Assembly (NCBI RefSeq): GCF_900103425.1
Contig: NZ_FMXA01000012.1
Span: forward strand, 12,860-72,354
Direction: 5' to 3'
DNA: 59,495 nt
Source: Dialister histaminiformans
Lineage (GTDB): Bacteria > Bacillota > Negativicutes > Veillonellales > Dialisteraceae
Made by a program: the position numbers and the translations under genes. Shown here one piece after another: positions 1-59,495 of this stretch (positions are counted from its first letter, which is position 1; each line of letters starts with the position of its first letter). The notes under the pieces are model-generated. The model made no database searches and was not told where the DNA came from. It saw nothing but the letters and a program-made list of their open reading frames with translations.

Positions 1-88
1 AAAAACTCCCGGGACTGTACACAGACAGTACGTCCAGGGAGTTTTTGGATGGCTGGGGCAAGATTTGCGCCCGGACCGCCCAAATTTA
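1..88 (-). repeat. Partial copy of palindromic element R1, cut by window start
   Basis: Read on the minus strand, this begins with a conserved end (GGTCCGGGCGCAAATCT) that also opens the elements at 7490, 7779 and 27778. A left arm and a hairpin follow: AAAAACTCCC on one side pairs with GGGAGTTTTT on the other (1-46). The apical stem GGAC/GTCC replaces AGGC/GCCT and GGGC/GCCC of the other copies. The far end lies outside the window. The hairpin could also act as a terminator for the HD-domain gene that ends at 86. Confidence 0.75.
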
Positions 89-643
89 AAGGTTGAGCTC
101 CTTGGCGTGCGCACTCATCCCCTTAATACATGCTTCCATAACTACCGCCATATCGAGTCCCAGGCGTTCAACGCCTTCTTTGATACACTGACGGTCTACA
201 CCTTCTGCAAAGGCCTTATCCTTGAATTTCTTTTTCAGCCCTTTCACCTTCATGCCATTCATGCCTTCCGGGCGCATAAGGGCATAAGCCATGATGATGC
301 CGGAGAGGCCGTCCACGGTGATGAGGCTCTTTTCCATATTGGTTTCCGGTTCTCTTTCAATGCCGCAGACTTTGTAGCCGTGAGAGATGATGGCTTCAGA
401 ATCTGCATTGTCGATGCCTTCCGGATCCAGAATTTCATGGACATGGTGGCAGTGTTCGTCCGGATACTTTTCATAATCCACATCGTGAAGATAACCGATG
501 GCTGCCCAATGATCGCGGTCTTCATGGAAATAATCGGCCATGGCTTCCATGCAGGCACTTACGGCCTGTGCATGGGTGAATAAATGAGCTTCCGTCGTAT
601 AACGGGGAAGGATTTCTTTTGCTTTTTCCAGTGTCAGCTGCAT
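86..643 (-). CDS. HD-domain hydrolase-like protein
   Basis: 185 residues. It carries an HD-superfamily metal site: a His in the first helix (LFTHAQAV), the HD pair in GYLHDVDYEK, a His-rich stretch (DEHCHHVHEIL) and a later ISHGYKV. Such proteins are metal-dependent phosphohydrolases, and the substrate cannot be told from sequence. The start at 643 (MQLTLEK) is preferred because GGAGAG lies just upstream; a longer frame from 664 would place that Shine-Dalgarno inside the gene. It is a lone minus-strand gene, divergent from the acetyltransferase at 788. Repeat R1 begins at its stop codon. Family assignment is good, exact function unknown. Confidence 0.85.
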   Translation of the reverse strand: MQLTLEKAKEILPRYTTEAHLFTHAQAVSACMEAMADYFHEDRDHWAAIGYLHDVDYEKYPDEHCHHVHEILDPEGIDNADSEAIISHGYKVCGIEREPETNMEKSLITVDGLSGIIMAYALMRPEGMNGMKVKGLKKKFKDKAFAEGVDRQCIKEGVERLGLDMAVVMEACIKGMSAHAKELNL

Positions 644-706
644 AATCTTCTCTCCTTTGGCCAATGGGCCGGGTAGTGCATCAATATAAAAAAATCTATT
701 TATTCA

Positions 707-734
707 TTATAGTGAGAAGAATGGGGATTGTAAA
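707..734 (-). promoter_or_regulatory. Promoter for HD-domain gene
   Basis: Minus-strand -35 TTTACA (734-729) and -10 TATAAT (712-707) with a 16-bp spacer, about 65 bp before the chosen start at 643. Confidence 0.6.
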
Positions 735-787
735 TAGTGTATAATAATACCCGGATTTTCAGGAACACAGAATGGAGGTGATGGCCT

Positions 788-1288
788 GTGGGGCAGCAAC
801 TCATAATCCGAGAGGCCGTGGAAGAGGATGAAACCATGATGCGCTGCATCTATAATGCGTGCATGGAAAGGGAACCCTGGGCGTCTGATTACCGGCTGTA
901 TACGGAAAAAGCCATGCATTCCTTTTTCGAGGAGAAGAAGGAAAAAGGTTATCCTGTATTGGCAGCCGTTATGGGAGGCCGTCTGGTGGGATTTATTTCA
1001 GCAAAGCAATTTACCGAGTGGAAGACGGAGGGGAACGTCTGGGAATATGGCGTTTATGTGGATGGGGCCTGCCGGAGAATGGGTGTAGCTACAGCGCTGC
1101 TGGAATCTCTCTGCACCAGGGCCGTGGAGGAGGGCGTGGAATCCCTCATGGCCTGTATTGATGTGAAGAATGTTCCTTCCCTGTGGTTTCATGAAAACCG
1201 GGGCTTCATTTCCGTGGGGAGCTTTACCAAATGGAGAAAAGAGGGAGAACCCCGGACAGTGGCCCTTTATGAACTGGAACTGACTTAG
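788..1288 (+). CDS. GNAT-family N-acetyltransferase (phosphinothricin acetyltransferase-like)
   Basis: 166 residues, the usual length for the small phosphinothricin-type GNAT enzymes. The acetyl-CoA loop is visible as VYVDGACRRMGVATALL (RRMGVA fits R/Q-x-x-G-x-A), followed by the typical NVPSLWFHENRGF motif near the C-terminus. These enzymes transfer acetyl from acetyl-CoA to amine groups of small molecules; the acceptor here is unknown. The start is GTG, supported by GGAGGTGAT six bases upstream. It is a single gene between the divergent HD gene and the transporter-kinase fusion. Confidence 0.85.
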   Translation: MGQQLIIREAVEEDETMMRCIYNACMEREPWASDYRLYTEKAMHSFFEEKKEKGYPVLAAVMGGRLVGFISAKQFTEWKTEGNVWEYGVYVDGACRRMGVATALLESLCTRAVEEGVESLMACIDVKNVPSLWFHENRGFISVGSFTKWRKEGEPRTVALYELELT

Positions 1289-1386
1289 ACAGAGAAAAAG
1301 CGCTTGTTATAGAGTCCGGAAGATGTCTTTTTTACGTATCGTTATAAAATCTTAATATAAATTCATATGCATCCATGCGCAGTGAG

Positions 1387-1395
1387 TGCTATAAT
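1387..1395 (+). promoter_or_regulatory. Extended -10 promoter for 1467 gene
   Basis: TGCTATAAT, an extended -10 element about 70 bp before the start codon; no clear -35 is seen. The 1289-1466 gap is otherwise AT-rich and shows nothing else. Confidence 0.45.
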
Positions 1396-1466
1396 TAATG
1401 ACATTGATTCTTAATTAGAAATTATTTTTTATAGCATTGTAGCTATCAGGCAGAGGAGATGTTGTT

Positions 1467-3044
1467 ATGAACGCCAAAAACGGGACAATATACATTGTCT
1501 TAACGGCATTGGCATTTGGCACGATGGAAATTGCGCTGAAAATAGCTGGTTCATCTTTTACCGCATTTCAGCTCACGTTCCTTCGTTTTTTTATTGGCGG
1601 GCTGCTGCTGCTCCCGCTGGCAGTTAAGGATCTGATGCACAGACATGTGCACCTGACAAAATCAGATTGGATTTATGTGGCCATTCTGGGGATAATTAAC
1701 GTTATGTTCAGCATGGTGCTGTTCCAGATCGGGGTTAACAAATCCAATGCAGGGCTGGCAGCGATTGTCTTCTCCTGTAATCCGGTATTTACCATGATTT
1801 TCTCCTACTTTATTACGCATGATGCACTGACAAGGCAGAAGATTATCACCATTATTCTGTCCCTCATCGGCCTCTGTATCGTAGCCGATCCGGTGGCAAT
1901 TATTGAAAAGGGGAGCGTAGGCCTGCTCATCGTACTGGCAGCGGCCATCAGTTTCTCCCTGTATACCACATTGGGTAAGCTGCGCATTAAGAAGATAGGC
2001 GGCAGCGCCATGAACAGTTTCAGCTTCATCATTGGTTCTTTTGGTGTGCTGGCCATTCTATTCTTTACCCATGGCCCGATTCTTTCCGGCATTGATTCCC
2101 ACTCCATCTGGCCACTGATTTACACCTCTGTGGTGGTAACCGGATTTGGTTATGTATGCTTTATGAAGGCCATCGAACTGTCCGGCCCGGCCAACGCATC
2201 CTTTGCTTTCTTCATCAAGCCGGTAGTGGCACTGATTCTGGCGTCCATCGTACTGGGCGAACCGATTACCCTTCGCGCCGTTATCGGACTGGCTCTGATT
2301 ATTGCCGGCTGCGTTCTGGCTGGTCCGATCGAACGCCTTCTGTTCAAGAAGAAACTGTCCGAATATCCGGTACTGGATACTGAGCCAAAGAAGGCCAGCG
2401 AGGTAGCAGGCAACCCACTGGTAGTTACCGTATCCAGAGAATTTGGCAGTGGCGGCCGCGCTATTGGGCGCCGCCTGGCTAAAGAACTGGGCGTACCTTT
2501 CTATGATACGGAAATCATGCAGATGGTTGGCGAACGGGAAGGGCTGAGTCTGGAAGAAGTAAAGAAACAGGATCAGTCTATTGAAAACCGTTTTATCTAT
2601 AATCTGTTTGATAAATACACCCATCTGGCCTCCGGTGCCGTAGCACCTAAGGATGAACTGTTCCTGGCAGAGACCTCGGTCATTAAGGAACTGGCAGAGA
2701 AAGGTTCCTGTGTCATCGTAGGACGCCTGGCCAATGTCATTCTCAAGGACAGACCCAATACATTCAACCTGTTCATCGCCTCTGATCCGGAATGGGCAGC
2801 CCGCCGTGTCATGCTTCGCGAAAAGGTAGACAAAGCCACGGCACGCCGTATGATTGCCGATGTAAACAAACGCAGAAGCGAACACTGCCGTTACTACACC
2901 GGTACATTCTGGGGCTATGCAGCCAACTATGACCTTCTGCTCAAGTCCAGCGAATGGGGCATCCCTGAATGCATCAAACTGATTTTGAGCGCTATTCAGC
3001 ATCGACTGAGTCTTGAAGTAGCCAAAGACGAAGCCCAGGCATAA
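1467..3044 (+). CDS. EamA (DMT) transporter fused to cytidylate kinase-like domain
   Basis: 525 residues in one uninterrupted frame. Residues 1 to about 295 are a ten-helix drug/metabolite transporter: two EamA repeats, the first opening with ALAFGTMEIALKIAG and the second ending with LALIIAGCVLAGPIERLL. After a short polar linker, residues about 318-510 match the cytidylate-kinase-like family (Cytidylate_kin2): VTVSREFGSGGRAIGRRLA is the P-loop region and VPFYDTEIM follows as in that family. The join is in the membrane protein's cytoplasmic tail, so the kinase domain would sit in the cytoplasm. The start ATG follows AGAGGAGATG. Substrates of both halves are unknown. Normal family members are separate proteins of about 290 and 200 residues. 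Confidence 0.85.
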   Translation: MNAKNGTIYIVLTALAFGTMEIALKIAGSSFTAFQLTFLRFFIGGLLLLPLAVKDLMHRHVHLTKSDWIYVAILGIINVMFSMVLFQIGVNKSNAGLAAIVFSCNPVFTMIFSYFITHDALTRQKIITIILSLIGLCIVADPVAIIEKGSVGLLIVLAAAISFSLYTTLGKLRIKKIGGSAMNSFSFIIGSFGVLAILFFTHGPILSGIDSHSIWPLIYTSVVVTGFGYVCFMKAIELSGPANASFAFFIKPVVALILASIVLGEPITLRAVIGLALIIAGCVLAGPIERLLFKKKLSEYPVLDTEPKKASEVAGNPLVVTVSREFGSGGRAIGRRLAKELGVPFYDTEIMQMVGEREGLSLEEVKKQDQSIENRFIYNLFDKYTHLASGAVAPKDELFLAETSVIKELAEKGSCVIVGRLANVILKDRPNTFNLFIASDPEWAARRVMLREKVDKATARRMIADVNKRRSEHCRYYTGTFWGYAANYDLLLKSSEWGIPECIKLILSAIQHRLSLEVAKDEAQA

Positions 3045-3101
3045 GGAAGAGCGATTAGAGGAAACCTTTGCGAGCAGAAGCTCGGATTCTTTCAAACAAC
3101 G

Positions 3102-3134
3102 AAAAAGCGGCAGGAATTTTTCCTGTCGCTTTTT
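3102..3134 (+). terminator. Terminator after transporter-kinase gene
   Basis: Near-perfect hairpin AAAAAGCGGCAGGAA / TTCCTGTCGCTTTTT, which can act in both directions. Confidence 0.85.
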
Positions 3135-3234
3135 GATGCTATCTGGAATGGCAGAGTGCAGTGGAATATTCTCTTGTAAAAAATAAGAATGCTAAAGTTA
3201 ACACAAGGGAAACTTGCAATACGAAGCTCATTTC

Positions 3235-3352
3235 TGGAGAGAAAGGGGGCCCATCTGATTTATCAGATGGGGGATAGTTGATTCCTCTATGTGTGAATAA
3301 GGGAAAGCACGCTTGTGTGCTCCGTCTGAAGTCTGATCGTCTGCAGACGGCC
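3235..3352 (+). repeat. Interspersed repeat (R4-type mosaic)
   Basis: Contains a hairpin (CCCATCTGATTTATCAGATG), then GGATAGTTGATTCC, GAATAAGGGAAAGCA and GTGCTCCGTCTGAAG. The same blocks recur at 46930-46990 and 47165-47215 with a different hairpin sequence (CCGACGAAGTCGG). It ends in the inverted repeat CCGTCTG/CAGACGG. It abuts the damaged gene that follows. Confidence 0.65.
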
Positions 3353-3517
3353 ATAGCAGTCTGCCTCGTGGAAAGTAGAGTCTTGTATGTTGACGCCGAA
3401 ACCAGGGAAAAAGCACTGTCTCTGGCCAGAGAGAAATACCGTCAGGGGGCTTTTATACTTGAGCCAGGTTATTTGCTGGATGTAAAATTTATCCCTTTAG
3501 CAACAGATGAAGAATAG
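3278..3517 (+). pseudogene. DpnD/PcfM-like small gene with lost 5' end
   Basis: Open frame of 79 codons. Only the last ~55 residues (from about 3350) look like a protein: VDAETREKALSLAREKYRQG and LLDVKFIPL closely match the intact 59-residue DpnD/PcfM-like protein at 4536-4715. The first 24 codons are repeat sequence, and no ATG or Shine-Dalgarno exists where the homologous start should be. The repeat appears to have replaced or invaded the gene's start. It lies 64 bp upstream of and in line with the DpnI gene, recalling the dpnC-dpnD pairing of pneumococcus. Initiation at TTG 3278 or an internal GTG cannot be excluded. Confidence 0.6.
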
Positions 3518-3581
3518 AAGATTACATCGGTGTTGAACCGGTTTGAAAGCTTCCTTTATAATCAGGATAAAGGAGGCCTCT

Positions 3582-4352
3582 ATGAATATCTGTCTTGATA
3601 TGTCCCTGACATCGAAATATACCAGCCATTCCCAGATGGCGCGGGTGGTGACAGAACAGTGGGTTGAAAAAAATATGTTCTGTCCGCGTTGTGGAGCAGG
3701 TCATATTATACATTTAAAAGCTAATCGTCCAGTAGCTGATTTTGCATGTCCACAATGTGGTGCAATTTTTGAATCGAAAGCGAAACGGGGGACTTTAGGA
3801 AGCAAAATTACTGACGGAGCCTATGAAACCATGATTCGCAGGATTCATGAAGCGGATAATCCGGATTTCTTTTTTATGTCCTATGATCTGGATAATGCCA
3901 GAGTGCGCGATTTCCTGATTATACCAAAGCATTTCTTTGTGGATTCTATTATAGAAAAAAGAAAGCCTCTGGCCGATACGGCGCGAAGGGCTGGATGGGT
4001 TGGATGTAATATCTTACTGGAAGAAATTCCATCTTACGGACGTATTTCGCTCATTCAGAATGGCAGGATAGCTGATAAAGAAGATATATGCCGGAAATAT
4101 CAAAGAACATCTTTTCTGGCAGACATGAACATCCCATCAAGAGGATGGCTCATGGACGTTTTTCGCTGTCTCGAAGACATAAAAACAGAAACATTTACAT
4201 TGCAGGAAATGTACCAATTCGAAGGCCGCCTGCAGATTCTTCATCCCGAAAATCACAACATCCGAGCCAAAATCCGCCAGCAATTGCAGTACCTGAGAGA
4301 CAAAGGACTGATTCAGTTCATGGAACGGGGCGTCTACAGGAAGATTCGGTGA
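3582..4352 (+). CDS. dpnC: DpnI-type methyl-directed restriction endonuclease
   Basis: 256 residues, against 254 for pneumococcal DpnI, and alignable end to end from memory: SHSQMARVVTEQWV, NRPVADFACPQCG, ITDGAYETMIRRI, KPLADTARRAGWVGCNI, PSRGW and KIRQQLQYLRDKG all have direct DpnI counterparts. The PD-(D/E)XK site is visible as ADF ... FESKAK, and two CxxC pairs (CPRCG, CPQCG) bind zinc. The C-terminal ~75 residues are the winged-helix domain. DpnI cuts GATC only when adenine is methylated, so the host should lack Dam methylation and the gene would act against Dam-modified incoming DNA. Start 3582 is chosen for AAAGGAGG eight bases upstream and for agreement with DpnI. It is flanked by small DpnD/PcfM-like genes on both sides. 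Confidence 0.95.
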   Translation: MNICLDMSLTSKYTSHSQMARVVTEQWVEKNMFCPRCGAGHIIHLKANRPVADFACPQCGAIFESKAKRGTLGSKITDGAYETMIRRIHEADNPDFFFMSYDLDNARVRDFLIIPKHFFVDSIIEKRKPLADTARRAGWVGCNILLEEIPSYGRISLIQNGRIADKEDICRKYQRTSFLADMNIPSRGWLMDVFRCLEDIKTETFTLQEMYQFEGRLQILHPENHNIRAKIRQQLQYLRDKGLIQFMERGVYRKIR

Positions 4353-4389
4353 TGTAGGCAAAATATATCTAAATATATCTGAAAATCAG

Positions 4390-4435
4390 AAAAAGCTGAA
4401 GAAAACCCAAAATCATGTGTTTTTTTCAGCTTTTT
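4390..4435 (+). terminator. Bidirectional terminator between dpnI and the convergent small gene
   Basis: AAAAAGCTGAA pairs with TTCAGCTTTTT around a loop of about 24 bases. It serves dpnI on plus and can serve the minus-strand gene at 4536. The 4441-4535 stretch holds only AT-rich sequence and a short GGGTACC/GGTATCC hairpin. Confidence 0.75.
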
Positions 4436-4535
4436 GTATGGGTAATTTTAAAATAATCAGAATTCAATAAAAATTATCTGTAGAGGAATAAAGTGAGTAT
4501 ATCCCAGTGTTGGGTACCTGAAAAAGGTATCCTTT

Positions 4536-4715
4536 TCATTTTTTATTATCCTTGGGTAAAGGGGTGATTTTTACATCCAGTAAATTCCCCGGTGCGAGTA
4601 TGAACTCACCTTGTCTGTATTTTTCCTGTGCCATGAGGATGGCTTCTTGTTTGTTGTTGGCATTGATGCAAAAGGTATCACTGATGGTTTCTTCGATGAG
4701 AATTTCAAATTGCAT
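4536..4715 (-). CDS. Small DpnD/PcfM-like protein, convergent with dpnI
   Basis: 59 residues, starting MQFEILIEETI and ending PLPKDNKK. The core QEAILMAQEKYRQG ... APGNLLDVKITPL matches the DpnD/PcfM-like pattern (short beta strand with I-E-E/T, an acidic or polar 'EA' helix, then Y..GE.IL). It is a close paralogue of the damaged gene at 3278-3517: both share EKYRQG, FIL.PG and LLDVK. GAAAGGAG sits six bases before the ATG, and a good promoter lies upstream (4742-4770). DpnD is the uncharacterised partner of DpnI in pneumococcus. A role linked to the nuclease is inferred from position only. The gene is easily missed because of its size. Confidence 0.8.
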   Translation of the reverse strand: MQFEILIEETISDTFCINANNKQEAILMAQEKYRQGEFILAPGNLLDVKITPLPKDNKK

Positions 4716-4741
4716 AAAGGACTCCTTTCAAAAGTGATCAG

Positions 4742-4770
4742 ATCGTATACCGGAATGGATATAAAGTCAA
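4742..4770 (-). promoter_or_regulatory. Promoter for the small DpnD/PcfM-like gene
   Basis: Minus-strand -35 TTGACT (4770-4765), 17-bp spacer, -10 TACGAT (4747-4742), 27 bp before the start codon, so the leader would be only about 20 nt. Between here and 5010 I see no gene. Confidence 0.65.
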
Positions 4771-5010
4771 TACAGGACAACCCAGTTGACAGGAGGCAAC
4801 TGAATTGCATGGAATCGATTGTTTGCCCATCGCTCGCAATTTACAATAAAAATAAGGTGAATACCGATGGATACAGGAGAATGACTGTTCATCCCTATGC
4901 AGATGTGGCATGGGCTGTATAGGAATCAGGGATAAAAAGATATCCGGTATTCCGTGTATGGAGCCTGGGAATTCATTAATCCGATTAGCTTTATTTCAGT
5001 GAGGTGGACT

Positions 5011-5448
5011 ATGATTTTTGATTTCAGCAAAGAAGTAAAGACAGCAACCAGTGAACGAGAACGGAAAGAAGCCATGATTGACCGTATCATTCGGCCTGAA
5101 GTTGAGGAAGCTATACGGGAGGCAGGGCTTAATCCGTCATATTTTATGGTGAACAAAGCTTCTGAACAGGAGTTTTTTAAAAAGCCTTTTACCGATACAC
5201 AGGAAGATGGCTCGTTTGCCAGCCTATATTATGATTGGATTACCCCGGATACGCTGTATCGCTGTGAATGCCGAATCGAATTATCCTGGGATTTTCTGAC
5301 AGTAAAAAGCGAAACCGATATGTATCGCATGGAGCACTATAGCAAAGGAAAACCGGAATGGCAATATTTTAATGGAGAAGACTGGGAAGAGGGGCCGGAG
5401 GAGGATTTCTTCCCGATTACTGACCTTGAACTACGGTGGCTGCAATAA
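5011..5448 (+). CDS. Hypothetical protein
   Basis: 145 residues; I do not recognise the family. The chosen start (MIFDFSKEVKTATS) follows GAGGTGG; a longer frame from 4954 lacks a ribosome binding site. The N-terminal third is charged and helical (SERERKEAMIDRIIRPEVEEAI). The rest is rich in aromatic and acidic residues (YYDWITPDTLYRCECRIELSW, EWQYFNGEDWEEGPEEDFF), predicting a soluble beta-rich acidic domain with no signal peptide or membrane segment. It sits alone between the DpnI locus and the racemase. Confidence 0.6.
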   Translation: MIFDFSKEVKTATSERERKEAMIDRIIRPEVEEAIREAGLNPSYFMVNKASEQEFFKKPFTDTQEDGSFASLYYDWITPDTLYRCECRIELSWDFLTVKSETDMYRMEHYSKGKPEWQYFNGEDWEEGPEEDFFPITDLELRWLQ

Positions 5449-5482
5449 GGGAAAGAAGGATTGATGAGCTAACTCTCCTCTC

Positions 5483-5510
5483 TTGCTTTTTTTAGCAAAA
5501 ATAGTATTAT
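5483..5510 (+). promoter_or_regulatory. Putative promoter of racemase gene
   Basis: TTGCTT, 16-bp spacer, TATTAT. The 28-bp repeat array begins seven bases downstream, so transcription would start inside the repeats. Confidence 0.45.
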
Positions 5511-5518
5511 TTACATAT

Positions 5519-5602
5519 ATGACTAATTCTATATGACGATTTTTACATGACTATTCCCATATGGTGGTTTTAATATGATTGAGTCTATATAACAGGTATG
5601 AG
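5519..5602 (+). repeat. Three 28-bp direct repeats before racemase gene
   Basis: Copies start at 5519, 5547 and 5575, exactly 28 bp apart. Consensus halves are ATGACTAATTCTATATG and GACGATTTTTA; the second and third copies read ATGACTATTCCCATATG and ATGATTGAGTCTATATA. They occupy the expected transcription start and leader of the gene at 5614, as an operator array or a repeated leader element might. Confidence 0.7.
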
Positions 5603-5613
5603 AGGTAATTATT

Positions 5614-6711
5614 ATGGCAAATCGGTATCCAAGGTTAGTAATCAATTTGAATCATCTAAGACATAATGCGCATCAGGTGGTAGATACCTGTGCGGCCCGT
5701 GGCATCAGTGTGGCTGGGGTTATCAAGGGGGCAGCAGGTATGGTTCCGGTAGCGCAGGCTATGGCGGATGGTGGATGCCAGTTCCTGGCATCTTCCCGTA
5801 TGGAACAGCTGGCGGGTGTAAAGGCAGCCGGAATTACTACACCGCTCCTTATGCTTCGTGTACCTATGCTCAGTGAAGTAGATGAGCTGGTCCAGGTAGC
5901 CGAATATTCTCTGAACAGCGATATTACGGTGCTTCGTGCGCTGAATAAGGCAGCCGGGGAAGCCGGCAAGGTACACCATGTCATCATCATGGCCGACCTG
6001 GGGGACTTGAGAGAAGGTTTCTGGGATAAGGATGAAATGGTGGATGTATGTGCGGAAGTGGAAGAACATATGGACAACCTGGATCTGGCCGGCGTTGGTG
6101 TGAACGTGGGCTGCTATGGCTCGGTTGTGGCTACACCGGAAAAGCTGCAGGAACTGGTTGACGTTGCCCGTCGCGTAGAAGAACGCATCGGCAGAAAGCT
6201 GGACATCGTATCCGGCGGAGCCAGCTCCAGTTACATGCGCGTGCTGGATGGAAATATTCCGGAAGGCATCACCAATCTCCGTATCGGGGAAGAAATCCTT
6301 CTTCCACAGGATCTGCTGTACCTGTATGGCTATCCGCTGAACGGTATGTATGATGATGTATTTACCCTGGAATCCCAGGTTATCGAAGTGCGGGATAAGC
6401 CATCCTATCCAGTAGGAGAACTTGGCGTAGATGCCTTCGGTCACAAGCCGGTATACATCGACAAGGGCATCCGCCGTAAGGTACTTCTTGCCATGGGCCA
6501 TTTGGACTATTGTGACTACAAGGACCTTATCCCACAGGACAAGGACGTAGAAATCCTTGGCTGCTCCAGTGACCACACCATTATGGATGTTACCGATGCA
6601 CCAAGAACCTATCATGTAGGCGATATTGTGAAGTTCAATCTGATTTATGGGACAAACCTGTTCCTCTGCCATTCTCAGAATGTACAGAAGGTCTTCATCG
6701 ACGAAGAATAA
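5614..6711 (+). CDS. PLP-dependent alanine/ornithine racemase family protein
   Basis: 365 residues, a fold-III PLP enzyme. The Schiff-base lysine is in the N-terminal barrel strand (SVAGVIKGAAG), followed by MADLGDLREGFW, VNVGCYGS, VSGGASSS (phosphate loop) and LRIGEEIL as in the ornithine racemase subgroup. It lacks the classical alanine racemase C-terminal domain signature, so ornithine or another amino acid is more likely than alanine as substrate. It would interconvert L- and D-amino acids in the cytosol. It is monocistronic, with the repeat array upstream and a terminator downstream. Start ATG is preceded by GAGAGG. Confidence 0.85.
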   Translation: MANRYPRLVINLNHLRHNAHQVVDTCAARGISVAGVIKGAAGMVPVAQAMADGGCQFLASSRMEQLAGVKAAGITTPLLMLRVPMLSEVDELVQVAEYSLNSDITVLRALNKAAGEAGKVHHVIIMADLGDLREGFWDKDEMVDVCAEVEEHMDNLDLAGVGVNVGCYGSVVATPEKLQELVDVARRVEERIGRKLDIVSGGASSSYMRVLDGNIPEGITNLRIGEEILLPQDLLYLYGYPLNGMYDDVFTLESQVIEVRDKPSYPVGELGVDAFGHKPVYIDKGIRRKVLLAMGHLDYCDYKDLIPQDKDVEILGCSSDHTIMDVTDAPRTYHVGDIVKFNLIYGTNLFLCHSQNVQKVFIDEE

Positions 6712-6764
6712 GGATGAACTGAAGTTCATTGAACTTCTTTCAGACAAAATCTAAGGTTATGACG

Positions 6765-6794
6765 AAACGGCTTCCTGTTGGAAGTCGTTTTGTT
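6765..6794 (+). terminator. Terminator after racemase
   Basis: AAACGGCTTCC pairs with GGAAGTCGTTT, followed by TTGTTATGC. The tail CGTTTTGTYATGC recurs at the hairpins at 27295, 38768 and 42912, making a sequence family of terminators. A second small hairpin (GAAGTTC/GAACTTC) is at 6721-6737. Confidence 0.75.
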
Positions 6795-6932
6795 ATGCTT
6801 TTTATAAAAAGACAGGAATGAGCATTGAGATAGATAAGATAAAGCGCAAAGAATGCAAGAAAGGCAGAGGCCCTCTGAAGTCTGACCGTCTGAACTATCT
6901 GATAGTCTAAGGCAGGCCTTGGGGCCTTCCCA

Positions 6933-6962
6933 TAGACACAGGACGGGGGTTGCGCTTATACT
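6933..6962 (+). promoter_or_regulatory. Promoter for 7002 gene
   Basis: TAGACA, 18-bp spacer, TATACT, 40 bp before the start codon. Confidence 0.5.
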
Positions 6963-7001
6963 GAAAGAGAAACTCTATTAACCGAAATAAGGAGAAATAT
7001 T

Positions 7002-7490
7002 ATGGCAGAAGCAATCAGAAAGAATAATAAAGGACCTCTGTTCCAGCAGTATCTGGAAGAAAAGAATATGGCTCAGGCTTTTGAACGCCAGCAGTCTAAC
7101 GATTCCACACAGAAGATGATTTTCATGACCGCTATCCCGGTAGGAAACTATCGTCTTCTTGGCACTATCATCACCGACAACACCATGTTTGTCATTACCC
7201 GTTTCCATCTGGGATATGTGAACAGAAAAGATGGACACTACGATGCCTTCATGCACTATCTGGCAGAAGTGAATGCACGCCACGCCCTGTTTAAAATGCT
7301 CGTTACTGAAGACGGCCGTGTATTCATTGACAGCTGCTGCCCATTCCTGGACGAAAGCTTTGATCCGTTCTCTGTAAATGTAACCTTCAGTCTCGTAGTA
7401 GACTTCCTGCAGAATAATTACGAAGAAGTCCTTAAGCATCTGGATAGACCTGGGGATGCGAGGGAGGGGATTTCGTTGAGCGTCAACTAA
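7002..7490 (+). CDS. YbjN-like domain protein (tentative)
   Basis: 162 residues, soluble. The middle and C-terminal part has the alternating strand and helix layout of YbjN-type proteins: MTAIPVGNYRLLGTIIT, an EVNARHALFKMLVTEDGRVFIDS strand-turn-strand, then a long helix VDFLQNNYEEVLKHL. Function in that family is unclear (chaperone-like or regulatory roles have been proposed). AATAAGGAG lies before the ATG. The last ~15 codons run up to the edge of repeat R1 at 7490, so the native C-terminus may have been altered by repeat insertion. Confidence 0.6.
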   Translation: MAEAIRKNNKGPLFQQYLEEKNMAQAFERQQSNDSTQKMIFMTAIPVGNYRLLGTIITDNTMFVITRFHLGYVNRKDGHYDAFMHYLAEVNARHALFKMLVTEDGRVFIDSCCPFLDESFDPFSVNVTFSLVVDFLQNNYEEVLKHLDRPGDAREGISLSVN

Positions 7491-7622
7491 AATTTCGGCC
7501 GGTCCGGGCGCATATCTCGATGGAAGAGGGAAAATCCTTCCCAGGCGTATGTCTGTATACAGCCTGAAAAGTTATTTTCCCTCTTCCATCGACCTCTGCA
7601 TCCCGGCCTGGCTCGAAATTTT
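7490..7622 (+). repeat. Palindromic element R1, copy A
   Basis: A 133-bp near-palindrome. The outer arms AAATTTCGGCCGGTCCGGG and CCCGGCCTGGCTCGAAATT pair. An internal 18-bp arm CGATGGAAGAGGGAAAAT pairs with ATTTTCCCTCTTCCATCG, and the tip holds AGGC/GCCT around CTGTATAC. It has no coding potential. Confidence 0.85.
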
Positions 7623-7655
7623 AAAGGGGTGCGGAATTTATAACGTCCGGTCTCC

Positions 7656-7747
7656 CGTTTTGGGCTGTGTCGCTTAATATGGTTTCAGAACCTCCGCGTA
7701 CCAAGTACAGCGGAGAACCTGAACCATATTGGCTTCTTGCCAAAACG
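7656..7747 (+). repeat. Palindromic element R2, first copy
   Basis: Nested inverted repeats CGTTTTGG/CCAAAACG and AATATGGTTTCAG/CTGAACCATATT around CCTCCGCGTACCAAGTACAG. Confidence 0.8.
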
Positions 7748-7778
7748 AAAGCCTGGCGCGAAATTTAGAAAGGTAAGA

Positions 7779-7913
7779 ATTTATAACGGCCGGTCCGGGC
7801 GCATATCTCGATGGAAGAGGAAAATCCTTCCCAGGCGTATGTCTGTATACAGCCTGAAAAGTTATTTTTCCTCTTCCATCGACCTCTACATCCCGACCTG
7901 GCTCGAAATTTTG
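7779..7913 (+). repeat. Palindromic element R1, copy A-prime
   Basis: Same layout as copy A. The internal arm reads GATGGAAGAGGAAAAT against ATTTTTCCTCTTCCATC: both arms have changed relative to copy A while pairing is kept with one bulge. Confidence 0.85.
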
Positions 7914-7946
7914 AAAGGGTGCGGGATTTATAACGTCCGGTCTTCC

Positions 7947-8038
7947 GTTTTGGGCTGTGTCGCTCAATATGGTTTCAGAACCTCCGCGTACCAAGTACAG
8001 CGGAGAACCTGAACCATATTGGCTTCTTGCCAAAACGA
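7947..8038 (+). repeat. Palindromic element R2, second copy
   Basis: Copy of 7656-7747 with the same nested arms; only scattered substitutions. Confidence 0.8.
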
Positions 8039-8110
8039 AAGCCTGGCTCGAAATTTTAAAAGGGTGCGGAATGTATAACGGCCGGTTCGGGTTGTTAAGG
8101 ATTATATCTC

Positions 8111-8129
8111 ATGAGCTCTGCTCATTTTT
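8111..8129 (+). terminator. Small hairpin with T run before EamA genes
   Basis: ATGAGC/GCTCAT with a three-base loop and TTTTTC tail, 21 bp before the first EamA start. It may end read-through from the repeats or act as a leader attenuator. Confidence 0.45.
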
Positions 8130-8149
8130 CTTAAAAGGAGGATTGTCTC

Positions 8150-9031
8150 GTGTCAAACCATATCCGAGGACTTATCCTCTGTGCAGCAGGTTCTCTCTGC
8201 TGGAGTATATCCGGTATTGCCGGCCAGTTTTTACTGGAAGATAAATCGTTTATCCCGTCTCAGCTTACGACGGTGCGCATGATTGGTGCGGGGCTGTTAC
8301 TGCTCGTCTGGGAGTGGTTTTCTGAAAGAGGTCTCCTGCTGTCGGTTGTGAGAGAGCGGTCCAATCGATGGAAATTGTTCTGGTTTGGTGTTATCGGGCT
8401 TATGATTACCCAGTATACGTATTTTGAGTCCATCCATTACAGCAACGCTCCAACCGCTACCATTATTTCCTATCTGCTGCCACTGATTGTGGTGGGCTGG
8501 GATTGCCTGACCAGCCGGCGCTGGCCGTATCGGAATGAGGTGTTCTGTACGGTACTGGCGTTTACCGGGACTTTTCTTCTGGTTACAGAAGGGCGCCTGG
8601 ATCAGCTGGCCGTTTCGCCACTGGCGCTTTTCTGGGGAACAAGTTCGGCGTTTACGGCTGCGTTTTACAATTTGCAGCCCCGGGGGATGATTAAGAAATA
8701 TACGGCACCGCCTGTGCTTGCCTGGGGGATGCTTATCGGCGGCCTGGTTTCCATGCCGTTTACACAGGTCTGGAATTTTGCCGGGGTGATTGACTGGGGG
8801 TCTCTGGCGGGATACCTGGTGGTCACCGTCGTGGGAACGGTGCTGTCTTTTGCTCTTTATCTCAACAGTTCCAAGTATCTGAGTGCCATGGAAATGACGA
8901 TTATTGCATCCATTGAACCTCTGGCCTCGGTGGTTCTGGAAATGATATGTTTCGGACAGATGTTTAATCTTATTGGCTTGTCCGGATTTCTGTTTATTCT
9001 TGTGGCTGTGCTGGCGGTTTCCCGGCATTGA
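8150..9031 (+). CDS. EamA/DMT family transporter, first of three
   Basis: 293 residues with ten predicted membrane helices in two EamA repeats (first SISGIAGQFLLEDKS, second from FWGTSSAFTAAFYNL). These are inner-membrane carriers or exporters of metabolites; the substrate is unknown. The GTG start follows AAAAGGAGG by eight bases. It heads a run of three paralogues; the neighbour at 9062 is its closest relative (shared SGIAGQ, LLPxVVVGWN/D, YTAPPVL/YTALPVL blocks), pointing to recent tandem duplication. The palindromic repeat array lies directly upstream. Confidence 0.9.
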   Translation: MSNHIRGLILCAAGSLCWSISGIAGQFLLEDKSFIPSQLTTVRMIGAGLLLLVWEWFSERGLLLSVVRERSNRWKLFWFGVIGLMITQYTYFESIHYSNAPTATIISYLLPLIVVGWDCLTSRRWPYRNEVFCTVLAFTGTFLLVTEGRLDQLAVSPLALFWGTSSAFTAAFYNLQPRGMIKKYTAPPVLAWGMLIGGLVSMPFTQVWNFAGVIDWGSLAGYLVVTVVGTVLSFALYLNSSKYLSAMEMTIIASIEPLASVVLEMICFGQMFNLIGLSGFLFILVAVLAVSRH

Positions 9032-9061
9032 CGGGATGCCCGGTATGGCAAAGGAGGATGT

Positions 9062-9952
9062 ATGACATTACATGCCCGCGGATTGATGCTCTGTGCGCTG
9101 GGAGCTTCCTTATGGGGGATTTCCGGCATTGCAGGGCAGTACCTGCTTCAGGATAAATCATTTTCTCCCGGGCAGCTCACGGCGATTCGTATGTTTGGTG
9201 CCGGAATCCTCCTTATGGTTGCTTTGATAATCCGACGTGACGGGAGGATCCGACTGGTTGCACCGTTGGCAGATAAACATAACTGGCCCGGAATTTTTAT
9301 CTGGGCAACCCTGGGGCTGGCGGGAACGCAGCTTACCTATTTCAAAACCATCAGCCTCAGTAATGCACCAACGGCCACCATTCTGGAATATCTGCTGCCC
9401 ATTGTGGTGGTAGGATGGAATTGTATTTCCTGGAAGCGCTGGCCTTATCGCCAGGAAATCCTGTGTACGATGCTGGCTTTTCTGGGAACGGTGCTGCTGG
9501 TGACTAAAGGGCAGTGGGGGACGCTGGCCATTTCGCCGGCTGCTTTGTTCTGGGGGATTGTATCGGCCTTTGTCACCGCCTTTTACAATATTCAGCCCAG
9601 GCAGCTTATTAAGAAATATACAGCACTTCCTGTGCTGACCTGGAGCATGCTCATGGGTGGTATGGTTCTGGTGCCTCTTACGGAGGTCTGGCATTTTACC
9701 GGAGTGATTGACTGGCAGTCTCTGGCCGCTTATCTGGTGGTGGTGATTCTGGGGACGGTTTGCTCTTTTGGGTTATATCTGTCCAGTGCCAGATATTTGA
9801 GCGCGGTGGAGATGACGGTGATTGCCGCGGTTGAGCCACTTTCTTCTGTGGTGCTGGCTGCTTTGTTCTTTGGACAGACATTTGGTCTTATGGAACTGGC
9901 AGGGATTGCATTGATTATTGGGGCCGTACTGGAAATTTCTATCCGTGGCTGA
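9062..9952 (+). CDS. EamA/DMT family transporter, second of three
   Basis: 296 residues, ten membrane helices, two EamA repeats. It is clearly homologous along its whole length to the gene at 8150 (LMLCALGASLWGISGIAGQ, DKSFSPGQLTAIRM, SNAPTATILEYLLPIVVVG). It starts 30 bp after the previous stop with AAAGGAGG in the gap, so the two are probably co-transcribed. A terminator follows. Confidence 0.9.
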   Translation: MTLHARGLMLCALGASLWGISGIAGQYLLQDKSFSPGQLTAIRMFGAGILLMVALIIRRDGRIRLVAPLADKHNWPGIFIWATLGLAGTQLTYFKTISLSNAPTATILEYLLPIVVVGWNCISWKRWPYRQEILCTMLAFLGTVLLVTKGQWGTLAISPAALFWGIVSAFVTAFYNIQPRQLIKKYTALPVLTWSMLMGGMVLVPLTEVWHFTGVIDWQSLAAYLVVVILGTVCSFGLYLSSARYLSAVEMTVIAAVEPLSSVVLAALFFGQTFGLMELAGIALIIGAVLEISIRG

Positions 9953-9966
9953 GGACTGGCTAGGGG

Positions 9967-9990
9967 AATCCGCTGTTATGGCGGATTTTT
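9967..9990 (+). terminator. Terminator between second and third EamA genes
   Basis: AATCCGC/GCGGATT with a seven-base loop and T run. Confidence 0.7.
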
Positions 9991-10021
9991 GTTTTATTTA
10001 TAGCGGAGAAGGAGACGGGCA

Positions 10022-10906
10022 ATGAAATCACGAGGAAAAGGACTGCTGTTTGCCGGGCTGGGGGCGTCACTCTGGGGCTCGGCTGGGGTAACCGGGCAGG
10101 TGCTTATGGATAATTACCATCTTCCGGCAACGGCACTGTCGGTATGGCGGCTTATCCTTTCCGGACTCCTGCTGCTTGGCTTTGATTATCTGTTGCATCG
10201 GGAGAGTCTGCTCCGCCCCTGGAAGGACAGGGCAGATGCGTTGCGGCTGTTTGTATTTGCTGTGTTTGGGATGATGGGGACCCAGTATTTTTATTTTCGG
10301 GCTATTCAGTACAGCAATGCACCTACAGGGACCATCCTGCAGTACCTCATGTCCATACTGCTTATTTTTTATACCGCCTTTGAGGAAAGACGGTTGCCCC
10401 GGGGAATGGAAATTAGTTGCGCCATCCTGGCCATGGCCGGTACGTTTCTGGTGGTCACCGGCGGGGACTGGCATGCGGTAAAAATTTCTCAGGCGGCCTT
10501 GTTCTGGGGGCTTCTGTCGGCGCTGGCTGAGGCGGTGTATGTGGTGGAGCCAATTCCGCTTATGAAACGTTACCGCCCATCTCTTCTGGTCGGCTGGGGG
10601 ATGCTGGCCGGAGGGGTGGCACTGATTCCTTTTATGGATGCGCCCATAACGGCGGGGGTGGTTTCCTTCTCCTCACTTATGGTATTTCTTCTCTGTGTGT
10701 TATTCGGTACGGTAGTTCCCTTTCTGCTGTTTCTCATGAGTGTGGCAGAGATTTCCCCTGGGGAGGCGGGAATTCTGGGGGCTATGGAGCCGCTGTCTTC
10801 CCTGGTACTGTCCCTGCTGTTCCTTACGGTGTCCTTTTCCGGGATGCAGATAACCGGTGTGCTGGTCATTGTGGCGGCGGTAGTTCTGGTATCTTCCGGG
10901 AAATAA
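10022..10906 (+). CDS. EamA/DMT family transporter, third of three
   Basis: 294 residues, ten membrane helices. It is more diverged than the first two but shares ASLWGSAGVTGQVL, QYSNAPTGTILQYLMS and the GLLSALAEAVY start of the second EamA repeat. GGAGAAGGAG precedes the ATG. The intervening terminator suggests it is only partly co-transcribed with the first two. Substrate unknown. Confidence 0.9.
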   Translation: MKSRGKGLLFAGLGASLWGSAGVTGQVLMDNYHLPATALSVWRLILSGLLLLGFDYLLHRESLLRPWKDRADALRLFVFAVFGMMGTQYFYFRAIQYSNAPTGTILQYLMSILLIFYTAFEERRLPRGMEISCAILAMAGTFLVVTGGDWHAVKISQAALFWGLLSALAEAVYVVEPIPLMKRYRPSLLVGWGMLAGGVALIPFMDAPITAGVVSFSSLMVFLLCVLFGTVVPFLLFLMSVAEISPGEAGILGAMEPLSSLVLSLLFLTVSFSGMQITGVLVIVAAVVLVSSGK

Positions 10907-10974
10907 CATATCTTTCCTCACAAGGTTCGTGTATACTGTAACAGGAAGTTTTAATTTTCAGGAGGAATAGACAA

Positions 10975-11454
10975 ATGGCAGAAAAGAAAGTATTTGCTGA
11001 TTTCAAAACCAATCATGGCAGCTTTACCATTGAATTGTTTGCTGATAAGGCACCAATCACTGTGGGAAATTTCAGAAAGCTGGCAGAAAGCGGGTTCTAT
11101 GATGGAACCATATTCCACCGTGTCATTCGCGGATTTATGATTCAGGGTGGCGATCCGGAAGGTACCGGTTACGGTGGATCCAAGGATGTGATTCCGGATG
11201 AATTCGGCGATGGACTGACCTTCGATGAACCAGGGATTCTGGCTATGGCTAATGCAGGCCCGAACACTGGCCGTTCCCAGTTCTTCATCACCGTGGCTCC
11301 GACTCCATGGCTGCAGAACCACCATGCAATTTTCGGTAAGGTAACCGAACATTATGATGTGGTACAGACCATCAGCCGCGCTTCCACCGACTGGAGAGAC
11401 AAGCCGGTAGAAGATGTAGTGGTAGAAAAGATTACCATCCGCGAAGCTGAATAA
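10975..11454 (+). CDS. ppiB: Peptidyl-prolyl cis-trans isomerase (cyclophilin)
   Basis: 159 residues, the size of a single-domain bacterial cyclophilin. The active-site blocks are present: FHRVIRGFMIQGGDPEGTG, LAMANAGPNTGRSQFFIT and HAIFGKV. It speeds proline isomerisation during folding. There is no signal peptide, so it is cytoplasmic. AGGAGG lies before the ATG, and a TATACT -10 at 10932 suggests its own promoter. It is followed by a terminator. Confidence 0.95.
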   Translation: MAEKKVFADFKTNHGSFTIELFADKAPITVGNFRKLAESGFYDGTIFHRVIRGFMIQGGDPEGTGYGGSKDVIPDEFGDGLTFDEPGILAMANAGPNTGRSQFFITVAPTPWLQNHHAIFGKVTEHYDVVQTISRASTDWRDKPVEDVVVEKITIREAE

Positions 11455-11466
11455 CAGGGACAAGGC

Positions 11467-11506
11467 AAAAGGCTGCTTCATGGCGCATGTCATGAGGCGG
11501 CCTTTT
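11467..11506 (+). terminator. Terminator after cyclophilin
   Basis: AAAAGGCTGCTTCATG pairs with CATGAGGCGGCCTTTT. The arms are T-rich or A-rich at the base, so it can work in either direction. Confidence 0.7.
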
Positions 11507-11552
11507 CGCATGCCACAAGCAGGAAGTGGAGCATGGAGTTGATACAGGGAAA

Positions 11553-11660
11553 GGGGAAGTAGAATGCTGTATGTTTGTATGAAGGAAAATATAAAGATGT
11601 TACTTATTGCGTCTTTACAAAACTTTCCTTATTTTCTCAATTCTCAATCCTCTGCTCTGT
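11553..11660 (+). repeat. Interspersed repeat R4, degenerate copy
   Basis: GGAAGTAGAATGCTGTATG, TATGAAGGAAA, then ACTTTCC and CAATTCTCA blocks match 38960-39065 in the same order. Part of the same block is at 47141-47175. Confidence 0.65.
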
Positions 11661-11700
11661 CTTTTCTGCACCGACCATGAGCCGCAGGTTCGTACATGGT

Positions 11701-11729
11701 TTGTTTGCCTTTCTTTCCTATGATAAAAT
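11701..11729 (+). promoter_or_regulatory. Putative promoter of pilin gene, long structured leader
   Basis: TTGTTT, 17-bp spacer, TAAAAT. The predicted leader is about 180 nt (to 11916) and folds locally: ATGCTGC/GCAGCAT at 11751-11768 and CGATT/AATCG nearby. I could not match it to a known riboswitch; it lacks an obvious c-di-GMP-I core. Confidence 0.4.
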
Positions 11730-11916
11730 AATAGATGTAAGTTTTTGCTATGCTGCCAATGCAGCATGACGATTTGGGGAATTCCTGCCGCCGGCATAAT
11801 CGTTCATGGAAATATAGATTCTGTGAGCCTGACTGCGCTGTGGTCATCATGGACTGTCTCTGTGGGGATGGAGTACGGTCGTGAGGGGCGGGGATAGAAG
11901 AGAGGGGAGAAAACTT

Positions 11917-12306
11917 ATGGAATCATTGTCTTTACAGAGAAGAGCGGGGTTTACGTTCCTTGAAGTGATGATTGTGGTGATGATTATCGGTATTCTGGCG
12001 GCGATGGCTGTTCCCGGACTGGCCGGGGCGGCAGATGCGGCTAAGGATGCGAGAATCCGGTCGGATTTGCAGACCATCGGATCGGCAGTGGAGCTTTATC
12101 ATGTGCAGCATGGGGCTTATCCGGATTCTCTGGATGCACTGGCAGAGTCGGGAAACGGGAAGGACGGGTATCTGAAATCTGTTCCCGAATCGCCGGATGA
12201 AAAGACATCCTATACACTGAATACATCCACAGGGGAAGTAACCTGTACTTTTAATAATAAAACTTACTCGTCTTACGGAACCAGTAAGGCATCTTCTGGT
12301 GCGTAA
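11917..12306 (+). CDS. Type IV prepilin / type II pseudopilin (PilA/GspG-like)
   Basis: 129 residues. A class III leader ends at RRAG|FTFLEVMIV: Gly at -1, Phe at +1, Glu at +5, followed by the hydrophobic helix (VMIVVMIIGILAAMAVPGL) and a GspG/PilA-like soluble part (DLQTIGSAVELYHVQHGAYP). After cleavage and methylation by the prepilin peptidase it would polymerise into a pilus or pseudopilus. The ATG at 11917 follows GAGGGGAG; the longer upstream frame is not needed. It is first in the pilin region and the most likely major subunit. Confidence 0.9.
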   Translation: MESLSLQRRAGFTFLEVMIVVMIIGILAAMAVPGLAGAADAAKDARIRSDLQTIGSAVELYHVQHGAYPDSLDALAESGNGKDGYLKSVPESPDEKTSYTLNTSTGEVTCTFNNKTYSSYGTSKASSGA

Positions 12307-12338
12307 CGTTTATAGTCTGGCTTTTCAGGAGGCTTTTT

Positions 12339-13019
12339 ATGGCAGATAGACCTGTAAATAATCATAAGGGCATAGCAAAGTTTCTGACTTACGAAGGTCG
12401 CATCAGCCGAAAGCAGTTCATGATTTATCACCTGTACGCCTTCGTGGTGTGTATTACTTTGCTGAATCTGTTTCTTCTGGCATTTCCGGCCTGGAAGCTG
12501 GAGGCGCTTAAGGGCGCTGTAGGACTGTTCTGCCTGATCAGTCTGTTCTTCTGGGCAAGACGGGCGCACGATCTGGGCTGGGATGCCCGTTTCATCCCCG
12601 TGCTGGCCGCAGCCAATCTGGTGGTATATGTATTGGATAGTCAGGGGATTCTGAGCGGTTCCGCTCATGTGGTTATCGGGCAGGGACTGCAGTTCCTTAC
12701 CGGCGGCCTTTTCATGTATCTGCTCATGCAGCCAGGACATGTGGGGGCTAACGCATTTGGAGAAGATCCGGTAGAAGAGGAGCGGGAAAACCTGAAACGG
12801 AAACGGGAAGAATTCCGTGAATTTAAGAAAAAGAGGGAAGCTCTCCGGGAAAAGGTGAGGAGAGAGCAGGAAAAGCGGGAATACTGGAAGGATGCCATCA
12901 GCGGTGAGCCGATTGATGTGGAACCGGTGGAGAATAAACCGGTAGATCACCGGGTGGTGGAAGAATATACTGAGGAATTAAGGAAACACCAGGAAGAAAC
13001 GGGGCACCATATCCACTGA
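12339..13019 (+). CDS. DUF805 membrane protein with charged coiled-coil tail
   Basis: 226 residues. Residues ~15-135 carry the DUF805 signature (YEGRISRKQFMIYHL and ARRAHDLGWDARF) with four membrane helices. Residues ~140-226 are a very charged helix (EEERENLKRKREEFREFKKK), likely cytoplasmic coiled coil, which most DUF805 proteins lack. Function unknown. It lies 32 bp after the pilin gene and AGGAGG precedes its ATG, so it is probably co-transcribed, then cut off by a terminator at 13066. Confidence 0.8.
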   Translation: MADRPVNNHKGIAKFLTYEGRISRKQFMIYHLYAFVVCITLLNLFLLAFPAWKLEALKGAVGLFCLISLFFWARRAHDLGWDARFIPVLAAANLVVYVLDSQGILSGSAHVVIGQGLQFLTGGLFMYLLMQPGHVGANAFGEDPVEEERENLKRKREEFREFKKKREALREKVRREQEKREYWKDAISGEPIDVEPVENKPVDHRVVEEYTEELRKHQEETGHHIH

Positions 13020-13065
13020 TACGGTCTGGGGAGGCCAGGTGGACAGGGCGTAAGGGAAATGACAG

Positions 13066-13098
13066 GCGCAGTGGGCTTCGGCTCATTGCGCTTTTTTT
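13066..13098 (+). terminator. Terminator after DUF805 gene
   Basis: GCGCAGTGGGC pairs with GCTCATTGCGC around TTCG, followed by seven T. The prepilin peptidase starts only 15 bp later, so partial read-through is likely. Confidence 0.75.
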
Positions 13099-13112
13099 AT
13101 GGGGGAAAATAC

Positions 13113-13667
13113 ATGGGGAATAACATCAGGGGAATGTTACAATGCCTGGGAAATCCGGTGTACGGGTTTCCCTGCTATATAGCTCTGGCCGCACTGGCGG
13201 TATGTGTGAGCAGCTGGCTGGGGTATAAAGGGGCAGCAGGAGGACTGCTGTTTTCTCTGCTGCTGTGTTTTCCTGCATGGGAGGACTGGAATACCCGGCT
13301 TATATCCGATGTCTGGAGCCTGGCCCTGCTGGGGCTTGGGCTTATCTGGCAGCCATTTGACGGAAGGAGGCTGCTTTTTTCCTATGCCGTGCTGGCAGCG
13401 TTCTGGCTGATTCTTTATGCATGTAAAAGGGGAGGTGCCGGCATGGGGGATGTGGGACTTTCGGCGGCGGTTGCCTGCTGGCTTACGCCGGGAGAGGTTG
13501 TGCTGTTTCTCTGGTTTTCATCGGCAGCGGGGGCACTTTGTCTGCTGCCGCTTTATCTGATGAAAAGGCAGCGGGAAATTCCTTTTGCGCCTTTTCTGGC
13601 TGCAGGGGGGATTATGGCCTATGTGTGGGGACAACAAATCATATCGTGGTATATTTCGTTTTGCTGA
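13113..13667 (+). CDS. Prepilin peptidase (A24 family, PilD-like)
   Basis: 184 residues. It is an integral membrane aspartic protease: the two catalytic Asp regions are AWEDWNTRLISD and the GxGD-type GAGMGDVGL. It lacks the N-terminal Cys-rich methyltransferase domain of full PilD, so it is the short form. It would cleave the leaders of the pilin-like proteins around it. Start 13113 (MGNNIRG) is chosen because a longer frame from 13059 runs through the terminator hairpin. The next gene starts inside its 3' end in another frame. Confidence 0.85.
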   Translation: MGNNIRGMLQCLGNPVYGFPCYIALAALAVCVSSWLGYKGAAGGLLFSLLLCFPAWEDWNTRLISDVWSLALLGLGLIWQPFDGRRLLFSYAVLAAFWLILYACKRGGAGMGDVGLSAAVACWLTPGEVVLFLWFSSAAGALCLLPLYLMKRQREIPFAPFLAAGGIMAYVWGQQIISWYISFC

Positions 13668-14130
13668 AAGGACGGGGATGCTGCTTCTGGAATGTCTGCT
13701 CGCTGCATCGCTTCTGGCACTTATGGTGTCAGCCTGGCCGGCTGCGGTATCGTGGCATGAGGAGTATGTGCTGTATCTGGCAGCAAAAGAACTGCAGATG
13801 GCCATTCGGGAGGCACAGGTGCAGGCGAAGAATGATGATGTCCATTACCGTGGAGCCGCCGAAGGGGTGATATTCCGCTGCTTTATGCGGAATGGACGGG
13901 TAAGATATGAAACGTATCGCGGTGTAGAGCGGACGCATCCGTCAGGGAATCTGCCCTGCGGGGTGTCTCTTTCCGGTAATGGTACAGCACCGAAGATGGT
14001 CTTCTGCCGGGATGGTTTTGCCGGCCGCAGCAGGATTTATTCGTACCGGCTTACTTCCGGCGGCGGGAAGCATGCCCTGGTGGTGGTATGTGCCATGTAC
14101 ACCGGGCGTGTGCAGATCCGACGGGGGTGA
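13621..14130 (+). CDS. Minor pseudopilin (GspH/FimT-like)
   Basis: 169 residues from ATG 13621. The leader is processed at ERTG|MLLLECLLAAS: Gly -1, Met +1, Glu +5, then a hydrophobic helix. The soluble part (AAKELQMAIREAQVQAKN, then a Cys-containing beta region) is GspH/FimT-like. It overlaps the prepilin peptidase gene by 47 bp in a different frame, which suggests translational coupling; CAGGGGGG lies about ten bases upstream of the start. Start choice is moderate. Confidence 0.75.
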   Translation: MCGDNKSYRGIFRFAERTGMLLLECLLAASLLALMVSAWPAAVSWHEEYVLYLAAKELQMAIREAQVQAKNDDVHYRGAAEGVIFRCFMRNGRVRYETYRGVERTHPSGNLPCGVSLSGNGTAPKMVFCRDGFAGRSRIYSYRLTSGGGKHALVVVCAMYTGRVQIRRG

Positions 14131-14134
14131 ATGG

Positions 14135-14506
14135 ATGGGAGGACGGAGAAAAGGCCTGGTCCTGCTCTGGACGCAGTTGTGTATCTTTCTGGTCATGTCC
14201 ATGGCGCTGGGGGCATTATGCATGCTGCGTACGGCGATTACACGGGAAGAGGCATGTGAACGGGCGGCAGGGAGAATCTATCTTGCACAGGAAGTTATGG
14301 AGAAGATAAAATATAAAGAGAAGACGCAGCGGTTCATGGCTGTCCCGGAGGGAGCCGTGGAACGGGGCGGACAGATATTTTACGTAACGGTGCGGGAAAA
14401 ACCGGAAGAAATCCGGGGGATTCCTCTGCTTTGTGTCCAGGTGTCAGTCAGGGACAGGCAGGGACAGGAAACGCTGTTTATTACCCACAGGAAAAGGAAG
14501 GAATAA
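14135..14506 (+). CDS. Minor pseudopilin-like protein (PilV/GspI-like)
   Basis: 123 residues with one N-terminal membrane helix (GLVLLWTQLCIFLVMSMALGALC). The context and EEACERAAGRIYLAQEVMEKI fit a GspI/PilV-type minor pilin, but the helix start RRKG|LVLLW has no Glu at +5, so it may escape normal methylation or cleavage. ATG 14135 follows ACGGGGGTGA, four bases after the previous stop. Exact class is uncertain. Confidence 0.65.
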   Translation: MGGRRKGLVLLWTQLCIFLVMSMALGALCMLRTAITREEACERAAGRIYLAQEVMEKIKYKEKTQRFMAVPEGAVERGGQIFYVTVREKPEEIRGIPLLCVQVSVRDRQGQETLFITHRKRKE

Positions 14507-14509
14507 CCA

Positions 14510-14680
14510 ATGGCCAGAAAATCATTTGAAGGAATGAGTGATGTAGAAATCCGCCAGTATATGATTGAACGGGATAAGAGGAACAAGAAGATTATATTTA
14601 TGATTGTTCTTGCCGTGATCACTATTGCGCCAGCTGTGGCGCGGTACAAGGAAATACTGACGCTGCTCATGGGGAAATAA
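14510..14680 (+). CDS. Small single-span membrane protein in pilin operon
   Basis: 56 residues: a charged N-terminus (MARKSFEGMSDVEIRQYM, ERDKRNKK), one membrane helix (IIFMIVLAVITIAPAVA) and a short tail (RYKEILTLLMGK). GGAAGGAAT precedes the ATG, which lies three bases after the previous stop; the next gene starts 15 bp on. Spacing and codon use fit a real gene. I do not recognise it. Topology by the positive-inside rule puts the N-terminus in the cytoplasm. It could be an assembly or stability factor for the pilus machine. Confidence 0.75.
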   Translation: MARKSFEGMSDVEIRQYMIERDKRNKKIIFMIVLAVITIAPAVARYKEILTLLMGK

Positions 14681-14695
14681 CAGGGGGAATATTTC

Positions 14696-15241
14696 ATGAG
14701 GGGAGTTCACAGGGGGGTTATAACACTGGAGCTGGTCATCAGTCTGGGGCTGATGGCCACGCTTTGTGCTGCCATCATGCCGTCAATTACTGCTATGGTG
14801 CAGTCGGTACGCATACTGTCCCGGCGTGTGGAGGATAGTTCCACATCCCTTTTCATAGCCGATTTCCTTACGGAAAAGATAAGGAATACGGTGGAAGGGG
14901 TAGAAAAGGAGGCACGGCAGGGAAATACCTATGATTATCGGGAAGAAATGCAGGATGGTACATGGCAGACCTATACCCTGCGCCAGCAGGGCAGCCGGCT
15001 GGAGATAAGGATTCCCGGCGGATTTTCGCAGCCCATCACCGGAGGGGCCGGTGATGTGGAGACGGTGACGGATGTGGAAGGGAATCCGCTGTTTACCGTA
15101 TACACAGGAGGGCTGGTGGAAATATCGGCCATTCTGGGGAAGCCGGATGGGAAGGACCGGCAGGTATTGCACACTGCGGTGTATCCTTATGCGGAATATT
15201 TTAATAAGGGGGACATATGGGAAGTCGAAGGGGCGCAGTAA
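14696..15241 (+). CDS. Minor pseudopilin (PilW/GspJ-like)
   Basis: 181 residues. The leader ends HRG|VITLELVISLGLMATL: Gly -1, Glu +5, then the hydrophobic helix. The soluble part includes the PilW/GspJ-like early helix (SSTSLFIADFLTEKIRNTV) and a beta-rich C-terminus. GGGGGAATATTTC precedes the ATG. It overlaps the following gene by 25 bp. It is likely part of the pilus tip complex with its neighbours. Confidence 0.8.
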   Translation: MRGVHRGVITLELVISLGLMATLCAAIMPSITAMVQSVRILSRRVEDSSTSLFIADFLTEKIRNTVEGVEKEARQGNTYDYREEMQDGTWQTYTLRQQGSRLEIRIPGGFSQPITGGAGDVETVTDVEGNPLFTVYTGGLVEISAILGKPDGKDRQVLHTAVYPYAEYFNKGDIWEVEGAQ

Positions 15242-15633
15242 ACGTACTTCTTCTGTTCCTTATGATGGGTCTTACCGCAGTGGCCGGCGCACTGCTGGCT
15301 ATAACTGTACGGTCGCTTACGGCGGTCTGCTCTTATGAGAATGGCCTTTGTGCTGTATATGCGGCAGAAAGCGGGGCGCAGTATGGTCTGTCACTTCTGG
15401 AACGGGAAGGAGTACCGCAGAACCAGGTGATAGAGTTCTCCGAGGAAGGAAGGACCTGTCATGTGGAATTCAGGGATTGTGATGAAGGGGGAGGCATTCT
15501 GATTTCCCGGGGAACGCATGTGGCATCGGGGGCGGAGCGTTTTATCCGTCTGGAGTATGAGCTGAGGCCAGGGGAAACCGGATATGCTGTCATAGTGAAT
15601 AAGATTGGAGCTTCACCATGGAAAGCCAGATAA
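15217..15633 (+). CDS. PilX/GspK-like membrane-anchored protein
   Basis: 138 residues. The N-terminus (MGSRRGAVNVLLLFLMMGLTAVAGALLAI) has the RRGAVN pattern typical of PilX/GspK, where the +5 Glu is not conserved, followed by VYAAESGAQYGLSLLE, the AAESG motif common in that class. It is shorter than full GspK (about 300) and so nearer PilX. The gene overlaps its neighbours at both ends, in a tight operon. Confidence 0.75.
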   Translation: MGSRRGAVNVLLLFLMMGLTAVAGALLAITVRSLTAVCSYENGLCAVYAAESGAQYGLSLLEREGVPQNQVIEFSEEGRTCHVEFRDCDEGGGILISRGTHVASGAERFIRLEYELRPGETGYAVIVNKIGASPWKAR

Positions 15634-17054
15634 TGGAGTGGAGTCAGGGAATGGGGAAATGGCTGAAGGAATACTTCCGAAGCCGGGAAAGCCGCCGGCG
15701 TATGACCGGAGAATGGGATGCGGCGATTTCTGTCGGAGCTACCCTGTTTATGGTGACGGTAAGGAATGGACGCTTTCTGAAAGAAAAGGAATATATTCTC
15801 TCCGGCGAAGGGGAAGCCTCACTTGCTGAGGCTCTTTGTCGTGCTGAAAAAGATGGCTTTCGCCACCGGAAACTACTATGGCTCATGAATGAACCGGATT
15901 TGCGGTGTGTATGCCGGAAGTTTCCTAACATGACGGAGCCGGAACTGGAAGAAACCATACAGTGGGAAGAAGACCGGCTGTTTGGCAGTGAGCCAGTGCA
16001 GTCGGGGTATCACATCCTGTCCTACACCCCGGAAGGATATGAGGTGCTGGTGTCCGCCATACGGAAGGAAACAGGCGACAGGCTGGCCGCTGCGGCAGAA
16101 AAGGCCGGCCGGGTCATCGCCTGGGGGATTTCTCCACCGGACCTGTTTCGGATACGGGCGGGGGACAGGCCATGGATTCTGGTGCTGGGCGGTGCATCCA
16201 GGGGACAGGTATTTGCTGTAGGTGCAGAAAATACCTGGCGGTCAAAGCAGCTTCGCCTCCAGGAGGATACGGCACAGGTGCTGGCGGAATTTGCTGCCCG
16301 TGTGAAGTTTTCTCAGGAAGAAGGCAGGGTGTTCTTTTTTCCGCTGACGGATGGGGATAAGGCAGGAAAGCTGTGGTGCCAGGCGATGGAGGAGGCAGGG
16401 CTTTCTGTGACGGAACCGCTGTCCCTGCCAGGGGAAGCATTATGGAAACCCCAGGTGATGGAAGCGGCTCCTTATATGCCTGCATGCTCTATAAATCTTG
16501 CCAGAAGGGAGGACAGAGGTTTTTCCTTCTGGCAGAGTTCTTGCTGTGGAAAGAGCCGGGTACTCCTGTTCTGCCTGGCTTCATTCCTTATGATGGTACT
16601 GTCCCTTTCCTGCTGTCTGTATGCGGCGGTATCGCTGTGGAAGGCAGAAAAAGTTATGAGGGATATGGCGCCGGTGGCAGCAGCCCACGCAAAATGGGAG
16701 AAAGAAAAAGAATGGGAAAAAGCACTGGCTGAGGATCTGAATGCCTGGGAGAAGGGGAGTGGGCACTGGCAGAAACGGCTGATTTATCTGTCAGAGGCAG
16801 CCGGGACAAACGTGGTGCTTTCCTCTCTGGAGGGGCAGAATGGTGAAATACGCATTCAGGGTACCGCTATGAGCGATGAGGAGGCCAGAGCTTTTGCTGA
16901 TCTCCTGGGGGCGGCCTGGGGAGGCCAGGTGCGGATGGAAAAACTGCGCCGGGAGGAAAACTCACCGCTGCTGTCATTTTCCATGGTGTTCAGGGAAAAG
17001 GGGGAACCACAGGATGGAGGCAATCCGTCGGAAGATAAGGAAGAGCCTTTATAA
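15618..17054 (+). CDS. PilM-PilN fusion protein
   Basis: 478 residues. Residues ~30-290 look like a diverged actin-like PilM domain (ISVGATLFMVTVRNGRFL at the start, FPNMTEPELEETIQWEEDRLF as in PilM). A single membrane helix lies at ~313-341, and residues ~342-455 resemble the periplasmic part of PilN with a coiled coil (KAEKVMRDM ... KWEKEKEWEKAL) and a small beta domain. In most species PilM and PilN are separate proteins that form the inner-membrane platform with PilO. The ATG overlaps the previous gene by 16 bp. Assignment rests on architecture and neighbours; similarity is weak. Confidence 0.65.
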   Translation: MESQIMEWSQGMGKWLKEYFRSRESRRRMTGEWDAAISVGATLFMVTVRNGRFLKEKEYILSGEGEASLAEALCRAEKDGFRHRKLLWLMNEPDLRCVCRKFPNMTEPELEETIQWEEDRLFGSEPVQSGYHILSYTPEGYEVLVSAIRKETGDRLAAAAEKAGRVIAWGISPPDLFRIRAGDRPWILVLGGASRGQVFAVGAENTWRSKQLRLQEDTAQVLAEFAARVKFSQEEGRVFFFPLTDGDKAGKLWCQAMEEAGLSVTEPLSLPGEALWKPQVMEAAPYMPACSINLARREDRGFSFWQSSCCGKSRVLLFCLASFLMMVLSLSCCLYAAVSLWKAEKVMRDMAPVAAAHAKWEKEKEWEKALAEDLNAWEKGSGHWQKRLIYLSEAAGTNVVLSSLEGQNGEIRIQGTAMSDEEARAFADLLGAAWGGQVRMEKLRREENSPLLSFSMVFREKGEPQDGGNPSEDKEEPL

Positions 17055-17580
17055 GGCGGGCAGGCGGGGACTGGTGCTCATGGCTCTTCTGTTTTTGTGC
17101 ATGACTTTCTGTCTTGGGCAGGTGCAGAGCCGCATGGAGGCTGAGACATTACGGTTGACGCAGGAAGCGGAGAATCTCCGGCAATGGAAGGCGGAAAGAA
17201 ATGGAATTTCCATGGAGGAGCCACCCCAATGGGCAGAATCAGGAGAAGAGGAGGCCATTCATGGGTTTGAGAAGGCCGGTTTGCATATCCTGTCCAGGGA
17301 AGAACAGGAGGAAGAAGAAAAAAATACAGGGAAAATAAGAAAAGAACATATTTTGTTGCATGGGACCTACATACAGCTGCTCCAATCTTTTGATATAATA
17401 AAGAGCGAATATAGAGGGGCGTCCTTTACGGTGTTCTCCATAACCCGTGATGACACGGGGCTTTCCATCAAAGGAGAACTGAGGACATTCCGCAGCCGAG
17501 GTACATATGAAGAAGAGAAATATCGTCCTCATCGGTCCGATGGGGACAGGGAAGAGCAGAGCGGCGCGGATTCTGGCTGA
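17014..17580 (+). CDS. PilO-like protein
   Basis: 188 residues: a basic N-terminus, one membrane helix (GLVLMALLFLCMTFCLG), a coiled coil (MEAETLRLTQEAENLRQWKAE) and a ferredoxin-like C-terminal region (GTYIQLLQSFDIIKSEYRG...FTVFSITRDDTGLSIKGELRTF), the usual PilO plan. It begins inside the end of the PilM-N gene (41-bp overlap). Its last ~25 residues overlap the next gene's start by 74 bp and are very polar, so the native stop may have moved. No PilB, PilC, PilT or PilQ is in the window. Confidence 0.7.
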   Translation: MEAIRRKIRKSLYKAGRRGLVLMALLFLCMTFCLGQVQSRMEAETLRLTQEAENLRQWKAERNGISMEEPPQWAESGEEEAIHGFEKAGLHILSREEQEEEEKNTGKIRKEHILLHGTYIQLLQSFDIIKSEYRGASFTVFSITRDDTGLSIKGELRTFRSRGTYEEEKYRPHRSDGDREEQSGADSG

Positions 17581-18082
17581 TGGCTTAGGCTGGCAGCTGG
17601 CCGATACAGACCGCATCATGGAAAAAGAAACAGGCATGAAAATGGCAGAGTACTGGCGGGTGGCAGGTGCGGAAGAATTTCAGAAGAAAGAGCTTGAAAT
17701 TATTCGACGTGTAAGGTTTTATCACGAGGCTGTCATTGCTGTCGGTGGAAATTATCCTATGACAGAACAGAAATTTAATTTACTGCAGCAGTATGGGCTG
17801 GTAGTGCTCATGTATGCCCATTCCTTCCGGCTCGCTGAGCGGGTGAAGAAGAAAATAGGGAAGAGGCCCACCATGGATTACAATGACGTGGAGGGGTTTG
17901 TCCGCCGCATGCGCCGAAAATGGATGAAATGGAGCGGCCGGGCGGATCTGGTGATAAACACCACCAGTTGTCATCCGGCGCAGTCCGCACTGACTATAGC
18001 CAGATTTATTGACAGACATCATATCAAATTCCTGAAGAGGATGAAGAAAAGAAGAAATGGTCACGGTCATTCCAGTCGATAG
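17507..18082 (+). CDS. Shikimate kinase-like protein, atypical substrate site
   Basis: 191 residues. The Walker A loop GPMGTGKS and DTD (LADTDRIMEKETG) are intact, and GKRPTM keeps the RP of the family. Two positions that normally hold shikimate have changed: the FRxxE arginine is glutamine (EFQKKE) and the GGG loop reads AVGGNYPM. The C-terminal ADLVINTT region is present, but the usual Tyr before it is Trp. It may still phosphorylate shikimate or may act on something else. GAGG lies five bases before the ATG. It overlaps the pilO-like gene, so it is read with the pilin operon. Confidence 0.75.
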   Translation: MKKRNIVLIGPMGTGKSRAARILADGLGWQLADTDRIMEKETGMKMAEYWRVAGAEEFQKKELEIIRRVRFYHEAVIAVGGNYPMTEQKFNLLQQYGLVVLMYAHSFRLAERVKKKIGKRPTMDYNDVEGFVRRMRRKWMKWSGRADLVINTTSCHPAQSALTIARFIDRHHIKFLKRMKKRRNGHGHSSR

Positions 18083-18141
18083 GGAAGAACGTACAGTTTC
18101 TATCTTGACTCTTCATAAGATAAGGAAAGGAGCGGTTAGTT

Positions 18142-19137
18142 ATGAAGACCATTGGTGTGCTTACCAGCGGAGGGGATTCGCCGGGAATGAATGCAGCCGT
18201 GCGGGGTGTCCTCCGTGCAGCGTTCCATCATGGACTTTCCGTATGCGGCATCCGCCAGGGGTATAAGGGACTTCTCCATGAGGATATTGTGCCGATGAAA
18301 CCGTACATGGCCGGTGGCATAGTTCACCGTGGCGGTACGATTCTCAAAACGGCCAGATGTCTGGAATTTAAAGAAGAAAATATGCAGAAAAAGGCAGCAG
18401 ATATTCTGAGAAAGCACCACATTGACGGATTGGTAGTCATTGGCGGTGATGGCTCCCTTAAAGGGGCAGAGGCGCTGTATCGTCAGGGGATTTCTGTGGT
18501 CACCCTTCCGGGGACCATTGATAATGATATGCCGGGGACGGATGAGACCATTGGGTTCGACAGTGCGGTGAACACGGTGCTTCAGGCCGTGCATAAGATA
18601 AGGGACACAGCATCCTCCCATGACCGGGCGGCTGTGGTGGAAGTTATGGGCCGCCATGCCGGGCACATTGCGCTGGCAGCGGGACTTGCCTGTGGGGCAG
18701 AATACATTCTGGTGCCGGAAGTACCGTTCAGTCGGGAAAAGCTGGCGGTGAGTCTGGAAGAACAGATGAAGGCCGGACGTACCAACAGCATCGTCATCTG
18801 TGCAGAAGGTGCTGATGACGGCCGTGCTCTGGGCATGTGGCTTAAGGAGAGGACAGATATCGATATCTGCATGACCAACCTGGGCTATGTGCAGCGAGGC
18901 GGAGAACCCACCGCCAGGGATGCCATTCTGGGCGGAGTGCTGGGAGCGTCTGCCGTAGAGGCACTCACGGTCCATGGATTTACTCATCATGTGGTAGGCG
19001 TGGAACGGAGCCGGGTTATCTATACGCCCTATGAACAGGCGGAAGAAAAGAGACGCACGTTCTCCCGCCCACTGTATGATCTGGCTGCCATGCTGGGGGC
19101 GGCGCAGGATGAATTTTCTATAGAAGAAAAATTCTGA
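18142..19137 (+). CDS. pfkA: 6-phosphofructokinase (ATP-dependent)
   Basis: 331 residues. GVLTSGGDSPGMNAA, IGGDGSLKGA (Gly after GGD as in ATP-using enzymes), LPGTIDNDMPGTDETIGFD with the catalytic Asp, and VEVMGRHAGHIAL are all as in bacterial PfkA. It phosphorylates fructose 6-phosphate, the committed step of glycolysis. AAGGAGCGG precedes the ATG. No separate promoter is obvious in the 59-bp gap after the shikimate-kinase-like gene. An early Arg of the allosteric region is present (RQGYKG). Confidence 0.95.
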   Translation: MKTIGVLTSGGDSPGMNAAVRGVLRAAFHHGLSVCGIRQGYKGLLHEDIVPMKPYMAGGIVHRGGTILKTARCLEFKEENMQKKAADILRKHHIDGLVVIGGDGSLKGAEALYRQGISVVTLPGTIDNDMPGTDETIGFDSAVNTVLQAVHKIRDTASSHDRAAVVEVMGRHAGHIALAAGLACGAEYILVPEVPFSREKLAVSLEEQMKAGRTNSIVICAEGADDGRALGMWLKERTDIDICMTNLGYVQRGGEPTARDAILGGVLGASAVEALTVHGFTHHVVGVERSRVIYTPYEQAEEKRRTFSRPLYDLAAMLGAAQDEFSIEEKF

Positions 19138-19225
19138 GGCATGACCATCGGAAGCAATAAAGTTTGAAACAGGGGAAGGGAAAGCGGGAAAACGCATAAA
19201 TTCCCTTGAAAATAAGGGCTTTTTG

Positions 19226-19254
19226 TTGACAGTATTAGATTATTTTAATATAAT
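19226..19254 (+). promoter_or_regulatory. Consensus promoter of rpmH operon
   Basis: TTGACA, 17-bp spacer, TATAAT: a perfect sigma-70/A consensus, as expected for a ribosomal gene, 62 bp before the rpmH start. Confidence 0.9.
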
Positions 19255-19315
19255 TGGTTCGTTACGGTGTATGAAAAAGCACCACAGCCATGACATAAGC
19301 AAGGAGGTGTTAAGC

Positions 19316-19459
19316 ATGGCAAAAGGTAAGATGACTTATCAGCCAAACAACCTTTGGCGTAAACGTACCCACGGTTTCCGCGCTCGTATGAAGACTAAGG
19401 CCGGCCGTATCGTGCTCAAGAGAAGAAGAGCTAAGGGTAGAAAAGTATTAAGTGCCTAA
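19316..19459 (+). CDS. rpmH: Ribosomal protein L34
   Basis: 47 residues. [21 protein letters not shown] and [12 protein letters not shown] are the standard L34 blocks. The N-terminus has three or four extra residues (MAKGK) compared with the usual MKRTYQPNN. AAGGAGGTG lies before the ATG. It is first gene of the conserved rpmH-rnpA-yidD-yidC-jag cluster; dnaA, which often adjoins it, is not here (pfkA is upstream instead). Confidence 0.97.
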
Positions 19460-19838
19460 TGTAGAAGAACGGAAAGAAGACAGGCGGTACACGCTTGATC
19501 GCTCTTTCCGTATCCGGCAAAGCAGAGAGTACCGCAGGGTATATGCCCGTGGGAAAAGGTTCACAAACAGAGCAGCGCTTATGTATGTGGCAAAGGCTAA
19601 AAACAAACCTGTCCGTATTGGGTTTGTAGCTACCAAACATATTGGCCATGCTTTTGCAAGAAACCGTGCAAAACGCCTGATGAAAGAAGTGTACCGTCTT
19701 CATCGGCATGAACTTGCTTCCGGCCATGAAGTTATCATGCTGGCCGGCTCTTTTTTGACCGGCGCTTCTTTTTCAGAAGCGGAAAAGGCCATTCTGGCGT
19801 TGTGGCGTAAAGCAGGACTTATGGAGCGTAAGAAATGA
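19452..19838 (+). CDS. rnpA: Ribonuclease P protein component
   Basis: 128 residues. The RNA-binding core is clear: [47 protein letters not shown] (the RNR motif) and GHEVIMLA. It assists RNase P RNA in tRNA 5' processing. It starts at GTG overlapping the rpmH stop by eight bases, so it is translationally coupled. Confidence 0.95.
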
Positions 19839-20047
19839 TGAAAGGCGTATTACTTTCGATGATTCGGTTTTATCGTCTGTTCATTTCGCCCCTCAAGTCT
19901 CCCTGCTGCCGGTTCATACCGACATGCAGTGAATACGCGCTGGAAGCAATTCAGAAATATGGAGCAATCAAAGGCAGCTGGCTTGCGGTCAAACGGATTT
20001 TAAAATGTCATCCTTTTCATAAGGGTGGCTATGATCCGGTTCCGTAG
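19835..20047 (+). CDS. yidD: Membrane protein insertion efficiency factor YidD
   Basis: 70 residues. [29 protein letters not shown] and [18 protein letters not shown] are the family signature with its three conserved cysteines. It overlaps the rnpA stop by four bases. It is a cytoplasmic amphipathic protein that aids YidC-dependent insertion. Confidence 0.95.
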
Positions 20048-20173
20048 GCTGCTGCTTTTTTGCTACCGGAAGAATTATCAGTTACAGAGTCTATCGACTC
20101 TTCCTCTTCTTTTTGAAATTGAGAAAAGAAGGTATGTTGGGCGGATGAAATTAAGGCCGCACAAGGAGAACAT

Positions 20174-21037
20174 ATGAGCCATTTTCAGATTCCGATTTTC
20201 AGCACGCTGGTAGGCTGGCTGGCCGATATGATGGCGTGGGCTGTGCAGTTTTTCTATAATCTGACAGCAAGCCTGGGGTTCCCAAGCTACGGTATTGCGA
20301 TCATTATCCTTACCATCGTCATTAAGGTGCTTCTGCTTCCTTTTGCACTGAAGCAGATTAAATCCATGAAGGGCATGCAGGAAATTCAGCCAAAGGTAGC
20401 AGCGCTTCAGAAAAAATATAAGAACGACAGAGCGAAGCTGTCTATTGAAATGCAGAAGCTTTACCGGGAACACAACATTTCCCCGCTGGCAGGATGTCTG
20501 CCACTTCTCATTCAGATGCCATTCCTGGTTTCCATTTTCTATGCGCTGCAGGGATTTCAGTATGATTCTGCACATGCCAGCTTCCTCTGGCTGTCCAGCC
20601 TGGCATCCAAGGACCCGACCTATGTGCTTCCGATTCTGTCCGCAGTAAGTACATGGGCATTGTCTGCACAGACAGCACCGAAGAATGCAGAAGGGCCTCA
20701 GAAGATGATGACCTATTTCATGCCTCTCTTCATTGGTTATATTTCCATCAACTTCCCAAGTGGTCTGGTTATTTACTGGGTAGTCAGCAACCTGTTCCAG
20801 CTGGTTCAGCAGACTATTGTGTTCCACAAGGATAAGGGCCTGCGCTCAGTAATCAACAATGATTCCCGTGAAAAGAAGGGCGTATTCACCATTCATGCCG
20901 ATGGAACCCGGGACAACGCACCAAAGGGCAAACGTCATACACCGAGGGATGCACGCCGGGCTAAGCGGGTTATGCGTAAGGAACTGGAAGAAGCCATTGA
21001 AGGTAAGGTAGACCACGACAGTGATTCTAAGGAGTGA
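20174..21037 (+). CDS. yidC: Membrane protein insertase YidC/OxaA
   Basis: 287 residues with five membrane helices of the YidC2/Oxa1 core: GIAIIILTIVIKVLLLPF with the conserved hydrophilic-groove Arg position taken by Lys, KSMKGMQEIQPKVAALQKKY (cytoplasmic coiled coil) and NISPLAGCLPLLIQMPFLVSIFYAL. The N-terminus has no lipoprotein signal and no large periplasmic domain. The C-terminal tail is very basic (KGKRHTPRDARRAKRVMRKEL), fitting ribosome contact. It inserts membrane proteins with or without Sec. Confidence 0.95.
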   Translation: MSHFQIPIFSTLVGWLADMMAWAVQFFYNLTASLGFPSYGIAIIILTIVIKVLLLPFALKQIKSMKGMQEIQPKVAALQKKYKNDRAKLSIEMQKLYREHNISPLAGCLPLLIQMPFLVSIFYALQGFQYDSAHASFLWLSSLASKDPTYVLPILSAVSTWALSAQTAPKNAEGPQKMMTYFMPLFIGYISINFPSGLVIYWVVSNLFQLVQQTIVFHKDKGLRSVINNDSREKKGVFTIHADGTRDNAPKGKRHTPRDARRAKRVMRKELEEAIEGKVDHDSDSKE

Positions 21038-21042
21038 TACGA

Positions 21043-22023
21043 ATGAAAACGGTAAGGATTACAGCAAAAACTGTAGATGAAGCGGTTGCTGAAGGATTGC
21101 GAAAGCTGGGAGCAACCCGCGAAGAGGCCGTTGTCCGTGTCATTGAAGAACCGACAGGCGGTCTGTTCGGATTGCTGCGCAAAAAGCCGGCAGTAGTAGA
21201 AATTTCTGTGCCGGACCTGGCAGGATCCACCGATATTGCCGAAGAAGCGGCACGCGTAGTCAGTGAAGCCTTCCATGACGTGGAAGAACCGAAGAAGGAC
21301 GAGGTTCCTCAGAAAGAAGAGCCGGTACCCATGGCCGAACCAGTACTTCCTGGTGAAAAGATAGGTGGACGTACGGCCGGTGAACCGGGGGCAAAACGGC
21401 ATATAGGTCTGGTTTCCACTCCGGAAGAACAGGAACCGGAAGCAGAAACAAAACTGGCTCCTCAGGAACCGGTGGAACCCGAAACGGTGAAAGCGGAAAA
21501 GGCTCCGGAAACAAAGCCGGAAGCAAAGATCAGCCGCAGGGAAAGAGAAGAATTCACCTTTTCTGAAGAAGAACAGAACGAAACGGCAGAAGCAGCCCGG
21601 GAATTCCTGAAAGGGGTATTCCAGGCCATGGATCTTAAGATTACCGTGGAAAAGATGCTGAGCCGTGAACAGATTCTGTTGACCCTGCATGGGGAACGTC
21701 TGGGCCTCCTCATCGGAAAGCATGGACAGACCCTGGATGCACTGCAGTATCTTACCAATCTGGCAGCAGGAAAGAAGTATCATCATCATTACTTCATCCT
21801 TCTGGATGCGGAAAATTACAGAAGCCGCCGCAAACAGACATTGGAAAATCTGGCAGCCCGCTGTGCAAGTAAGGCTAAACATACCGGTGAGCCGGTTAAG
21901 CTGGAACCGATGCCGGCCGGGGAACGCAAGATTATCCACATGGCACTGAAAGATGACCCGCTCATCAGTACGGATAGCGAAGGCGAAGTACCGTATCGCT
22001 ATGTCGTTGTAAAACTGAAATAA
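21043..22023 (+). CDS. jag: Jag/KhpB (EloR) RNA-binding protein
   Basis: 326 residues. The Jag N-terminal domain (VRITAKTVDEAVAEGLRKLG ... GGLFGLLRKKPAVVEI) is at ~1-50. A long acidic, Glu/Pro-rich linker follows (~75-175), then a KH domain with LIGKHGQTLDALQYL, and an R3H domain (AARCASKAKHTGEPV ... PAGERKIIHMAL) to the end. ATG 21043 is chosen because AAGGAGTGA lies eight bases upstream. In other Bacillota this protein helps control cell elongation with KhpA. Terminator at 22031. Confidence 0.93.
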   Translation: MKTVRITAKTVDEAVAEGLRKLGATREEAVVRVIEEPTGGLFGLLRKKPAVVEISVPDLAGSTDIAEEAARVVSEAFHDVEEPKKDEVPQKEEPVPMAEPVLPGEKIGGRTAGEPGAKRHIGLVSTPEEQEPEAETKLAPQEPVEPETVKAEKAPETKPEAKISRREREEFTFSEEEQNETAEAAREFLKGVFQAMDLKITVEKMLSREQILLTLHGERLGLLIGKHGQTLDALQYLTNLAAGKKYHHHYFILLDAENYRSRRKQTLENLAARCASKAKHTGEPVKLEPMPAGERKIIHMALKDDPLISTDSEGEVPYRYVVVKLK

Positions 22024-22030
22024 ATCCTGA

Positions 22031-22068
22031 CAATCCGACCGGCAGACCATCTACCGGCGGATTGTTTT
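22031..22068 (+). terminator. Terminator after jag
   Basis: CAATCCGACCGG pairs with CCGGCGGATTG, followed by TTTT. Confidence 0.8.
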
Positions 22069-22086
22069 GATATAAGGAGAATTGCG

Positions 22087-22548
22087 ATGAAAAAATGGAT
22101 AGTTATGCTGGCGCTGGCTGCAATGAGTTTCACTGGCCACGCCTATGCGGCATTTTATGATAATTCGGCACAGTACATGATAGCCAGTGATACGATGGAA
22201 GGAAAATTCTATCTGGACCGTTCCTCTATCCGCCAGGAAGAACCGACGGAAAGCAATCCCTGTGCCATCCGCTTTGCCATCCTGTCCGTTCCCAGAAATG
22301 GCGGCATGCTGGAGCGCACATGGTATACCGTGTATTACGATAAGGCCAATGGAATAGCATCCTATCAGGTCATCGGTGCCGATGCTCTGGATGCGGATGG
22401 CAATGTATCTGGTATCACTTCAACCCGCGGCGCCGGGGCCATGAAGCGGGCCATTCCTCTCCGGTCCAATATGTACTATCTGGCTGATGCGTGCTATCTT
22501 TATTTTAATCACGAACATTTCTACAGCCGTCTGGCGGATACGAAGTAA
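22087..22548 (+). CDS. Exported hypothetical protein
   Basis: 153 residues. A clear signal peptide (MKKWIVMLALAAMSFTGHAYA, cut before AFYDNS) is followed by a mature domain of ~132 residues with two or three Cys. MEGKFYLDRSSIRQEE, MLERTWYTVYYDKANGIASYQV and a final YLYFNHEHFYSRL suggest a small beta-rich envelope protein of the type common as 'hypothetical' in Negativicutes. No function can be named. AAGGAG precedes the ATG. Confidence 0.7.
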   Translation: MKKWIVMLALAAMSFTGHAYAAFYDNSAQYMIASDTMEGKFYLDRSSIRQEEPTESNPCAIRFAILSVPRNGGMLERTWYTVYYDKANGIASYQVIGADALDADGNVSGITSTRGAGAMKRAIPLRSNMYYLADACYLYFNHEHFYSRLADTK

Positions 22549-22600
22549 CACCGGAGAATGTTTGCAGTAATTTCGGATATTGCAGGATAAGGTAGGTTTT

Positions 22601-23305
22601 ATGCAGGCAGTCATTATTAATACACTGGCCATTGCCATCGCGTCACTGATTGGGCTCTGCCTCCGGCGAGGTCTGCCAAAACGCATAACCGACGCAGTTA
22701 TGCAGGCACTGGGATTATGTACCATACTTATTGGTATACAGGGAGCGGCAGGGGAAAAACATATCCTGATCCTTATTGTTTCGGTGGTAATCGGAATCCT
22801 TATCGGCGAATGGGGAGACTGGGATGGTCATGTGAATCGATGGGCTGAAAAAGTCACTTCACGCTATACAAAATCGGGAGATGGTGCGGGGATTGCCAAC
22901 GCGTTTATCACCTCCTGCCTCATTATGAATGTAGGGGCCATGGTTATTGTCGGATCTCTGGCAGCCGGGCTGGCAGAGGACTATACGATGCTTTACACTA
23001 AGTCCCTGCTTGATTTTGTGAGTGGTATTATGTTAAGTGCTGCCATGGGGATCGGTGTCATGGGATCGGCAGTCTTTACTCTGGTTTTTCAGGGGGGCAT
23101 TGTCCTGCTGGCTCAATATGTGGCGCCGTTTTGTTCTCCTCTCCTTATTGAGGAATTGTCCCATACGGGAAGTCTTCTCATACTGGCCATTGGGCTTAAT
23201 ATGATAGGTCTTACCCGGTTCAAGGTACTGAATTATGTGCCGGCTCTGGTGGCCATACCATTCGTGCTATGGATATCTCAGATCATTTCTCAATGGCTGG
23301 CGTGA
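22601..23305 (+). CDS. DUF554 family membrane protein
   Basis: 234 residues with about seven membrane helices. INTLAIAIASLIGLCLRRGLP, GIQGA, IGILIGEW, SCLIMNVGAMVIVGSL and the terminal LNMIGLTRFKVLNYVPAL follow the DUF554 (YdfK) pattern. It is thought to be a transporter; substrate unknown. The start at 22601 (MQAVIIN) is preferred over the upstream frame at 22580; AAGGTAGG precedes it. Confidence 0.85.
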   Translation: MQAVIINTLAIAIASLIGLCLRRGLPKRITDAVMQALGLCTILIGIQGAAGEKHILILIVSVVIGILIGEWGDWDGHVNRWAEKVTSRYTKSGDGAGIANAFITSCLIMNVGAMVIVGSLAAGLAEDYTMLYTKSLLDFVSGIMLSAAMGIGVMGSAVFTLVFQGGIVLLAQYVAPFCSPLLIEELSHTGSLLILAIGLNMIGLTRFKVLNYVPALVAIPFVLWISQIISQWLA

Positions 23306-23320
23306 ATTAGATAAAGCTGT

Positions 23321-23366
23321 AAAATGTGGAGTATATTGCGTAAAAGCGATGACTCCGCATTTTTTA
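23321..23366 (+). terminator. Terminator after DUF554 gene
   Basis: AAAATGTGGAGT pairs with ACTCCGCATTTTTT. Confidence 0.75.
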
Positions 23367-23542
23367 TTTCGACCTGAAATGTCAATAAAATGTGGACTGA
23401 TTATACAAAAGGCAGAGATAAATGCAGAAAAGAGACGTTTTTGATATAAAAATGGTCATCTCTTGTTAAATTTGCATGGTAGGAGTTCTTTATGTCGAAT
23501 TGATATAGAATTGCATTGCGTTTTTCCTGTTTTTAGCATACT

Positions 23543-23571
23543 CTGACTGTATTTTTATGCTACAATATAAA
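23543..23571 (+). promoter_or_regulatory. Promoter of antiporter gene
   Basis: CTGACT, 17-bp spacer, TATAAA, about 100 bp before the start. The 23367-23540 stretch is AT-rich and shows no gene. Confidence 0.5.
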
Positions 23572-23586
23572 CCATTAAGAAAGTAT

Positions 23587-23630
23587 TTATCCATCATAGT
23601 GACGAATGAGTGAACTCATCATGGATAAAC
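23587..23630 (+). promoter_or_regulatory. Leader hairpin before antiporter gene
   Basis: TTATCCAT pairs with ATGGATAA, and inside it ATGAGT pairs with ACTCAT. A downstream ATTCATGAGTTGTG repeats part of the inner arm, so an alternative pairing that exposes or hides the ribosome binding site is possible. It was not matched to a known riboswitch. Confidence 0.4.
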
Positions 23631-23670
23631 GCGAAATTCATGAGTTGTGAAAAGAAAGGTGTGTGTACTA

Positions 23671-25110
23671 GTGAAAAGAATCGTAACCGCATTACTTTCT
23701 GCACTGACCCTGCTTATGGCCGGTGCACCGGCAGTATTTGCCAATGAAGGTGTGCATGAAGTGGTGGGACAGACACTTCCGGTGTGGAGTGTAATCCCTT
23801 TTGCAGGTATGCTGCTTTCTATTGCCATTGTTCCGCTGATTAAGCCGGAATGGTGGGCAAAGCACATGCTGGGTGTCGCTATTGCCTGGTCTGTGGTATT
23901 CCTGGTGCCTTTTGCGGTAGCCTATGGCATGGGAGAAGCTTTTTTCCGTCTGCTGGAATCCGTGCTTCTTGATTATGTTCCGTTTATTGTATTGCTTCTC
24001 GGCCTGTTTGTGGTGGCTGGAGGTATTGCCGTGAGAGGTACTCTGGCAGGCACTTCTAAAATGAACACCCTGCTTCTCTTTATCGGGACCTTCCTGGCAA
24101 GCTGGATTGGAACTACCGGAGCGGCCATGATTATGATCCGACCAATTATCCGGGCCAATGAATGGCGTAAGAATAAGGTGCATATCATCGTATTCTTCAT
24201 CTTCCTGGTAGCCAACATGGGTGGCTGCCTTACTCCACTGGGCGATCCGCCGCTGTTTATGGGATTCCAGCGCGGGGTTCCTTTTGCCTGGACATTCCAT
24301 ATGCTGCCGATTCTTGTACTGAATCTGGTAATTCTCTTCACGGTATTCTACCTTATTGACCATCGCATGTATAAGAAGGAACTGGCTGCCGGCCGTTCTC
24401 CGGCCACAGGGGATGTAAAGGAACCTATCCGTATTGAAGGGGCACATAACCTGATTTACATCGGCCTTATCATTCTCGGGGTAGTATCCAACGGTCTGCT
24501 TCCGAAGATGTTCCCTGCCTTTGCTGACGGAGCCGGAATTCCGGTATATGATGAAATCGTATTCCCATTTGCCACCTTGGTGGAAATCGTTATCATTCTG
24601 GTTGCTGCCTTCCTGTCCATGAAGACAACCAGCCAGGCTATAAGAAAGGTTAATAACTTCTCCTTCGAACCGATTGAAGAAGTAGCCAAGCTGTTTATCG
24701 GTATCTTCGTAACCATGATTCCGGCATTGATTCTGCTGAAGGTTCACGGCGCTCAGCTGGGATTGTCCAAGCCATGGGAAATGTTCTGGGCAACGGGTAT
24801 GCTCTCCTCCTTCCTGGACAATACACCGACCTATCTGGTATTCCTCCAGACAGCTGGTGCACTGGGTGAAGCAGTAGGTATTCATACTACGGTAGGTATT
24901 GTTTCCCAGGTTATGCTGGAAGCTATTTCCGCAGGTGCTGTATTTATGGGAGCTAACACCTATATCGGCAATGCACCGAACTTCATGGTTAAGTCCATCG
25001 CTGAACAGGATGGAATCAAGATGCCAAGCTTCTTTGGCTACATGGTATGGTCTAATGCCATTCTGATTCCTGTATTCATTATCGATACCCTGGTATTCTT
25101 CCTGGGATAA
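23671..25110 (+). CDS. Na+/H+ antiporter, NhaD/CitMHS-type
   Basis: 479 residues from GTG 23671 (AGAAAGGTG nine bases upstream; a GTG at 23647 would leave that site inside the gene). About 12-13 membrane helices in the ion-transporter superfamily. TTGAAMIMIRPIIRAN, NMGGCLTPLGDPPLFMGF and SSFLDNTPTYLVFLQ are the hallmark loops of this sodium:proton antiporter group. A cleavable-looking signal (ALTLLMAGAPAVFA) precedes the first helix. It exports Na+ in exchange for protons. It is monocistronic with promoter, leader hairpin and terminator. Confidence 0.85.
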   Translation: MKRIVTALLSALTLLMAGAPAVFANEGVHEVVGQTLPVWSVIPFAGMLLSIAIVPLIKPEWWAKHMLGVAIAWSVVFLVPFAVAYGMGEAFFRLLESVLLDYVPFIVLLLGLFVVAGGIAVRGTLAGTSKMNTLLLFIGTFLASWIGTTGAAMIMIRPIIRANEWRKNKVHIIVFFIFLVANMGGCLTPLGDPPLFMGFQRGVPFAWTFHMLPILVLNLVILFTVFYLIDHRMYKKELAAGRSPATGDVKEPIRIEGAHNLIYIGLIILGVVSNGLLPKMFPAFADGAGIPVYDEIVFPFATLVEIVIILVAAFLSMKTTSQAIRKVNNFSFEPIEEVAKLFIGIFVTMIPALILLKVHGAQLGLSKPWEMFWATGMLSSFLDNTPTYLVFLQTAGALGEAVGIHTTVGIVSQVMLEAISAGAVFMGANTYIGNAPNFMVKSIAEQDGIKMPSFFGYMVWSNAILIPVFIIDTLVFFLG

Positions 25111-25119
25111 GATATGCTT

Positions 25120-25166
25120 AAAGAAACTGTGAGAAATGAGAAATCGTTTTTCACAGTTTCTTTTTA
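25120..25166 (+). terminator. Terminator after antiporter
   Basis: AAAGAAACTGTGA pairs with TCACAGTTTCTTT, then T run. Confidence 0.85.
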
Positions 25167-25167
25167 T

Positions 25168-25197
25168 TTGTTTGAAAGCAGAAAGACAGGTTACAAT
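25168..25197 (+). promoter_or_regulatory. Promoter of MATE gene
   Basis: TTGTTT, 18-bp spacer, TACAAT, 36 bp before the start codon. Confidence 0.5.
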
Positions 25198-25232
25198 GAA
25201 TCAAAGATTTTCATCCAAAGAAAGGAGAGTCT

Positions 25233-26560
25233 ATGGGAATAGAAATATCTTCTCATTTTTCATACAGGAAGCTGATGCGCTTCGTTTTCCCATCCATTGC
25301 CACTATGATATTTCTGTCAACATACAGTATCATTGATGGTTTCTTTGTTTCCAACTATGTAGGCGACAGGGCGTTTGCAGCGATTAATCTCATATTTCCT
25401 GCCCTTGGTATTTTTGGTTGTGTGGGGGCGGTCATTGGGGCCGGGGGCAGTGCGCTTATCGGTAAGCGGCTGGGGCAGCAGAGGATAGAGGAGGCTTGTT
25501 CCCTGTTTTCCTCGCTTTCTCTGGCTGGACTGGCCATAGGGTTTGTTCTGGCAGCCTGTGCCTGGTGCGTTATGCCCTGGATTGCATCCGGCATGGGAGC
25601 TGAGGGGGAATGCTCAGAGAAAGTGTTTTTTACGGGCGAATCCTGCTGATTTCATTTCCTATGCATCTGCTGCAGCGCATTTATCATTCCTTTACGGTGA
25701 CGGCAGGAAAACCGCCGCTGGCATTCTGGACTAATGTAGCATCCGGTGTGATTAATCTGGCATTTGATTATCTGTTTATCGTATGCTTTGGCTGGGCTGT
25801 AGCCGGGGCTGCATGGGCTACTGTGCTTGCGGAATTTACCGGCGGATTGCTTCCGGTTCTTTATTTCATTCTTCACCGGGATGGGGTTCTTCATCTGGGA
25901 TCTCCCCGGTTAAGACTGGAGGATTTCCTGAAGGTGTGCAGTAATGGGATTTCTCAGTTCCTTACCGGGGTGTCCATGTCTTTTCTGGCTATGGTTTACA
26001 ACTATCAGCTTCTTCGCTTTGTGGGAGAAAAAGGGGTGGCAGCCTTCGGGGTCATCATGTATATTTCCTTTGTATTTGAATCGGCCTATCTAGGGTATGC
26101 CCAGGGGATTGCTCCGGTTATCAGTTATAACTACGGGGCTGACAATCGGAAAGAACTGGGGAATGTTTTCAGAAAGAGCCTTATGTTTTATGCTGTAACC
26201 GGTGCACTGGTCACCATAGGATCGCTTGTGTTTGCGTCACCGCTGGCCTGGCTGTTCACGGGATACAGCCAGGAACTCTATGCCCTTACACTACATGGTC
26301 TGCGTTTATATGCCCTGTCCTTTACCATCAGTGGTTTTCCCATCTTTGCAGCGTCCTTCTTTACTGCACTTAATAATGGTCCGGTGGCAGCGGAAATTTC
26401 CGTATGTCAGTCCATCCTTTTTGAATTGATTGCCGTGGTCATGCTTCCACTGATTCTGGGCGTTGATGGTATCTGGGTTTCCGTGGATGCAGCCAATGTG
26501 GCGGCTGTCATTCTCTCCGTATATTTCTGGAAGAGGTATCAGCCAAGATATGGATATTAA
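25233..26560 (+). pseudogene. MATE family efflux transporter, split by a frameshift
   Basis: The first frame (25233-25649) holds helices 1-4 of a MATE protein (FVFPSIATMIFLSTYSIIDG, GAVIGAGGSALIGKRLGQ). It goes out of frame near 25604-25608, a run of five G, and ends as ...ECSEKVFFTGESC. A second frame from ATG 25610 continues without loss (MLRESVFYGRILLISFPMHLLQ to the C-terminus at 26560). One more G would restore a single ~442-residue protein. MATE proteins export drugs and metabolites using Na+ or H+. The gene may be inactive, switched by slippage at the G run, expressed as two coupled halves, or intact with a sequencing error. Confidence 0.85.
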
Positions 26561-26569
26561 AAAAACACA

Positions 26570-26630
26570 ATGTAACAATTGACATTACATGATACATCGA
26601 GTATATTAGATGTAACAAAATAAATTACAT
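26570..26630 (+). promoter_or_regulatory. Promoter with twin 21-bp palindromic operators
   Basis: TTGACA (26579), 17-bp spacer, TATATT (26602). ATGTAA-N9-TTACAT occurs twice: 26570-26590, covering the -35, and 26610-26630, just past the -10. The centres are 40 bp apart. This is the layout of a repressor binding two sites around a strong promoter. The regulator gene is not visible nearby. Confidence 0.75.
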
Positions 26631-26655
26631 TATGTTTATATAAAAGGAGACTATT

Positions 26656-27225
26656 ATGAATATCACAGTATTTGGCAAGGGAAACATGGGCAAGGCTATT
26701 GGCGCAAATTTTGAAAAGGCTGGTAATCAGGTAACTTATGCAGGCTGCGATTTCAATGATGTCCTGGGAGACATGGTTGTACTGGCTGTTCCTTATGGGG
26801 CCGTGGATGCCATCATCAGTGCACATGCAGAGGAATTGAAAGGAAAAATCGTTATTGATATTACCAATCCGGTAAACTTTGATACCTTTGATTCCCTGGT
26901 AGTACCGGCTGATTCTTCCGCAGCTCAGGAAATTCAGAAGAAACTTCCGGAAAGCGTTGTAGTCAAGGCATTTAATACTACCTTTGCAGCAACTCTTGCG
27001 TCCGGTCAGGTGGGGGGCAAGGAACCGACCGTGGTACTCATTGCTTCCGATGATGCAGAGGCTAAGCAGAAGGTAAAAGATGCTCTGGATGGAAGCCCGC
27101 TGTCCGTACTGGATGCCGGCGCACTGAAGAGAGCCAGAGAACTGGAAGCTATGGGATTCCTTCAGATTTCCATGGCTGCCCGTAAACAGTTCGGCTGGAC
27201 CGGTGGATTTGCGGTAATAAAGTAA
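26656..27225 (+). CDS. NADP-binding oxidoreductase (F420-dependent NADP reductase-like)
   Basis: 189 residues. A Rossmann start MNITVFGKGNMGKAIGANFEKAG, then VVLAVPYGAVDAI, KGKIVIDITNPVNF and VVKAFNTTFAATL, as in the short NADP oxidoreductase coenzyme F420-dependent family (PF03807), which in bacteria mostly uses other partners. The C-terminal ALKRARELEAMGFLQISMA helix fits too. The reaction is unknown. AAAGGAG precedes the ATG. Twin operators upstream suggest induction by a small-molecule signal. Confidence 0.8.
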   Translation: MNITVFGKGNMGKAIGANFEKAGNQVTYAGCDFNDVLGDMVVLAVPYGAVDAIISAHAEELKGKIVIDITNPVNFDTFDSLVVPADSSAAQEIQKKLPESVVVKAFNTTFAATLASGQVGGKEPTVVLIASDDAEAKQKVKDALDGSPLSVLDAGALKRARELEAMGFLQISMAARKQFGWTGGFAVIK

Positions 27226-27239
27226 AAGCACCTTAGAAA

Positions 27240-27350
27240 ATTGAGGTTAGAGTGGGGCAGATTGGTTCCGCTCATCCGCACAAGGATAAAAAGAAAACGA
27301 GACTTTCCGGAAACATGGAAGGTCTCGTTTTGTTATGCCTTGTATAAAGG
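27240..27350 (+). repeat. Interspersed repeat R3 with terminator hairpin
   Basis: GGCAGATTGGTTCCGCTCAT, CACAAGGATAAAAAGA and the hairpin AACGAGACTTTCC/GGAAGGTCTCGTT then TTGTTATGCC. The same blocks in the same order are at 42860-42965. The hairpin (27295-27331) terminates the preceding gene. Confidence 0.75.
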
Positions 27351-27462
27351 TAAGAATGCGACCCGTTTCCCGTTCTGGAAGACCATAGCGGATATAGTGC
27401 ACAATATGTAATCTCCCGCTTTAAAGCCGACTGGAAAGCCGTAAACTTTGTTTGCTGTCGGT

Positions 27463-27537
27463 GTGAATCTATGGAGATTCACAAGTTGGAAGAAATCCTA
27501 TTGGATTCTCCAGGCTGTGCAAAACGAAATGTTTTGC
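27463..27537 (+). repeat. Series of small hairpins in repeat region
   Basis: GTGAATCT/AGATTCAC (27463-27482), GAATCC/GGATTC (partly overlapping), and GCAAAAC/GTTTTGC (27519-27537). With the next two entries they fill the 27226-27884 gap; no gene is seen there. Confidence 0.6.
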
Positions 27538-27605
27538 AGGAATAATATGGTTCAGGTTCTCCACTGAACTTCGTACGCAGAGGCTCTGCAGCTGTATTGG
27601 GTGAG
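27519..27605 (-). repeat. Palindromic element R2, minus-strand diverged copy
   Basis: Read on minus it shares GTGGAGAACCTGAACCATATT and CTCTGCGTACGAAGTTCAG with the copies at 7656 and 7947. The opposite arm has diverged but can still pair partly. Confidence 0.65.
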
Positions 27606-27636
27606 GCGGAGGGGCATTCTGTGTAAAAGGTACGCT

Positions 27637-27778
27637 GTAATTTTGAGTCAGGCCGGGATGCAGAGGTTGTTCTGGCGTGAAAAATCACTTACTGGGCTGT
27701 GTGTACAGAATACGCCCAGGAATGATTTTTCGCGCTGGAACAAGATATGCGCCCGGACCGACCAAAAATTTGGTATTA
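27637..27778 (-). repeat. Palindromic element R1, copy B (minus strand)
   Basis: Minus-strand ends GGTCGGTCCGGGCGCATATC and ACCTCTGCATCCCGGCCTGA match copies A. The internal arm is unrelated in sequence (GTTCCAGCGCGAAAAATCA) but pairs with TGATTTTTCACGCCAGAAC. Tip stem TGGGC/GCCCA. Confidence 0.85.
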
Positions 27779-27884
27779 TAAAAATTTTTCATTTTGGTTA
27801 TTATCATATTACCAGAATGGCGTTATATTATAGATAAACCGATTATAAAGAAAATAAACTGCCTGTGGAAAGGAAGGATAGGGA

Positions 27885-28382
27885 ATGCATATCAAATTTA
27901 CACCGAAAGATATCTGCCTGATTGCTGTGCTGGCGGCTATTGTGTTTGTTATGACTGTGGTACCGCGGGTACCGATTCCTCTGGGATATGCTCACCTGGG
28001 AGATGCAGCTATTATGCTGGCTGCTTATTATGGGGGGAAGAAAAACGGAGCCCTGGCTTCGGCGCTGGGATCCGCTTTGTCTGACTTTATCGGAGGATAT
28101 CCGATATGGATTATTCCGACATTGATTATCAAGTACATGATGGGCCGCTGCGCTGCGGTAGATGCGCCATTCTTTTCCTGGCGCACGGCGCTGGGATTCT
28201 TCCTCTCGGCTGTATGGCTTGTGGTTGGATATACACTGGCAGGAGCTGTTCTGTACGGCTCTCTGGAGGCAGGCCTTACCTCCACACCGGGCCTTATTGC
28301 AGAAGCCGTAGTGAATATGGCGGCGGCATTTGGTGTAGGAGCTCTTCTTGAAAAGGCGAATTTCAGGAAACTTATTAAATAA
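27885..28382 (+). CDS. ECF transporter S component (possibly vitamin B6 or related)
   Basis: 165 residues, six membrane helices. DICLIAVLAAIVFVMTVVPRVPIPLGYAHLGDAAIMLAAYYGGKK and GSALSDFIGGYPIWIIPTLIIKYMMG are typical of small ECF S subunits that bind a vitamin or precursor and pair with a shared energising module. The ATPase and T subunits are not here, so it is a group II type. Pyridoxine or hydroxymethylpyrimidine are candidates because a pyridoxamine kinase lies 0.9 kb downstream; this is inference. GAAAGGAAGG precedes the ATG. Confidence 0.8.
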   Translation: MHIKFTPKDICLIAVLAAIVFVMTVVPRVPIPLGYAHLGDAAIMLAAYYGGKKNGALASALGSALSDFIGGYPIWIIPTLIIKYMMGRCAAVDAPFFSWRTALGFFLSAVWLVVGYTLAGAVLYGSLEAGLTSTPGLIAEAVVNMAAAFGVGALLEKANFRKLIK

Positions 28383-28409
28383 GGCTGTTTTTTCTGGAAT
28401 GGTTAAATT

Positions 28410-28438
28410 TTGAACTTTTGGATGTATTGAAGTAAAAT
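28410..28438 (+). promoter_or_regulatory. Promoter of DUF436 gene
   Basis: TTGAAC, 17-bp spacer, TAAAAT, 70 bp before the start. Confidence 0.6.
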
Positions 28439-28508
28439 ATATATAAGAAGTTTATTTTTATATCGTGGACTGGAAACAGTCCGGTACATAGAAGGAGAGG
28501 TTATCATT

Positions 28509-29060
28509 ATGGATATTCAGGAATTGGCAAACCAGGCTGTGCGGTCTTTCAGAGAATTGATTGATGGTGCACATTTCCGCCCGGGCAGCCTGATTGTCAT
28601 TGGCGGTTCTTCCAGTGAAATTCATGGCGGACGCATTGGTAAGGATAGCCAGAATGATATTGGCAGAGAAGTAGTTAAGGCGCTGATGAAGGTAGCAGAA
28701 ACAGAAAACCTGGAACTGGCATTCCAGTGCTGCGAACACCTGAACCGCGCTCTGGTCGTAGAAAGAGCAACCATGGAACGCCGTCATTTACAGGAAGTAA
28801 CGGTAGTTCCGTGGCTTCATGCCGGTGGTGCTTTCTCCACGAACGCTTATTATCACATGGAAGATCCGGTAGTAGTAGAAGAAGTGGAAGCTGATGGCGG
28901 CCTGGATATTGGTCTGACCATGATTGGCATGCACCTCAAGAGGGTGGCTGTTCCGGTTCATCTGACCAACAATCATGTAGGTCATGCACTGGTTATCGGT
29001 GCTAAGACCAGACCACCGCTGATTGGCGGAGTACGTGCTCACTACACCAGAGAAAGATAA
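28509..29060 (+). CDS. DUF436 / TIGR01440 family protein (YwlG-like)
   Basis: 183 residues, near-universal length for the family. SLIVIGGSSSEIHGGRIGKDSQ, AFQCCEHLNRALVVER, VVPWLHAGGAFSTNAY and GGLDIGLTMIGMHLKRVAVPV are the conserved blocks. It is a soluble protein of unknown biochemical role, often near serine hydroxymethyltransferase or upp in Bacillota, but here alone. GGAGAGG precedes the ATG. Confidence 0.92.
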   Translation: MDIQELANQAVRSFRELIDGAHFRPGSLIVIGGSSSEIHGGRIGKDSQNDIGREVVKALMKVAETENLELAFQCCEHLNRALVVERATMERRHLQEVTVVPWLHAGGAFSTNAYYHMEDPVVVEEVEADGGLDIGLTMIGMHLKRVAVPVHLTNNHVGHALVIGAKTRPPLIGGVRAHYTRER

Positions 29061-29091
29061 GGACAGATACTGAAAAGTAAACACTTCTTTC

Positions 29092-29135
29092 AGAGGATGG
29101 GACGAAACGACATATGGTTTTATCCCATCCTCTTT
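29092..29135 (+). terminator. Terminator after DUF436 gene
   Basis: AGAGGATGGGA pairs with TCCCATCCTCT, loop of about 20 bases, then TT. Confidence 0.8.
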
Positions 29136-29248
29136 GGGTTGTATGGCCGGTTTGTCAGGTGACAGAGGAAAACATACAGCCACATACTATGGGTATGCGT
29201 TGGTTTCACACAGAAAACGATTCATGCCGGTTGTTCAGGAGCAGTTTT

Positions 29249-30073
29249 ATGAAAAGACAGAGACGAGCGGCACTGGTAAATGATATTACCGGATTTGGCC
29301 GCTGTTCCATAACGGTGGAATTACCCATTGTTTCCGCATTGAAGGTGGAAGCCTGCCCGTTTCCTACGGCACTTCTTTCTGTGCATACCGCCTTTCCTAA
29401 TCCTTTTATCCGGGATGAGACATCCATCATGCGGCCTTATATGGAGAACTGGAAGGAACACGGGGTGGAATTTGAAGGGATTTCTACGGGATTTCTTGGG
29501 TCAGAGGCACAGGTGGACATTGTGTCAGACTTTATTCACCTGTTTAAAAAGAAGGATACTCTCGTTATTGTAGATCCGGTTATGGGAGACTGGGGGAAAC
29601 TTTACGCATCGTATTCGCCGGCACTTTCTGAAAAGATGAAGCAGCTGCTGCCTTTAGCCGATGTGATTACGCCTAATCTGACCGAGGCATCCCGTCTGCT
29701 GGGTATTCCCTATCCGGGAAATCGGGACCTGACTGACCAGGAACTGGAAGAAATTGCCAGAGCTCTTTCAGAAAAGGGGCCGTCTCAGGTAGTGATTACC
29801 GGAATTTCCAGGAAAGAGAATGTTGGAAATTATGTGTTTGAGCGAGGCAGGCCATCAGCATATATCGGAAGCCGCCGAGTAGGTGGAGAACGAAGCGGTA
29901 CAGGGGACGTATTTACAGGCATCCTTACCGGATGTCTTGTCCGCGGTGACGCCCTCATACCGACGGTACGGAAGGCAGCTGATTTTATTTCCCGTGCATT
30001 GGCCTACACGGCAGAACAGGATATACCACCGGCCTGCGGTATTGCCTTTGAACAGTTTCTTACCGAACTCTGA
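29249..30073 (+). CDS. Pyridoxamine/pyridoxal kinase (PfkB family)
   Basis: 274 residues. ALVNDITGFGRCSITVELPI, DPVMGDWGKLY, VITPNLTEAS and the anion-hole/catalytic RSGTGDVFTG with Asp base identify the pyridoxal kinase branch of the ribokinase superfamily. It phosphorylates B6 vitamers for salvage. Start 29249 (MKRQRRAALVND) is chosen over an upstream frame because CAGGAGCAG lies just before it. A strong terminator follows. Confidence 0.88.
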   Translation: MKRQRRAALVNDITGFGRCSITVELPIVSALKVEACPFPTALLSVHTAFPNPFIRDETSIMRPYMENWKEHGVEFEGISTGFLGSEAQVDIVSDFIHLFKKKDTLVIVDPVMGDWGKLYASYSPALSEKMKQLLPLADVITPNLTEASRLLGIPYPGNRDLTDQELEEIARALSEKGPSQVVITGISRKENVGNYVFERGRPSAYIGSRRVGGERSGTGDVFTGILTGCLVRGDALIPTVRKAADFISRALAYTAEQDIPPACGIAFEQFLTEL

Positions 30074-30093
30074 TTTTCTTTATACAGTAAATA

Positions 30094-30144
30094 AAATATC
30101 CGGAAGGATGACGATGTAATTCTGTCATCCTTCCGGATATTTTT
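30094..30144 (+). terminator. Bidirectional terminator
   Basis: AAATATCCGGAAGGATGAC pairs perfectly with GTCATCCTTCCGGATATTT around an 11-base loop, between convergent genes. Confidence 0.9.
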
Positions 30145-30169
30145 GTGCGTAATAACCCATGTACGAATA

Positions 30170-30403
30170 TCAGGTGAGCGTCCACGGAGTGTTTCTTTCT
30201 TCCCTGATTTTTCGGAGCTGAGTCATTAATTTAGCACAGTCTTCTTTGCAGCCGTGTTTGACGAACCAGGAAAACTCACGGATTAATTCCCATTCATCGT
30301 CGTAAGCACGGAGCTGATGCTGTTTGCGCACGCCCTGTAATTTTTTCGGACGGCCGGCACCCGGACGGGCACCTCCGCGGTTGTTTTTCTTTATACTGCT
30401 CAT
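30170..30403 (-). CDS. Small basic protein with AT-hook-like motif
   Basis: 77 residues. It starts MSSIKKNNRGGARPGAGRPKK: GARPGAGRPK resembles the RPGAGRP AT-hook-like motif seen at the N-terminus of small terminases and other DNA-binding proteins. The rest is a soluble helical segment with two Cys (HGCKEDCAKLMTQLRKIREE). AGAGGT lies seven bases before ATG 30403; an alternative start six codons upstream is possible. I do not recognise the family; DNA binding is inferred from the motif. Confidence 0.65.
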   Translation of the reverse strand: MSSIKKNNRGGARPGAGRPKKLQGVRKQHQLRAYDDEWELIREFSWFVKHGCKEDCAKLMTQLRKIREERNTPWTLT

Positions 30404-30685
30404 ACTACTACCTCTGGACATTTTACCTGAAACTGGCTGGAAGTCATATTCTCTGCCGGGAGCGGAAAATACCTCATTTCCATTGAATCTTGCCTTACAG
30501 GGACTGTCAATAAGGTTTAACATTTTGCAAAACAACAGCTAAATAATTCATTCACGCCCTGTTAAGCATATGCTTTAATAAAAAACCAAAGCATTTAGTA
30601 CGTATAATACCATAAACTTACCGGTTTGTCATTAAAAAATGGGGTTCTTTGTGTAAAAAATCTCCCATTAGAAAAATAGAAGAAA

Positions 30686-30729
30686 ATTAAAAAGAGCTGT
30701 GAAAAGATAAGAAGTTATTCTTTCACAGC
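30686..30729 (-). terminator. Terminator of the minus-strand YybS-like gene
   Basis: On minus: GGCTGTGAAAGAATAA pairs with TTATCTTTTCACAGC followed by TCTTTTTAATTTT. The rest of 30404-30753 shows nothing else. Confidence 0.75.
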
Positions 30730-30753
30730 CCCATGTTGAGGGAAAATAAAAAA

Positions 30754-31374
30754 TCAGTGCCGGGCTTTACGCATCCGGCGATAGAGTTCAGAAAACAATT
30801 CTTCTGCCAGATAGGCATAGCAGAAAGCATCGATAATAAATATTACAGCCAGCATGGCGGCTCCGGCAGTGGAAAACATGGCGCGTTCCGGATTCGGGTC
30901 ATATCCAAGTACAGAGGAGAGCGGGCGCCAGATCCACTGCATAAAGGTGATGAGACGTGTCAGTACGGAAGACAGGGCATCGGAAATACCCAGTACATAA
31001 ATGGAAAATACAATTTTGTACGTCATTTCCACCACATAAGCCAGTGCGGTGAGGGCAATGACCTTATGGGAAGCCCACTGTTTTCTCGTGCCATAGCCAA
31101 GGGCCAGCCCCAGAGCGCCGGCATAGACAGCGGTGGTCAGCCCGATTTCCGGACCACCCAGGATAGTGACCACCAGGATGACGGCCAGGGAGGATCCGAG
31201 GCCCCATTTCATGCCATGTTGGGCAGTGATGATTGCCAGTGGAGCAGGAGCAGCAATCATGGTAATGAAAACAAGGAAAGGAAGTATAAGTTTAAGCAGC
31301 ACCAGAATGGAAGCAATCGCCACGGCGGCTGCCGCTTCGGTGAGATATTGTGTGCGTTTAACAGTTTTATTCAT
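30754..31374 (-). CDS. YybS/DUF2232-like membrane protein
   Basis: 206 residues with about five or six membrane helices. LILPFLVFITMIAAPAPLAIITAQHGMKWG and VILVVTILGGPEIGLTTAVYAGALGLALGYG follow the N-terminal half of YybS-type proteins; it is shorter than the 326-residue YybS at 34080. Function unknown, perhaps a transport component. It overlaps the upstream GIY-YIG gene by eight bases, so the two form a minus-strand operon. Confidence 0.65.
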   Translation of the reverse strand: MNKTVKRTQYLTEAAAAVAIASILVLLKLILPFLVFITMIAAPAPLAIITAQHGMKWGLGSSLAVILVVTILGGPEIGLTTAVYAGALGLALGYGTRKQWASHKVIALTALAYVVEMTYKIVFSIYVLGISDALSSVLTRLITFMQWIWRPLSSVLGYDPNPERAMFSTAGAAMLAVIFIIDAFCYAYLAEELFSELYRRMRKARH

Positions 31375-31648
31375 GGGTAGTGTGTAACCTCGTAAAAGAA
31401 GTGACCATGTCTTCTTTTTCTTTCTTGCTCAGATGTTTGATTCGAACTTCCAGACTGCGTGCGTCATGTTCCGATGAAAATTTCTGGTACCACACCAGAC
31501 ACACCGGAAGGCGGGAACGGGTGTAACGGGCACCTTTTCCCCGGTTATGCACAGATACACGGTGCGAGAGGTCTGTAGTGAATCCCGTATACAATGAATT
31601 GTCAGAGCATCTCACCATATAGGTATAATAGCTTTTTTCTTCTGTCAT
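31367..31648 (-). CDS. GIY-YIG domain protein (UPF0213, YhbQ-like)
   Basis: 93 residues. YYTYMVRCSDNSLYTGFTTDLSHRVSVHNRGKGARYTRSRLPV contains the GIY-YIG variant (YTYMV ... LYTGFT), the catalytic Arg in HRV and the later Glu in SLEVRIKHLSKKEKE. It is a small single-domain nuclease-fold protein thought to act in DNA metabolism. CAAGGAGG precedes the ATG; an extended -10 (TGCTATAGT) is at about 31670-31678 on minus. Confidence 0.9.
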   Translation of the reverse strand: MTEEKSYYTYMVRCSDNSLYTGFTTDLSHRVSVHNRGKGARYTRSRLPVCLVWYQKFSSEHDARSLEVRIKHLSKKEKEDMVTSFTRLHTTHE

Positions 31649-31828
31649 TACAGGACCTCCTTGCTGTTTATCTACTATAGCATAAGACGGGGATGAGCGT
31701 CAGTCAGATTTATGAGATTTGAAGAGGATGATTGGGAAATCGTTTTCATCCTGGTGGAAATGGGACAATGGGGAGGGGAGTATGGGAATGGAAATTTACC
31801 GGCAGTATACTATATTATCTGCAGTTTA

Positions 31829-31837
31829 TGATATAAT
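31829..31837 (+). promoter_or_regulatory. Extended -10 promoter of rnjA
   Basis: TGATATAAT, without a clear -35, giving a leader of about 115 nt. Confidence 0.5.
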
Positions 31838-31887
31838 AAAGCGACGACATTTGAACGGATTTGTAATTTATATAAGACAGATAAAGG

Positions 31888-31929
31888 ATAAAGCCAGATG
31901 CGGTCGTTTAACGGGCTTTATTTCTTTTT
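31888..31929 (+). terminator. Attenuator-like hairpin in rnjA leader
   Basis: ATAAAGCC pairs with GGCTTTAT, followed by TTCTTTTTG, ending about 30 bp before the start codon. Confidence 0.6.
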
Positions 31930-31957
31930 GTCATGTAACCTGATTAAGGAGGTTATT

Positions 31958-33934
31958 TTGGTTAAAGAAAAAACCAGTCATACAGCAGCGGAAGCTAAAG
32001 AGGCACAGCCGGCTGCGAAGACATCAAAGACTGTAAAGACAGCAAAGACAACAGAAACTAAGAGAAGGACATCCCGCAAAGGGACCGGCTCATCCGGACG
32101 GGCAGCAGGAAGCCGCCGCGGCAGCACAAGAAAGCCTGCTCAGGGAAAGACCCAGAGACGGACAGCTAAACCGCATGCACATCAGAATCATAAGGAAGAA
32201 GCGGTGGTAGAAAACGCGGTTGTAACCGCAGGCAAGGAAGCGGAAACCAGACAGCCCCGTACAAGAGGCAGAAAGTCCTCCCGCCCGAAGCTGAGAATTA
32301 TTCCTCTGGGAGGTCTTGGGGAAATCGGTAAGAACATGACCGTTTTTGAATATGGCGATGAAATCGTCGTACTCGATGCCGGACTGGCATTCCCGGAAGA
32401 AGATCTGCTGGGCATTGATATTGTTATTCCGGACTTCACCTATCTGATTGAAAATAAAGAAAAGGTTAAGGCCATTGTCATCACCCATGGCCACGAAGAC
32501 CATATCGGGTCTTTGTCTTACCTGCTCAGAGAAGTCAATGCGCCGGTATATGCCACTAAACTGACCATCGGTCTGATTGAAGGTAAGCTGGAAGAAGCCC
32601 ACATCAAGGGCGACCTGAACGTAGTACACCCAGGGGATGAATTCCGTATTGGGGCATTCAAGATTGGATTCTTCCATGTATGCCATTCCATTCCAGGGGC
32701 CTGCGGCATTTATTTCCGCACACCGGTAGGAACGGTAGTACATACCGGGGACTTCAAGTTCGATAACAATCCGGTGGATGGCGAACCGATGGATATCTAC
32801 AAGATTGCTGAACTGGGGCATAAGGGTGTACTGGCTCTTCTGGCAGACTCCACCAATGCTACCCGGCCTGGTTCCACACCGTCTGAATCGGTTATCGTGG
32901 ACTCTCTGCATGAGCAGGTAGCCAAAGCCAGAGGCCGTATTATTCTGGCAACCTTTGCATCCAATGTTTCCCGTATTCAGATGGCTATGGATGCCGCCAT
33001 GGCATTTGACCGGAAAGTCTGTGTATTTGGACGCTCCATGGTCAACGTTGTTAAGATTGCCAGAGAACTGGGATATCTCAAGGTGCCGGATTCTCTGCTT
33101 ATTGACCCGGAAGAGCTTTCCCGGTACAGTGATAACCGCCTGATGATTCTCACTACAGGGAGTCAGGGCGAACCGATGGCGGGCCTGTCCCGTATGGCGA
33201 CCGGAAGCCACCGTCAGGTACAGATTCATGCCGGGGATACGGTTATCATTTCCGCATCTCCGATTCCGGGCAATGAAATCGGCGTAGGCAGAACCATTGA
33301 TGCACTCATGAAACTGGGAGCGCATGTGGTTTCCAGTGAAAATGCAAAAGTACACGTATCCGGACACGGGGCAAGGGAAGACCTGAAGGCTATGCTGGCC
33401 CTGGTTAAGCCGAAATTCTTTATTCCGGTTCACGGGGAATACCGTATGCTCTGCAGCCATAAGGAACTGGCTATTGGACTGGGGATTCCTAAAGACCATG
33501 TCTTTGTCGGAGAAAACGGATCCGTATTTGAACTGACAAACCGCAGTTGCCATGAAGCAGGCAAGGTTACTGCCGGACCGGTATATGTAGATGGTCTGGG
33601 AGTAGGCGATGTAGGGAATATTGTTATTCGCGACCGCCAGCAGCTGTCCAATGATGGTGTGGTCATCGTAGTCATTGCACTGGAAAAGAATAGCAATCAG
33701 GTGGCAGCCGGCCCGGATATTGTGTCCCGCGGTTTCGTTTATGTACGGGACAGCGAAGATATGATGAGCGGAGCCACTGACCGGGTGGAAATGCTTCTTG
33801 ACCGCATGGCATCCGAAGGGGTAACCGAATGGTCTCAGATTAAGACACAGATTCGCGATACTCTGGGACGTTACTTCTATGAAAAGACCAAGCGCCGTCC
33901 GATGATTCTTCCGATTATTCAGGAAGTACGCTGA
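31958..33934 (+). CDS. rnjA: Ribonuclease J with long basic N-terminal extension
   Basis: 658 residues from TTG (AAGGAGG eight bases upstream). Residues 1-~108 are low-complexity and rich in Lys, Arg, Thr and Ala (KTSKTVKTAKTTETKRRTSR). The usual ~550-residue RNase J follows: LRIIPLGGLGEIGKNMTVFEY, the beta-lactamase motif HGHEDHIG (~177-184), HTGDFKFDNNPVDG, the beta-CASP region (FGRSMVN, SASPIPGNE) and HVSGHGAREDL. It is a 5'-3' exo- and endoribonuclease for mRNA decay and rRNA maturation. Start codon weakness and the leader hairpin suggest controlled expression. A terminator follows at 33957-33989. Confidence 0.93.
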   Translation: MVKEKTSHTAAEAKEAQPAAKTSKTVKTAKTTETKRRTSRKGTGSSGRAAGSRRGSTRKPAQGKTQRRTAKPHAHQNHKEEAVVENAVVTAGKEAETRQPRTRGRKSSRPKLRIIPLGGLGEIGKNMTVFEYGDEIVVLDAGLAFPEEDLLGIDIVIPDFTYLIENKEKVKAIVITHGHEDHIGSLSYLLREVNAPVYATKLTIGLIEGKLEEAHIKGDLNVVHPGDEFRIGAFKIGFFHVCHSIPGACGIYFRTPVGTVVHTGDFKFDNNPVDGEPMDIYKIAELGHKGVLALLADSTNATRPGSTPSESVIVDSLHEQVAKARGRIILATFASNVSRIQMAMDAAMAFDRKVCVFGRSMVNVVKIARELGYLKVPDSLLIDPEELSRYSDNRLMILTTGSQGEPMAGLSRMATGSHRQVQIHAGDTVIISASPIPGNEIGVGRTIDALMKLGAHVVSSENAKVHVSGHGAREDLKAMLALVKPKFFIPVHGEYRMLCSHKELAIGLGIPKDHVFVGENGSVFELTNRSCHEAGKVTAGPVYVDGLGVGDVGNIVIRDRQQLSNDGVVIVVIALEKNSNQVAAGPDIVSRGFVYVRDSEDMMSGATDRVEMLLDRMASEGVTEWSQIKTQIRDTLGRYFYEKTKRRPMILPIIQEVR

Positions 33935-33956
33935 CAGGCGAAATAAATAACTGAAA

Positions 33957-33989
33957 CAGGGCCGTGATAAACGTGAAGTCGTTTTCATG
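33957..33989 (+). terminator. Terminator after rnjA
   Basis: AGGGCCGTGA pairs with TCATGGCTCT (two G-U pairs), then TTTTT. Confidence 0.65.
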
Positions 33990-34079
33990 GCTCTTTTTTA
34001 CAGGAGGCAGGGGGAAAGCGGTTTTCCGTCTGCAGACGGAACGATTTTCACTGCCCATGAGTACGGAGGAAGATTGCGT

Positions 34080-35060
34080 ATGTCCCTTTTATTTAGTAAT
34101 CGTCAGAGCCGGGCAGGGACTCTGGTGACCGCATCTATGTGCACAGCGATTGCTGTGGTATTCTCTGTCATAGGATTGTATATTCCTGTCTTTTCCACCC
34201 TTGTGTTCCTCATTGTGCCTATTCCTATTGCCTATATGTGCCTTATGGGGAATATGAAATGGGGGGTGGCTGTATGTGTGGCAGTACTCCTTCTGGACAG
34301 TCTTCTTTTTGGGGTCATGTCAGGAGCCTTTGCTTCCTCAGTATTCTGTCTGTTGGGGCTTACGCTGGGATATGGATACAGAAAAAAGTATTCTGCAGCT
34401 ACCATCTTGGCGCTGGGCACGCTGGTATCTGCCGCTGTCTTTGGCGCACAGGCATTCTTTGCCTCTGCCTTCATGGGATTGGATCCTTCCCTGTTTGCAG
34501 GGAAGGTCACTCCGGATATGCAGCAGCAGATGGATTCCATGCTTTCCGCCGTATACAGCGGAAAAGAACTGGAAGCTGCCCGGGCGCAGTCCGGCCCTAT
34601 GCTGGAAATGGTGATACGGGCGATTCCATTCTCTCTGTTTCTGGTATCTCTTTTTGAGGCCTGGGCTCCCATGCTTCTTTGCCGGATTATTTTTCGCCGG
34701 CTGGGCATTTATGATATTCCTTACTTTCAGCCATTCAGAGAATGGCAGATTCCTGTGGCTGTCATTTACATCTACATCGGGGTAGTGGTACTTAAACTGG
34801 CCCTTCAGGGACTGGGCATTACCTCTGTCATGTGGGATACTATGACACTCAATGTATCCCTGGTCTGCATGTGGATGCTCTGGCTTCAGGGGATATCCTT
34901 CCTCTGGTGGTGCCGGGAATACAAACCCAAATGGGGATCCTGGCGCTGGCCGGTACTTATAGCCAGCTTCCTGATTCCACTGGTCAACTATGCAGTGGCT
35001 GGTCTGGGGGCATGGGACATGCTCACCGGATACAGAAAAAATACAGAACAAGGTCAATAA
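34080..35060 (+). CDS. yybS: YybS family membrane protein (DUF2232)
   Basis: 326 residues with about eight membrane helices. It sits directly before gdpP and rplI as in Bacillus (yybS-yybT-rplI). IPVFSTLVFLIVPIPIAYMCLMGNMKWG and LGLTLGYGYRKK are family-like. The extracellular or cytosolic loop at ~150-190 is polar (KVTPDMQQQMDSM). Function unknown. Start 34080 (MSLLFSNR) follows CGGAGGA; the longer frame from 33987 crosses a palindrome (CCGTCTGCAGACGG). Confidence 0.85.
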   Translation: MSLLFSNRQSRAGTLVTASMCTAIAVVFSVIGLYIPVFSTLVFLIVPIPIAYMCLMGNMKWGVAVCVAVLLLDSLLFGVMSGAFASSVFCLLGLTLGYGYRKKYSAATILALGTLVSAAVFGAQAFFASAFMGLDPSLFAGKVTPDMQQQMDSMLSAVYSGKELEAARAQSGPMLEMVIRAIPFSLFLVSLFEAWAPMLLCRIIFRRLGIYDIPYFQPFREWQIPVAVIYIYIGVVVLKLALQGLGITSVMWDTMTLNVSLVCMWMLWLQGISFLWWCREYKPKWGSWRWPVLIASFLIPLVNYAVAGLGAWDMLTGYRKNTEQGQ

Positions 35061-35067
35061 TGAAAAT

Positions 35068-35110
35068 GAACATCCCGGAGAGATATGTATATACCTCTTC
35101 CGGGATGTTC
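35068..35110 (+). terminator. Strong hairpin after yybS
   Basis: GAACATCCCGGA pairs with TCCGGGATGTTC, but there is no T run. It could be a processing site or transcript-stabilising structure instead of a terminator. A TATAAT at 35219 may start the gdpP transcript. Confidence 0.5.
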
Positions 35111-35303
35111 GCGTATTCTGAACAGGGTTTATGCACCACTTTTTATTATTTTTCAGGGATTATAGAACATATATCCACAAAAGCAGAGCTTCTTTTTTCG
35201 TTTCCTTCCCACATTGTGTATAATAGGGATAACGGCTATTATGAGCCGGGAAGAGACATACGACGTGGAAAGCAGGAAATTTCTGCGTATCAGGGAGGTA
35301 CGT

Positions 35304-37286
35304 ATGCTTAGCGAGATATGGATATACAAGAAAAATGAAAAGATATTTATTGTTACGTTGTTTCTCCTGCTCGTAGTTATTGGTTGTCTGAACTGGATGC
35401 TCGGACTGCTTACAGCTATAGTTATCATTGGTTTTGTTATCGTTATCGAAAAAAATGATTACAAGCAGGAACGTATTCTTCTCAATTATCTTGACGAGTT
35501 GTCGGCTGGCGTAGAGGCAGGGACAATTTACGCAGTAAAGAATCTGCCGCTTGGCATCTCACTTATGGATGAGAAACGTCAGTTTGTATGGGCCAATGGA
35601 GTTTTCCGCTCCTGGCTTAAAGCGGATATTGAAGAAGATAATCTGTTTAAAGATGTATTCTCAGGCGTGCGCATCAGCAAAATCTGGGGGAAGACCGGAT
35701 GGTTTGATTACAGTCTGGATGAAGAATATTATCGTGTGTTTTACAAGTTTATTCCGCCATCGAAAGAAAACGGGGCGGCATTCATGGCCTTTTATCTGGT
35801 AAACCGGACAGCCATGCAGCAGCAGATACAGGCATGCAAAGAAGCCATGCCGGTATTCGGACTTATCCGGGTAGATAATGTGGCAGAAGCTACCCAGAAT
35901 ATGACCGATGTGGAAAAATCCAATATTCTGTCAGAGGTGGATGAAGTTATCCTCTCGGAATTTATTTCCCGGGACGCATTTATTAAGCGATACAGCTCGA
36001 CGGAATTTGTCATCTGCATGTCCAGAAAAGCATTGGAGGACTGCATGAACGACAATTTTAACATACTGGATAAGGTGCGCGATATTCATACAGTAAACCG
36101 TATTCCAGTAACCATTTCCATTGGTATTGTAAAGTGCGAAGGTACATTTGCCAAACAGTTTGAACTGGCGCAGACGGCGCTGGATCTGGCACTGGGGCGT
36201 GGCGGTGACCAGGCGATTGTCCGTATGGATAAGGATGTAAAGGCCTTTGGAGGCCGCTCTTCCACATCCGTAAGCTCTACCCGTGTCCGCGTCCGTGTAG
36301 TGGCTCAGGCACTCAGGGAAATCATCCAGGAATCCGACCGGGTATTCGTCATGGGGCACGGGCATGAGGACTATGATGCCATTGGTGCAGCCGTAGGGGT
36401 GACACATCTGGCCAAGGCGTCCGGGAAACCGGTAAATATCGTCCTTTCAGCCTATGAAGACACATCCCATAAGATGATTAATGCGCTGGATGCAGATAAG
36501 GAAATGGGTCCAATGCTGATGACGGAAAAGACAGCTCTGAATATCATCACGGACAAGAGCGTTCTCTTCATCGTGGATACCCATGTACCGCAGGTTGTTG
36601 CAGCACCAGAACTGCTCCGTGCAGCCAAGAAGAGAGTGGTTATTGACCATCATCGCAGAAATGCATCGATTATTTCTCCGACCCTGCTTACGTATATGGA
36701 ACCATCGGCCTCATCGGCATCTGAACTGGTGAGTGAGCTCATTCAGTACTATGGTGGAGATAGGGATCTGACTACGCTGGAGGCTTCCTGCCTCTATGCA
36801 GGGCTAGTTGTTGATACAAAGAATTTCTCTGTGCAGACCAGTGTACGTACATTTGATGCGGCCAGCTTCCTCAGACGAAGTGGTGCGGATGCAAAACTTG
36901 TACGCGCCTTGTTTGCAGTTAATGTAGAAACTGTTAGAATTAAGTCAGAGATTATGGCACATCTCAAAACGGTGGATGGGTACATGGTCTTTGCCGAATG
37001 CCCGGCAGGTACTGAGCAGGCGCAGATCGTTGCCGGACAGGTAGCTGACTATCTGGTTACAGTGGAAGGAATCCATGCAAGTTTTCTCTTCTATCATGTT
37101 GAGGAAGGGGTTACCAGTATTTCGGCACGAAGCGATGGAACGGTTAATGTACAGGTGGTTATGGAAGCTCTCGGCGGCGGTGGACATCTCACGGTATCCG
37201 GAGCACAGATCAGCGGTGACATGACCATAGAAGCGGCTACTCAGAAGATAGTGGAGGAAGTCCGCAAACAAATTAAGGAGGCATAA
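35304..37286 (+). CDS. gdpP: Cyclic di-AMP phosphodiesterase GdpP
   Basis: 660 residues. Two membrane helices (~13-50), a PAS-like region (LGISLMDEKRQFVWANGVF), a degenerate GGDEF domain (SSTEFVICMS, VTISIGI), then DHH and DHHA1 domains: MGHGHEDYDAIGAAVG, DTHVP, VVIDHHRR and GGGGHLTVSGAQ. It hydrolyses the messenger c-di-AMP and is anchored at the membrane. Start 35304 (MLSEIWIYK) follows CAGGGAGGT. The next gene, rplI, starts two bases after its stop, as in Bacillus. Confidence 0.93.
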   Translation: MLSEIWIYKKNEKIFIVTLFLLLVVIGCLNWMLGLLTAIVIIGFVIVIEKNDYKQERILLNYLDELSAGVEAGTIYAVKNLPLGISLMDEKRQFVWANGVFRSWLKADIEEDNLFKDVFSGVRISKIWGKTGWFDYSLDEEYYRVFYKFIPPSKENGAAFMAFYLVNRTAMQQQIQACKEAMPVFGLIRVDNVAEATQNMTDVEKSNILSEVDEVILSEFISRDAFIKRYSSTEFVICMSRKALEDCMNDNFNILDKVRDIHTVNRIPVTISIGIVKCEGTFAKQFELAQTALDLALGRGGDQAIVRMDKDVKAFGGRSSTSVSSTRVRVRVVAQALREIIQESDRVFVMGHGHEDYDAIGAAVGVTHLAKASGKPVNIVLSAYEDTSHKMINALDADKEMGPMLMTEKTALNIITDKSVLFIVDTHVPQVVAAPELLRAAKKRVVIDHHRRNASIISPTLLTYMEPSASSASELVSELIQYYGGDRDLTTLEASCLYAGLVVDTKNFSVQTSVRTFDAASFLRRSGADAKLVRALFAVNVETVRIKSEIMAHLKTVDGYMVFAECPAGTEQAQIVAGQVADYLVTVEGIHASFLFYHVEEGVTSISARSDGTVNVQVVMEALGGGGHLTVSGAQISGDMTIEAATQKIVEEVRKQIKEA

Positions 37287-37288
37287 TT

Positions 37289-37735
37289 ATGAAAGTAGTA
37301 CTTTTACAGGATGTAAAGAAACTGGGTAAGCGCGGTGACGTTATCGAAGTATCTTCCGGCTATGGCCGCAATGTACTGATTCGTCAGGGACTGGCTGTGG
37401 AAGGAACCAAGGCTAATCTCAATACAGCACATCAGCGCCAGGAATCCAAAGAATTCAAGTCCCAGGTAGCAGCCGATGAAGCAGAAATCATGGCTTCTCA
37501 GCTTAAGAAGGTTAAACTGGTTATCAAAGTGCAGACAGGGGAAGACGGAAGAGTATTCGGCAGCGTTACCGCCCGTGATATTTCTGAAGCCCTTAAACAG
37601 CAGTACAAGTTCGACTTCGATAAGAAGAAGATTATGCTGGATCAGCCAATCAAGGCTGTGGGTGAATATGATGTAGACCTCTGGGTACACCCGAAGGTTA
37701 AAGGCACCATTCACGTATCTGTAGTAGCTGAATAA
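37289..37735 (+). CDS. rplI: Ribosomal protein L9
   Basis: 148 residues. MKVVLLQDVKKLGKRGDVIEVSSGYGRNVLIRQGLA is the N-terminal L9 domain, linked by a long helix to the C-terminal RNA-binding domain (GEDGRVFGSVTARDISEAL). GGAGGCATAATT precedes the ATG. It is the third gene of yybS-gdpP-rplI. Confidence 0.97.
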   Translation: MKVVLLQDVKKLGKRGDVIEVSSGYGRNVLIRQGLAVEGTKANLNTAHQRQESKEFKSQVAADEAEIMASQLKKVKLVIKVQTGEDGRVFGSVTARDISEALKQQYKFDFDKKKIMLDQPIKAVGEYDVDLWVHPKVKGTIHVSVVAE

Positions 37736-37813
37736 ACCGGCGAAAGCAGACTGGCAACCAATGTCGGAAAGCGTATACCTTTATGATTTACGCTGTGGTT
37801 ATATAGAATAAAG

Positions 37814-37844
37814 AAGGAGCCAGGGATTTCCCTGACTCCTTTTT
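37814..37844 (+). terminator. Terminator after rplI
   Basis: AAGGAGCCAGGG pairs with CCCTGACTCCTT, followed by TTT. Confidence 0.85.
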
Positions 37845-37939
37845 GCATGCAGAAAAGGCGGATATGAGAGTTGAGTATGCGGAATCTGAGACGATAGGCA
37901 GACAGTAAAGCGTTAAGTTGGCAAAGGCAGCGTACAGAG

Positions 37940-37980
37940 GAAAAAATAAAAAGGAGAAGAAGGCCATCCTTCTTCTCCTG
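37940..37980 (-). terminator. Terminator of tRNA-Leu
   Basis: On minus: AGGAGAAGAAGG pairs with CCTTCTTCTCCT, followed by TTTTATTTTT, just beyond the tRNA 3' end. Confidence 0.85.
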
Positions 37981-37987
37981 ATCGATC

Positions 37988-38071
37988 TGGTGCGAGCGGA
38001 GGGACTCGAACCCTCATGCACGAGGCGTCAGATCCTAAATCTGGTGCGTATACCAGTTTCGCCACGCTCGC
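37988..38071 (-). tRNA. tRNA-Leu (anticodon UAG)
   Basis: 84 nt including an encoded CCA. Acceptor stem GCGAGCG/CGCTCGC; D-loop TGGCGAAACTGGTA; anticodon stem-loop CCAGATTTAGGATCTG with TAG at 38037-38035; a long class II variable arm (CGCCTCGTGCATGAGG overlaps arm and T stem region); T-loop GGTTCGAGTCC. Reads CUN leucine codons. Confidence 0.97.
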
Positions 38072-38254
38072 ATATACTTGTTAATTATAGACAATGACAG
38101 AAGAAAACGTCAAGACAGATTTCGGATATAAGGAGTATAAAGAGGTAGCTTTATTTGTGGACTTACTTTGTCTATTTTAATTGTTATGGCCATTTGATAT
38201 AATGAAAAGCAAGGGGACTTCCCTTCCTTTACATTTTCAGAAGGAGTGACTCAT

Positions 38255-38623
38255 ATGGAATTCTATCGTTCTAACAAAAATGACCGTATCAGCGTATTTG
38301 TAAGCACTCTCGGCCGTCCGGCAGGAGAAGGTGCAGATGAAGTATTAACTGCCAACACGGTGGATGCAGCCAGAGAAAAGCATGTTCCGTTAGTAGAAAG
38401 AAGCGGAAATGACGTGGTTGTCACTGTAGGTGAAGTAATCCATCCTATGACAGAAGCACACTATATTATGTGGATTGCCCTGGAAACCAGCGAAGGCTTC
38501 CATGTAAAGCACCTGGCACCTGGTGAAGTACCAACCGCAATCTTTGCCCTCACAGATGGCGAAGAACCAGTAGCTGCATATGAATACTGCAACCTCCACG
38601 GACTCTGGAAGAAAGAAATCTGA
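38255..38623 (+). CDS. Superoxide reductase (desulfoferrodoxin-type), degenerate N-terminal domain
   Basis: 122 residues. The catalytic Fe(His)4Cys site is complete: EKHVP, HPMTEAHYI and YCNLHGLW. It reduces superoxide to peroxide without making oxygen, as suits an anaerobe. The N-terminal desulforedoxin module is present in outline but has lost all its iron ligands: FYRSNKNDRISVFVSTLG stands where FYRCxxCGN... is expected. It therefore resembles class III (Treponema-type) enzymes. Start 38255 follows AAGGAGTGA. It is monocistronic with a terminator at 38768. A paralogue is at 41628. Confidence 0.92.
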   Translation: MEFYRSNKNDRISVFVSTLGRPAGEGADEVLTANTVDAAREKHVPLVERSGNDVVVTVGEVIHPMTEAHYIMWIALETSEGFHVKHLAPGEVPTAIFALTDGEEPVAAYEYCNLHGLWKKEI

Positions 38624-38767
38624 GAGATTTCCTTTCAGACAATAGATGAGCAGAGCTCATAGACTGCTGCAGGATGCAGGTGGTCAGACACGGAAATCAG
38701 AAAGGTTTTCGTCAGACAGAAGACCGGAACCCTTGCGGGCTCCTATCTGGCGAAACCAAAGGATATG

Positions 38768-38805
38768 ACAAAACGGCTTCCCATATTTTATGGGAAGCCG
38801 TTTTG
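38768..38805 (+). terminator. Strong terminator after superoxide reductase
   Basis: ACAAAACGGCTTCCCAT pairs with ATGGGAAGCCGTTTTGT, same tail family as 6765. The 38624-39226 gap otherwise holds repeats and no gene. Confidence 0.85.
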
Positions 38806-38914
38806 TCATGCTTTTATAGAAATTTATACTATCCCTCTGATATGGGGTACAATTAGCCAACGAGTATATCCTGGAAGGCTGCAAAGCCCTGGGCGGCCAG
38901 ACAATCAGACATCA

Positions 38915-39065
38915 GACCGGGAACCGTAATATTGACAGCCCGGTCTTTGCCGGATGTCGGTGGAAAGTAGAATGCGGTATGTTAGTATGAAGGAAAGTGT
39001 AAGGATGTACCCTGTTCTTTTTTATAAAAACTTTCCGAATTCCCGCTCAAAGTTCAATTCTCATC
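38915..39065 (+). repeat. Interspersed repeat R4
   Basis: GACCGGG/CCCGGTC hairpin (38915-38945), then ATTGACAGCCCGGTCTTTGC, GGTGGAAAGTAGAAT, TATGAAGGAAAG and ACTTTCC...CAATTCTCA. The first blocks recur at 47108-47170 and the last ones at 11553-11660. Confidence 0.7.
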
Positions 39066-39226
39066 TCTCCCATCCGTCCTTTAGCTATTCGCAGAATCCA
39101 CCCTTGCCATTACAGAGGAATTGTACTGCCCCGAGAATCCCTGCGGGATACTTGCCATCCCGGAGCGAAGTTCTGCCGTCCCGAGAGTTGTCTTGCCACT
39201 CTTTTGGTCCATGAGCCTTCGGCTCA

Positions 39227-40000
39227 TCATTCTTCCATTCCGAAAATATAGCCGGTCATGGACATGGAGCCAAGGTTACGGATGTTATTGTATACCATAG
39301 GCGTTTCTCCTTCAGAGGCGCCAAGGGCGTACAGCAGAGGGAGGAAGTGGTCTTTGGTGGGCACTGCATAATCTGCATCTTTATGTGTGTCATAATGAAT
39401 GACTGCCTCATCATTGCGGGCCAGTACAGCCTCCTTGATGAATTCATCAAACGCATCGGCAGCGGGAGTTCCTCTTGGGTTATCAAACTCTACGGCCCGG
39501 AGGTTGTGGACAACATTGCCGCTGGCAAAAATCAGGTAGCCTTTTTCACGGAGAGGAGCCAGCTCTTTGCCCAGATTATAGCATTCTTCTTCGGTGAGAC
39601 GGCGGTTTACAGAAAGCTGCACCACCGGAATATCCGCTTTCGGGAACATGTGTACCAATACGGTCCATGTGCCGTGATCAATACCCCAGGTGTCATTTAT
39701 GGAAACTTTATCGCCCAGCAGATTCAGCACGTCCATGGTAAGGTCACGGTTTCCGCTTACCGGATACTGCACTTCATACAGTTCATCCGGGAACCCGTAC
39801 ATGTCGTAAATCTGGCGGGGTTTTTCTGCACTCTGTATATATGTGCCGTCGGCATACCAGTGGGCACATATACTTAAGATGGCCTTTGGCTTTCCAAATC
39901 GGGAAATGACTTCTTGGCCGATATGGTTGAATGCAGCGGTAAGATCGTTATGAGCCAGGGCAATCATCGGACTGCCATGGCCGGAAAATATAACAGGCAT
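39227..40000 (-). CDS. LigB-family extradiol dioxygenase (YgiD/4,5-DOPA dioxygenase-like)
   Basis: 257 residues, matching YgiD length. Metal-binding His are in FSGHGSPM, SICAHWYAD, IDHGTWTVL and SGNVVHNLR. The family cleaves catechol-type rings with oxygen, which is odd for an anaerobe; the true substrate may differ. The start is unclear: ATG 40000 is 18 bases from the nearest Shine-Dalgarno (GGAAGG), while ATG 40010 is ideally placed but in another frame, separated by seven A. One base less would give MKKMPVIFSGHGSP, the usual start. Hairpin ATGAGCC/GGCTCAT overlaps the stop. Confidence 0.85.
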   Translation of the reverse strand: MPVIFSGHGSPMIALAHNDLTAAFNHIGQEVISRFGKPKAILSICAHWYADGTYIQSAEKPRQIYDMYGFPDELYEVQYPVSGNRDLTMDVLNLLGDKVSINDTWGIDHGTWTVLVHMFPKADIPVVQLSVNRRLTEEECYNLGKELAPLREKGYLIFASGNVVHNLRAVEFDNPRGTPAADAFDEFIKEAVLARNDEAVIHYDTHKDADYAVPTKDHFLPLLYALGASEGETPMVYNNIRNLGSMSMTGYIFGMEE

Positions 40001-40158
40001 TTTTTTTCATGGTGTGTACCTTCCTGCAAAATGTAACGAATTATATAACAAGTTTACCATAAAGTGGTCACAGGGAACAGGGGCTATGATGGGAGGTACT
40101 GAGGGGCATAATGAGAATAATTTTATATCTTATAAGGTTGGATTTATTTTATTCACAA

Positions 40159-40234
40159 TATTCGAAACACTACTAAAATATTAAAAGTATTTCGAATATA
40201 ATAGATATACATTGTGGCGTACACATGATATAAT
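40159..40234 (+). promoter_or_regulatory. Promoter and inverted repeat before alcohol dehydrogenase
   Basis: TATTCGAAA (40159-40167) and TTTCGAATA (40190-40198) form an inverted repeat upstream of a TATACA / 17 bp / TATAAT promoter (40206-40234). It may be an activator or repressor site. The rest of the 40001-40345 gap shows no gene. Confidence 0.5.
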
Positions 40235-40345
40235 AAGAACATGAAATGAGGACTACTTTTTCATTGTTAACCGGAAATAAGTTGCTCTTCCTTTTTATCA
40301 GGTAATTATAGAATTATCTTTTGTTATTTACTGGAGGTAAATACC

Positions 40346-41518
40346 ATGGAATTTCGTTTTACATTGCCAAGAGACATCTATGTGGGGCATGGTGCAATTA
40401 AGAACCTGGCTCATTTTAAAGGATGCAAACGCGCATTTGTAACCACCGGTGGTCATTCTATGCGCCGCGGCGGTTTCCTGCAGAAGGTTGAACAGGTATT
40501 GAAGGACAATGGAATGGAAGTTAAGATTCTGGAAGGCATTCAGCCGGATCCGTCCGTTGAAAGTGTATATGAAGGCGCAGCCATGATGCGCGAATTCAAT
40601 CCGGACCTTATCGTTTCTATCGGCGGTGGTTCCCCTATCGATGCGACTAAAGCTATGTGGATTTTCTACGAACATCCGGAACTTAAGTTTGAAGATGTGC
40701 TGGAACCATTCTCTATTCCGGCTCTCCGCACAAAGGCAAGATTTGTCGCTATTTCTTCCACCAGCGGCACCGCAACGGAAGTTACTTCCTTCTCTGTAAT
40801 CACCGATTACTCCAAGGGGATTAAATATCCTCTGGCTGACTTCAATATTACTCCGGATATGGCTATTCTGGATCTGGATATTCCGCAGACCATGCCGCCA
40901 AAGCTGGTAGCACATACCGGCATGGATGCACTGACCCACGCCACCGAAGCGTATGTTTCCAAGTTCCATAACGGCTTTACCGATCCGCTGGCTAAGCAGG
41001 CAGTTTCCGATATTTTCGATTCTCTGGTAGCTTCTTTTGAAGGGGACAGTGCAGCCCGCGATCAGATGCACATTTCCCAGTGCCTGGCAGGTATGGCATT
41101 TTCCAATGCTCTTCTGGGGATCACTCATTCCCTGGCACATAAGATTGGTGCAATTTTCCACATTCCGCATGGATGTGCCAATGCCATTCTCATGCCATAT
41201 GTAATTCAGTTCAACAAGAAGGCCGCTCTGTCCCGTTATGCGGATCTGGCACGGGTAGCCGGACTTCCGGGAAGAACCGATGCACAGCTGGTTATTTCCT
41301 ATGAAAAGGCGATTGGTGAACTCAATGAAGCTATGAATATTCCGCACTCCATTAAGGACTATGGAGTAACTGAAGAACTGTACAAAGAACACAGAGACAG
41401 CATTGCCCACAATGCCGTCCTCGATGCCTGCACACCGGAAAATCCGCGCGAAGTAGATGATGAGCTCATGGGCCGGATTCTCGACTGCGCATACTATGGA
41501 AAACCAGTAACATTCTGA
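40346..41518 (+). CDS. Iron-containing alcohol dehydrogenase
   Basis: 390 residues. The NAD-binding GGGSPIDATKAMW, the substrate-side STSGTATEVTSFSVIT, and metal ligands in GMDALTHATEAYVS and SLAHKIGAIFHIPHGCANAILMP are those of group III alcohol dehydrogenases (butanol/lactaldehyde type). It probably reduces aldehydes to alcohols in fermentation. GGAGGTAAATACC precedes the ATG. It is followed closely by a superoxide reductase and rubredoxin, suggesting a shared link to redox stress. Confidence 0.95.
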   Translation: MEFRFTLPRDIYVGHGAIKNLAHFKGCKRAFVTTGGHSMRRGGFLQKVEQVLKDNGMEVKILEGIQPDPSVESVYEGAAMMREFNPDLIVSIGGGSPIDATKAMWIFYEHPELKFEDVLEPFSIPALRTKARFVAISSTSGTATEVTSFSVITDYSKGIKYPLADFNITPDMAILDLDIPQTMPPKLVAHTGMDALTHATEAYVSKFHNGFTDPLAKQAVSDIFDSLVASFEGDSAARDQMHISQCLAGMAFSNALLGITHSLAHKIGAIFHIPHGCANAILMPYVIQFNKKAALSRYADLARVAGLPGRTDAQLVISYEKAIGELNEAMNIPHSIKDYGVTEELYKEHRDSIAHNAVLDACTPENPREVDDELMGRILDCAYYGKPVTF

Positions 41519-41627
41519 TAATTGCCAGTTCATTTAGTGAGTGTTCGAGATAATTTGTTACCTCGAATCTATCTGACTTCTGACCGTCTGTCAGCCGGGC
41601 GGTTTTGTTAGAAAGGAGGAATGCTAA

Positions 41628-41996
41628 TTGCGTTTCTTTCGTTGTAATCATCATGCAGTGATTCAGGCCTGCATAAGTACCTCCGGGAAAGCTCCGTCGG
41701 ATACACCTAAAGAGGAACTTATCGCCAATACGGTGGATGCAGCCAGAGAAAAGCACGTTCCTGTAATTGCACGGGAAGGGAATACCGTTACTGTTACCGT
41801 GGGCAGTGTTCTGCACCCCATGACAGAAGAGCATTACATTCCATTTATTGCTCTGGAAACGGCGCAGGGGCTGCAGGTTAAGAACCTTAAACCGGGAATG
41901 AAACCCGTGGCGGTATTTGCTCTGGCGAACGGAGATGAACCGGTAGCAGCGTATGAATACTGCAATCTTCATGGACTATGGAAAGCGGAGGTGTAA
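41628..41996 (+). CDS. Superoxide reductase, second paralogue, partly degenerate N-terminal domain
   Basis: 122 residues from TTG (AAAGGAGGA eight bases upstream). The catalytic site is intact ([22 protein letters not shown]). In the N-terminal module the first Cys of the desulforedoxin site survives ([17 protein letters not shown]), but its partner is His and the later CC pair is gone. It is ~60 percent identical by eye to the gene at 38255. Rubredoxin, its usual electron donor, starts three bases downstream. Confidence 0.92.
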
Positions 41997-41998
41997 GT

Positions 41999-42163
41999 AT
42001 GAAAAAATACAGATGTAAAGTTTGCGGCTGGATTTATGATGAAGCCAAAGGAGATCCGGACAATGGTATTGCACCGGGGACCCGGTTTGAAGACCTGCCG
42101 GCTGAATTTATCTGCCCGCTCTGCGGAGCACCGAAAGAGGAATTTGAAGTCGTAGAAGACTGA
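41999..42163 (+). CDS. Rubredoxin
   Basis: 54 residues. [50 protein letters not shown] is split by two CxxCG knuckles that bind one iron. It carries single electrons, here most likely to the superoxide reductase encoded just before it. GGAGG lies upstream of the ATG at 41999. A terminator follows. Confidence 0.96.
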
Positions 42164-42190
42164 TAAGGGCCGATAGGTAATCACATAGCA

Positions 42191-42241
42191 TATAAAAACA
42201 CTGTGAAAGGACTCACTGGGTTCTTTCACAGTGTTTTTATA
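42191..42241 (+). terminator. Terminator after rubredoxin
   Basis: TATAAAAACACTGTGAAAG pairs perfectly with CTTTCACAGTGTTTTTATA. Bidirectional. Confidence 0.9.
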
Positions 42242-42291
42242 TGAAAAAGAGAAGGCAGAGGATTGCGTCGTGGGGGTCGAAGAGGTGGTCT

Positions 42292-42345
42292 GCATCCCGA
42301 TGGGCTAAGTTCATCTTCGCTCATCGGGATGCTTCGTGATATAAT
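42292..42345 (+). promoter_or_regulatory. Extended -10 promoter of mscL with upstream palindrome
   Basis: GCATCCCGATGGG pairs with CTCATCGGGATGC (42292-42332), ending five bases before TGATATAAT. The right arm covers the place of a -35, so the palindrome may be an operator or a terminator stem. Confidence 0.45.
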
Positions 42346-42396
42346 CGGGATATAAATTTCAGGTTAGGATAAGGCGAAGAGCCGGAGGAAGAGTAT

Positions 42397-42840
42397 ATGG
42401 GACTGTTAAAGGATTTTAAAGAATTTGCCATGCGTGGCAATGTGGTGGACATGGCTGTCGGCGTAGTGGTAGGCGCCGCTTTTTCCAAAATCACCTCATC
42501 ACTGGTAGACAACATCATTATGCCGCCACTGGGAGTCCTCATGGGCGGGGTGGATTTTTCCAACCTGTTTATTAATCTCTCTGATGTACCGGTAAAAACC
42601 CTGGCCGAAGCACAGGCGGCCAATGTACCGGTTATTGCCTACGGCTCATTTTTAAATGCGGTCATCGATTTTTTGATTATCGCATTTTCCGTATTTATCG
42701 TGATGCGCCAGATTAACCGCTTTTTCCCGAAAAAAGAAGAAGCTCCGGCTAAAGCACCAAGACTCTGCCCCTACTGCAGAGAAGCGATTGCCGATGACGC
42801 CACACGCTGCCCACACTGCACCGCTCAGCTGGACAAGTAA
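42397..42840 (+). CDS. mscL: Large-conductance mechanosensitive channel with C-terminal zinc ribbon
   Basis: 147 residues. KDFKEFAMRGNVVDMAVGVVVGAAFSKITSSLVDNIIMPPLG is the canonical N-terminus and first helix; the second helix is AVIDFLIIAFSVFIVMRQINRF. The last ~30 residues form a zinc ribbon (LCPYCREAI ... RCPHCTAQLD) replacing the usual charged helix bundle. It opens under membrane tension to release solutes. AGGAAGAG lies before the ATG. Confidence 0.95.
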   Translation: MGLLKDFKEFAMRGNVVDMAVGVVVGAAFSKITSSLVDNIIMPPLGVLMGGVDFSNLFINLSDVPVKTLAEAQAANVPVIAYGSFLNAVIDFLIIAFSVFIVMRQINRFFPKKEEAPAKAPRLCPYCREAIADDATRCPHCTAQLDK

Positions 42841-42859
42841 AAGAAAAGACAGGTTGGGA

Positions 42860-42965
42860 GTAGGATGTCAGGAGGCAGATTAGCTCCGTTCATCTGCACA
42901 AGGAAAAAAAGAGAACGAGACTTTCCAGAAAAACGGAGAGTCTCGTTTTGTTATGCTTTTATAAA
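42860..42965 (+). repeat. Interspersed repeat R3, second copy, with terminator
   Basis: GGCAGATTAGCTCCGTTCAT, CACAAGGAAAAAAAGA and hairpin AACGAGACTTTCC/GGAGAGTCTCGTT (42913-42949), as at 27240. Confidence 0.75.
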
Positions 42966-43146
42966 AAACAGTGCAGAATGCAAAAGCTGAGGGAAGCTAT
43001 CAAGATTCCGGTTGGCTGTCCCGAGAATGACAAAGCCATTCCTGCGGTCAATGAACTTTGTTCAAAATAGTACTCTATTTTAAACAATAACGTAATATTA
43101 AACTCGAATTATGTAAATAAAGTATAGCTATTCTTTAAAAAAGGTA

Positions 43147-43175
43147 TTGAATTTAAAGTATAGTAAAAGTAAAAT
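43147..43175 (+). promoter_or_regulatory. Promoter of pyruvate carboxylase
   Basis: TTGAAT, 17-bp spacer, TAAAAT, with a leader of about 95 nt. The leader has GGGAT/ATCCC followed by TTTTCTG (43202-43230) and CCGCA/TGCGG (43248-43261), a possible attenuator pair. Confidence 0.5.
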
Positions 43176-43280
43176 ATAAAAGAACCATTGTTAATAGCAG
43201 AGGGATTTGCAAGGTAGGAGATCCCTTTTCTGTTTTCGAAATTATCCGCACATCTGCGGATTCTCAACAGAGGAGGAAAT

Positions 43281-46200
43281 ATGAAAAAGATTAACAAGAT
43301 ACTCGTTGCAAACCGAGGAGAAATCGCTATCCGCGTATTCCGAGCCTGTAAGGAACTGGGCATTCGTACCGTAGCTGTTTATTCTGAACAGGATATTCTG
43401 TCCCTTCACAGAAACCGTGCGGACGAAGCGTATCTGATTGGCGCCGGTAAAGGTGCGGTAGAAGCCTATCTCGATATTGAAGATATTATCCGCGTAGCTA
43501 AGGAGCATAATGTAGATGCTATTCATCCAGGCTATGGTTTCCTGGCTGAAAATGCAGAACTGGCTAAGCGTTGCGAAGAAGAAGGCATTATTTTCATCGG
43601 ACCACATGTAGAACATCTGATTATGTTCGGTGATAAGGTCAATGCCCGTATTCAGGCTAAGAAGGCCGATATTCCGATGATTCCAGGCAGTGATGGCCCG
43701 GTTACCACCTATGAAGAAGTTAAGGCATTTGCTGAAAAGGTGGGCCTGCCGATTATGATTAAGGCTGTCAACGGCGGCGGCGGACGCGGTATGCGTAATG
43801 TAGACCGCATGGAAGATCTGGAATCCGCTTTTGAACGTGCTAAGTCGGAAGCGAAGATGGCCTTTGGCGATGAAGATGTTTATCTTGAAAAGTGCATCAT
43901 GAACCCGAAGCACATTGAAGTGCAGATTATGGGGGATGAACATGGCCATGTGGTACACCTTTTCGAACGTGACTGCTCCATTCAGCGCCGTCATCAGAAG
44001 GTTATTGAAATGGCTCCGGCATGGTCCCTGCCAAAGGAACTGCGCCAGCGCATCTGTGATGCTGCAGTTAAGCTCATGAAGAACGTTAACTACGTCAACG
44101 CAGGTACTGTCGAATTCCTGGTAGACCAGAACGAAAAGGATTTCTACTTCATCGAAGTTAATCCGCGTATCCAGGTAGAACATACCGTAACCGAAATGAT
44201 TACGGACATAGATATTGTAAGAACCCAGATCATGGTTGCAGAAGGCTATAGCCTTGATGATCCGGAAGTAGGTATTGGTAAGCAGGAAGATATATGGTAC
44301 AAGGGCATTGCTCTCCAGTGCCGTATTACCACCGAAGATCCGGCTAATAACTTCATGCCGGATACCGGCAAGCTTATTGCCTACCGTTCCGGCGGTGGTC
44401 CTGGCGTTCGTCTCGATGCGGGCACGGCTTACACCGGTGCTGTCATTACTCCATACTATGACTCCCTGCTGGTAAAGGTTACCGTTCATGCACTGACCCC
44501 AAGAAGCACATTCAGCAAGATGCTCCGCTGCCTTGATGAATTCCGTATTTCCGGGGTTAAGACAAATATTTATTTCCTCCAGAATATGCTCCGCACCGAG
44601 GACTTCCAGAAAGGCCTCTGCGATGTAAACTATATCGACCGTCATCCGGAACTGCTGGTTGACCCGAACATTGTAGGCGACCGCGGAACCCGTATTCTGG
44701 ATTACATCGGCGAAATCACCGTTAACGGCTATGCAAATGCTGGCCATCAGGCTAAGCCGGATTTTGAACCGGCACCTCGTCTGGATGCTGACCATCTGGA
44801 AGCACCGGCTGGCACCAGACAGCTCCTGCAGCAGCTGGGACCGGAAGGATTCTCCCGCTGGATTCAGGAACAGAACGAAGTACAGGTTATGGATACCACT
44901 TATCGTGATGCCCATCAGTCCCTGCTGGCTACCCGTGTAAGAACCCATGATATTATGCAGGCTATTCACTACACTGCATGCCATGTACCGAACCTGTATG
45001 CATTTGAAAACTGGGGCGGCGCAACATTCGACGTAGCTTATCGTTTCCTCGATGAAAGCCCGTGGGAAAGACTTCGTCAGATGAGAGAGGCAGCTCCGAA
45101 CATTCTGTTCCAGATGCTGACCCGTGGGGCTAATACGGTAGGATATACCAACTATCCGGAAAATGTAGTCCGTCAGTTTATTGACCGTGCAGCAGAAAAT
45201 GGCATCGATGTATTCCGTGTGTTCGACTGCCTGAATCAGCTGAGCCACATGGAAGTTACCATTGATGAAGTAAGAAAGCTCGGCAAGATTGCGGAAGCGA
45301 CCATCTGCTACACTGGCGATATCATGGATCCAAACCGTCAGAAGTATTCACTCCAGTACTATGCAAACCTGGCTAAGGATATGGAAAGGGCAGGGGCTAA
45401 CATCATTGCCATCAAGGATATGGCTGGTCTGCTCAAGCCGGAAGCCGCTACTGCACTGGTATCCACATTGAAGGATGCAGTAGACCTCCCGATTCACCTG
45501 CACAGCCATTCCGGCAGCGGTACCATGCTCTACACCTATGCCAACGCTGTTAATGCCGGCGTAGACATTATCGACCTGGCTACATCTGCGCTGTCCAGCG
45601 GCACCAGCCAGCCGTCTATCACCGCTATGTACTATGCACTCCAGAATAACCCGCGCCAGATGAACTTCGACGTGAAGGAACTGGAAAAGATTGACCGCTA
45701 CTGGCAGGCAGTCCGTCCATACTATGCCGGTGTGGATGCGAAGATGACCTATCCAAACACCACCGTGTATGAACACGAAATGCCAGGTGGACAGTATTCC
45801 AACCTCCGTCAGCAGGCTACCGCAGTAGGCCTTGGCGACAGATGGCTGGAAGTATGCGAAATGTACCATAAGGTCAACATGATGTTCGGCGATATCATCA
45901 AGGTAACCCCGTCCTCCAAGGTGGTCGGCGATATGGCCCTCTTCATGGTACAGAACAACCTGACAGAAGAAGATATTTATGATCATGGTGATACCATCGA
46001 CTTCCCGCTCTCTGTAGTTAACTTCTTTGACGGCAAGCTCGGTATTCCATATGGCGGATTCCCGGAAGATCTGCAGAAGATTATTCTTCGCGGCAGAGAA
46101 CCGCATCTGGAAAGCAAGCCGGCTGATGTAGATTTCCACAAGGTCGTTCAGGAAATGGATGACAAGGAAATTCCAATCAGCGATGATAACATTTCTTCCT

Positions 46201-46712
46201 ACTGCATCTATCCGAAGGTATTCAGCGACTACGTAAGAAGATACAAGCAGTTCGGCGATCTGTCCGTTCTGGACACCCCGACCTTCTTCTTCGGTATGAA
46301 CCCGGGTGAAGAAGTACATGTCAACCTGGAAGAAGGTAAGATGCTTCTTATCCGTATGGACAACATTACCCGTCCAGATGAAAACGGCGACCGCATCGTT
46401 CAGTTCGAACTCAATGGTATGCCGCGTGAAATCCGCGTTCATGATAAGCATGTAGAAGATTCCGCTATTGAAATCAAGAAGGCTAATCCAGACGTACCAG
46501 GCGAAGTAGGGGCCACCCTCTCCGGCAAGGTAGTCAAGGTCCTGGTAGCTAAGGGAGATAAGGTAGAAAAGGGCGATCCAATCATTGTAACCGAAGCGAT
46601 GAAGATGGAAACCACCCTCACGGCACCGGTAAGTGGCACCGTTAAGGAAATTGCCACCGCACCGGGTACTCCGATTGAATCCGGAGACCTGCTCCTGGTT
46701 ATCGGAGAATAA
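43281..46712 (+). CDS. pyc: Pyruvate carboxylase
   Basis: 1143 residues, full length. Biotin carboxylase ~1-450 (KILVANRGEIAIRVFRACKE, GGGGRGMRNV, ATP grasp region, EVNPRIQVEHTVTE); carboxyltransferase ~535-800 (DTTYRDAHQSLLATRVRT, IAIKDMAGLLKPEAA, HLHSHSGSG); a PYC/OADA region; and biotin carrier ~1070-1143 with the biotinyl Lys near 1108 (TEAMKMETT). It makes oxaloacetate from pyruvate and bicarbonate, feeding the reductive branch to succinate or propionate. GAGGAGG precedes the ATG. A terminator follows. Confidence 0.97.
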   Translation: MKKINKILVANRGEIAIRVFRACKELGIRTVAVYSEQDILSLHRNRADEAYLIGAGKGAVEAYLDIEDIIRVAKEHNVDAIHPGYGFLAENAELAKRCEEEGIIFIGPHVEHLIMFGDKVNARIQAKKADIPMIPGSDGPVTTYEEVKAFAEKVGLPIMIKAVNGGGGRGMRNVDRMEDLESAFERAKSEAKMAFGDEDVYLEKCIMNPKHIEVQIMGDEHGHVVHLFERDCSIQRRHQKVIEMAPAWSLPKELRQRICDAAVKLMKNVNYVNAGTVEFLVDQNEKDFYFIEVNPRIQVEHTVTEMITDIDIVRTQIMVAEGYSLDDPEVGIGKQEDIWYKGIALQCRITTEDPANNFMPDTGKLIAYRSGGGPGVRLDAGTAYTGAVITPYYDSLLVKVTVHALTPRSTFSKMLRCLDEFRISGVKTNIYFLQNMLRTEDFQKGLCDVNYIDRHPELLVDPNIVGDRGTRILDYIGEITVNGYANAGHQAKPDFEPAPRLDADHLEAPAGTRQLLQQLGPEGFSRWIQEQNEVQVMDTTYRDAHQSLLATRVRTHDIMQAIHYTACHVPNLYAFENWGGATFDVAYRFLDESPWERLRQMREAAPNILFQMLTRGANTVGYTNYPENVVRQFIDRAAENGIDVFRVFDCLNQLSHMEVTIDEVRKLGKIAEATICYTGDIMDPNRQKYSLQYYANLAKDMERAGANIIAIKDMAGLLKPEAATALVSTLKDAVDLPIHLHSHSGSGTMLYTYANAVNAGVDIIDLATSALSSGTSQPSITAMYYALQNNPRQMNFDVKELEKIDRYWQAVRPYYAGVDAKMTYPNTTVYEHEMPGGQYSNLRQQATAVGLGDRWLEVCEMYHKVNMMFGDIIKVTPSSKVVGDMALFMVQNNLTEEDIYDHGDTIDFPLSVVNFFDGKLGIPYGGFPEDLQKIILRGREPHLESKPADVDFHKVVQEMDDKEIPISDDNISSYCIYPKVFSDYVRRYKQFGDLSVLDTPTFFFGMNPGEEVHVNLEEGKMLLIRMDNITRPDENGDRIVQFELNGMPREIRVHDKHVEDSAIEIKKANPDVPGEVGATLSGKVVKVLVAKGDKVEKGDPIIVTEAMKMETTLTAPVSGTVKEIATAPGTPIESGDLLLVIGE

Positions 46713-46721
46713 GCAAAGCTG

Positions 46722-46762
46722 AAAAAAGGAGTTCTGACAATAATTTGTCAGGGCTCCTTTTT
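46722..46762 (+). terminator. Terminator after pyc
   Basis: AAAAAAGGAGTTCTGACAA pairs with TTGTCAGGGCTCCTTTTT. Confidence 0.85.
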
Positions 46763-46889
46763 GCGTGCCTGATCAGCAGACCATAAGGCCGCAAGAATGG
46801 TTATGCCACTCTCGGCTCAGGATGGTACAATCCTTGCAGATTACAGGAGTGAAGCGGAATGTTCTCTTCTTGCAAAGGGCAAGCATGCG

Positions 46890-47220
46890 AAAGCTGATTA
46901 AAGGAAAGCATGAGAAACGATGCTCCTTTCTTGAAAGAAAGGGGGACCGACGAAGTCGGTGGATAGTTGATTCCACTTTGTTTGAATAAAGGAAAGCAGA
47001 AGGATATCACATATTTCTCTCTCTCTGGAGAGAGAGGGGGAATGACGACAAGGGCTTGTCGTCATTGGCTGTAAGTCCATAGAATTATGAAATCTTTGAT
47101 TTCCATACTATTGACAGCCCGGTCTTTGCTAGCGAATGGTGGAAAGTAGAATCCTCTATGTTGGGATAAGGGAAAGCATGCTGATGTGCTCCGTCTGAAG
47201 TATGATTGTCTTGCTTACCT
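46890..47220 (+). repeat. Mosaic of interspersed repeats
   Basis: In order: CCGACGAAGTCGG hairpin with GGATAGTTGATTCC and GAATAAAGGAAAGC; CTCTCTCT/AGAGAGAG (47021-47036); GACGACAAGGGCTTGTCGTC palindrome (47043-47063); then the R4 blocks ATTGACAGCCCGGTCTTTGC, GGTGGAAAGTAGAAT and GTGCTCCGTCTGAAG. Pieces recur at 3235 and 38915. The 46713-47436 gap has no gene; a TATAAT at 47391 may serve the next operon. Confidence 0.7.
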
Positions 47221-47436
47221 GCCTCAAGCTTTAAAGCGGACTCACTCACCGCTTATAGAAAATTCTTACGAATTTCCAAAGGTATCCAGATCGGTATTAA
47301 ATAAAGCTTGATAAAGGGTATTCAGCCATCAGAGGGGGGATTTCAATCACTTTTGCGGTCTATGAGCGTCAGCTCATCTCTTACCTGTTATAATGAGAAA
47401 AGATGACAGTTATGATTACCTGAAGGAGGTATGACT

Positions 47437-48708
47437 ATGGGACTGATTAAAGCAGCGGTAGGGGCTGCCGGTGGTGTTCTGGCAGACCAGTGGCGTGACT
47501 ATATTTACGGAGAGGAAATGAATGCCGATGTGCTGGTTATGAAAGGGAAAAAGCGCACAGGCCGACGCAGCTCCAATACGGATGGAGAAGACAACATTAT
47601 CTCCAATGGGTCTATCGTAGCGGTCAATGAAGGACAGGCTATGATCATTGTGGAACAGGGGAAAGTGGTGGACTTGTGTGCGGAACCGGGAGAATATGTA
47701 TATGACCGTTCCACGGAACCGTCGCTGTTTACCGGCAATCTTTCCCAGAGCATTAAGGATGTATTTCATCGTATAGGCCGCCGTTTTACCTTTGGCGGAG
47801 ATACAGGGAATGACCAGCGCGTGTACTATTTCAACACCAAGGAAATTGTGGGAAACAAATACGGGACACCGGGAGCGATTCCATTCCGCGTAGTGGATAG
47901 ACGAATTGGTCTGGATGTGGATATTGCGGTAAAATGCTTCGGCGAATACAGCTATCGCCTGGATAACCCCATATTGTTCTATACCAATGTGTGCGGCAAT
48001 GTGGATGAAGAATATACTCGTGACCGGCTGGACGGACAGCTGAAGACGGAATTTATGACTGCACTGCAGCCTGCATTTGCCCGGATTTCCGAGATGGGAA
48101 TCCGTTACAGTGCACTGCCGGCCCACACTATGGAACTGGCCCAGTCTATGAATGAAGTGCTTTCAGAAAAATGGAAGGAGCTTCGAGGCATTGAAGTGGT
48201 TTCTGTTGGTGTTTCTTCTGTCAAAGCCAGCGAAGAAGACGAACAGATGATAAAGGACATTCAGCGAAATGCAGCCTTCCGTGACCCCACCATGGCAGCA
48301 GCCAACCTGGCCGGTGCACAGGCCGATGCGATGAAGACGGCAGCGGCCAATGAAGGCGGCATGGGTGCTATGGGTGCGTTCATGGGGGTAGGTATGGCGC
48401 AGCAGGCTGGCGGAGCCAATGCAGCAGAACTGTACCGTGTTGGAGCGGTAAAGCCGACGGAGCCAAAGACTGGCGGAACCTGGACCTGCTCGTGTGGAGC
48501 GGAAAACACGGGAAAATTCTGTGAAAACTGCGGGAAACCCAGACCGGGGAAGGATAGCTGGATCTGTCCGGCCTGCGGTACGGAGAATCATGGGAATTTC
48601 TGCACGAACTGCGGAAAGAAACGCCCGGAGGAATGGGTATGCAGCCACTGCGGAACCAGGAATAAAGGCAGTTTCTGCACCGAATGCGGGCAAAAGAGAG
48701 ACGAGTGA
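47437..48708 (+). CDS. SPFH-domain protein with three C-terminal zinc ribbons (YdjI-like)
   Basis: 423 residues. Residues ~1-300 match the 'virion core protein'/YdjI SPFH type: a GLIKAAVGAAGGVLADQWRDY start, then the SPFH-like beta domain and a coiled region. After a Gly/Ala-rich linker come three similar zinc ribbons: CSCGAENTGKFCENCG, CPACGTENHGNFCTNCG and CSHCGTRNKGSFCTECG. In Bacillus this protein belongs to the PspA/YdjGHI membrane-stress module. ATG 47437 is chosen; GAAGGAGGT abuts an earlier ATG at 47431. Confidence 0.85.
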   Translation: MGLIKAAVGAAGGVLADQWRDYIYGEEMNADVLVMKGKKRTGRRSSNTDGEDNIISNGSIVAVNEGQAMIIVEQGKVVDLCAEPGEYVYDRSTEPSLFTGNLSQSIKDVFHRIGRRFTFGGDTGNDQRVYYFNTKEIVGNKYGTPGAIPFRVVDRRIGLDVDIAVKCFGEYSYRLDNPILFYTNVCGNVDEEYTRDRLDGQLKTEFMTALQPAFARISEMGIRYSALPAHTMELAQSMNEVLSEKWKELRGIEVVSVGVSSVKASEEDEQMIKDIQRNAAFRDPTMAAANLAGAQADAMKTAAANEGGMGAMGAFMGVGMAQQAGGANAAELYRVGAVKPTEPKTGGTWTCSCGAENTGKFCENCGKPRPGKDSWICPACGTENHGNFCTNCGKKRPEEWVCSHCGTRNKGSFCTECGQKRDE

Positions 48709-48790
48709 CCAGAACCGCTAAATGGCAGTTGTCGGAGACATAGGGAAGGGCAGTAATCCTTCCCCGCTTCGGCTGTATAGCTGTGTAGAT

Positions 48791-50014
48791 ATGGATGGGG
48801 TGATAAAGATTACAAACGGAGAAGCGAGTGAAAAAGAAGCCGTCAGCTATAAATGCGTGCAATGCGGTGCGCCGCTTACGTTCCTGCCTGGAGACGATAA
48901 GGTAACCTGTGAGTACTGTGGTAAAAAGTATACCGTACAGGAAATAGAGACACTCTACGGAAAACCTTCGGATAAACCGGGAACAGAAGAGAAGGAGAAA
49001 AAAGCCGCAGAGAGCAAAGCCGGAGCGGCACAGGAAAAAGAAAAGGAGGCATCGGATTCCGAAAAGGGAGAACAGGCAGAATGGGATGCCCGGCTGGCTG
49101 AGCATGCATGGAGCGAAGAAGATAAGAAACAATTCCGTACGTTTGTGTGCCCGTCCTGCGGTGCCGAGCTTATGACCGATGCCACCACTATGGCCACTAC
49201 CTGCTGCTACTGCGGCAATCCGACTATGATTCCAGGGCGTTTTTCCGGAAGCTACCGTCCGGACTGGATTATCCCCTTCAAGAAGACACGGGACGATGCC
49301 CGGAAAGCACTGGAGGCATTTTACCGGGGCAAGCGGCTGCTGCCGGATGATTTTAAGGCGAAAAATCACGTGGACAAACTGCAGGGGCTCTATGTGCCGT
49401 TCTGGCTGTTTTCTGCAGACTGCACCGGTCGTGCCGATTATCAGGGGACCAGAAAGAGATATTATGAAACATCGGATGCCCGGATTATCAACACTGACCA
49501 CTATCGGGTAGTGAGAAAAGGTGAAGTATCCTTTGATAAGATACCGGTGGATGGATCCAGCAAGATGGATGATCTGTATATGGAAAGCATTGAGCCATTT
49601 GACTATGACAACATGGAAACCTTTACGCCAGCCTATTTCACCGGGTATGTGGCGGATACATATGACATCAGTCATGATGATTCAGAGAAGAGGGCTGACA
49701 GCCGTCTGTCTTCCTCCTTCCTGGGAATGCTTGAAGCCACGGCGGCACCGTATTATGTCACGCTGTCCGCGGAAGATGGATCCATTTACAAAACCAGAAG
49801 CAACGTCAGCTATGCCATGGTGCCGGTATGGATAGTCACCACCCGGTACAAGGATAAACCCTACACATTTATGATGAATGGCCAGACTGGGATTTTTGTC
49901 GGCTCGCTGCCCATTGATAAGGGGAAACTGGCACGATGGACCTGGGGTACGTTTTTTATTATATTTATCATCAGTTTGGGGATAATGGAATGGGTGATGG
50001 GAGGATTAGGATGA
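48791..50014 (+). CDS. Zinc-ribbon membrane protein (YdjG-like)
   Basis: 407 residues from 48791; a start at 48722 would add 23 residues over a GGGAAGG/CCTTCCC hairpin and has no ribosome binding site, and neither start is well supported. Two treble-clef zinc ribbons (YKCVQCGAPL..CEYCGKKY and VCPSCGAEL..CCYCGNP) are separated by a charged Lys/Glu helix. A ~250-residue globular domain follows (PDWIIPFKKTRDDARKAL, GLYVPFWLFSAD, YAMVPVWIVTTRYKDKPYTFMMNGQTG), and a C-terminal membrane helix (FFIIFIISLGIMEWV). It is likely a membrane-anchored scaffold with its operon partners. Confidence 0.8.
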   Translation: MDGVIKITNGEASEKEAVSYKCVQCGAPLTFLPGDDKVTCEYCGKKYTVQEIETLYGKPSDKPGTEEKEKKAAESKAGAAQEKEKEASDSEKGEQAEWDARLAEHAWSEEDKKQFRTFVCPSCGAELMTDATTMATTCCYCGNPTMIPGRFSGSYRPDWIIPFKKTRDDARKALEAFYRGKRLLPDDFKAKNHVDKLQGLYVPFWLFSADCTGRADYQGTRKRYYETSDARIINTDHYRVVRKGEVSFDKIPVDGSSKMDDLYMESIEPFDYDNMETFTPAYFTGYVADTYDISHDDSEKRADSRLSSSFLGMLEATAAPYYVTLSAEDGSIYKTRSNVSYAMVPVWIVTTRYKDKPYTFMMNGQTGIFVGSLPIDKGKLARWTWGTFFIIFIISLGIMEWVMGGLG

Positions 50015-50778
50015 GGAAATGGATAGTGATGTTTCTGGCCTTCCTCTGCTTCACGTTGGGATTTTCCACCGTATGGGCATCCCAGGTGGTGGATGAATCG
50101 GATGTACTCACAGCAGAACAGGAAACTGAGCTTAATAACCGCCTCTCGGAATTTACATCCTGGAGCCGGCAGGAAATGGATATTCTGATATTGCCGTCCA
50201 TACCCCGGGGCGAGAGCATAAAGCAGTATTCTGAGCGGTATGTGCGAAGTGCCTCGGAAAATCTTGATGGCGGCATCGTATTGGTGATTGCTATGGAGGA
50301 CCGGAAGTACTATATTGCTGAAACCGGTGGAATGTACCAGCGTGTTCCTCTTCAGGGGGAGGCTATGGATAATATTGTGGCATCTACCGAGTCGGCACTC
50401 CACAGTGGAGACTACTTCGGGGCACTGGATGGATTTCAGAAGAAAGTGAGTGAAGCGGTAAAGGCGGCTCCGGCGGCCACAAGCTCTCAGGAAACGCCGG
50501 AAGTGCCGATGGGGAAAAAATATCCGTGGATTCCTCCTCTTGCAGCCTTTGTGATGGCTTCCATCATGGCATGTTCCGTCCGCTCCATACTGAAAAACCA
50601 GATGAGCAACATATCGAGAAAGGCAGATGCCCGGGATTATGTAAAACCTGACTCCTTCCATCTGACCGGACAGCAGGATGATTTCCTGTACACTACCACC
50701 CAGGTCATTCCCAAACCGAGGCACAACGGAGGGAATGGAGGAGGCGGCGGTACCGGAGGCCGTGGAGGAAGCTTCTGA
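50011..50778 (+). CDS. TPM-domain protein (YdjH/YgcG-like)
   Basis: 255 residues. Signal peptide (MRKWIVMFLAFLCFTLGFSTVWA), then a TPM domain (VVDESDVLTAEQETELNNRL ... GGIVLVIAMEDRKYYIAETGGM), a membrane helix (WIPPLAAFVMASIMACSV) and a Gly-rich tail (GGNGGGGGTGGRGGSF) typical of this class. It overlaps the previous stop by four bases (ATGA) with GGGAGGATTAGG upstream. TPM proteins face the outside and are linked to membrane-stress complexes. Confidence 0.88.
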   Translation: MRKWIVMFLAFLCFTLGFSTVWASQVVDESDVLTAEQETELNNRLSEFTSWSRQEMDILILPSIPRGESIKQYSERYVRSASENLDGGIVLVIAMEDRKYYIAETGGMYQRVPLQGEAMDNIVASTESALHSGDYFGALDGFQKKVSEAVKAAPAATSSQETPEVPMGKKYPWIPPLAAFVMASIMACSVRSILKNQMSNISRKADARDYVKPDSFHLTGQQDDFLYTTTQVIPKPRHNGGNGGGGGTGGRGGSF

Positions 50779-50987
50779 GTCAGATGCAGCAGAAGAAAAA
50801 ATAAAGAGTGGTCTATCTTTTTAACGGGCCAGGTGATAAAATAACTTTGAATCACGATTTCATACAAAAAGCAATAGGAATTTTCTGATAAAGAAAAGTT
50901 CAATAACAGGCGAAAATCTTTTTATATCATGAAAAATTGGATATAACCATAAAATAATTTTCAATATATGATATAAGAAGATACTAT

Positions 50988-51016
50988 TTGACATGTAAGT
51001 CTGTATATAGTAATAT
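50988..51016 (+). promoter_or_regulatory. Promoter of rpoBC
   Basis: TTGACA, 17-bp spacer, TAATAT, about 190 bp before the rpoB start. The gap before it (50779-50987) is AT-rich with no gene. Confidence 0.7.
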
Positions 51017-51073
51017 TTTTATTCGCCACGATTCGTTTAATATTACTAATAGCAGACAGTAAGCGCAGAAGGA

Positions 51074-51111
51074 GACGGTGTTAGGTTTAGTGAGTGACCA
51101 CGCCGTTTTTT
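51074..51111 (+). terminator. Attenuator-like hairpin in rpoB leader
   Basis: ACGGTGT pairs with AC..CCGT with a small bulge (right arm GACCACGCCGT), followed by seven T. It ends about 95 bp before rpoB, so it must be partly read through. Confidence 0.5.
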
Positions 51112-51205
51112 TCCTATTGAGTACGGATTGTGTATTGAGTTTTGGAACACGGGAGCGCTTGGCGTTTCCTTTTCCGCAGCATTTAATGAAAGGGTGAGGC
51201 GTGGA

Positions 51206-54200
51206 ATGTTCAGACCTGAACAAGTAGGTACCAGAAAAAGATATACCTATGCTAGGGCACAGGAAGTATTAAAGATGCCGCATCTGCTCGACCTTCAGAC
51301 CAAGTCATATGCATGGTTTCAGAAGGAAGGGCTGAAAGATGTCTTCAATGATATTTCCCCGATTGAAGATAACGCAAAGAAATGGTCCCTGTATTTTGGG
51401 AATTACTATTTCGGAGAAAAGAAATACAGCATTGAGGAATGTAAGGCAAGGGATGCAACATACTCTGCCCCGCTCCAGGTAGATGTAAGACTGGTAAACA
51501 AAGACACCGGCGAAATCAAGGAACATGAACTGTTCATGGGCGATTTCCCGATTATGACGGATACCGGTACATTTGTCATCAATGGTGCAGAACGTGTCAT
51601 CGTATCTCAGCTCGTCCGTTCCCCTGGCGTTTATTTCAAACGCGAACAGGATACTTACGGCAAGATGATTTATTCCGGACAGATTATTCCAAACCGCGGC
51701 GCATGGATTGAACTGGAATCCGATGCCAACGGCGCACTGTCTGTTCGTATTGACCGTAACCGCAAGATGCCGGCCACTGTACTTGTACGTGCATTGGGTT
51801 TCTCCAGCAATGAAGATATTCTGGAACTGTTTGCCCATGATGTACACATTGAAAAGACACTGGAAAAGGATCCATCCCGTACCACAGAAGAAGCGCTTAT
51901 TGAAATATACAAGAAGCTCCGTCCGGGTGAACCGGCTACTGTAGACAGCGGTACAACCCTGCTTCACAATTTCTTCTATGATCCGCACCGCTATGACCTG
52001 GCCAAGGTAGGCCGTTATAAGCTGGGCAAGAAGCTGGGCTGGAAGCATCGTCTGGAAGGACATGTCATTCAGGATCCTATCGTTAATCCGGAAACAGGAG
52101 AAATTGTCATTGAAGGAAACTCCCGCATTGACAGCGATGCCATCAAGCGCATCGAAGAAAGCGGAGTATTTGCAGGAGAAGGCCCGGTAGTAGTTACCCT
52201 TCTCAAGGATGAAGGTACACCGGTTAAGATTATCTGCAACAACAGCAATCTGGACGACAATTTCCGTACACTGACCAGAGAAGACATCATCGCGTTCATC
52301 GACTACAGCCTAAACATGATGCAGGGCTTTGGTGAAGCGGATGATATCGACCATCTGGGCAACCGCCGCGTTCGTACGGTTGGCGAACTGCTGCAGAATC
52401 AGTTCCGCATCGGTCTGTCCCGTATTGAACGTGTAGTCCGTGAACGTATGACTACACAGGATCAGGACAAGATGACACCGCAGGCACTGGTAAACATCCG
52501 TCCGGTTGTGGCAGCTATCAAGGAATTCTTCGGTTCCTCCCAGCTGTCCCAGTTTATGGACCAGACCAATCCTCTGGCTGAATTGACACACAAGCGCCGT
52601 CTGTCCGCATTGGGACCTGGCGGTCTGTCCCGTGAACGTGCAGGCTTCGAAGTTCGAGACGTACATTACTCTCACTACGGCCGCATGTGCCCGGTAGAAA
52701 CCCCTGAAGGTCCGAACATCGGGTTGATTTCCTCTCTGTCCAACTACGGTATCATCAACAAGTACGGTCTGATTGAAACTCCGTACCGTCTCGTAGATCC
52801 TAAGGATCACCATGTAACCAACGAATGCCACTATGTAACAGCCGACATTGAAGAAGGCAAGATTATTGCACAGGCATCTGAACCGCTGGATGAACATGGA
52901 TTCTTCAAGCATAAGAACGTAGCCAGCCGCCGCGGCCCGGACGTTCTGGAAGCTTCTCCGGAAGAAGTAGTACTTATGGACGTATCTCCTAAGCAGGTCG
53001 TTTCCATCGGTACTTCCCTGATTCCATTCCTGGAACACGACGATACCAACCGAGCACTGATGGGTGCAAACATGCAGCGTCAGGCTGTGCCGCTTCTCCG
53101 TCCGGAAGCTCCGCTTGTCGGAACCGGTATGGAATTTACCGCAGCACAGGACTCCGGCGTATGTATCCTCGCTAAGCGCGCCGGCGTGGTAGAACACGTA
53201 ACCGGCCGTCAGATTGTCGTTAAGACCGACGATGGTGACGAAGACGTTTACCCGATGATTAAGTTCATGCGTTCCAACCAGAGTACCTGCGTAAACCAGA
53301 GACCAATCGTATACAGAGGCGACCGCGTAGAAGCCGGCCAGACACTGGCTGACGGCATGGCCACCGATGGCGGCGAACTGGCTCTGGGACACAACGTACT
53401 GGTAGCCTTCGTTGCATGGGAAGGGTACAACCACGAAGACGCCGTTCTCATTTCTGAACGACTCCTCAAGGATGACCTGTACACATCCATCCACATCGAA
53501 GAATACGAATGTGATGCCCGGGACACTAAGCTGGGCGATGAAGAAATTACCCGTGAACTTCCTTCCGTAAGCGAAGAAGCTATCAAGAACCTTGATGAAG
53601 ACGGTATTATCCGCATTGGTGCTGATGTACGTCCGGGAGACATTCTGGTAGGTAAGGTTACCCCGAAGGGCGAAACCGAACTGACACCGGAAGAACGACT
53701 CCTCCGCGCTATTTTCGGCGACAAGGAAAGAGAAGTACGTGATACCTCCCTCCGTGTTCCACATGGCGAATTCGGTAAGGTAGTGGACGTTAAGGTGTTT
53801 ACCCGTGAAAACGGCGATGAAATGGCACCAGGCGTCAACAAGCTCGTACGCGTATACATTGCACAGAAACGTAAGATTCGTGAAGGCGATAAGATGGCAG
53901 GCCGTCACGGTAACAAGTGCGTATGCTCCAGAATCCTTCCTGTGGAAGATATGCCATTCACTCCGGATGGACGTCCGGTTGATCTGGTACTGAATCCTCT
54001 GGGCGTACCGTCCCGAATGAACATCGGTCAGATTCTGGAAATCCATCTCTCCTGGGCATGCCATATGCTCGGTGAAAGAATTCAGGAAGCCAAGCATAAT
54101 CCGGAACTGGCTAAGGAACTGGAAAGACAGCTCCGCGAAGACGGATATGACTTCGATAAGTACGGCATGCCGGAACCAGATGAATCCGGTATCCACATTG

Positions 54201-54994
54201 CCACCCCGGTATTCGATGGCTGCCGCGATGAAGATCTGAACAAGACACTGCGTCTGGCAGGACTGCCGGCAGATGCCAAGACCGACCTCTATGATGGCCG
54301 TACCGGTGAAAAGCTGGATGGCCGCGTAACCATCGGCTGGAAGTACATGCTCAAGCTCCATCACCTGGTTGATGATAAGATTCATGCCCGTTCCACTGGT
54401 CCATACTCCCTGGTTACCCAGCAGCCACTGGGCGGCAAGGCACAGTTCGGCGGCCAGCGTTTCGGCGAAATGGAAGTTTGGGCGCTGGAAGCTTACGGCG
54501 CAGCTTATACACTGCAGGAAATGCTCACCATCAAGTCCGATGATGTCATTGGCCGTGTAAGAGCATACGAAAAGATTGTTAAGGGCGAAAATATCCCAAG
54601 TCCGGGTGTTCCGGAATCCTTCAAGGTATTGATGAAGGAACTTCAGTCCATCGGTCTGGATGTAAGAATCCTCAACGAAAACGGCGAAGAAGTTGTGATG
54701 AAGGAACTGGATGAAGAAGACATTGAAGCTAACTTCATGGAACATCATCACAAGGAACACAAGGATGAACATAAAGAAGATATCAAGCAGCTCATTGAAG
54801 GTGATACGGGTGTGACCGAATCACGTAAAGCATTTGAAACAGGAATGGCCGGAAATGCACAGACTGCAGCAAACGACGTAGCTTCCTTTACGGAAACCGC
54901 CGAAGCTGAAGTATATGCACCGGACGGAGATGCAGATACTTCCGTACTGATTACTGATGAACATGGTCAGCTGGATGACCATAGTGAAGAATAA
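51206..54994 (+). CDS. rpoB: RNA polymerase beta subunit
   Basis: 1262 residues from ATG 51206 ([17 protein letters not shown]), the usual beta start; the open frame reaches 51128 without a ribosome binding site. Conserved blocks include LVRSPGVYF, the rifampicin region [22 protein letters not shown] (split here) with sensitive-type residues, [24 protein letters not shown]-like [10 protein letters not shown] and [21 protein letters not shown]. The C-terminus has a ~90-residue extra tail, first His-rich ([15 protein letters not shown]), then acidic. It is not preceded by rplKAJL. Confidence 0.97.
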
Positions 54995-55020
54995 GCATTT
55001 CCGGAAAGGAGCGGTATCAA

Positions 55021-58000
55021 TTGTTAGATGTAAATGAATTTGATTCCATGAAAATCGGCATCGCCTCCCCGGAGAAGATTCTGGAATGGTCCCATGGTGA
55101 AGTAACAAAACCGGAAACCATTAACTACAGAACCCTCAAAGCGGAGACGGATGGTCTTTTCTGTGAAAAGATTTTCGGACCGACCAAAGACTGGGAATGC
55201 AAATGCGGCAAATATAAGAAAATGCGTTACAGAGGCACCGTCTGCGACAAGTGCGGCGTCGAAGTAACCAGCTCCAAAGTACGTCGTGAACGTATGGGGC
55301 ATATTAAGCTGGCATGCCCGGTATCCCATATCTGGTACTTCAAGGGAACTCCATCCCGTATCGGACTGATCCTCGATATTTCTCCACGCCAGCTGGAACG
55401 TGTACTCTACTTTGCAGCGTACATCGTACTGGATCCAGGCGAAACCAAGCTGGTAAAACAGCAGGTTATGAATGAACAGGAATATCAGCAGGCGGTTCAG
55501 GAATACGGTGAAGGTTCCTTCAAGGCAGGCATGGGGGCAGAAGCCATCAAGACCCTGCTGGAAGAACTGGATCTTCACAAGATGGAAGCGGCACTTAAGG
55601 AAGACATCGCTACCGGAAGCGGTCAGCGTAAGGTTCGCAGCATCCGTCGTCTGGAAGAAGTAGAAGCGTTCATTCAGTCCAAGAACAGACCGGAATGGAT
55701 GATTCTCACCGTACTGCCGGTTATTCCGCCGGAACTGCGTCCAATGGTTCAGCTCGATGGCGGCCGTTTCGCTACCTCCGACCTGAACGATCTCTATCGC
55801 CGTGTTATCAACAGAAATAACCGTCTGAAGAGACTTCTCGAACTGGGCGCTCCGGAAATCATCGTAAGAAACGAAAAGCGTATGCTCCAGGAAGCTGTGG
55901 ATGCCGTTATCGATAACGGCCGCCGCGGAAGAGCGGTATCCGGACCGGGCAACCGCCCGCTCAAGTCCCTCTCCGACATGCTGAAAGGTAAGCAGGGCCG
56001 TTTCCGTCAGAACCTTCTCGGTAAGCGTGTAGACTACTCCGGACGTTCCGTAATTGTAGTCGGACCAGAACTGAAGATGTACCAGTGCGGTCTGCCAAAG
56101 GAAATGGCTATCGAACTCTTCAAACCGTTCATCATGCATGAACTGATTTCCAGAGGCATGGCTTCCAACCTCAAGGTGGCACGCAAGAAGGTAGATAAGC
56201 TGGCTCCGGAAGTATGGGATGTTCTCGCTGATGTAATCAAGGAACATCCGGTACTCCTGAACCGTGCACCTACCCTGCATCGTCTGGGGATTCAGGCATT
56301 TGAACCAGTACTGTGGGAAGGCCGCGCAATCAAGCTGCACCCGCTGGTATGCCCAGGCTACAACGCCGACTTCGATGGCGACCAGATGGCATGCCATCTG
56401 CCGCTGTCCGTAGAAGCACAGGCCGAAGCCAGAACCCTTATGCTCTCCATCAACAACATTCTGTCCACCAAGGACGGCAAGCCGGTAGCTATTCCGTCTC
56501 AGGAAATGATTCTGGGCGCTTACTACCTTACCATTGTTGAACAGAGCAAGGCAGAAGAAGACACCATGGATGTGTCCCAGCTTCACTGCTACACCGGCTA
56601 TGACGAAGTTATGCTGGCTTATACCCTGAAGAAGCTTAAGATCCATGACTTCATCAAGGTAGATATCCCAGGCCATGGCCTCGTTGTGACTACCCCGGGT
56701 CGTCTGATTTTCAACTTTGTCCTCCAGGAACCAATGCGCTTCTACTACAAGCGTCCGGATGGACAGGAAGCACTGGGTATCACCATCGGCAAGAAGCAGA
56801 TGGGCAAGCTCGTCAACGATACCTTCAAGAAACTGGGCTTTACAGAAACCGCAAAACTGCTGGATAACGTAAAGGCACTGGGCTTCCATTTCGCACTCGT
56901 ATCCGGTATTTCCATCGGTATCAACGACGTTGCTGTACCGCCGGAAAAGGATAAGATCCTGGCAGAAGCTGATAAGCAGGTAGCCCGTGTTAAGGCATAC
57001 TTCAGACGCGGCTTCATTACCGATAATGAAAGATACAGAAAGGTTGTTGAAATCTGGTCCAAGGCTACTGACGACGTAGGCGCAGCCATGAAGGGCAGCA
57101 TGCGTAAGTTCAACCCGCTGACCATGATGGCACAGTCCGGTGCCCGTGGTAACGACAACCAGATTCGTCAGCTGGCTGGTATGCGTGGTCTGATTGCCGA
57201 TACATCCGGTAAGACCGTAGAAATGCCAGTTAAGGCTAACTTCCGTGAAGGCCTGACCGTACTGGATTACTTCACATCCTCCCACGGTGCCCGTAAGGGC
57301 CTTGCAGATACCGCGCTGCGTACCGCAGACTCCGGTTATCTGACCCGCCGTTTGGTCGACGTATCTCAGGATGTCATCATCCGTGAAGATGATTGTGACG
57401 TTCAGGTTCTGGACTTCGAAAGGGAAAAGGCAATCATTGCTTCCGAAGAAGATACCAGAAAGGCTATTATGAACCTCAAGCCGGAACTTCTCGGTACCAT
57501 TCTGGATCAGGACGTAGTAGATGTACGTTCCGGCGATATCCTCATCGTCAAGGGCAAGGTACTTGATGCATCCGATATCACCACGCTGAACCGTCATCTC
57601 GTTCCGTCCATCACCGTTATTCCGAAGGCAGAAGATGACAATCTCGAAACCCGTGAACCGGTAAGCTACGATCTGGGTCAGCAGGCTGGATATGAAGAAT
57701 ACAAGAAGGCCATTACCCATCGTATGCATACCCACTTCATCGGCAAGAAGTTCGAAAAGGACGTTCTTACCCTGGATGGAGATGTTCTCTTCCCGGCAGG
57801 AACCGTCATTACTGACGAAATCGCTGACAGAGTTATCAATAGCAACGTTCCGGTTATCTATGTCCGTATGGATGAAGCCGAAGGCGTTGAACTCTCCAAG
57901 ATTGTGGAATCCGGCGGACTTATCGAATCCCTGGCAGACCGTATCAGCGGCCGCTGCCCAGTAGAAGATATTGTCAATCCGGAAAACGGCAAGGTTATTG

Positions 58001-59022
58001 CGGTTAAGAACGAAGAAATTTCCGATGACCAGGCCGAAGAAATTGAAAAGTACTACGATACCGTCAAGGTTCGTTCCATTCTTACCTGTCACTCCGCTCA
58101 TGGCGTCTGCGCTAAGTGCTACGGCCGCAACCTGGCAACAGGCCGCGACGTAGAAATCGGCGAAGCCGTAGGTATCATTGCGGCACAGTCCATCGGCGAA
58201 CCAGGTACACAGCTGACCATGCGTACATTCCATACCGGCGGCGTTGCTTCCTCCGAAGATATTACACAGGGTCTTCCACGTGTAGAAGAATTGTTCGAAG
58301 CCCGTAAGCCAAAGGGAAATGCTATCATTTCCGATTTGGCCGGTACAGTACATATCGAAGAATCTGAAGAAAACAAGGGTGTATTCGTTATCACCGTAGC
58401 TAACGAAGAAACCTCTGAATCCTACAAGATTCCATTCGGCAAGCGCATTTCCGTGGTAGAAGGACAGAAGATTGCGGCAGGTACCCGCCTCATCGAAGGT
58501 AATATCAACCCGCATGACATCCTCCGAGTAAGCGGCGTTCAGGCTACCCAGAACTACATCGTTAAGGAAGTACAGAAGGTATACCGTTCCCAGGGTGTAG
58601 AAATCAATGATAAGCACATTGAAATCATCGTTCATCAGATGCTGCGCAAGATTAAGATTCACGATCCGGGTGATTCCAAGTGGCTCCCAGGCGAAACCGT
58701 GGATATCGTTGCGTTCCGCGCTGAAAACGAACGTCTGGATGACGAAGGAAAGAGACTCGCAACCGGCGAACACCTCCTCCTCGGCACCACCAAGGCCGCC
58801 CTGGCCACCGATTCCTTCCTCTCTGCAGCTTCCTTCCAGGAAACCACCAGAGTCCTCACCGATGCAGCTATCAAGGGCAAGACCGATCCGCTCATTGGTC
58901 TTAAGGAAAACGTTATCATCGGCAAGCTGATTCCTGCAGGTACCGGTATTTCCCGTTACCGCAAGATGAAAGTCGTTCATCTCGCCGAAGAAGCAAAAGC
59001 TGAAGAAGCTGAAGCTGAATAA
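55021..59022 (+). CDS. rpoC: RNA polymerase beta-prime subunit
   Basis: 1333 residues from TTG 55021, with GGAAAGGAGC upstream. Zinc site 1 ([20 protein letters not shown]), the catalytic triad loop [11 protein letters not shown], the bridge/trigger region ([25 protein letters not shown]) and zinc site 2 (C...[13 protein letters not shown]) are intact. It starts 26 bp after rpoB in the same operon. A short acidic tail ([11 protein letters not shown]) ends it. rpsL-rpsG-fusA do not follow; a terminator and an insertion sequence do. Confidence 0.97.
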
Positions 59023-59025
59023 CAA

Positions 59026-59079
59026 AGAATAAGCAATAAAAAAGAGTCCCTATGGGGGCTCTTTTTTATTGCTTATTCT
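59026..59079 (+). terminator. Long perfect-armed terminator after rpoC
   Basis: AGAATAAGCAATAAAAAAGA pairs with TCTTTTTTATTGCTTATTCT, closing on GTCCC/GGGGC around TATG. The arms of about 25 bp are unusually long; it works in both directions. Confidence 0.9.
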
Positions 59080-59123
59080 AATTATGGCATGAATTACAAA
59101 CACTTATATTATAAATAGGGGGA

Positions 59124-59277
59124 TATAGGACATTTCGTGTTGGTTTTAATGCCGATGGAGCCAGTGTTTATCGGGCTTCATTGGCATTTATTTTTTGGGT
59201 TATAGGACATTTTGTGTGTTTTTTAATGCCAATGGAGCTAGTATTTATCGAGCTTCATTGGCATTTATTTTTTCTGA
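59124..59277 (+). repeat. Two tandem 77-bp repeats with terminator-like hairpins
   Basis: Copies begin TATAGGACATTTCGTG (59124) and TATAGGACATTTTGTG (59201). Each holds AATGCCRATGGAGC pairing with GCTTCATTGGCATT, then ATTTTTT. Differences between copies fall in both arms. Confidence 0.8.
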
Positions 59278-59286
59278 GATGATTTT

Positions 59287-59308
59287 TGAGGGTGGACAAA
59301 AAGTGTTG
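59287..59308 (+). other. Candidate left terminal repeat of an insertion sequence
   Basis: TGAGGGTGGACAAAAAGTG lies 87 bp before the transposase start, a typical place for an IS end. The right end is outside the window, so the inverted repeat cannot be checked. Confidence 0.35.
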
Positions 59309-59394
59309 TAAAAAAGTCTCAAATCCCTTGCAAATACTGGTGAAATGGGCTTTTATTTTTCTGTTGAAACTTTATGTTTGTTTGGAGGGAGTTT

Positions 59395-59495
59395 ATGAGA
59401 AAAATAAGATGCCCTTACTGTGGCTTTTCTTGCCGTAGGCATGGAAAAACCAGTGCCGGAACTCAGCGTTGGTATTGCAGTAATTGTAAGATTGC
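59395..59495 (+). CDS. Transposase N-terminus (IS1249/IS256-like), cut by window end
   Basis: The first 33 codons only. IRCPYCGFSCRRHGKTSAG and TQRWYCSNCK form an N-terminal zinc ribbon (two CxxC pairs) of the kind that opens IS1249-type and related transposases. GGAGGGAG precedes the ATG. Family assignment is tentative because the catalytic domain is not in view. Confidence 0.65.
   Translation, partial: MRKIRCPYCGFSCRRHGKTSAGTQRWYCSNCKI

Follow-up and report, generated by a model that had tools for sequence, protein, structure and literature searches.

A predicted DpnI-type restriction locus of Dialister histaminiformans and the partnership of DpnI with small DpnD/PcfM-like proteins

Introduction

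In Streptococcus pneumoniae, the DpnI-type nuclease is encoded by the dpnC-dpnD locus, in which dpnD, a small gene of the PF14207 type, lies beside the nuclease gene in an operon. To our knowledge, dpnD has been recognized for decades as a neighbor of the DpnI gene in pneumococcus with no function assigned to it, and no paper with dpnD as its subject was found in the open-access library searched. Primers that span the pneumococcal locus, dpnCup and dpnDdo, have been described (PMC3573125). In Neisseria, the DpnI homologue drg (dam replacing gene, NmeBII) is inserted at dam and truncates it (PMC4269198, PMC516771); the first of these reports makes no mention of dpnD (PMC4269198). Here we discuss a dpnI gene with two small dpnD-like neighbors in a window of 59,495 nucleotides from Dialister histaminiformans, and what a survey of DpnI loci in other genomes suggests about the small protein.

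The DpnI Gene and its Setting

The dpnI homologue occupies positions 3582-4352 of the plus strand, preceded by a ribosome-binding site (AAAGGAGG, 3567-3581, same strand). Its 256-residue product consists of a PD-(D/E)XK domain and a winged helix, and matches PF06044 (244.7 bits) and PF17726 (110.7 bits) at full length, both well above the curated cut-offs. It also matches the PADLOC model mREase_II (324 bits) and the solved structure of R.DpnI, 4esj (268 bits across residues 3-255). Residues D53 and K66 and the zinc cysteines C34, C37, C56, and C59 are invariant in an alignment of eight homologues; E64 is found in the window protein and its close relatives. These matches bear out the DpnI homologue of the original prediction. 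The gene is predicted to encode a complete DpnI, a methyl-directed GmATC endonuclease, and the locus to be a DpnI-type methyl-directed restriction unit. It is the only DpnI in the whole source genome. On one flank of dpnI, positions 1467-3044 form a single frame of 525 amino acids in which an EamA transporter (two repeats) is joined to a cytidylate-kinase-like domain; none of 11 genomes of the family has a full-length match to this fusion.

The source genome, which is 99% complete, has no recognizable D12 (Dam-type) methylase, and its one N6_N4 methylase match is below the cut-off, with none above it. Searches around dpnI with dam and CcrM/DpnA-like HMMs found no methylase scar. GATC is depleted across the whole window (106 observed, 229 expected).

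The Convergent dpnD Gene

Downstream of dpnI and convergent with it lies an intact dpnD/PcfM-like gene (4536-4715, minus strand) with an ATG start and a good ribosome-binding site (AAAGGAG) ahead of it. Such an intact 59-residue paralogue had been predicted from the DNA, and the profile search agrees: the product scores 34.1 bits with PF14207 (E 2.7e-8, cut-off 25) and covers profile positions 1-45 of 46. The product is thus predicted to be a true DpnD/PcfM protein. Its AlphaFold2 model is confident (pLDDT 90).

A strong hairpin between the two convergent genes (4390-4435; z -6.1 on the plus and -4.4 on the minus strand) is likely a two-way terminator, and we read the convergent dpnD as a unit separate from the dpnD copy of the dpnI operon. 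The promoter that had been proposed for it, TTGACT-17-TACGAT (4742-4770, minus strand), exists as a motif. Promoter-like sites in the region are, however, no commoner than in shuffled sequence (4 versus 5.0 +/- 2.1), so that the motif by itself is no evidence of a promoter. Two GATC sites 5 bp apart (4736 and 4741) lie directly downstream of the -10 element. A methylation-sensitive dpnD promoter was considered and dropped, since GATC is not enriched upstream of dpnI/dpnD in the 80 loci surveyed below (1.5 versus 2.2 per kb) and the host has no recognizable Dam. The source genome has a third PF14207 copy (C9:7135-7248) with no DpnI close by.

Linkage of dpnD to dpnI Across Genomes

A single scan of GTDB genomes yielded 80 DpnI loci, in which DpnD was sought with an HMM iterated from three seeds. 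DpnD is found at 30 of them, the nearest copy lying within about 320 bp of dpnI, overlaps counted. It is always on the strand of dpnI (30 of 30), downstream at 25 loci and upstream at five; dpnD is thus mostly 3' of dpnI, with gaps of less than 20 bp or overlapping starts. The pair occurs in Bacillota, Bacteroidota, Pseudomonadota, Planctomycetota, Campylobacterota, Spirochaetota, and one archaeon.

Whole-genome Pfam searches found PF14207 in 25 of 50 of the surveyed DpnI genomes, and 26 of the 28 copies are within 1.6 kb of DpnI, where random placement expects well under one. Among 398 Bacillota genomes only six have PF14207: four of the eight with DpnI and two of the 390 others (Fisher P = 1e-6). 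On the DpnI tree, the position of dpnD changes between 5' and 3' three times, with adjacency retained. The partnership of DpnI and DpnD is therefore well supported, and the view of DpnD as a partner of methyl-directed restriction has held up, the expected enrichment of the two genes as neighbors being strong. One argument that had been offered for it has not: the presence of related small genes on both strands of the window lends no support to a partnership, as DpnD shares the strand of dpnI at all 30 surveyed loci that carry it. The convergent layout was seen in the window alone among the surveyed loci. The strand rule makes the convergent copy a peculiarity of the window locus, and the convergent pair says little about function.

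The partnership is not an obligatory one. DpnD is absent from 50 of the 80 loci, which indicates that DpnI can act without it, and at least 21 gains or losses of it are needed on the DpnI tree, a patchiness that marks DpnD as dispensable. Taken together, the two observations would also fit hitch-hiking of dpnD with dpnI and later loss.

Other Small Genes in the dpnD Slot

Many of the DpnD-free loci have another small protein gene close to dpnI. The largest group, the uncharacterized family A8 (about 67 amino acids, MKKYIFIS.EG...; members L048, L061, L039, L090, L023, L027, L063, and L167-L169), goes unrecognized by Pfam and NCBIfam. It starts 0-9 bp after dpnI at seven loci, in Bacteroidota and Clostridia, with one copy per genome. 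In 395 Bacteroidota genomes, four of the five A8 copies adjoin DpnI, and the fifth follows an REase-like gene. A8 and DpnD share no locus (chance 0.03). Homology of the two families was considered and rejected by profile comparison (hhalign, probability 1%). Three smaller groups of small proteins are placed similarly by dpnI in Patescibacteria-like and rhizobial genomes. That small proteins with no relation to one another have repeatedly come to occupy one slot speaks for a role as partner and against passive linkage.

Methylase Genes and Scars Beside dpnI

About one-third of the 80 loci have methyltransferase genes or fragments beside dpnI, and whole-genome Pfam searches confirmed several of the shortened pieces. 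At 17 loci, dpnI (or dpnD, where that gene comes first) is immediately preceded by the end of a same-strand dam-like gene or fragment, in many cases a clearly shortened one. The dam-like sequences 5' of dpnI or dpnD are broken at differing places (L008:3-551; L018, L021, L030, L032, L037, L039, L040, L045, L048, L050, L054, L055, L064, L080, L088, L093, and L096), and at L008 the Dam fragment continues in frame into DpnD. CcrM/DpnA-like genes or fragments flank dpnI at 14 loci, mostly downstream. It looks as if a dpnI cassette has repeatedly replaced a dam gene across phyla. A DpnI gene inserted into dam has been described in Neisseria (PMC4269198, PMC516771), and by the evidence of the survey such events have recurred widely.

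At two loci, L037 and L039, a full D12 profile match, apparently a near-complete Dam-like methylase, adjoins an intact dpnI (ahead of it at L037), and at L039 an A8 gene follows dpnI. An active pair of Dam-like methylase and DpnI should be self-destructive; at such loci the methylase may be dead, its site may be different, or a small partner may restrain DpnI.

DpnD is found at 17 of the 27 loci with methylase scars and at 13 of the 53 without (Fisher P = 0.0013), an association that independent pairs on the DpnI tree did not confirm and that fails correction for kinship. Further D12 methylases are, by our count, present in nine of 25 DpnD-bearing and five of 25 DpnD-free genomes, a difference that is not significant.

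The gene that directly follows dpnI in two genomes of the Bacteroides group encodes DpnD and a CcrM/DpnA-like adenine methyltransferase as a single protein (L089:4444-5475 and L091:3463-4497), with both parts above the Pfam cut-offs. The fusion is 84% conserved between the two genomes, and its halves are under purifying selection (pN 0.08/pS 0.75 and pN 0.07/pS 0.85), with a looser linker; the structure model of the whole is unusable (pLDDT 37). The closest solved relative is CcrM, whose site, GANTC, DpnI would not be expected to attack. On a phage contig (L158:1094-1977), a gene for Mom DNA modification overlaps a DpnD gene by 4 bp, and the arrangement is near-identical in L160.

Properties of the DpnD Protein

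DpnD proteins are small, and most of them are acidic (median pI 4.4); the window copy is only mildly so (pI 4.9). Acidity would suit a DNA mimic, a DpnI binder, and other small proteins alike. Fold searches with the DpnD model returned no informative relative: the best match is a phage PcfM, and in the PDB one search found nothing at E <= 0.001 and a second reached a Z of only 2.0. The DpnD of L075 scores 21.9 bits with PF16857, the Gp2-like phage RNA polymerase inhibitors, below the cut-off of 27, and the DpnD profile aligns with a solved Gp2-like inhibitor at an E-value of 0.24; the possible likeness to these inhibitors is weak and a lead only. Neither query gave a close DpnD relative when plasmid and phage records were searched by tblastn. 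Copies of DpnD without DpnI occur in phage- and plasmid-like settings beside recombination genes, and in diverse phage contigs.

Possible Roles of DpnD

Our tentative proposal, to which we would give somewhat less than an even chance, is that DpnD tempers DpnI as a protein partner that the nuclease does not strictly need. Among the roles first suggested for DpnD (inhibitor, sensor, or specificity aid), the inhibitor or dampener is the one that we favor, on indirect grounds. We infer inhibition from several features together. DpnD is made together with DpnI, is dispensable, small, and mostly acidic, can be replaced by unrelated small proteins, and is carried by phages, which would gain from an anti-DpnI factor. 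The association of DpnD with methylase scars points toward a dampener as well, yet it is the association that kinship correction does not sustain. DpnD would bind DpnI at the protein level and damp its cutting, which would let cells that encounter methylated GATC sites acquire and retain DpnI, for example where dam has just been broken by an incoming dpnI and the chromosome is still methylated. In the source strain, the convergent dpnD copy would supply the function in trans, and the copies on phages and plasmids may serve as DpnI antagonists.

DpnD may instead aid DpnI, as a specificity or processivity factor or as a DNA-binding helper that is co-made for stoichiometric assembly. The nearly overlapping genes on one strand are what such assembly would favor, and the fused methyltransferase and the neighboring Mom gene fit a helper related to DNA or to m6A sites as well as they fit an inhibitor. 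DpnI has, however, been crystallized alone and cuts in vitro without DpnD (PMC4117772), and the nuclease is found without DpnD at most surveyed loci. We regard a positive role as somewhat unlikely.

Damping could be part of a wider arrangement, in which DpnI nucleases carry an exchangeable "governor" (DpnD, A8, or one of the further small families) in one slot. By restraining the nuclease, the governor would permit installation in formerly GATC-methylating cells through the breaking of dam, and phage and plasmid DpnD would be anti-DpnI proteins. As a whole this extension is speculative, and we consider it rather improbable.

It is unlikely, finally, that DpnD is a passenger, a phage or conjugative-plasmid (PcfM) gene that travels with dpnI and acts elsewhere, for example in DNA uptake or recombination, such that the neighborhood reflects shared transfer only. 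The DpnI-free copies beside recombination genes and in phage contigs, and the patchy presence of DpnD on the DpnI tree, are what a passenger would leave. Against it, nearly all copies in DpnI genomes adjoin DpnI, the adjacency survives moves between the 5' and 3' sides, and the same slot is taken by other small families.

With dpnD recurring beside DpnI across phyla, and unrelated small proteins taking its place, a partner of a widely used enzyme becomes open to direct test. If DpnD restrains DpnI, the damping would explain how a cell that methylates GATC can turn to cutting GATC when it is methylated, and DpnD would belong to a newly revealed family of anti-restriction proteins.

The Probably Eroded Upstream Frame

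The second dpnD/PcfM-like frame of the window lies upstream of dpnI on the plus strand (3317-3517; longest open frame from TTG 3278). It scores 23.8 bits with PF14207, just below the cut-off of 25 and over profile positions 11-40 only, and 50.9 bits with our own DpnD family HMM, as an incomplete relative. It has neither stop nor frameshift, and it has no ATG: the codon at the aligned Met is CTG, and the starts upstream of it are weak GTG or TTG codons only. Over the last 37 codons or so, the protein is conserved with respect to the downstream copy (pN 0.24, pS 0.78). The first 17 or so aligned codons are non-homologous to that copy and to the Dialister succinatiphilus gene alike (pN about 0.64). 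The two window copies are 43% identical across the alignment; in the DNA they form a 78-nt inverted repeat with 72% identity (3431-3508 and 4548-4625) that is confined to their 3' parts. A perfect 9-bp hairpin, CCCATCTGA/TCAGATGGG (3250-3271), lies upstream of the frame and is a possible operator or terminator.

A 5' end that was eroded or replaced fits these comparisons best. The nearest surveyed DpnI, that of D. succinatiphilus (74% identical), has an intact 59-residue dpnD on the same strand that ends 45 bp upstream of dpnI. The window frame occupies the same place, and we take it to be the original dpnD of the operon, now eroded. The original prediction had described a damaged gene 64 bp from dpnI; the distance to the dpnI ATG is right, and "damaged" is a fair word for a frame whose 5' end is unrelated, even though it is uninterrupted. 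That it instead encodes a functional DpnD whose N-terminus is new, with translation from GTG 3317 or TTG 3278 and the convergent copy redundant, would agree with the open frame and with the conserved C-terminal 37 codons, whose synonymous sites are saturated, but is very doubtful: the opening strand of the fold, which lies in the half of the model that is predicted best, is unrelated in sequence, there is no ATG or well-spaced ribosome-binding site, and the score is below the Pfam cut-off.

Comparison with Known Systems

As in the pneumococcal dpnC-dpnD locus, the DpnI of the window has a small PF14207-type gene alongside. Unlike in pneumococcus, the copy in the operon is eroded, and the intact one faces dpnI across a hairpin and has a promoter-like site of its own. 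The dam scar of Neisseria drg has counterparts of the same kind in many phyla of the survey, whereas no dam scar is visible around the window dpnI. PcfM of the enterococcal conjugative plasmid pCF10 and the DpnD/PcfM-like proteins of phages presumably lie away from DpnI; the DpnD of the window belongs to the same Pfam family as these proteins.
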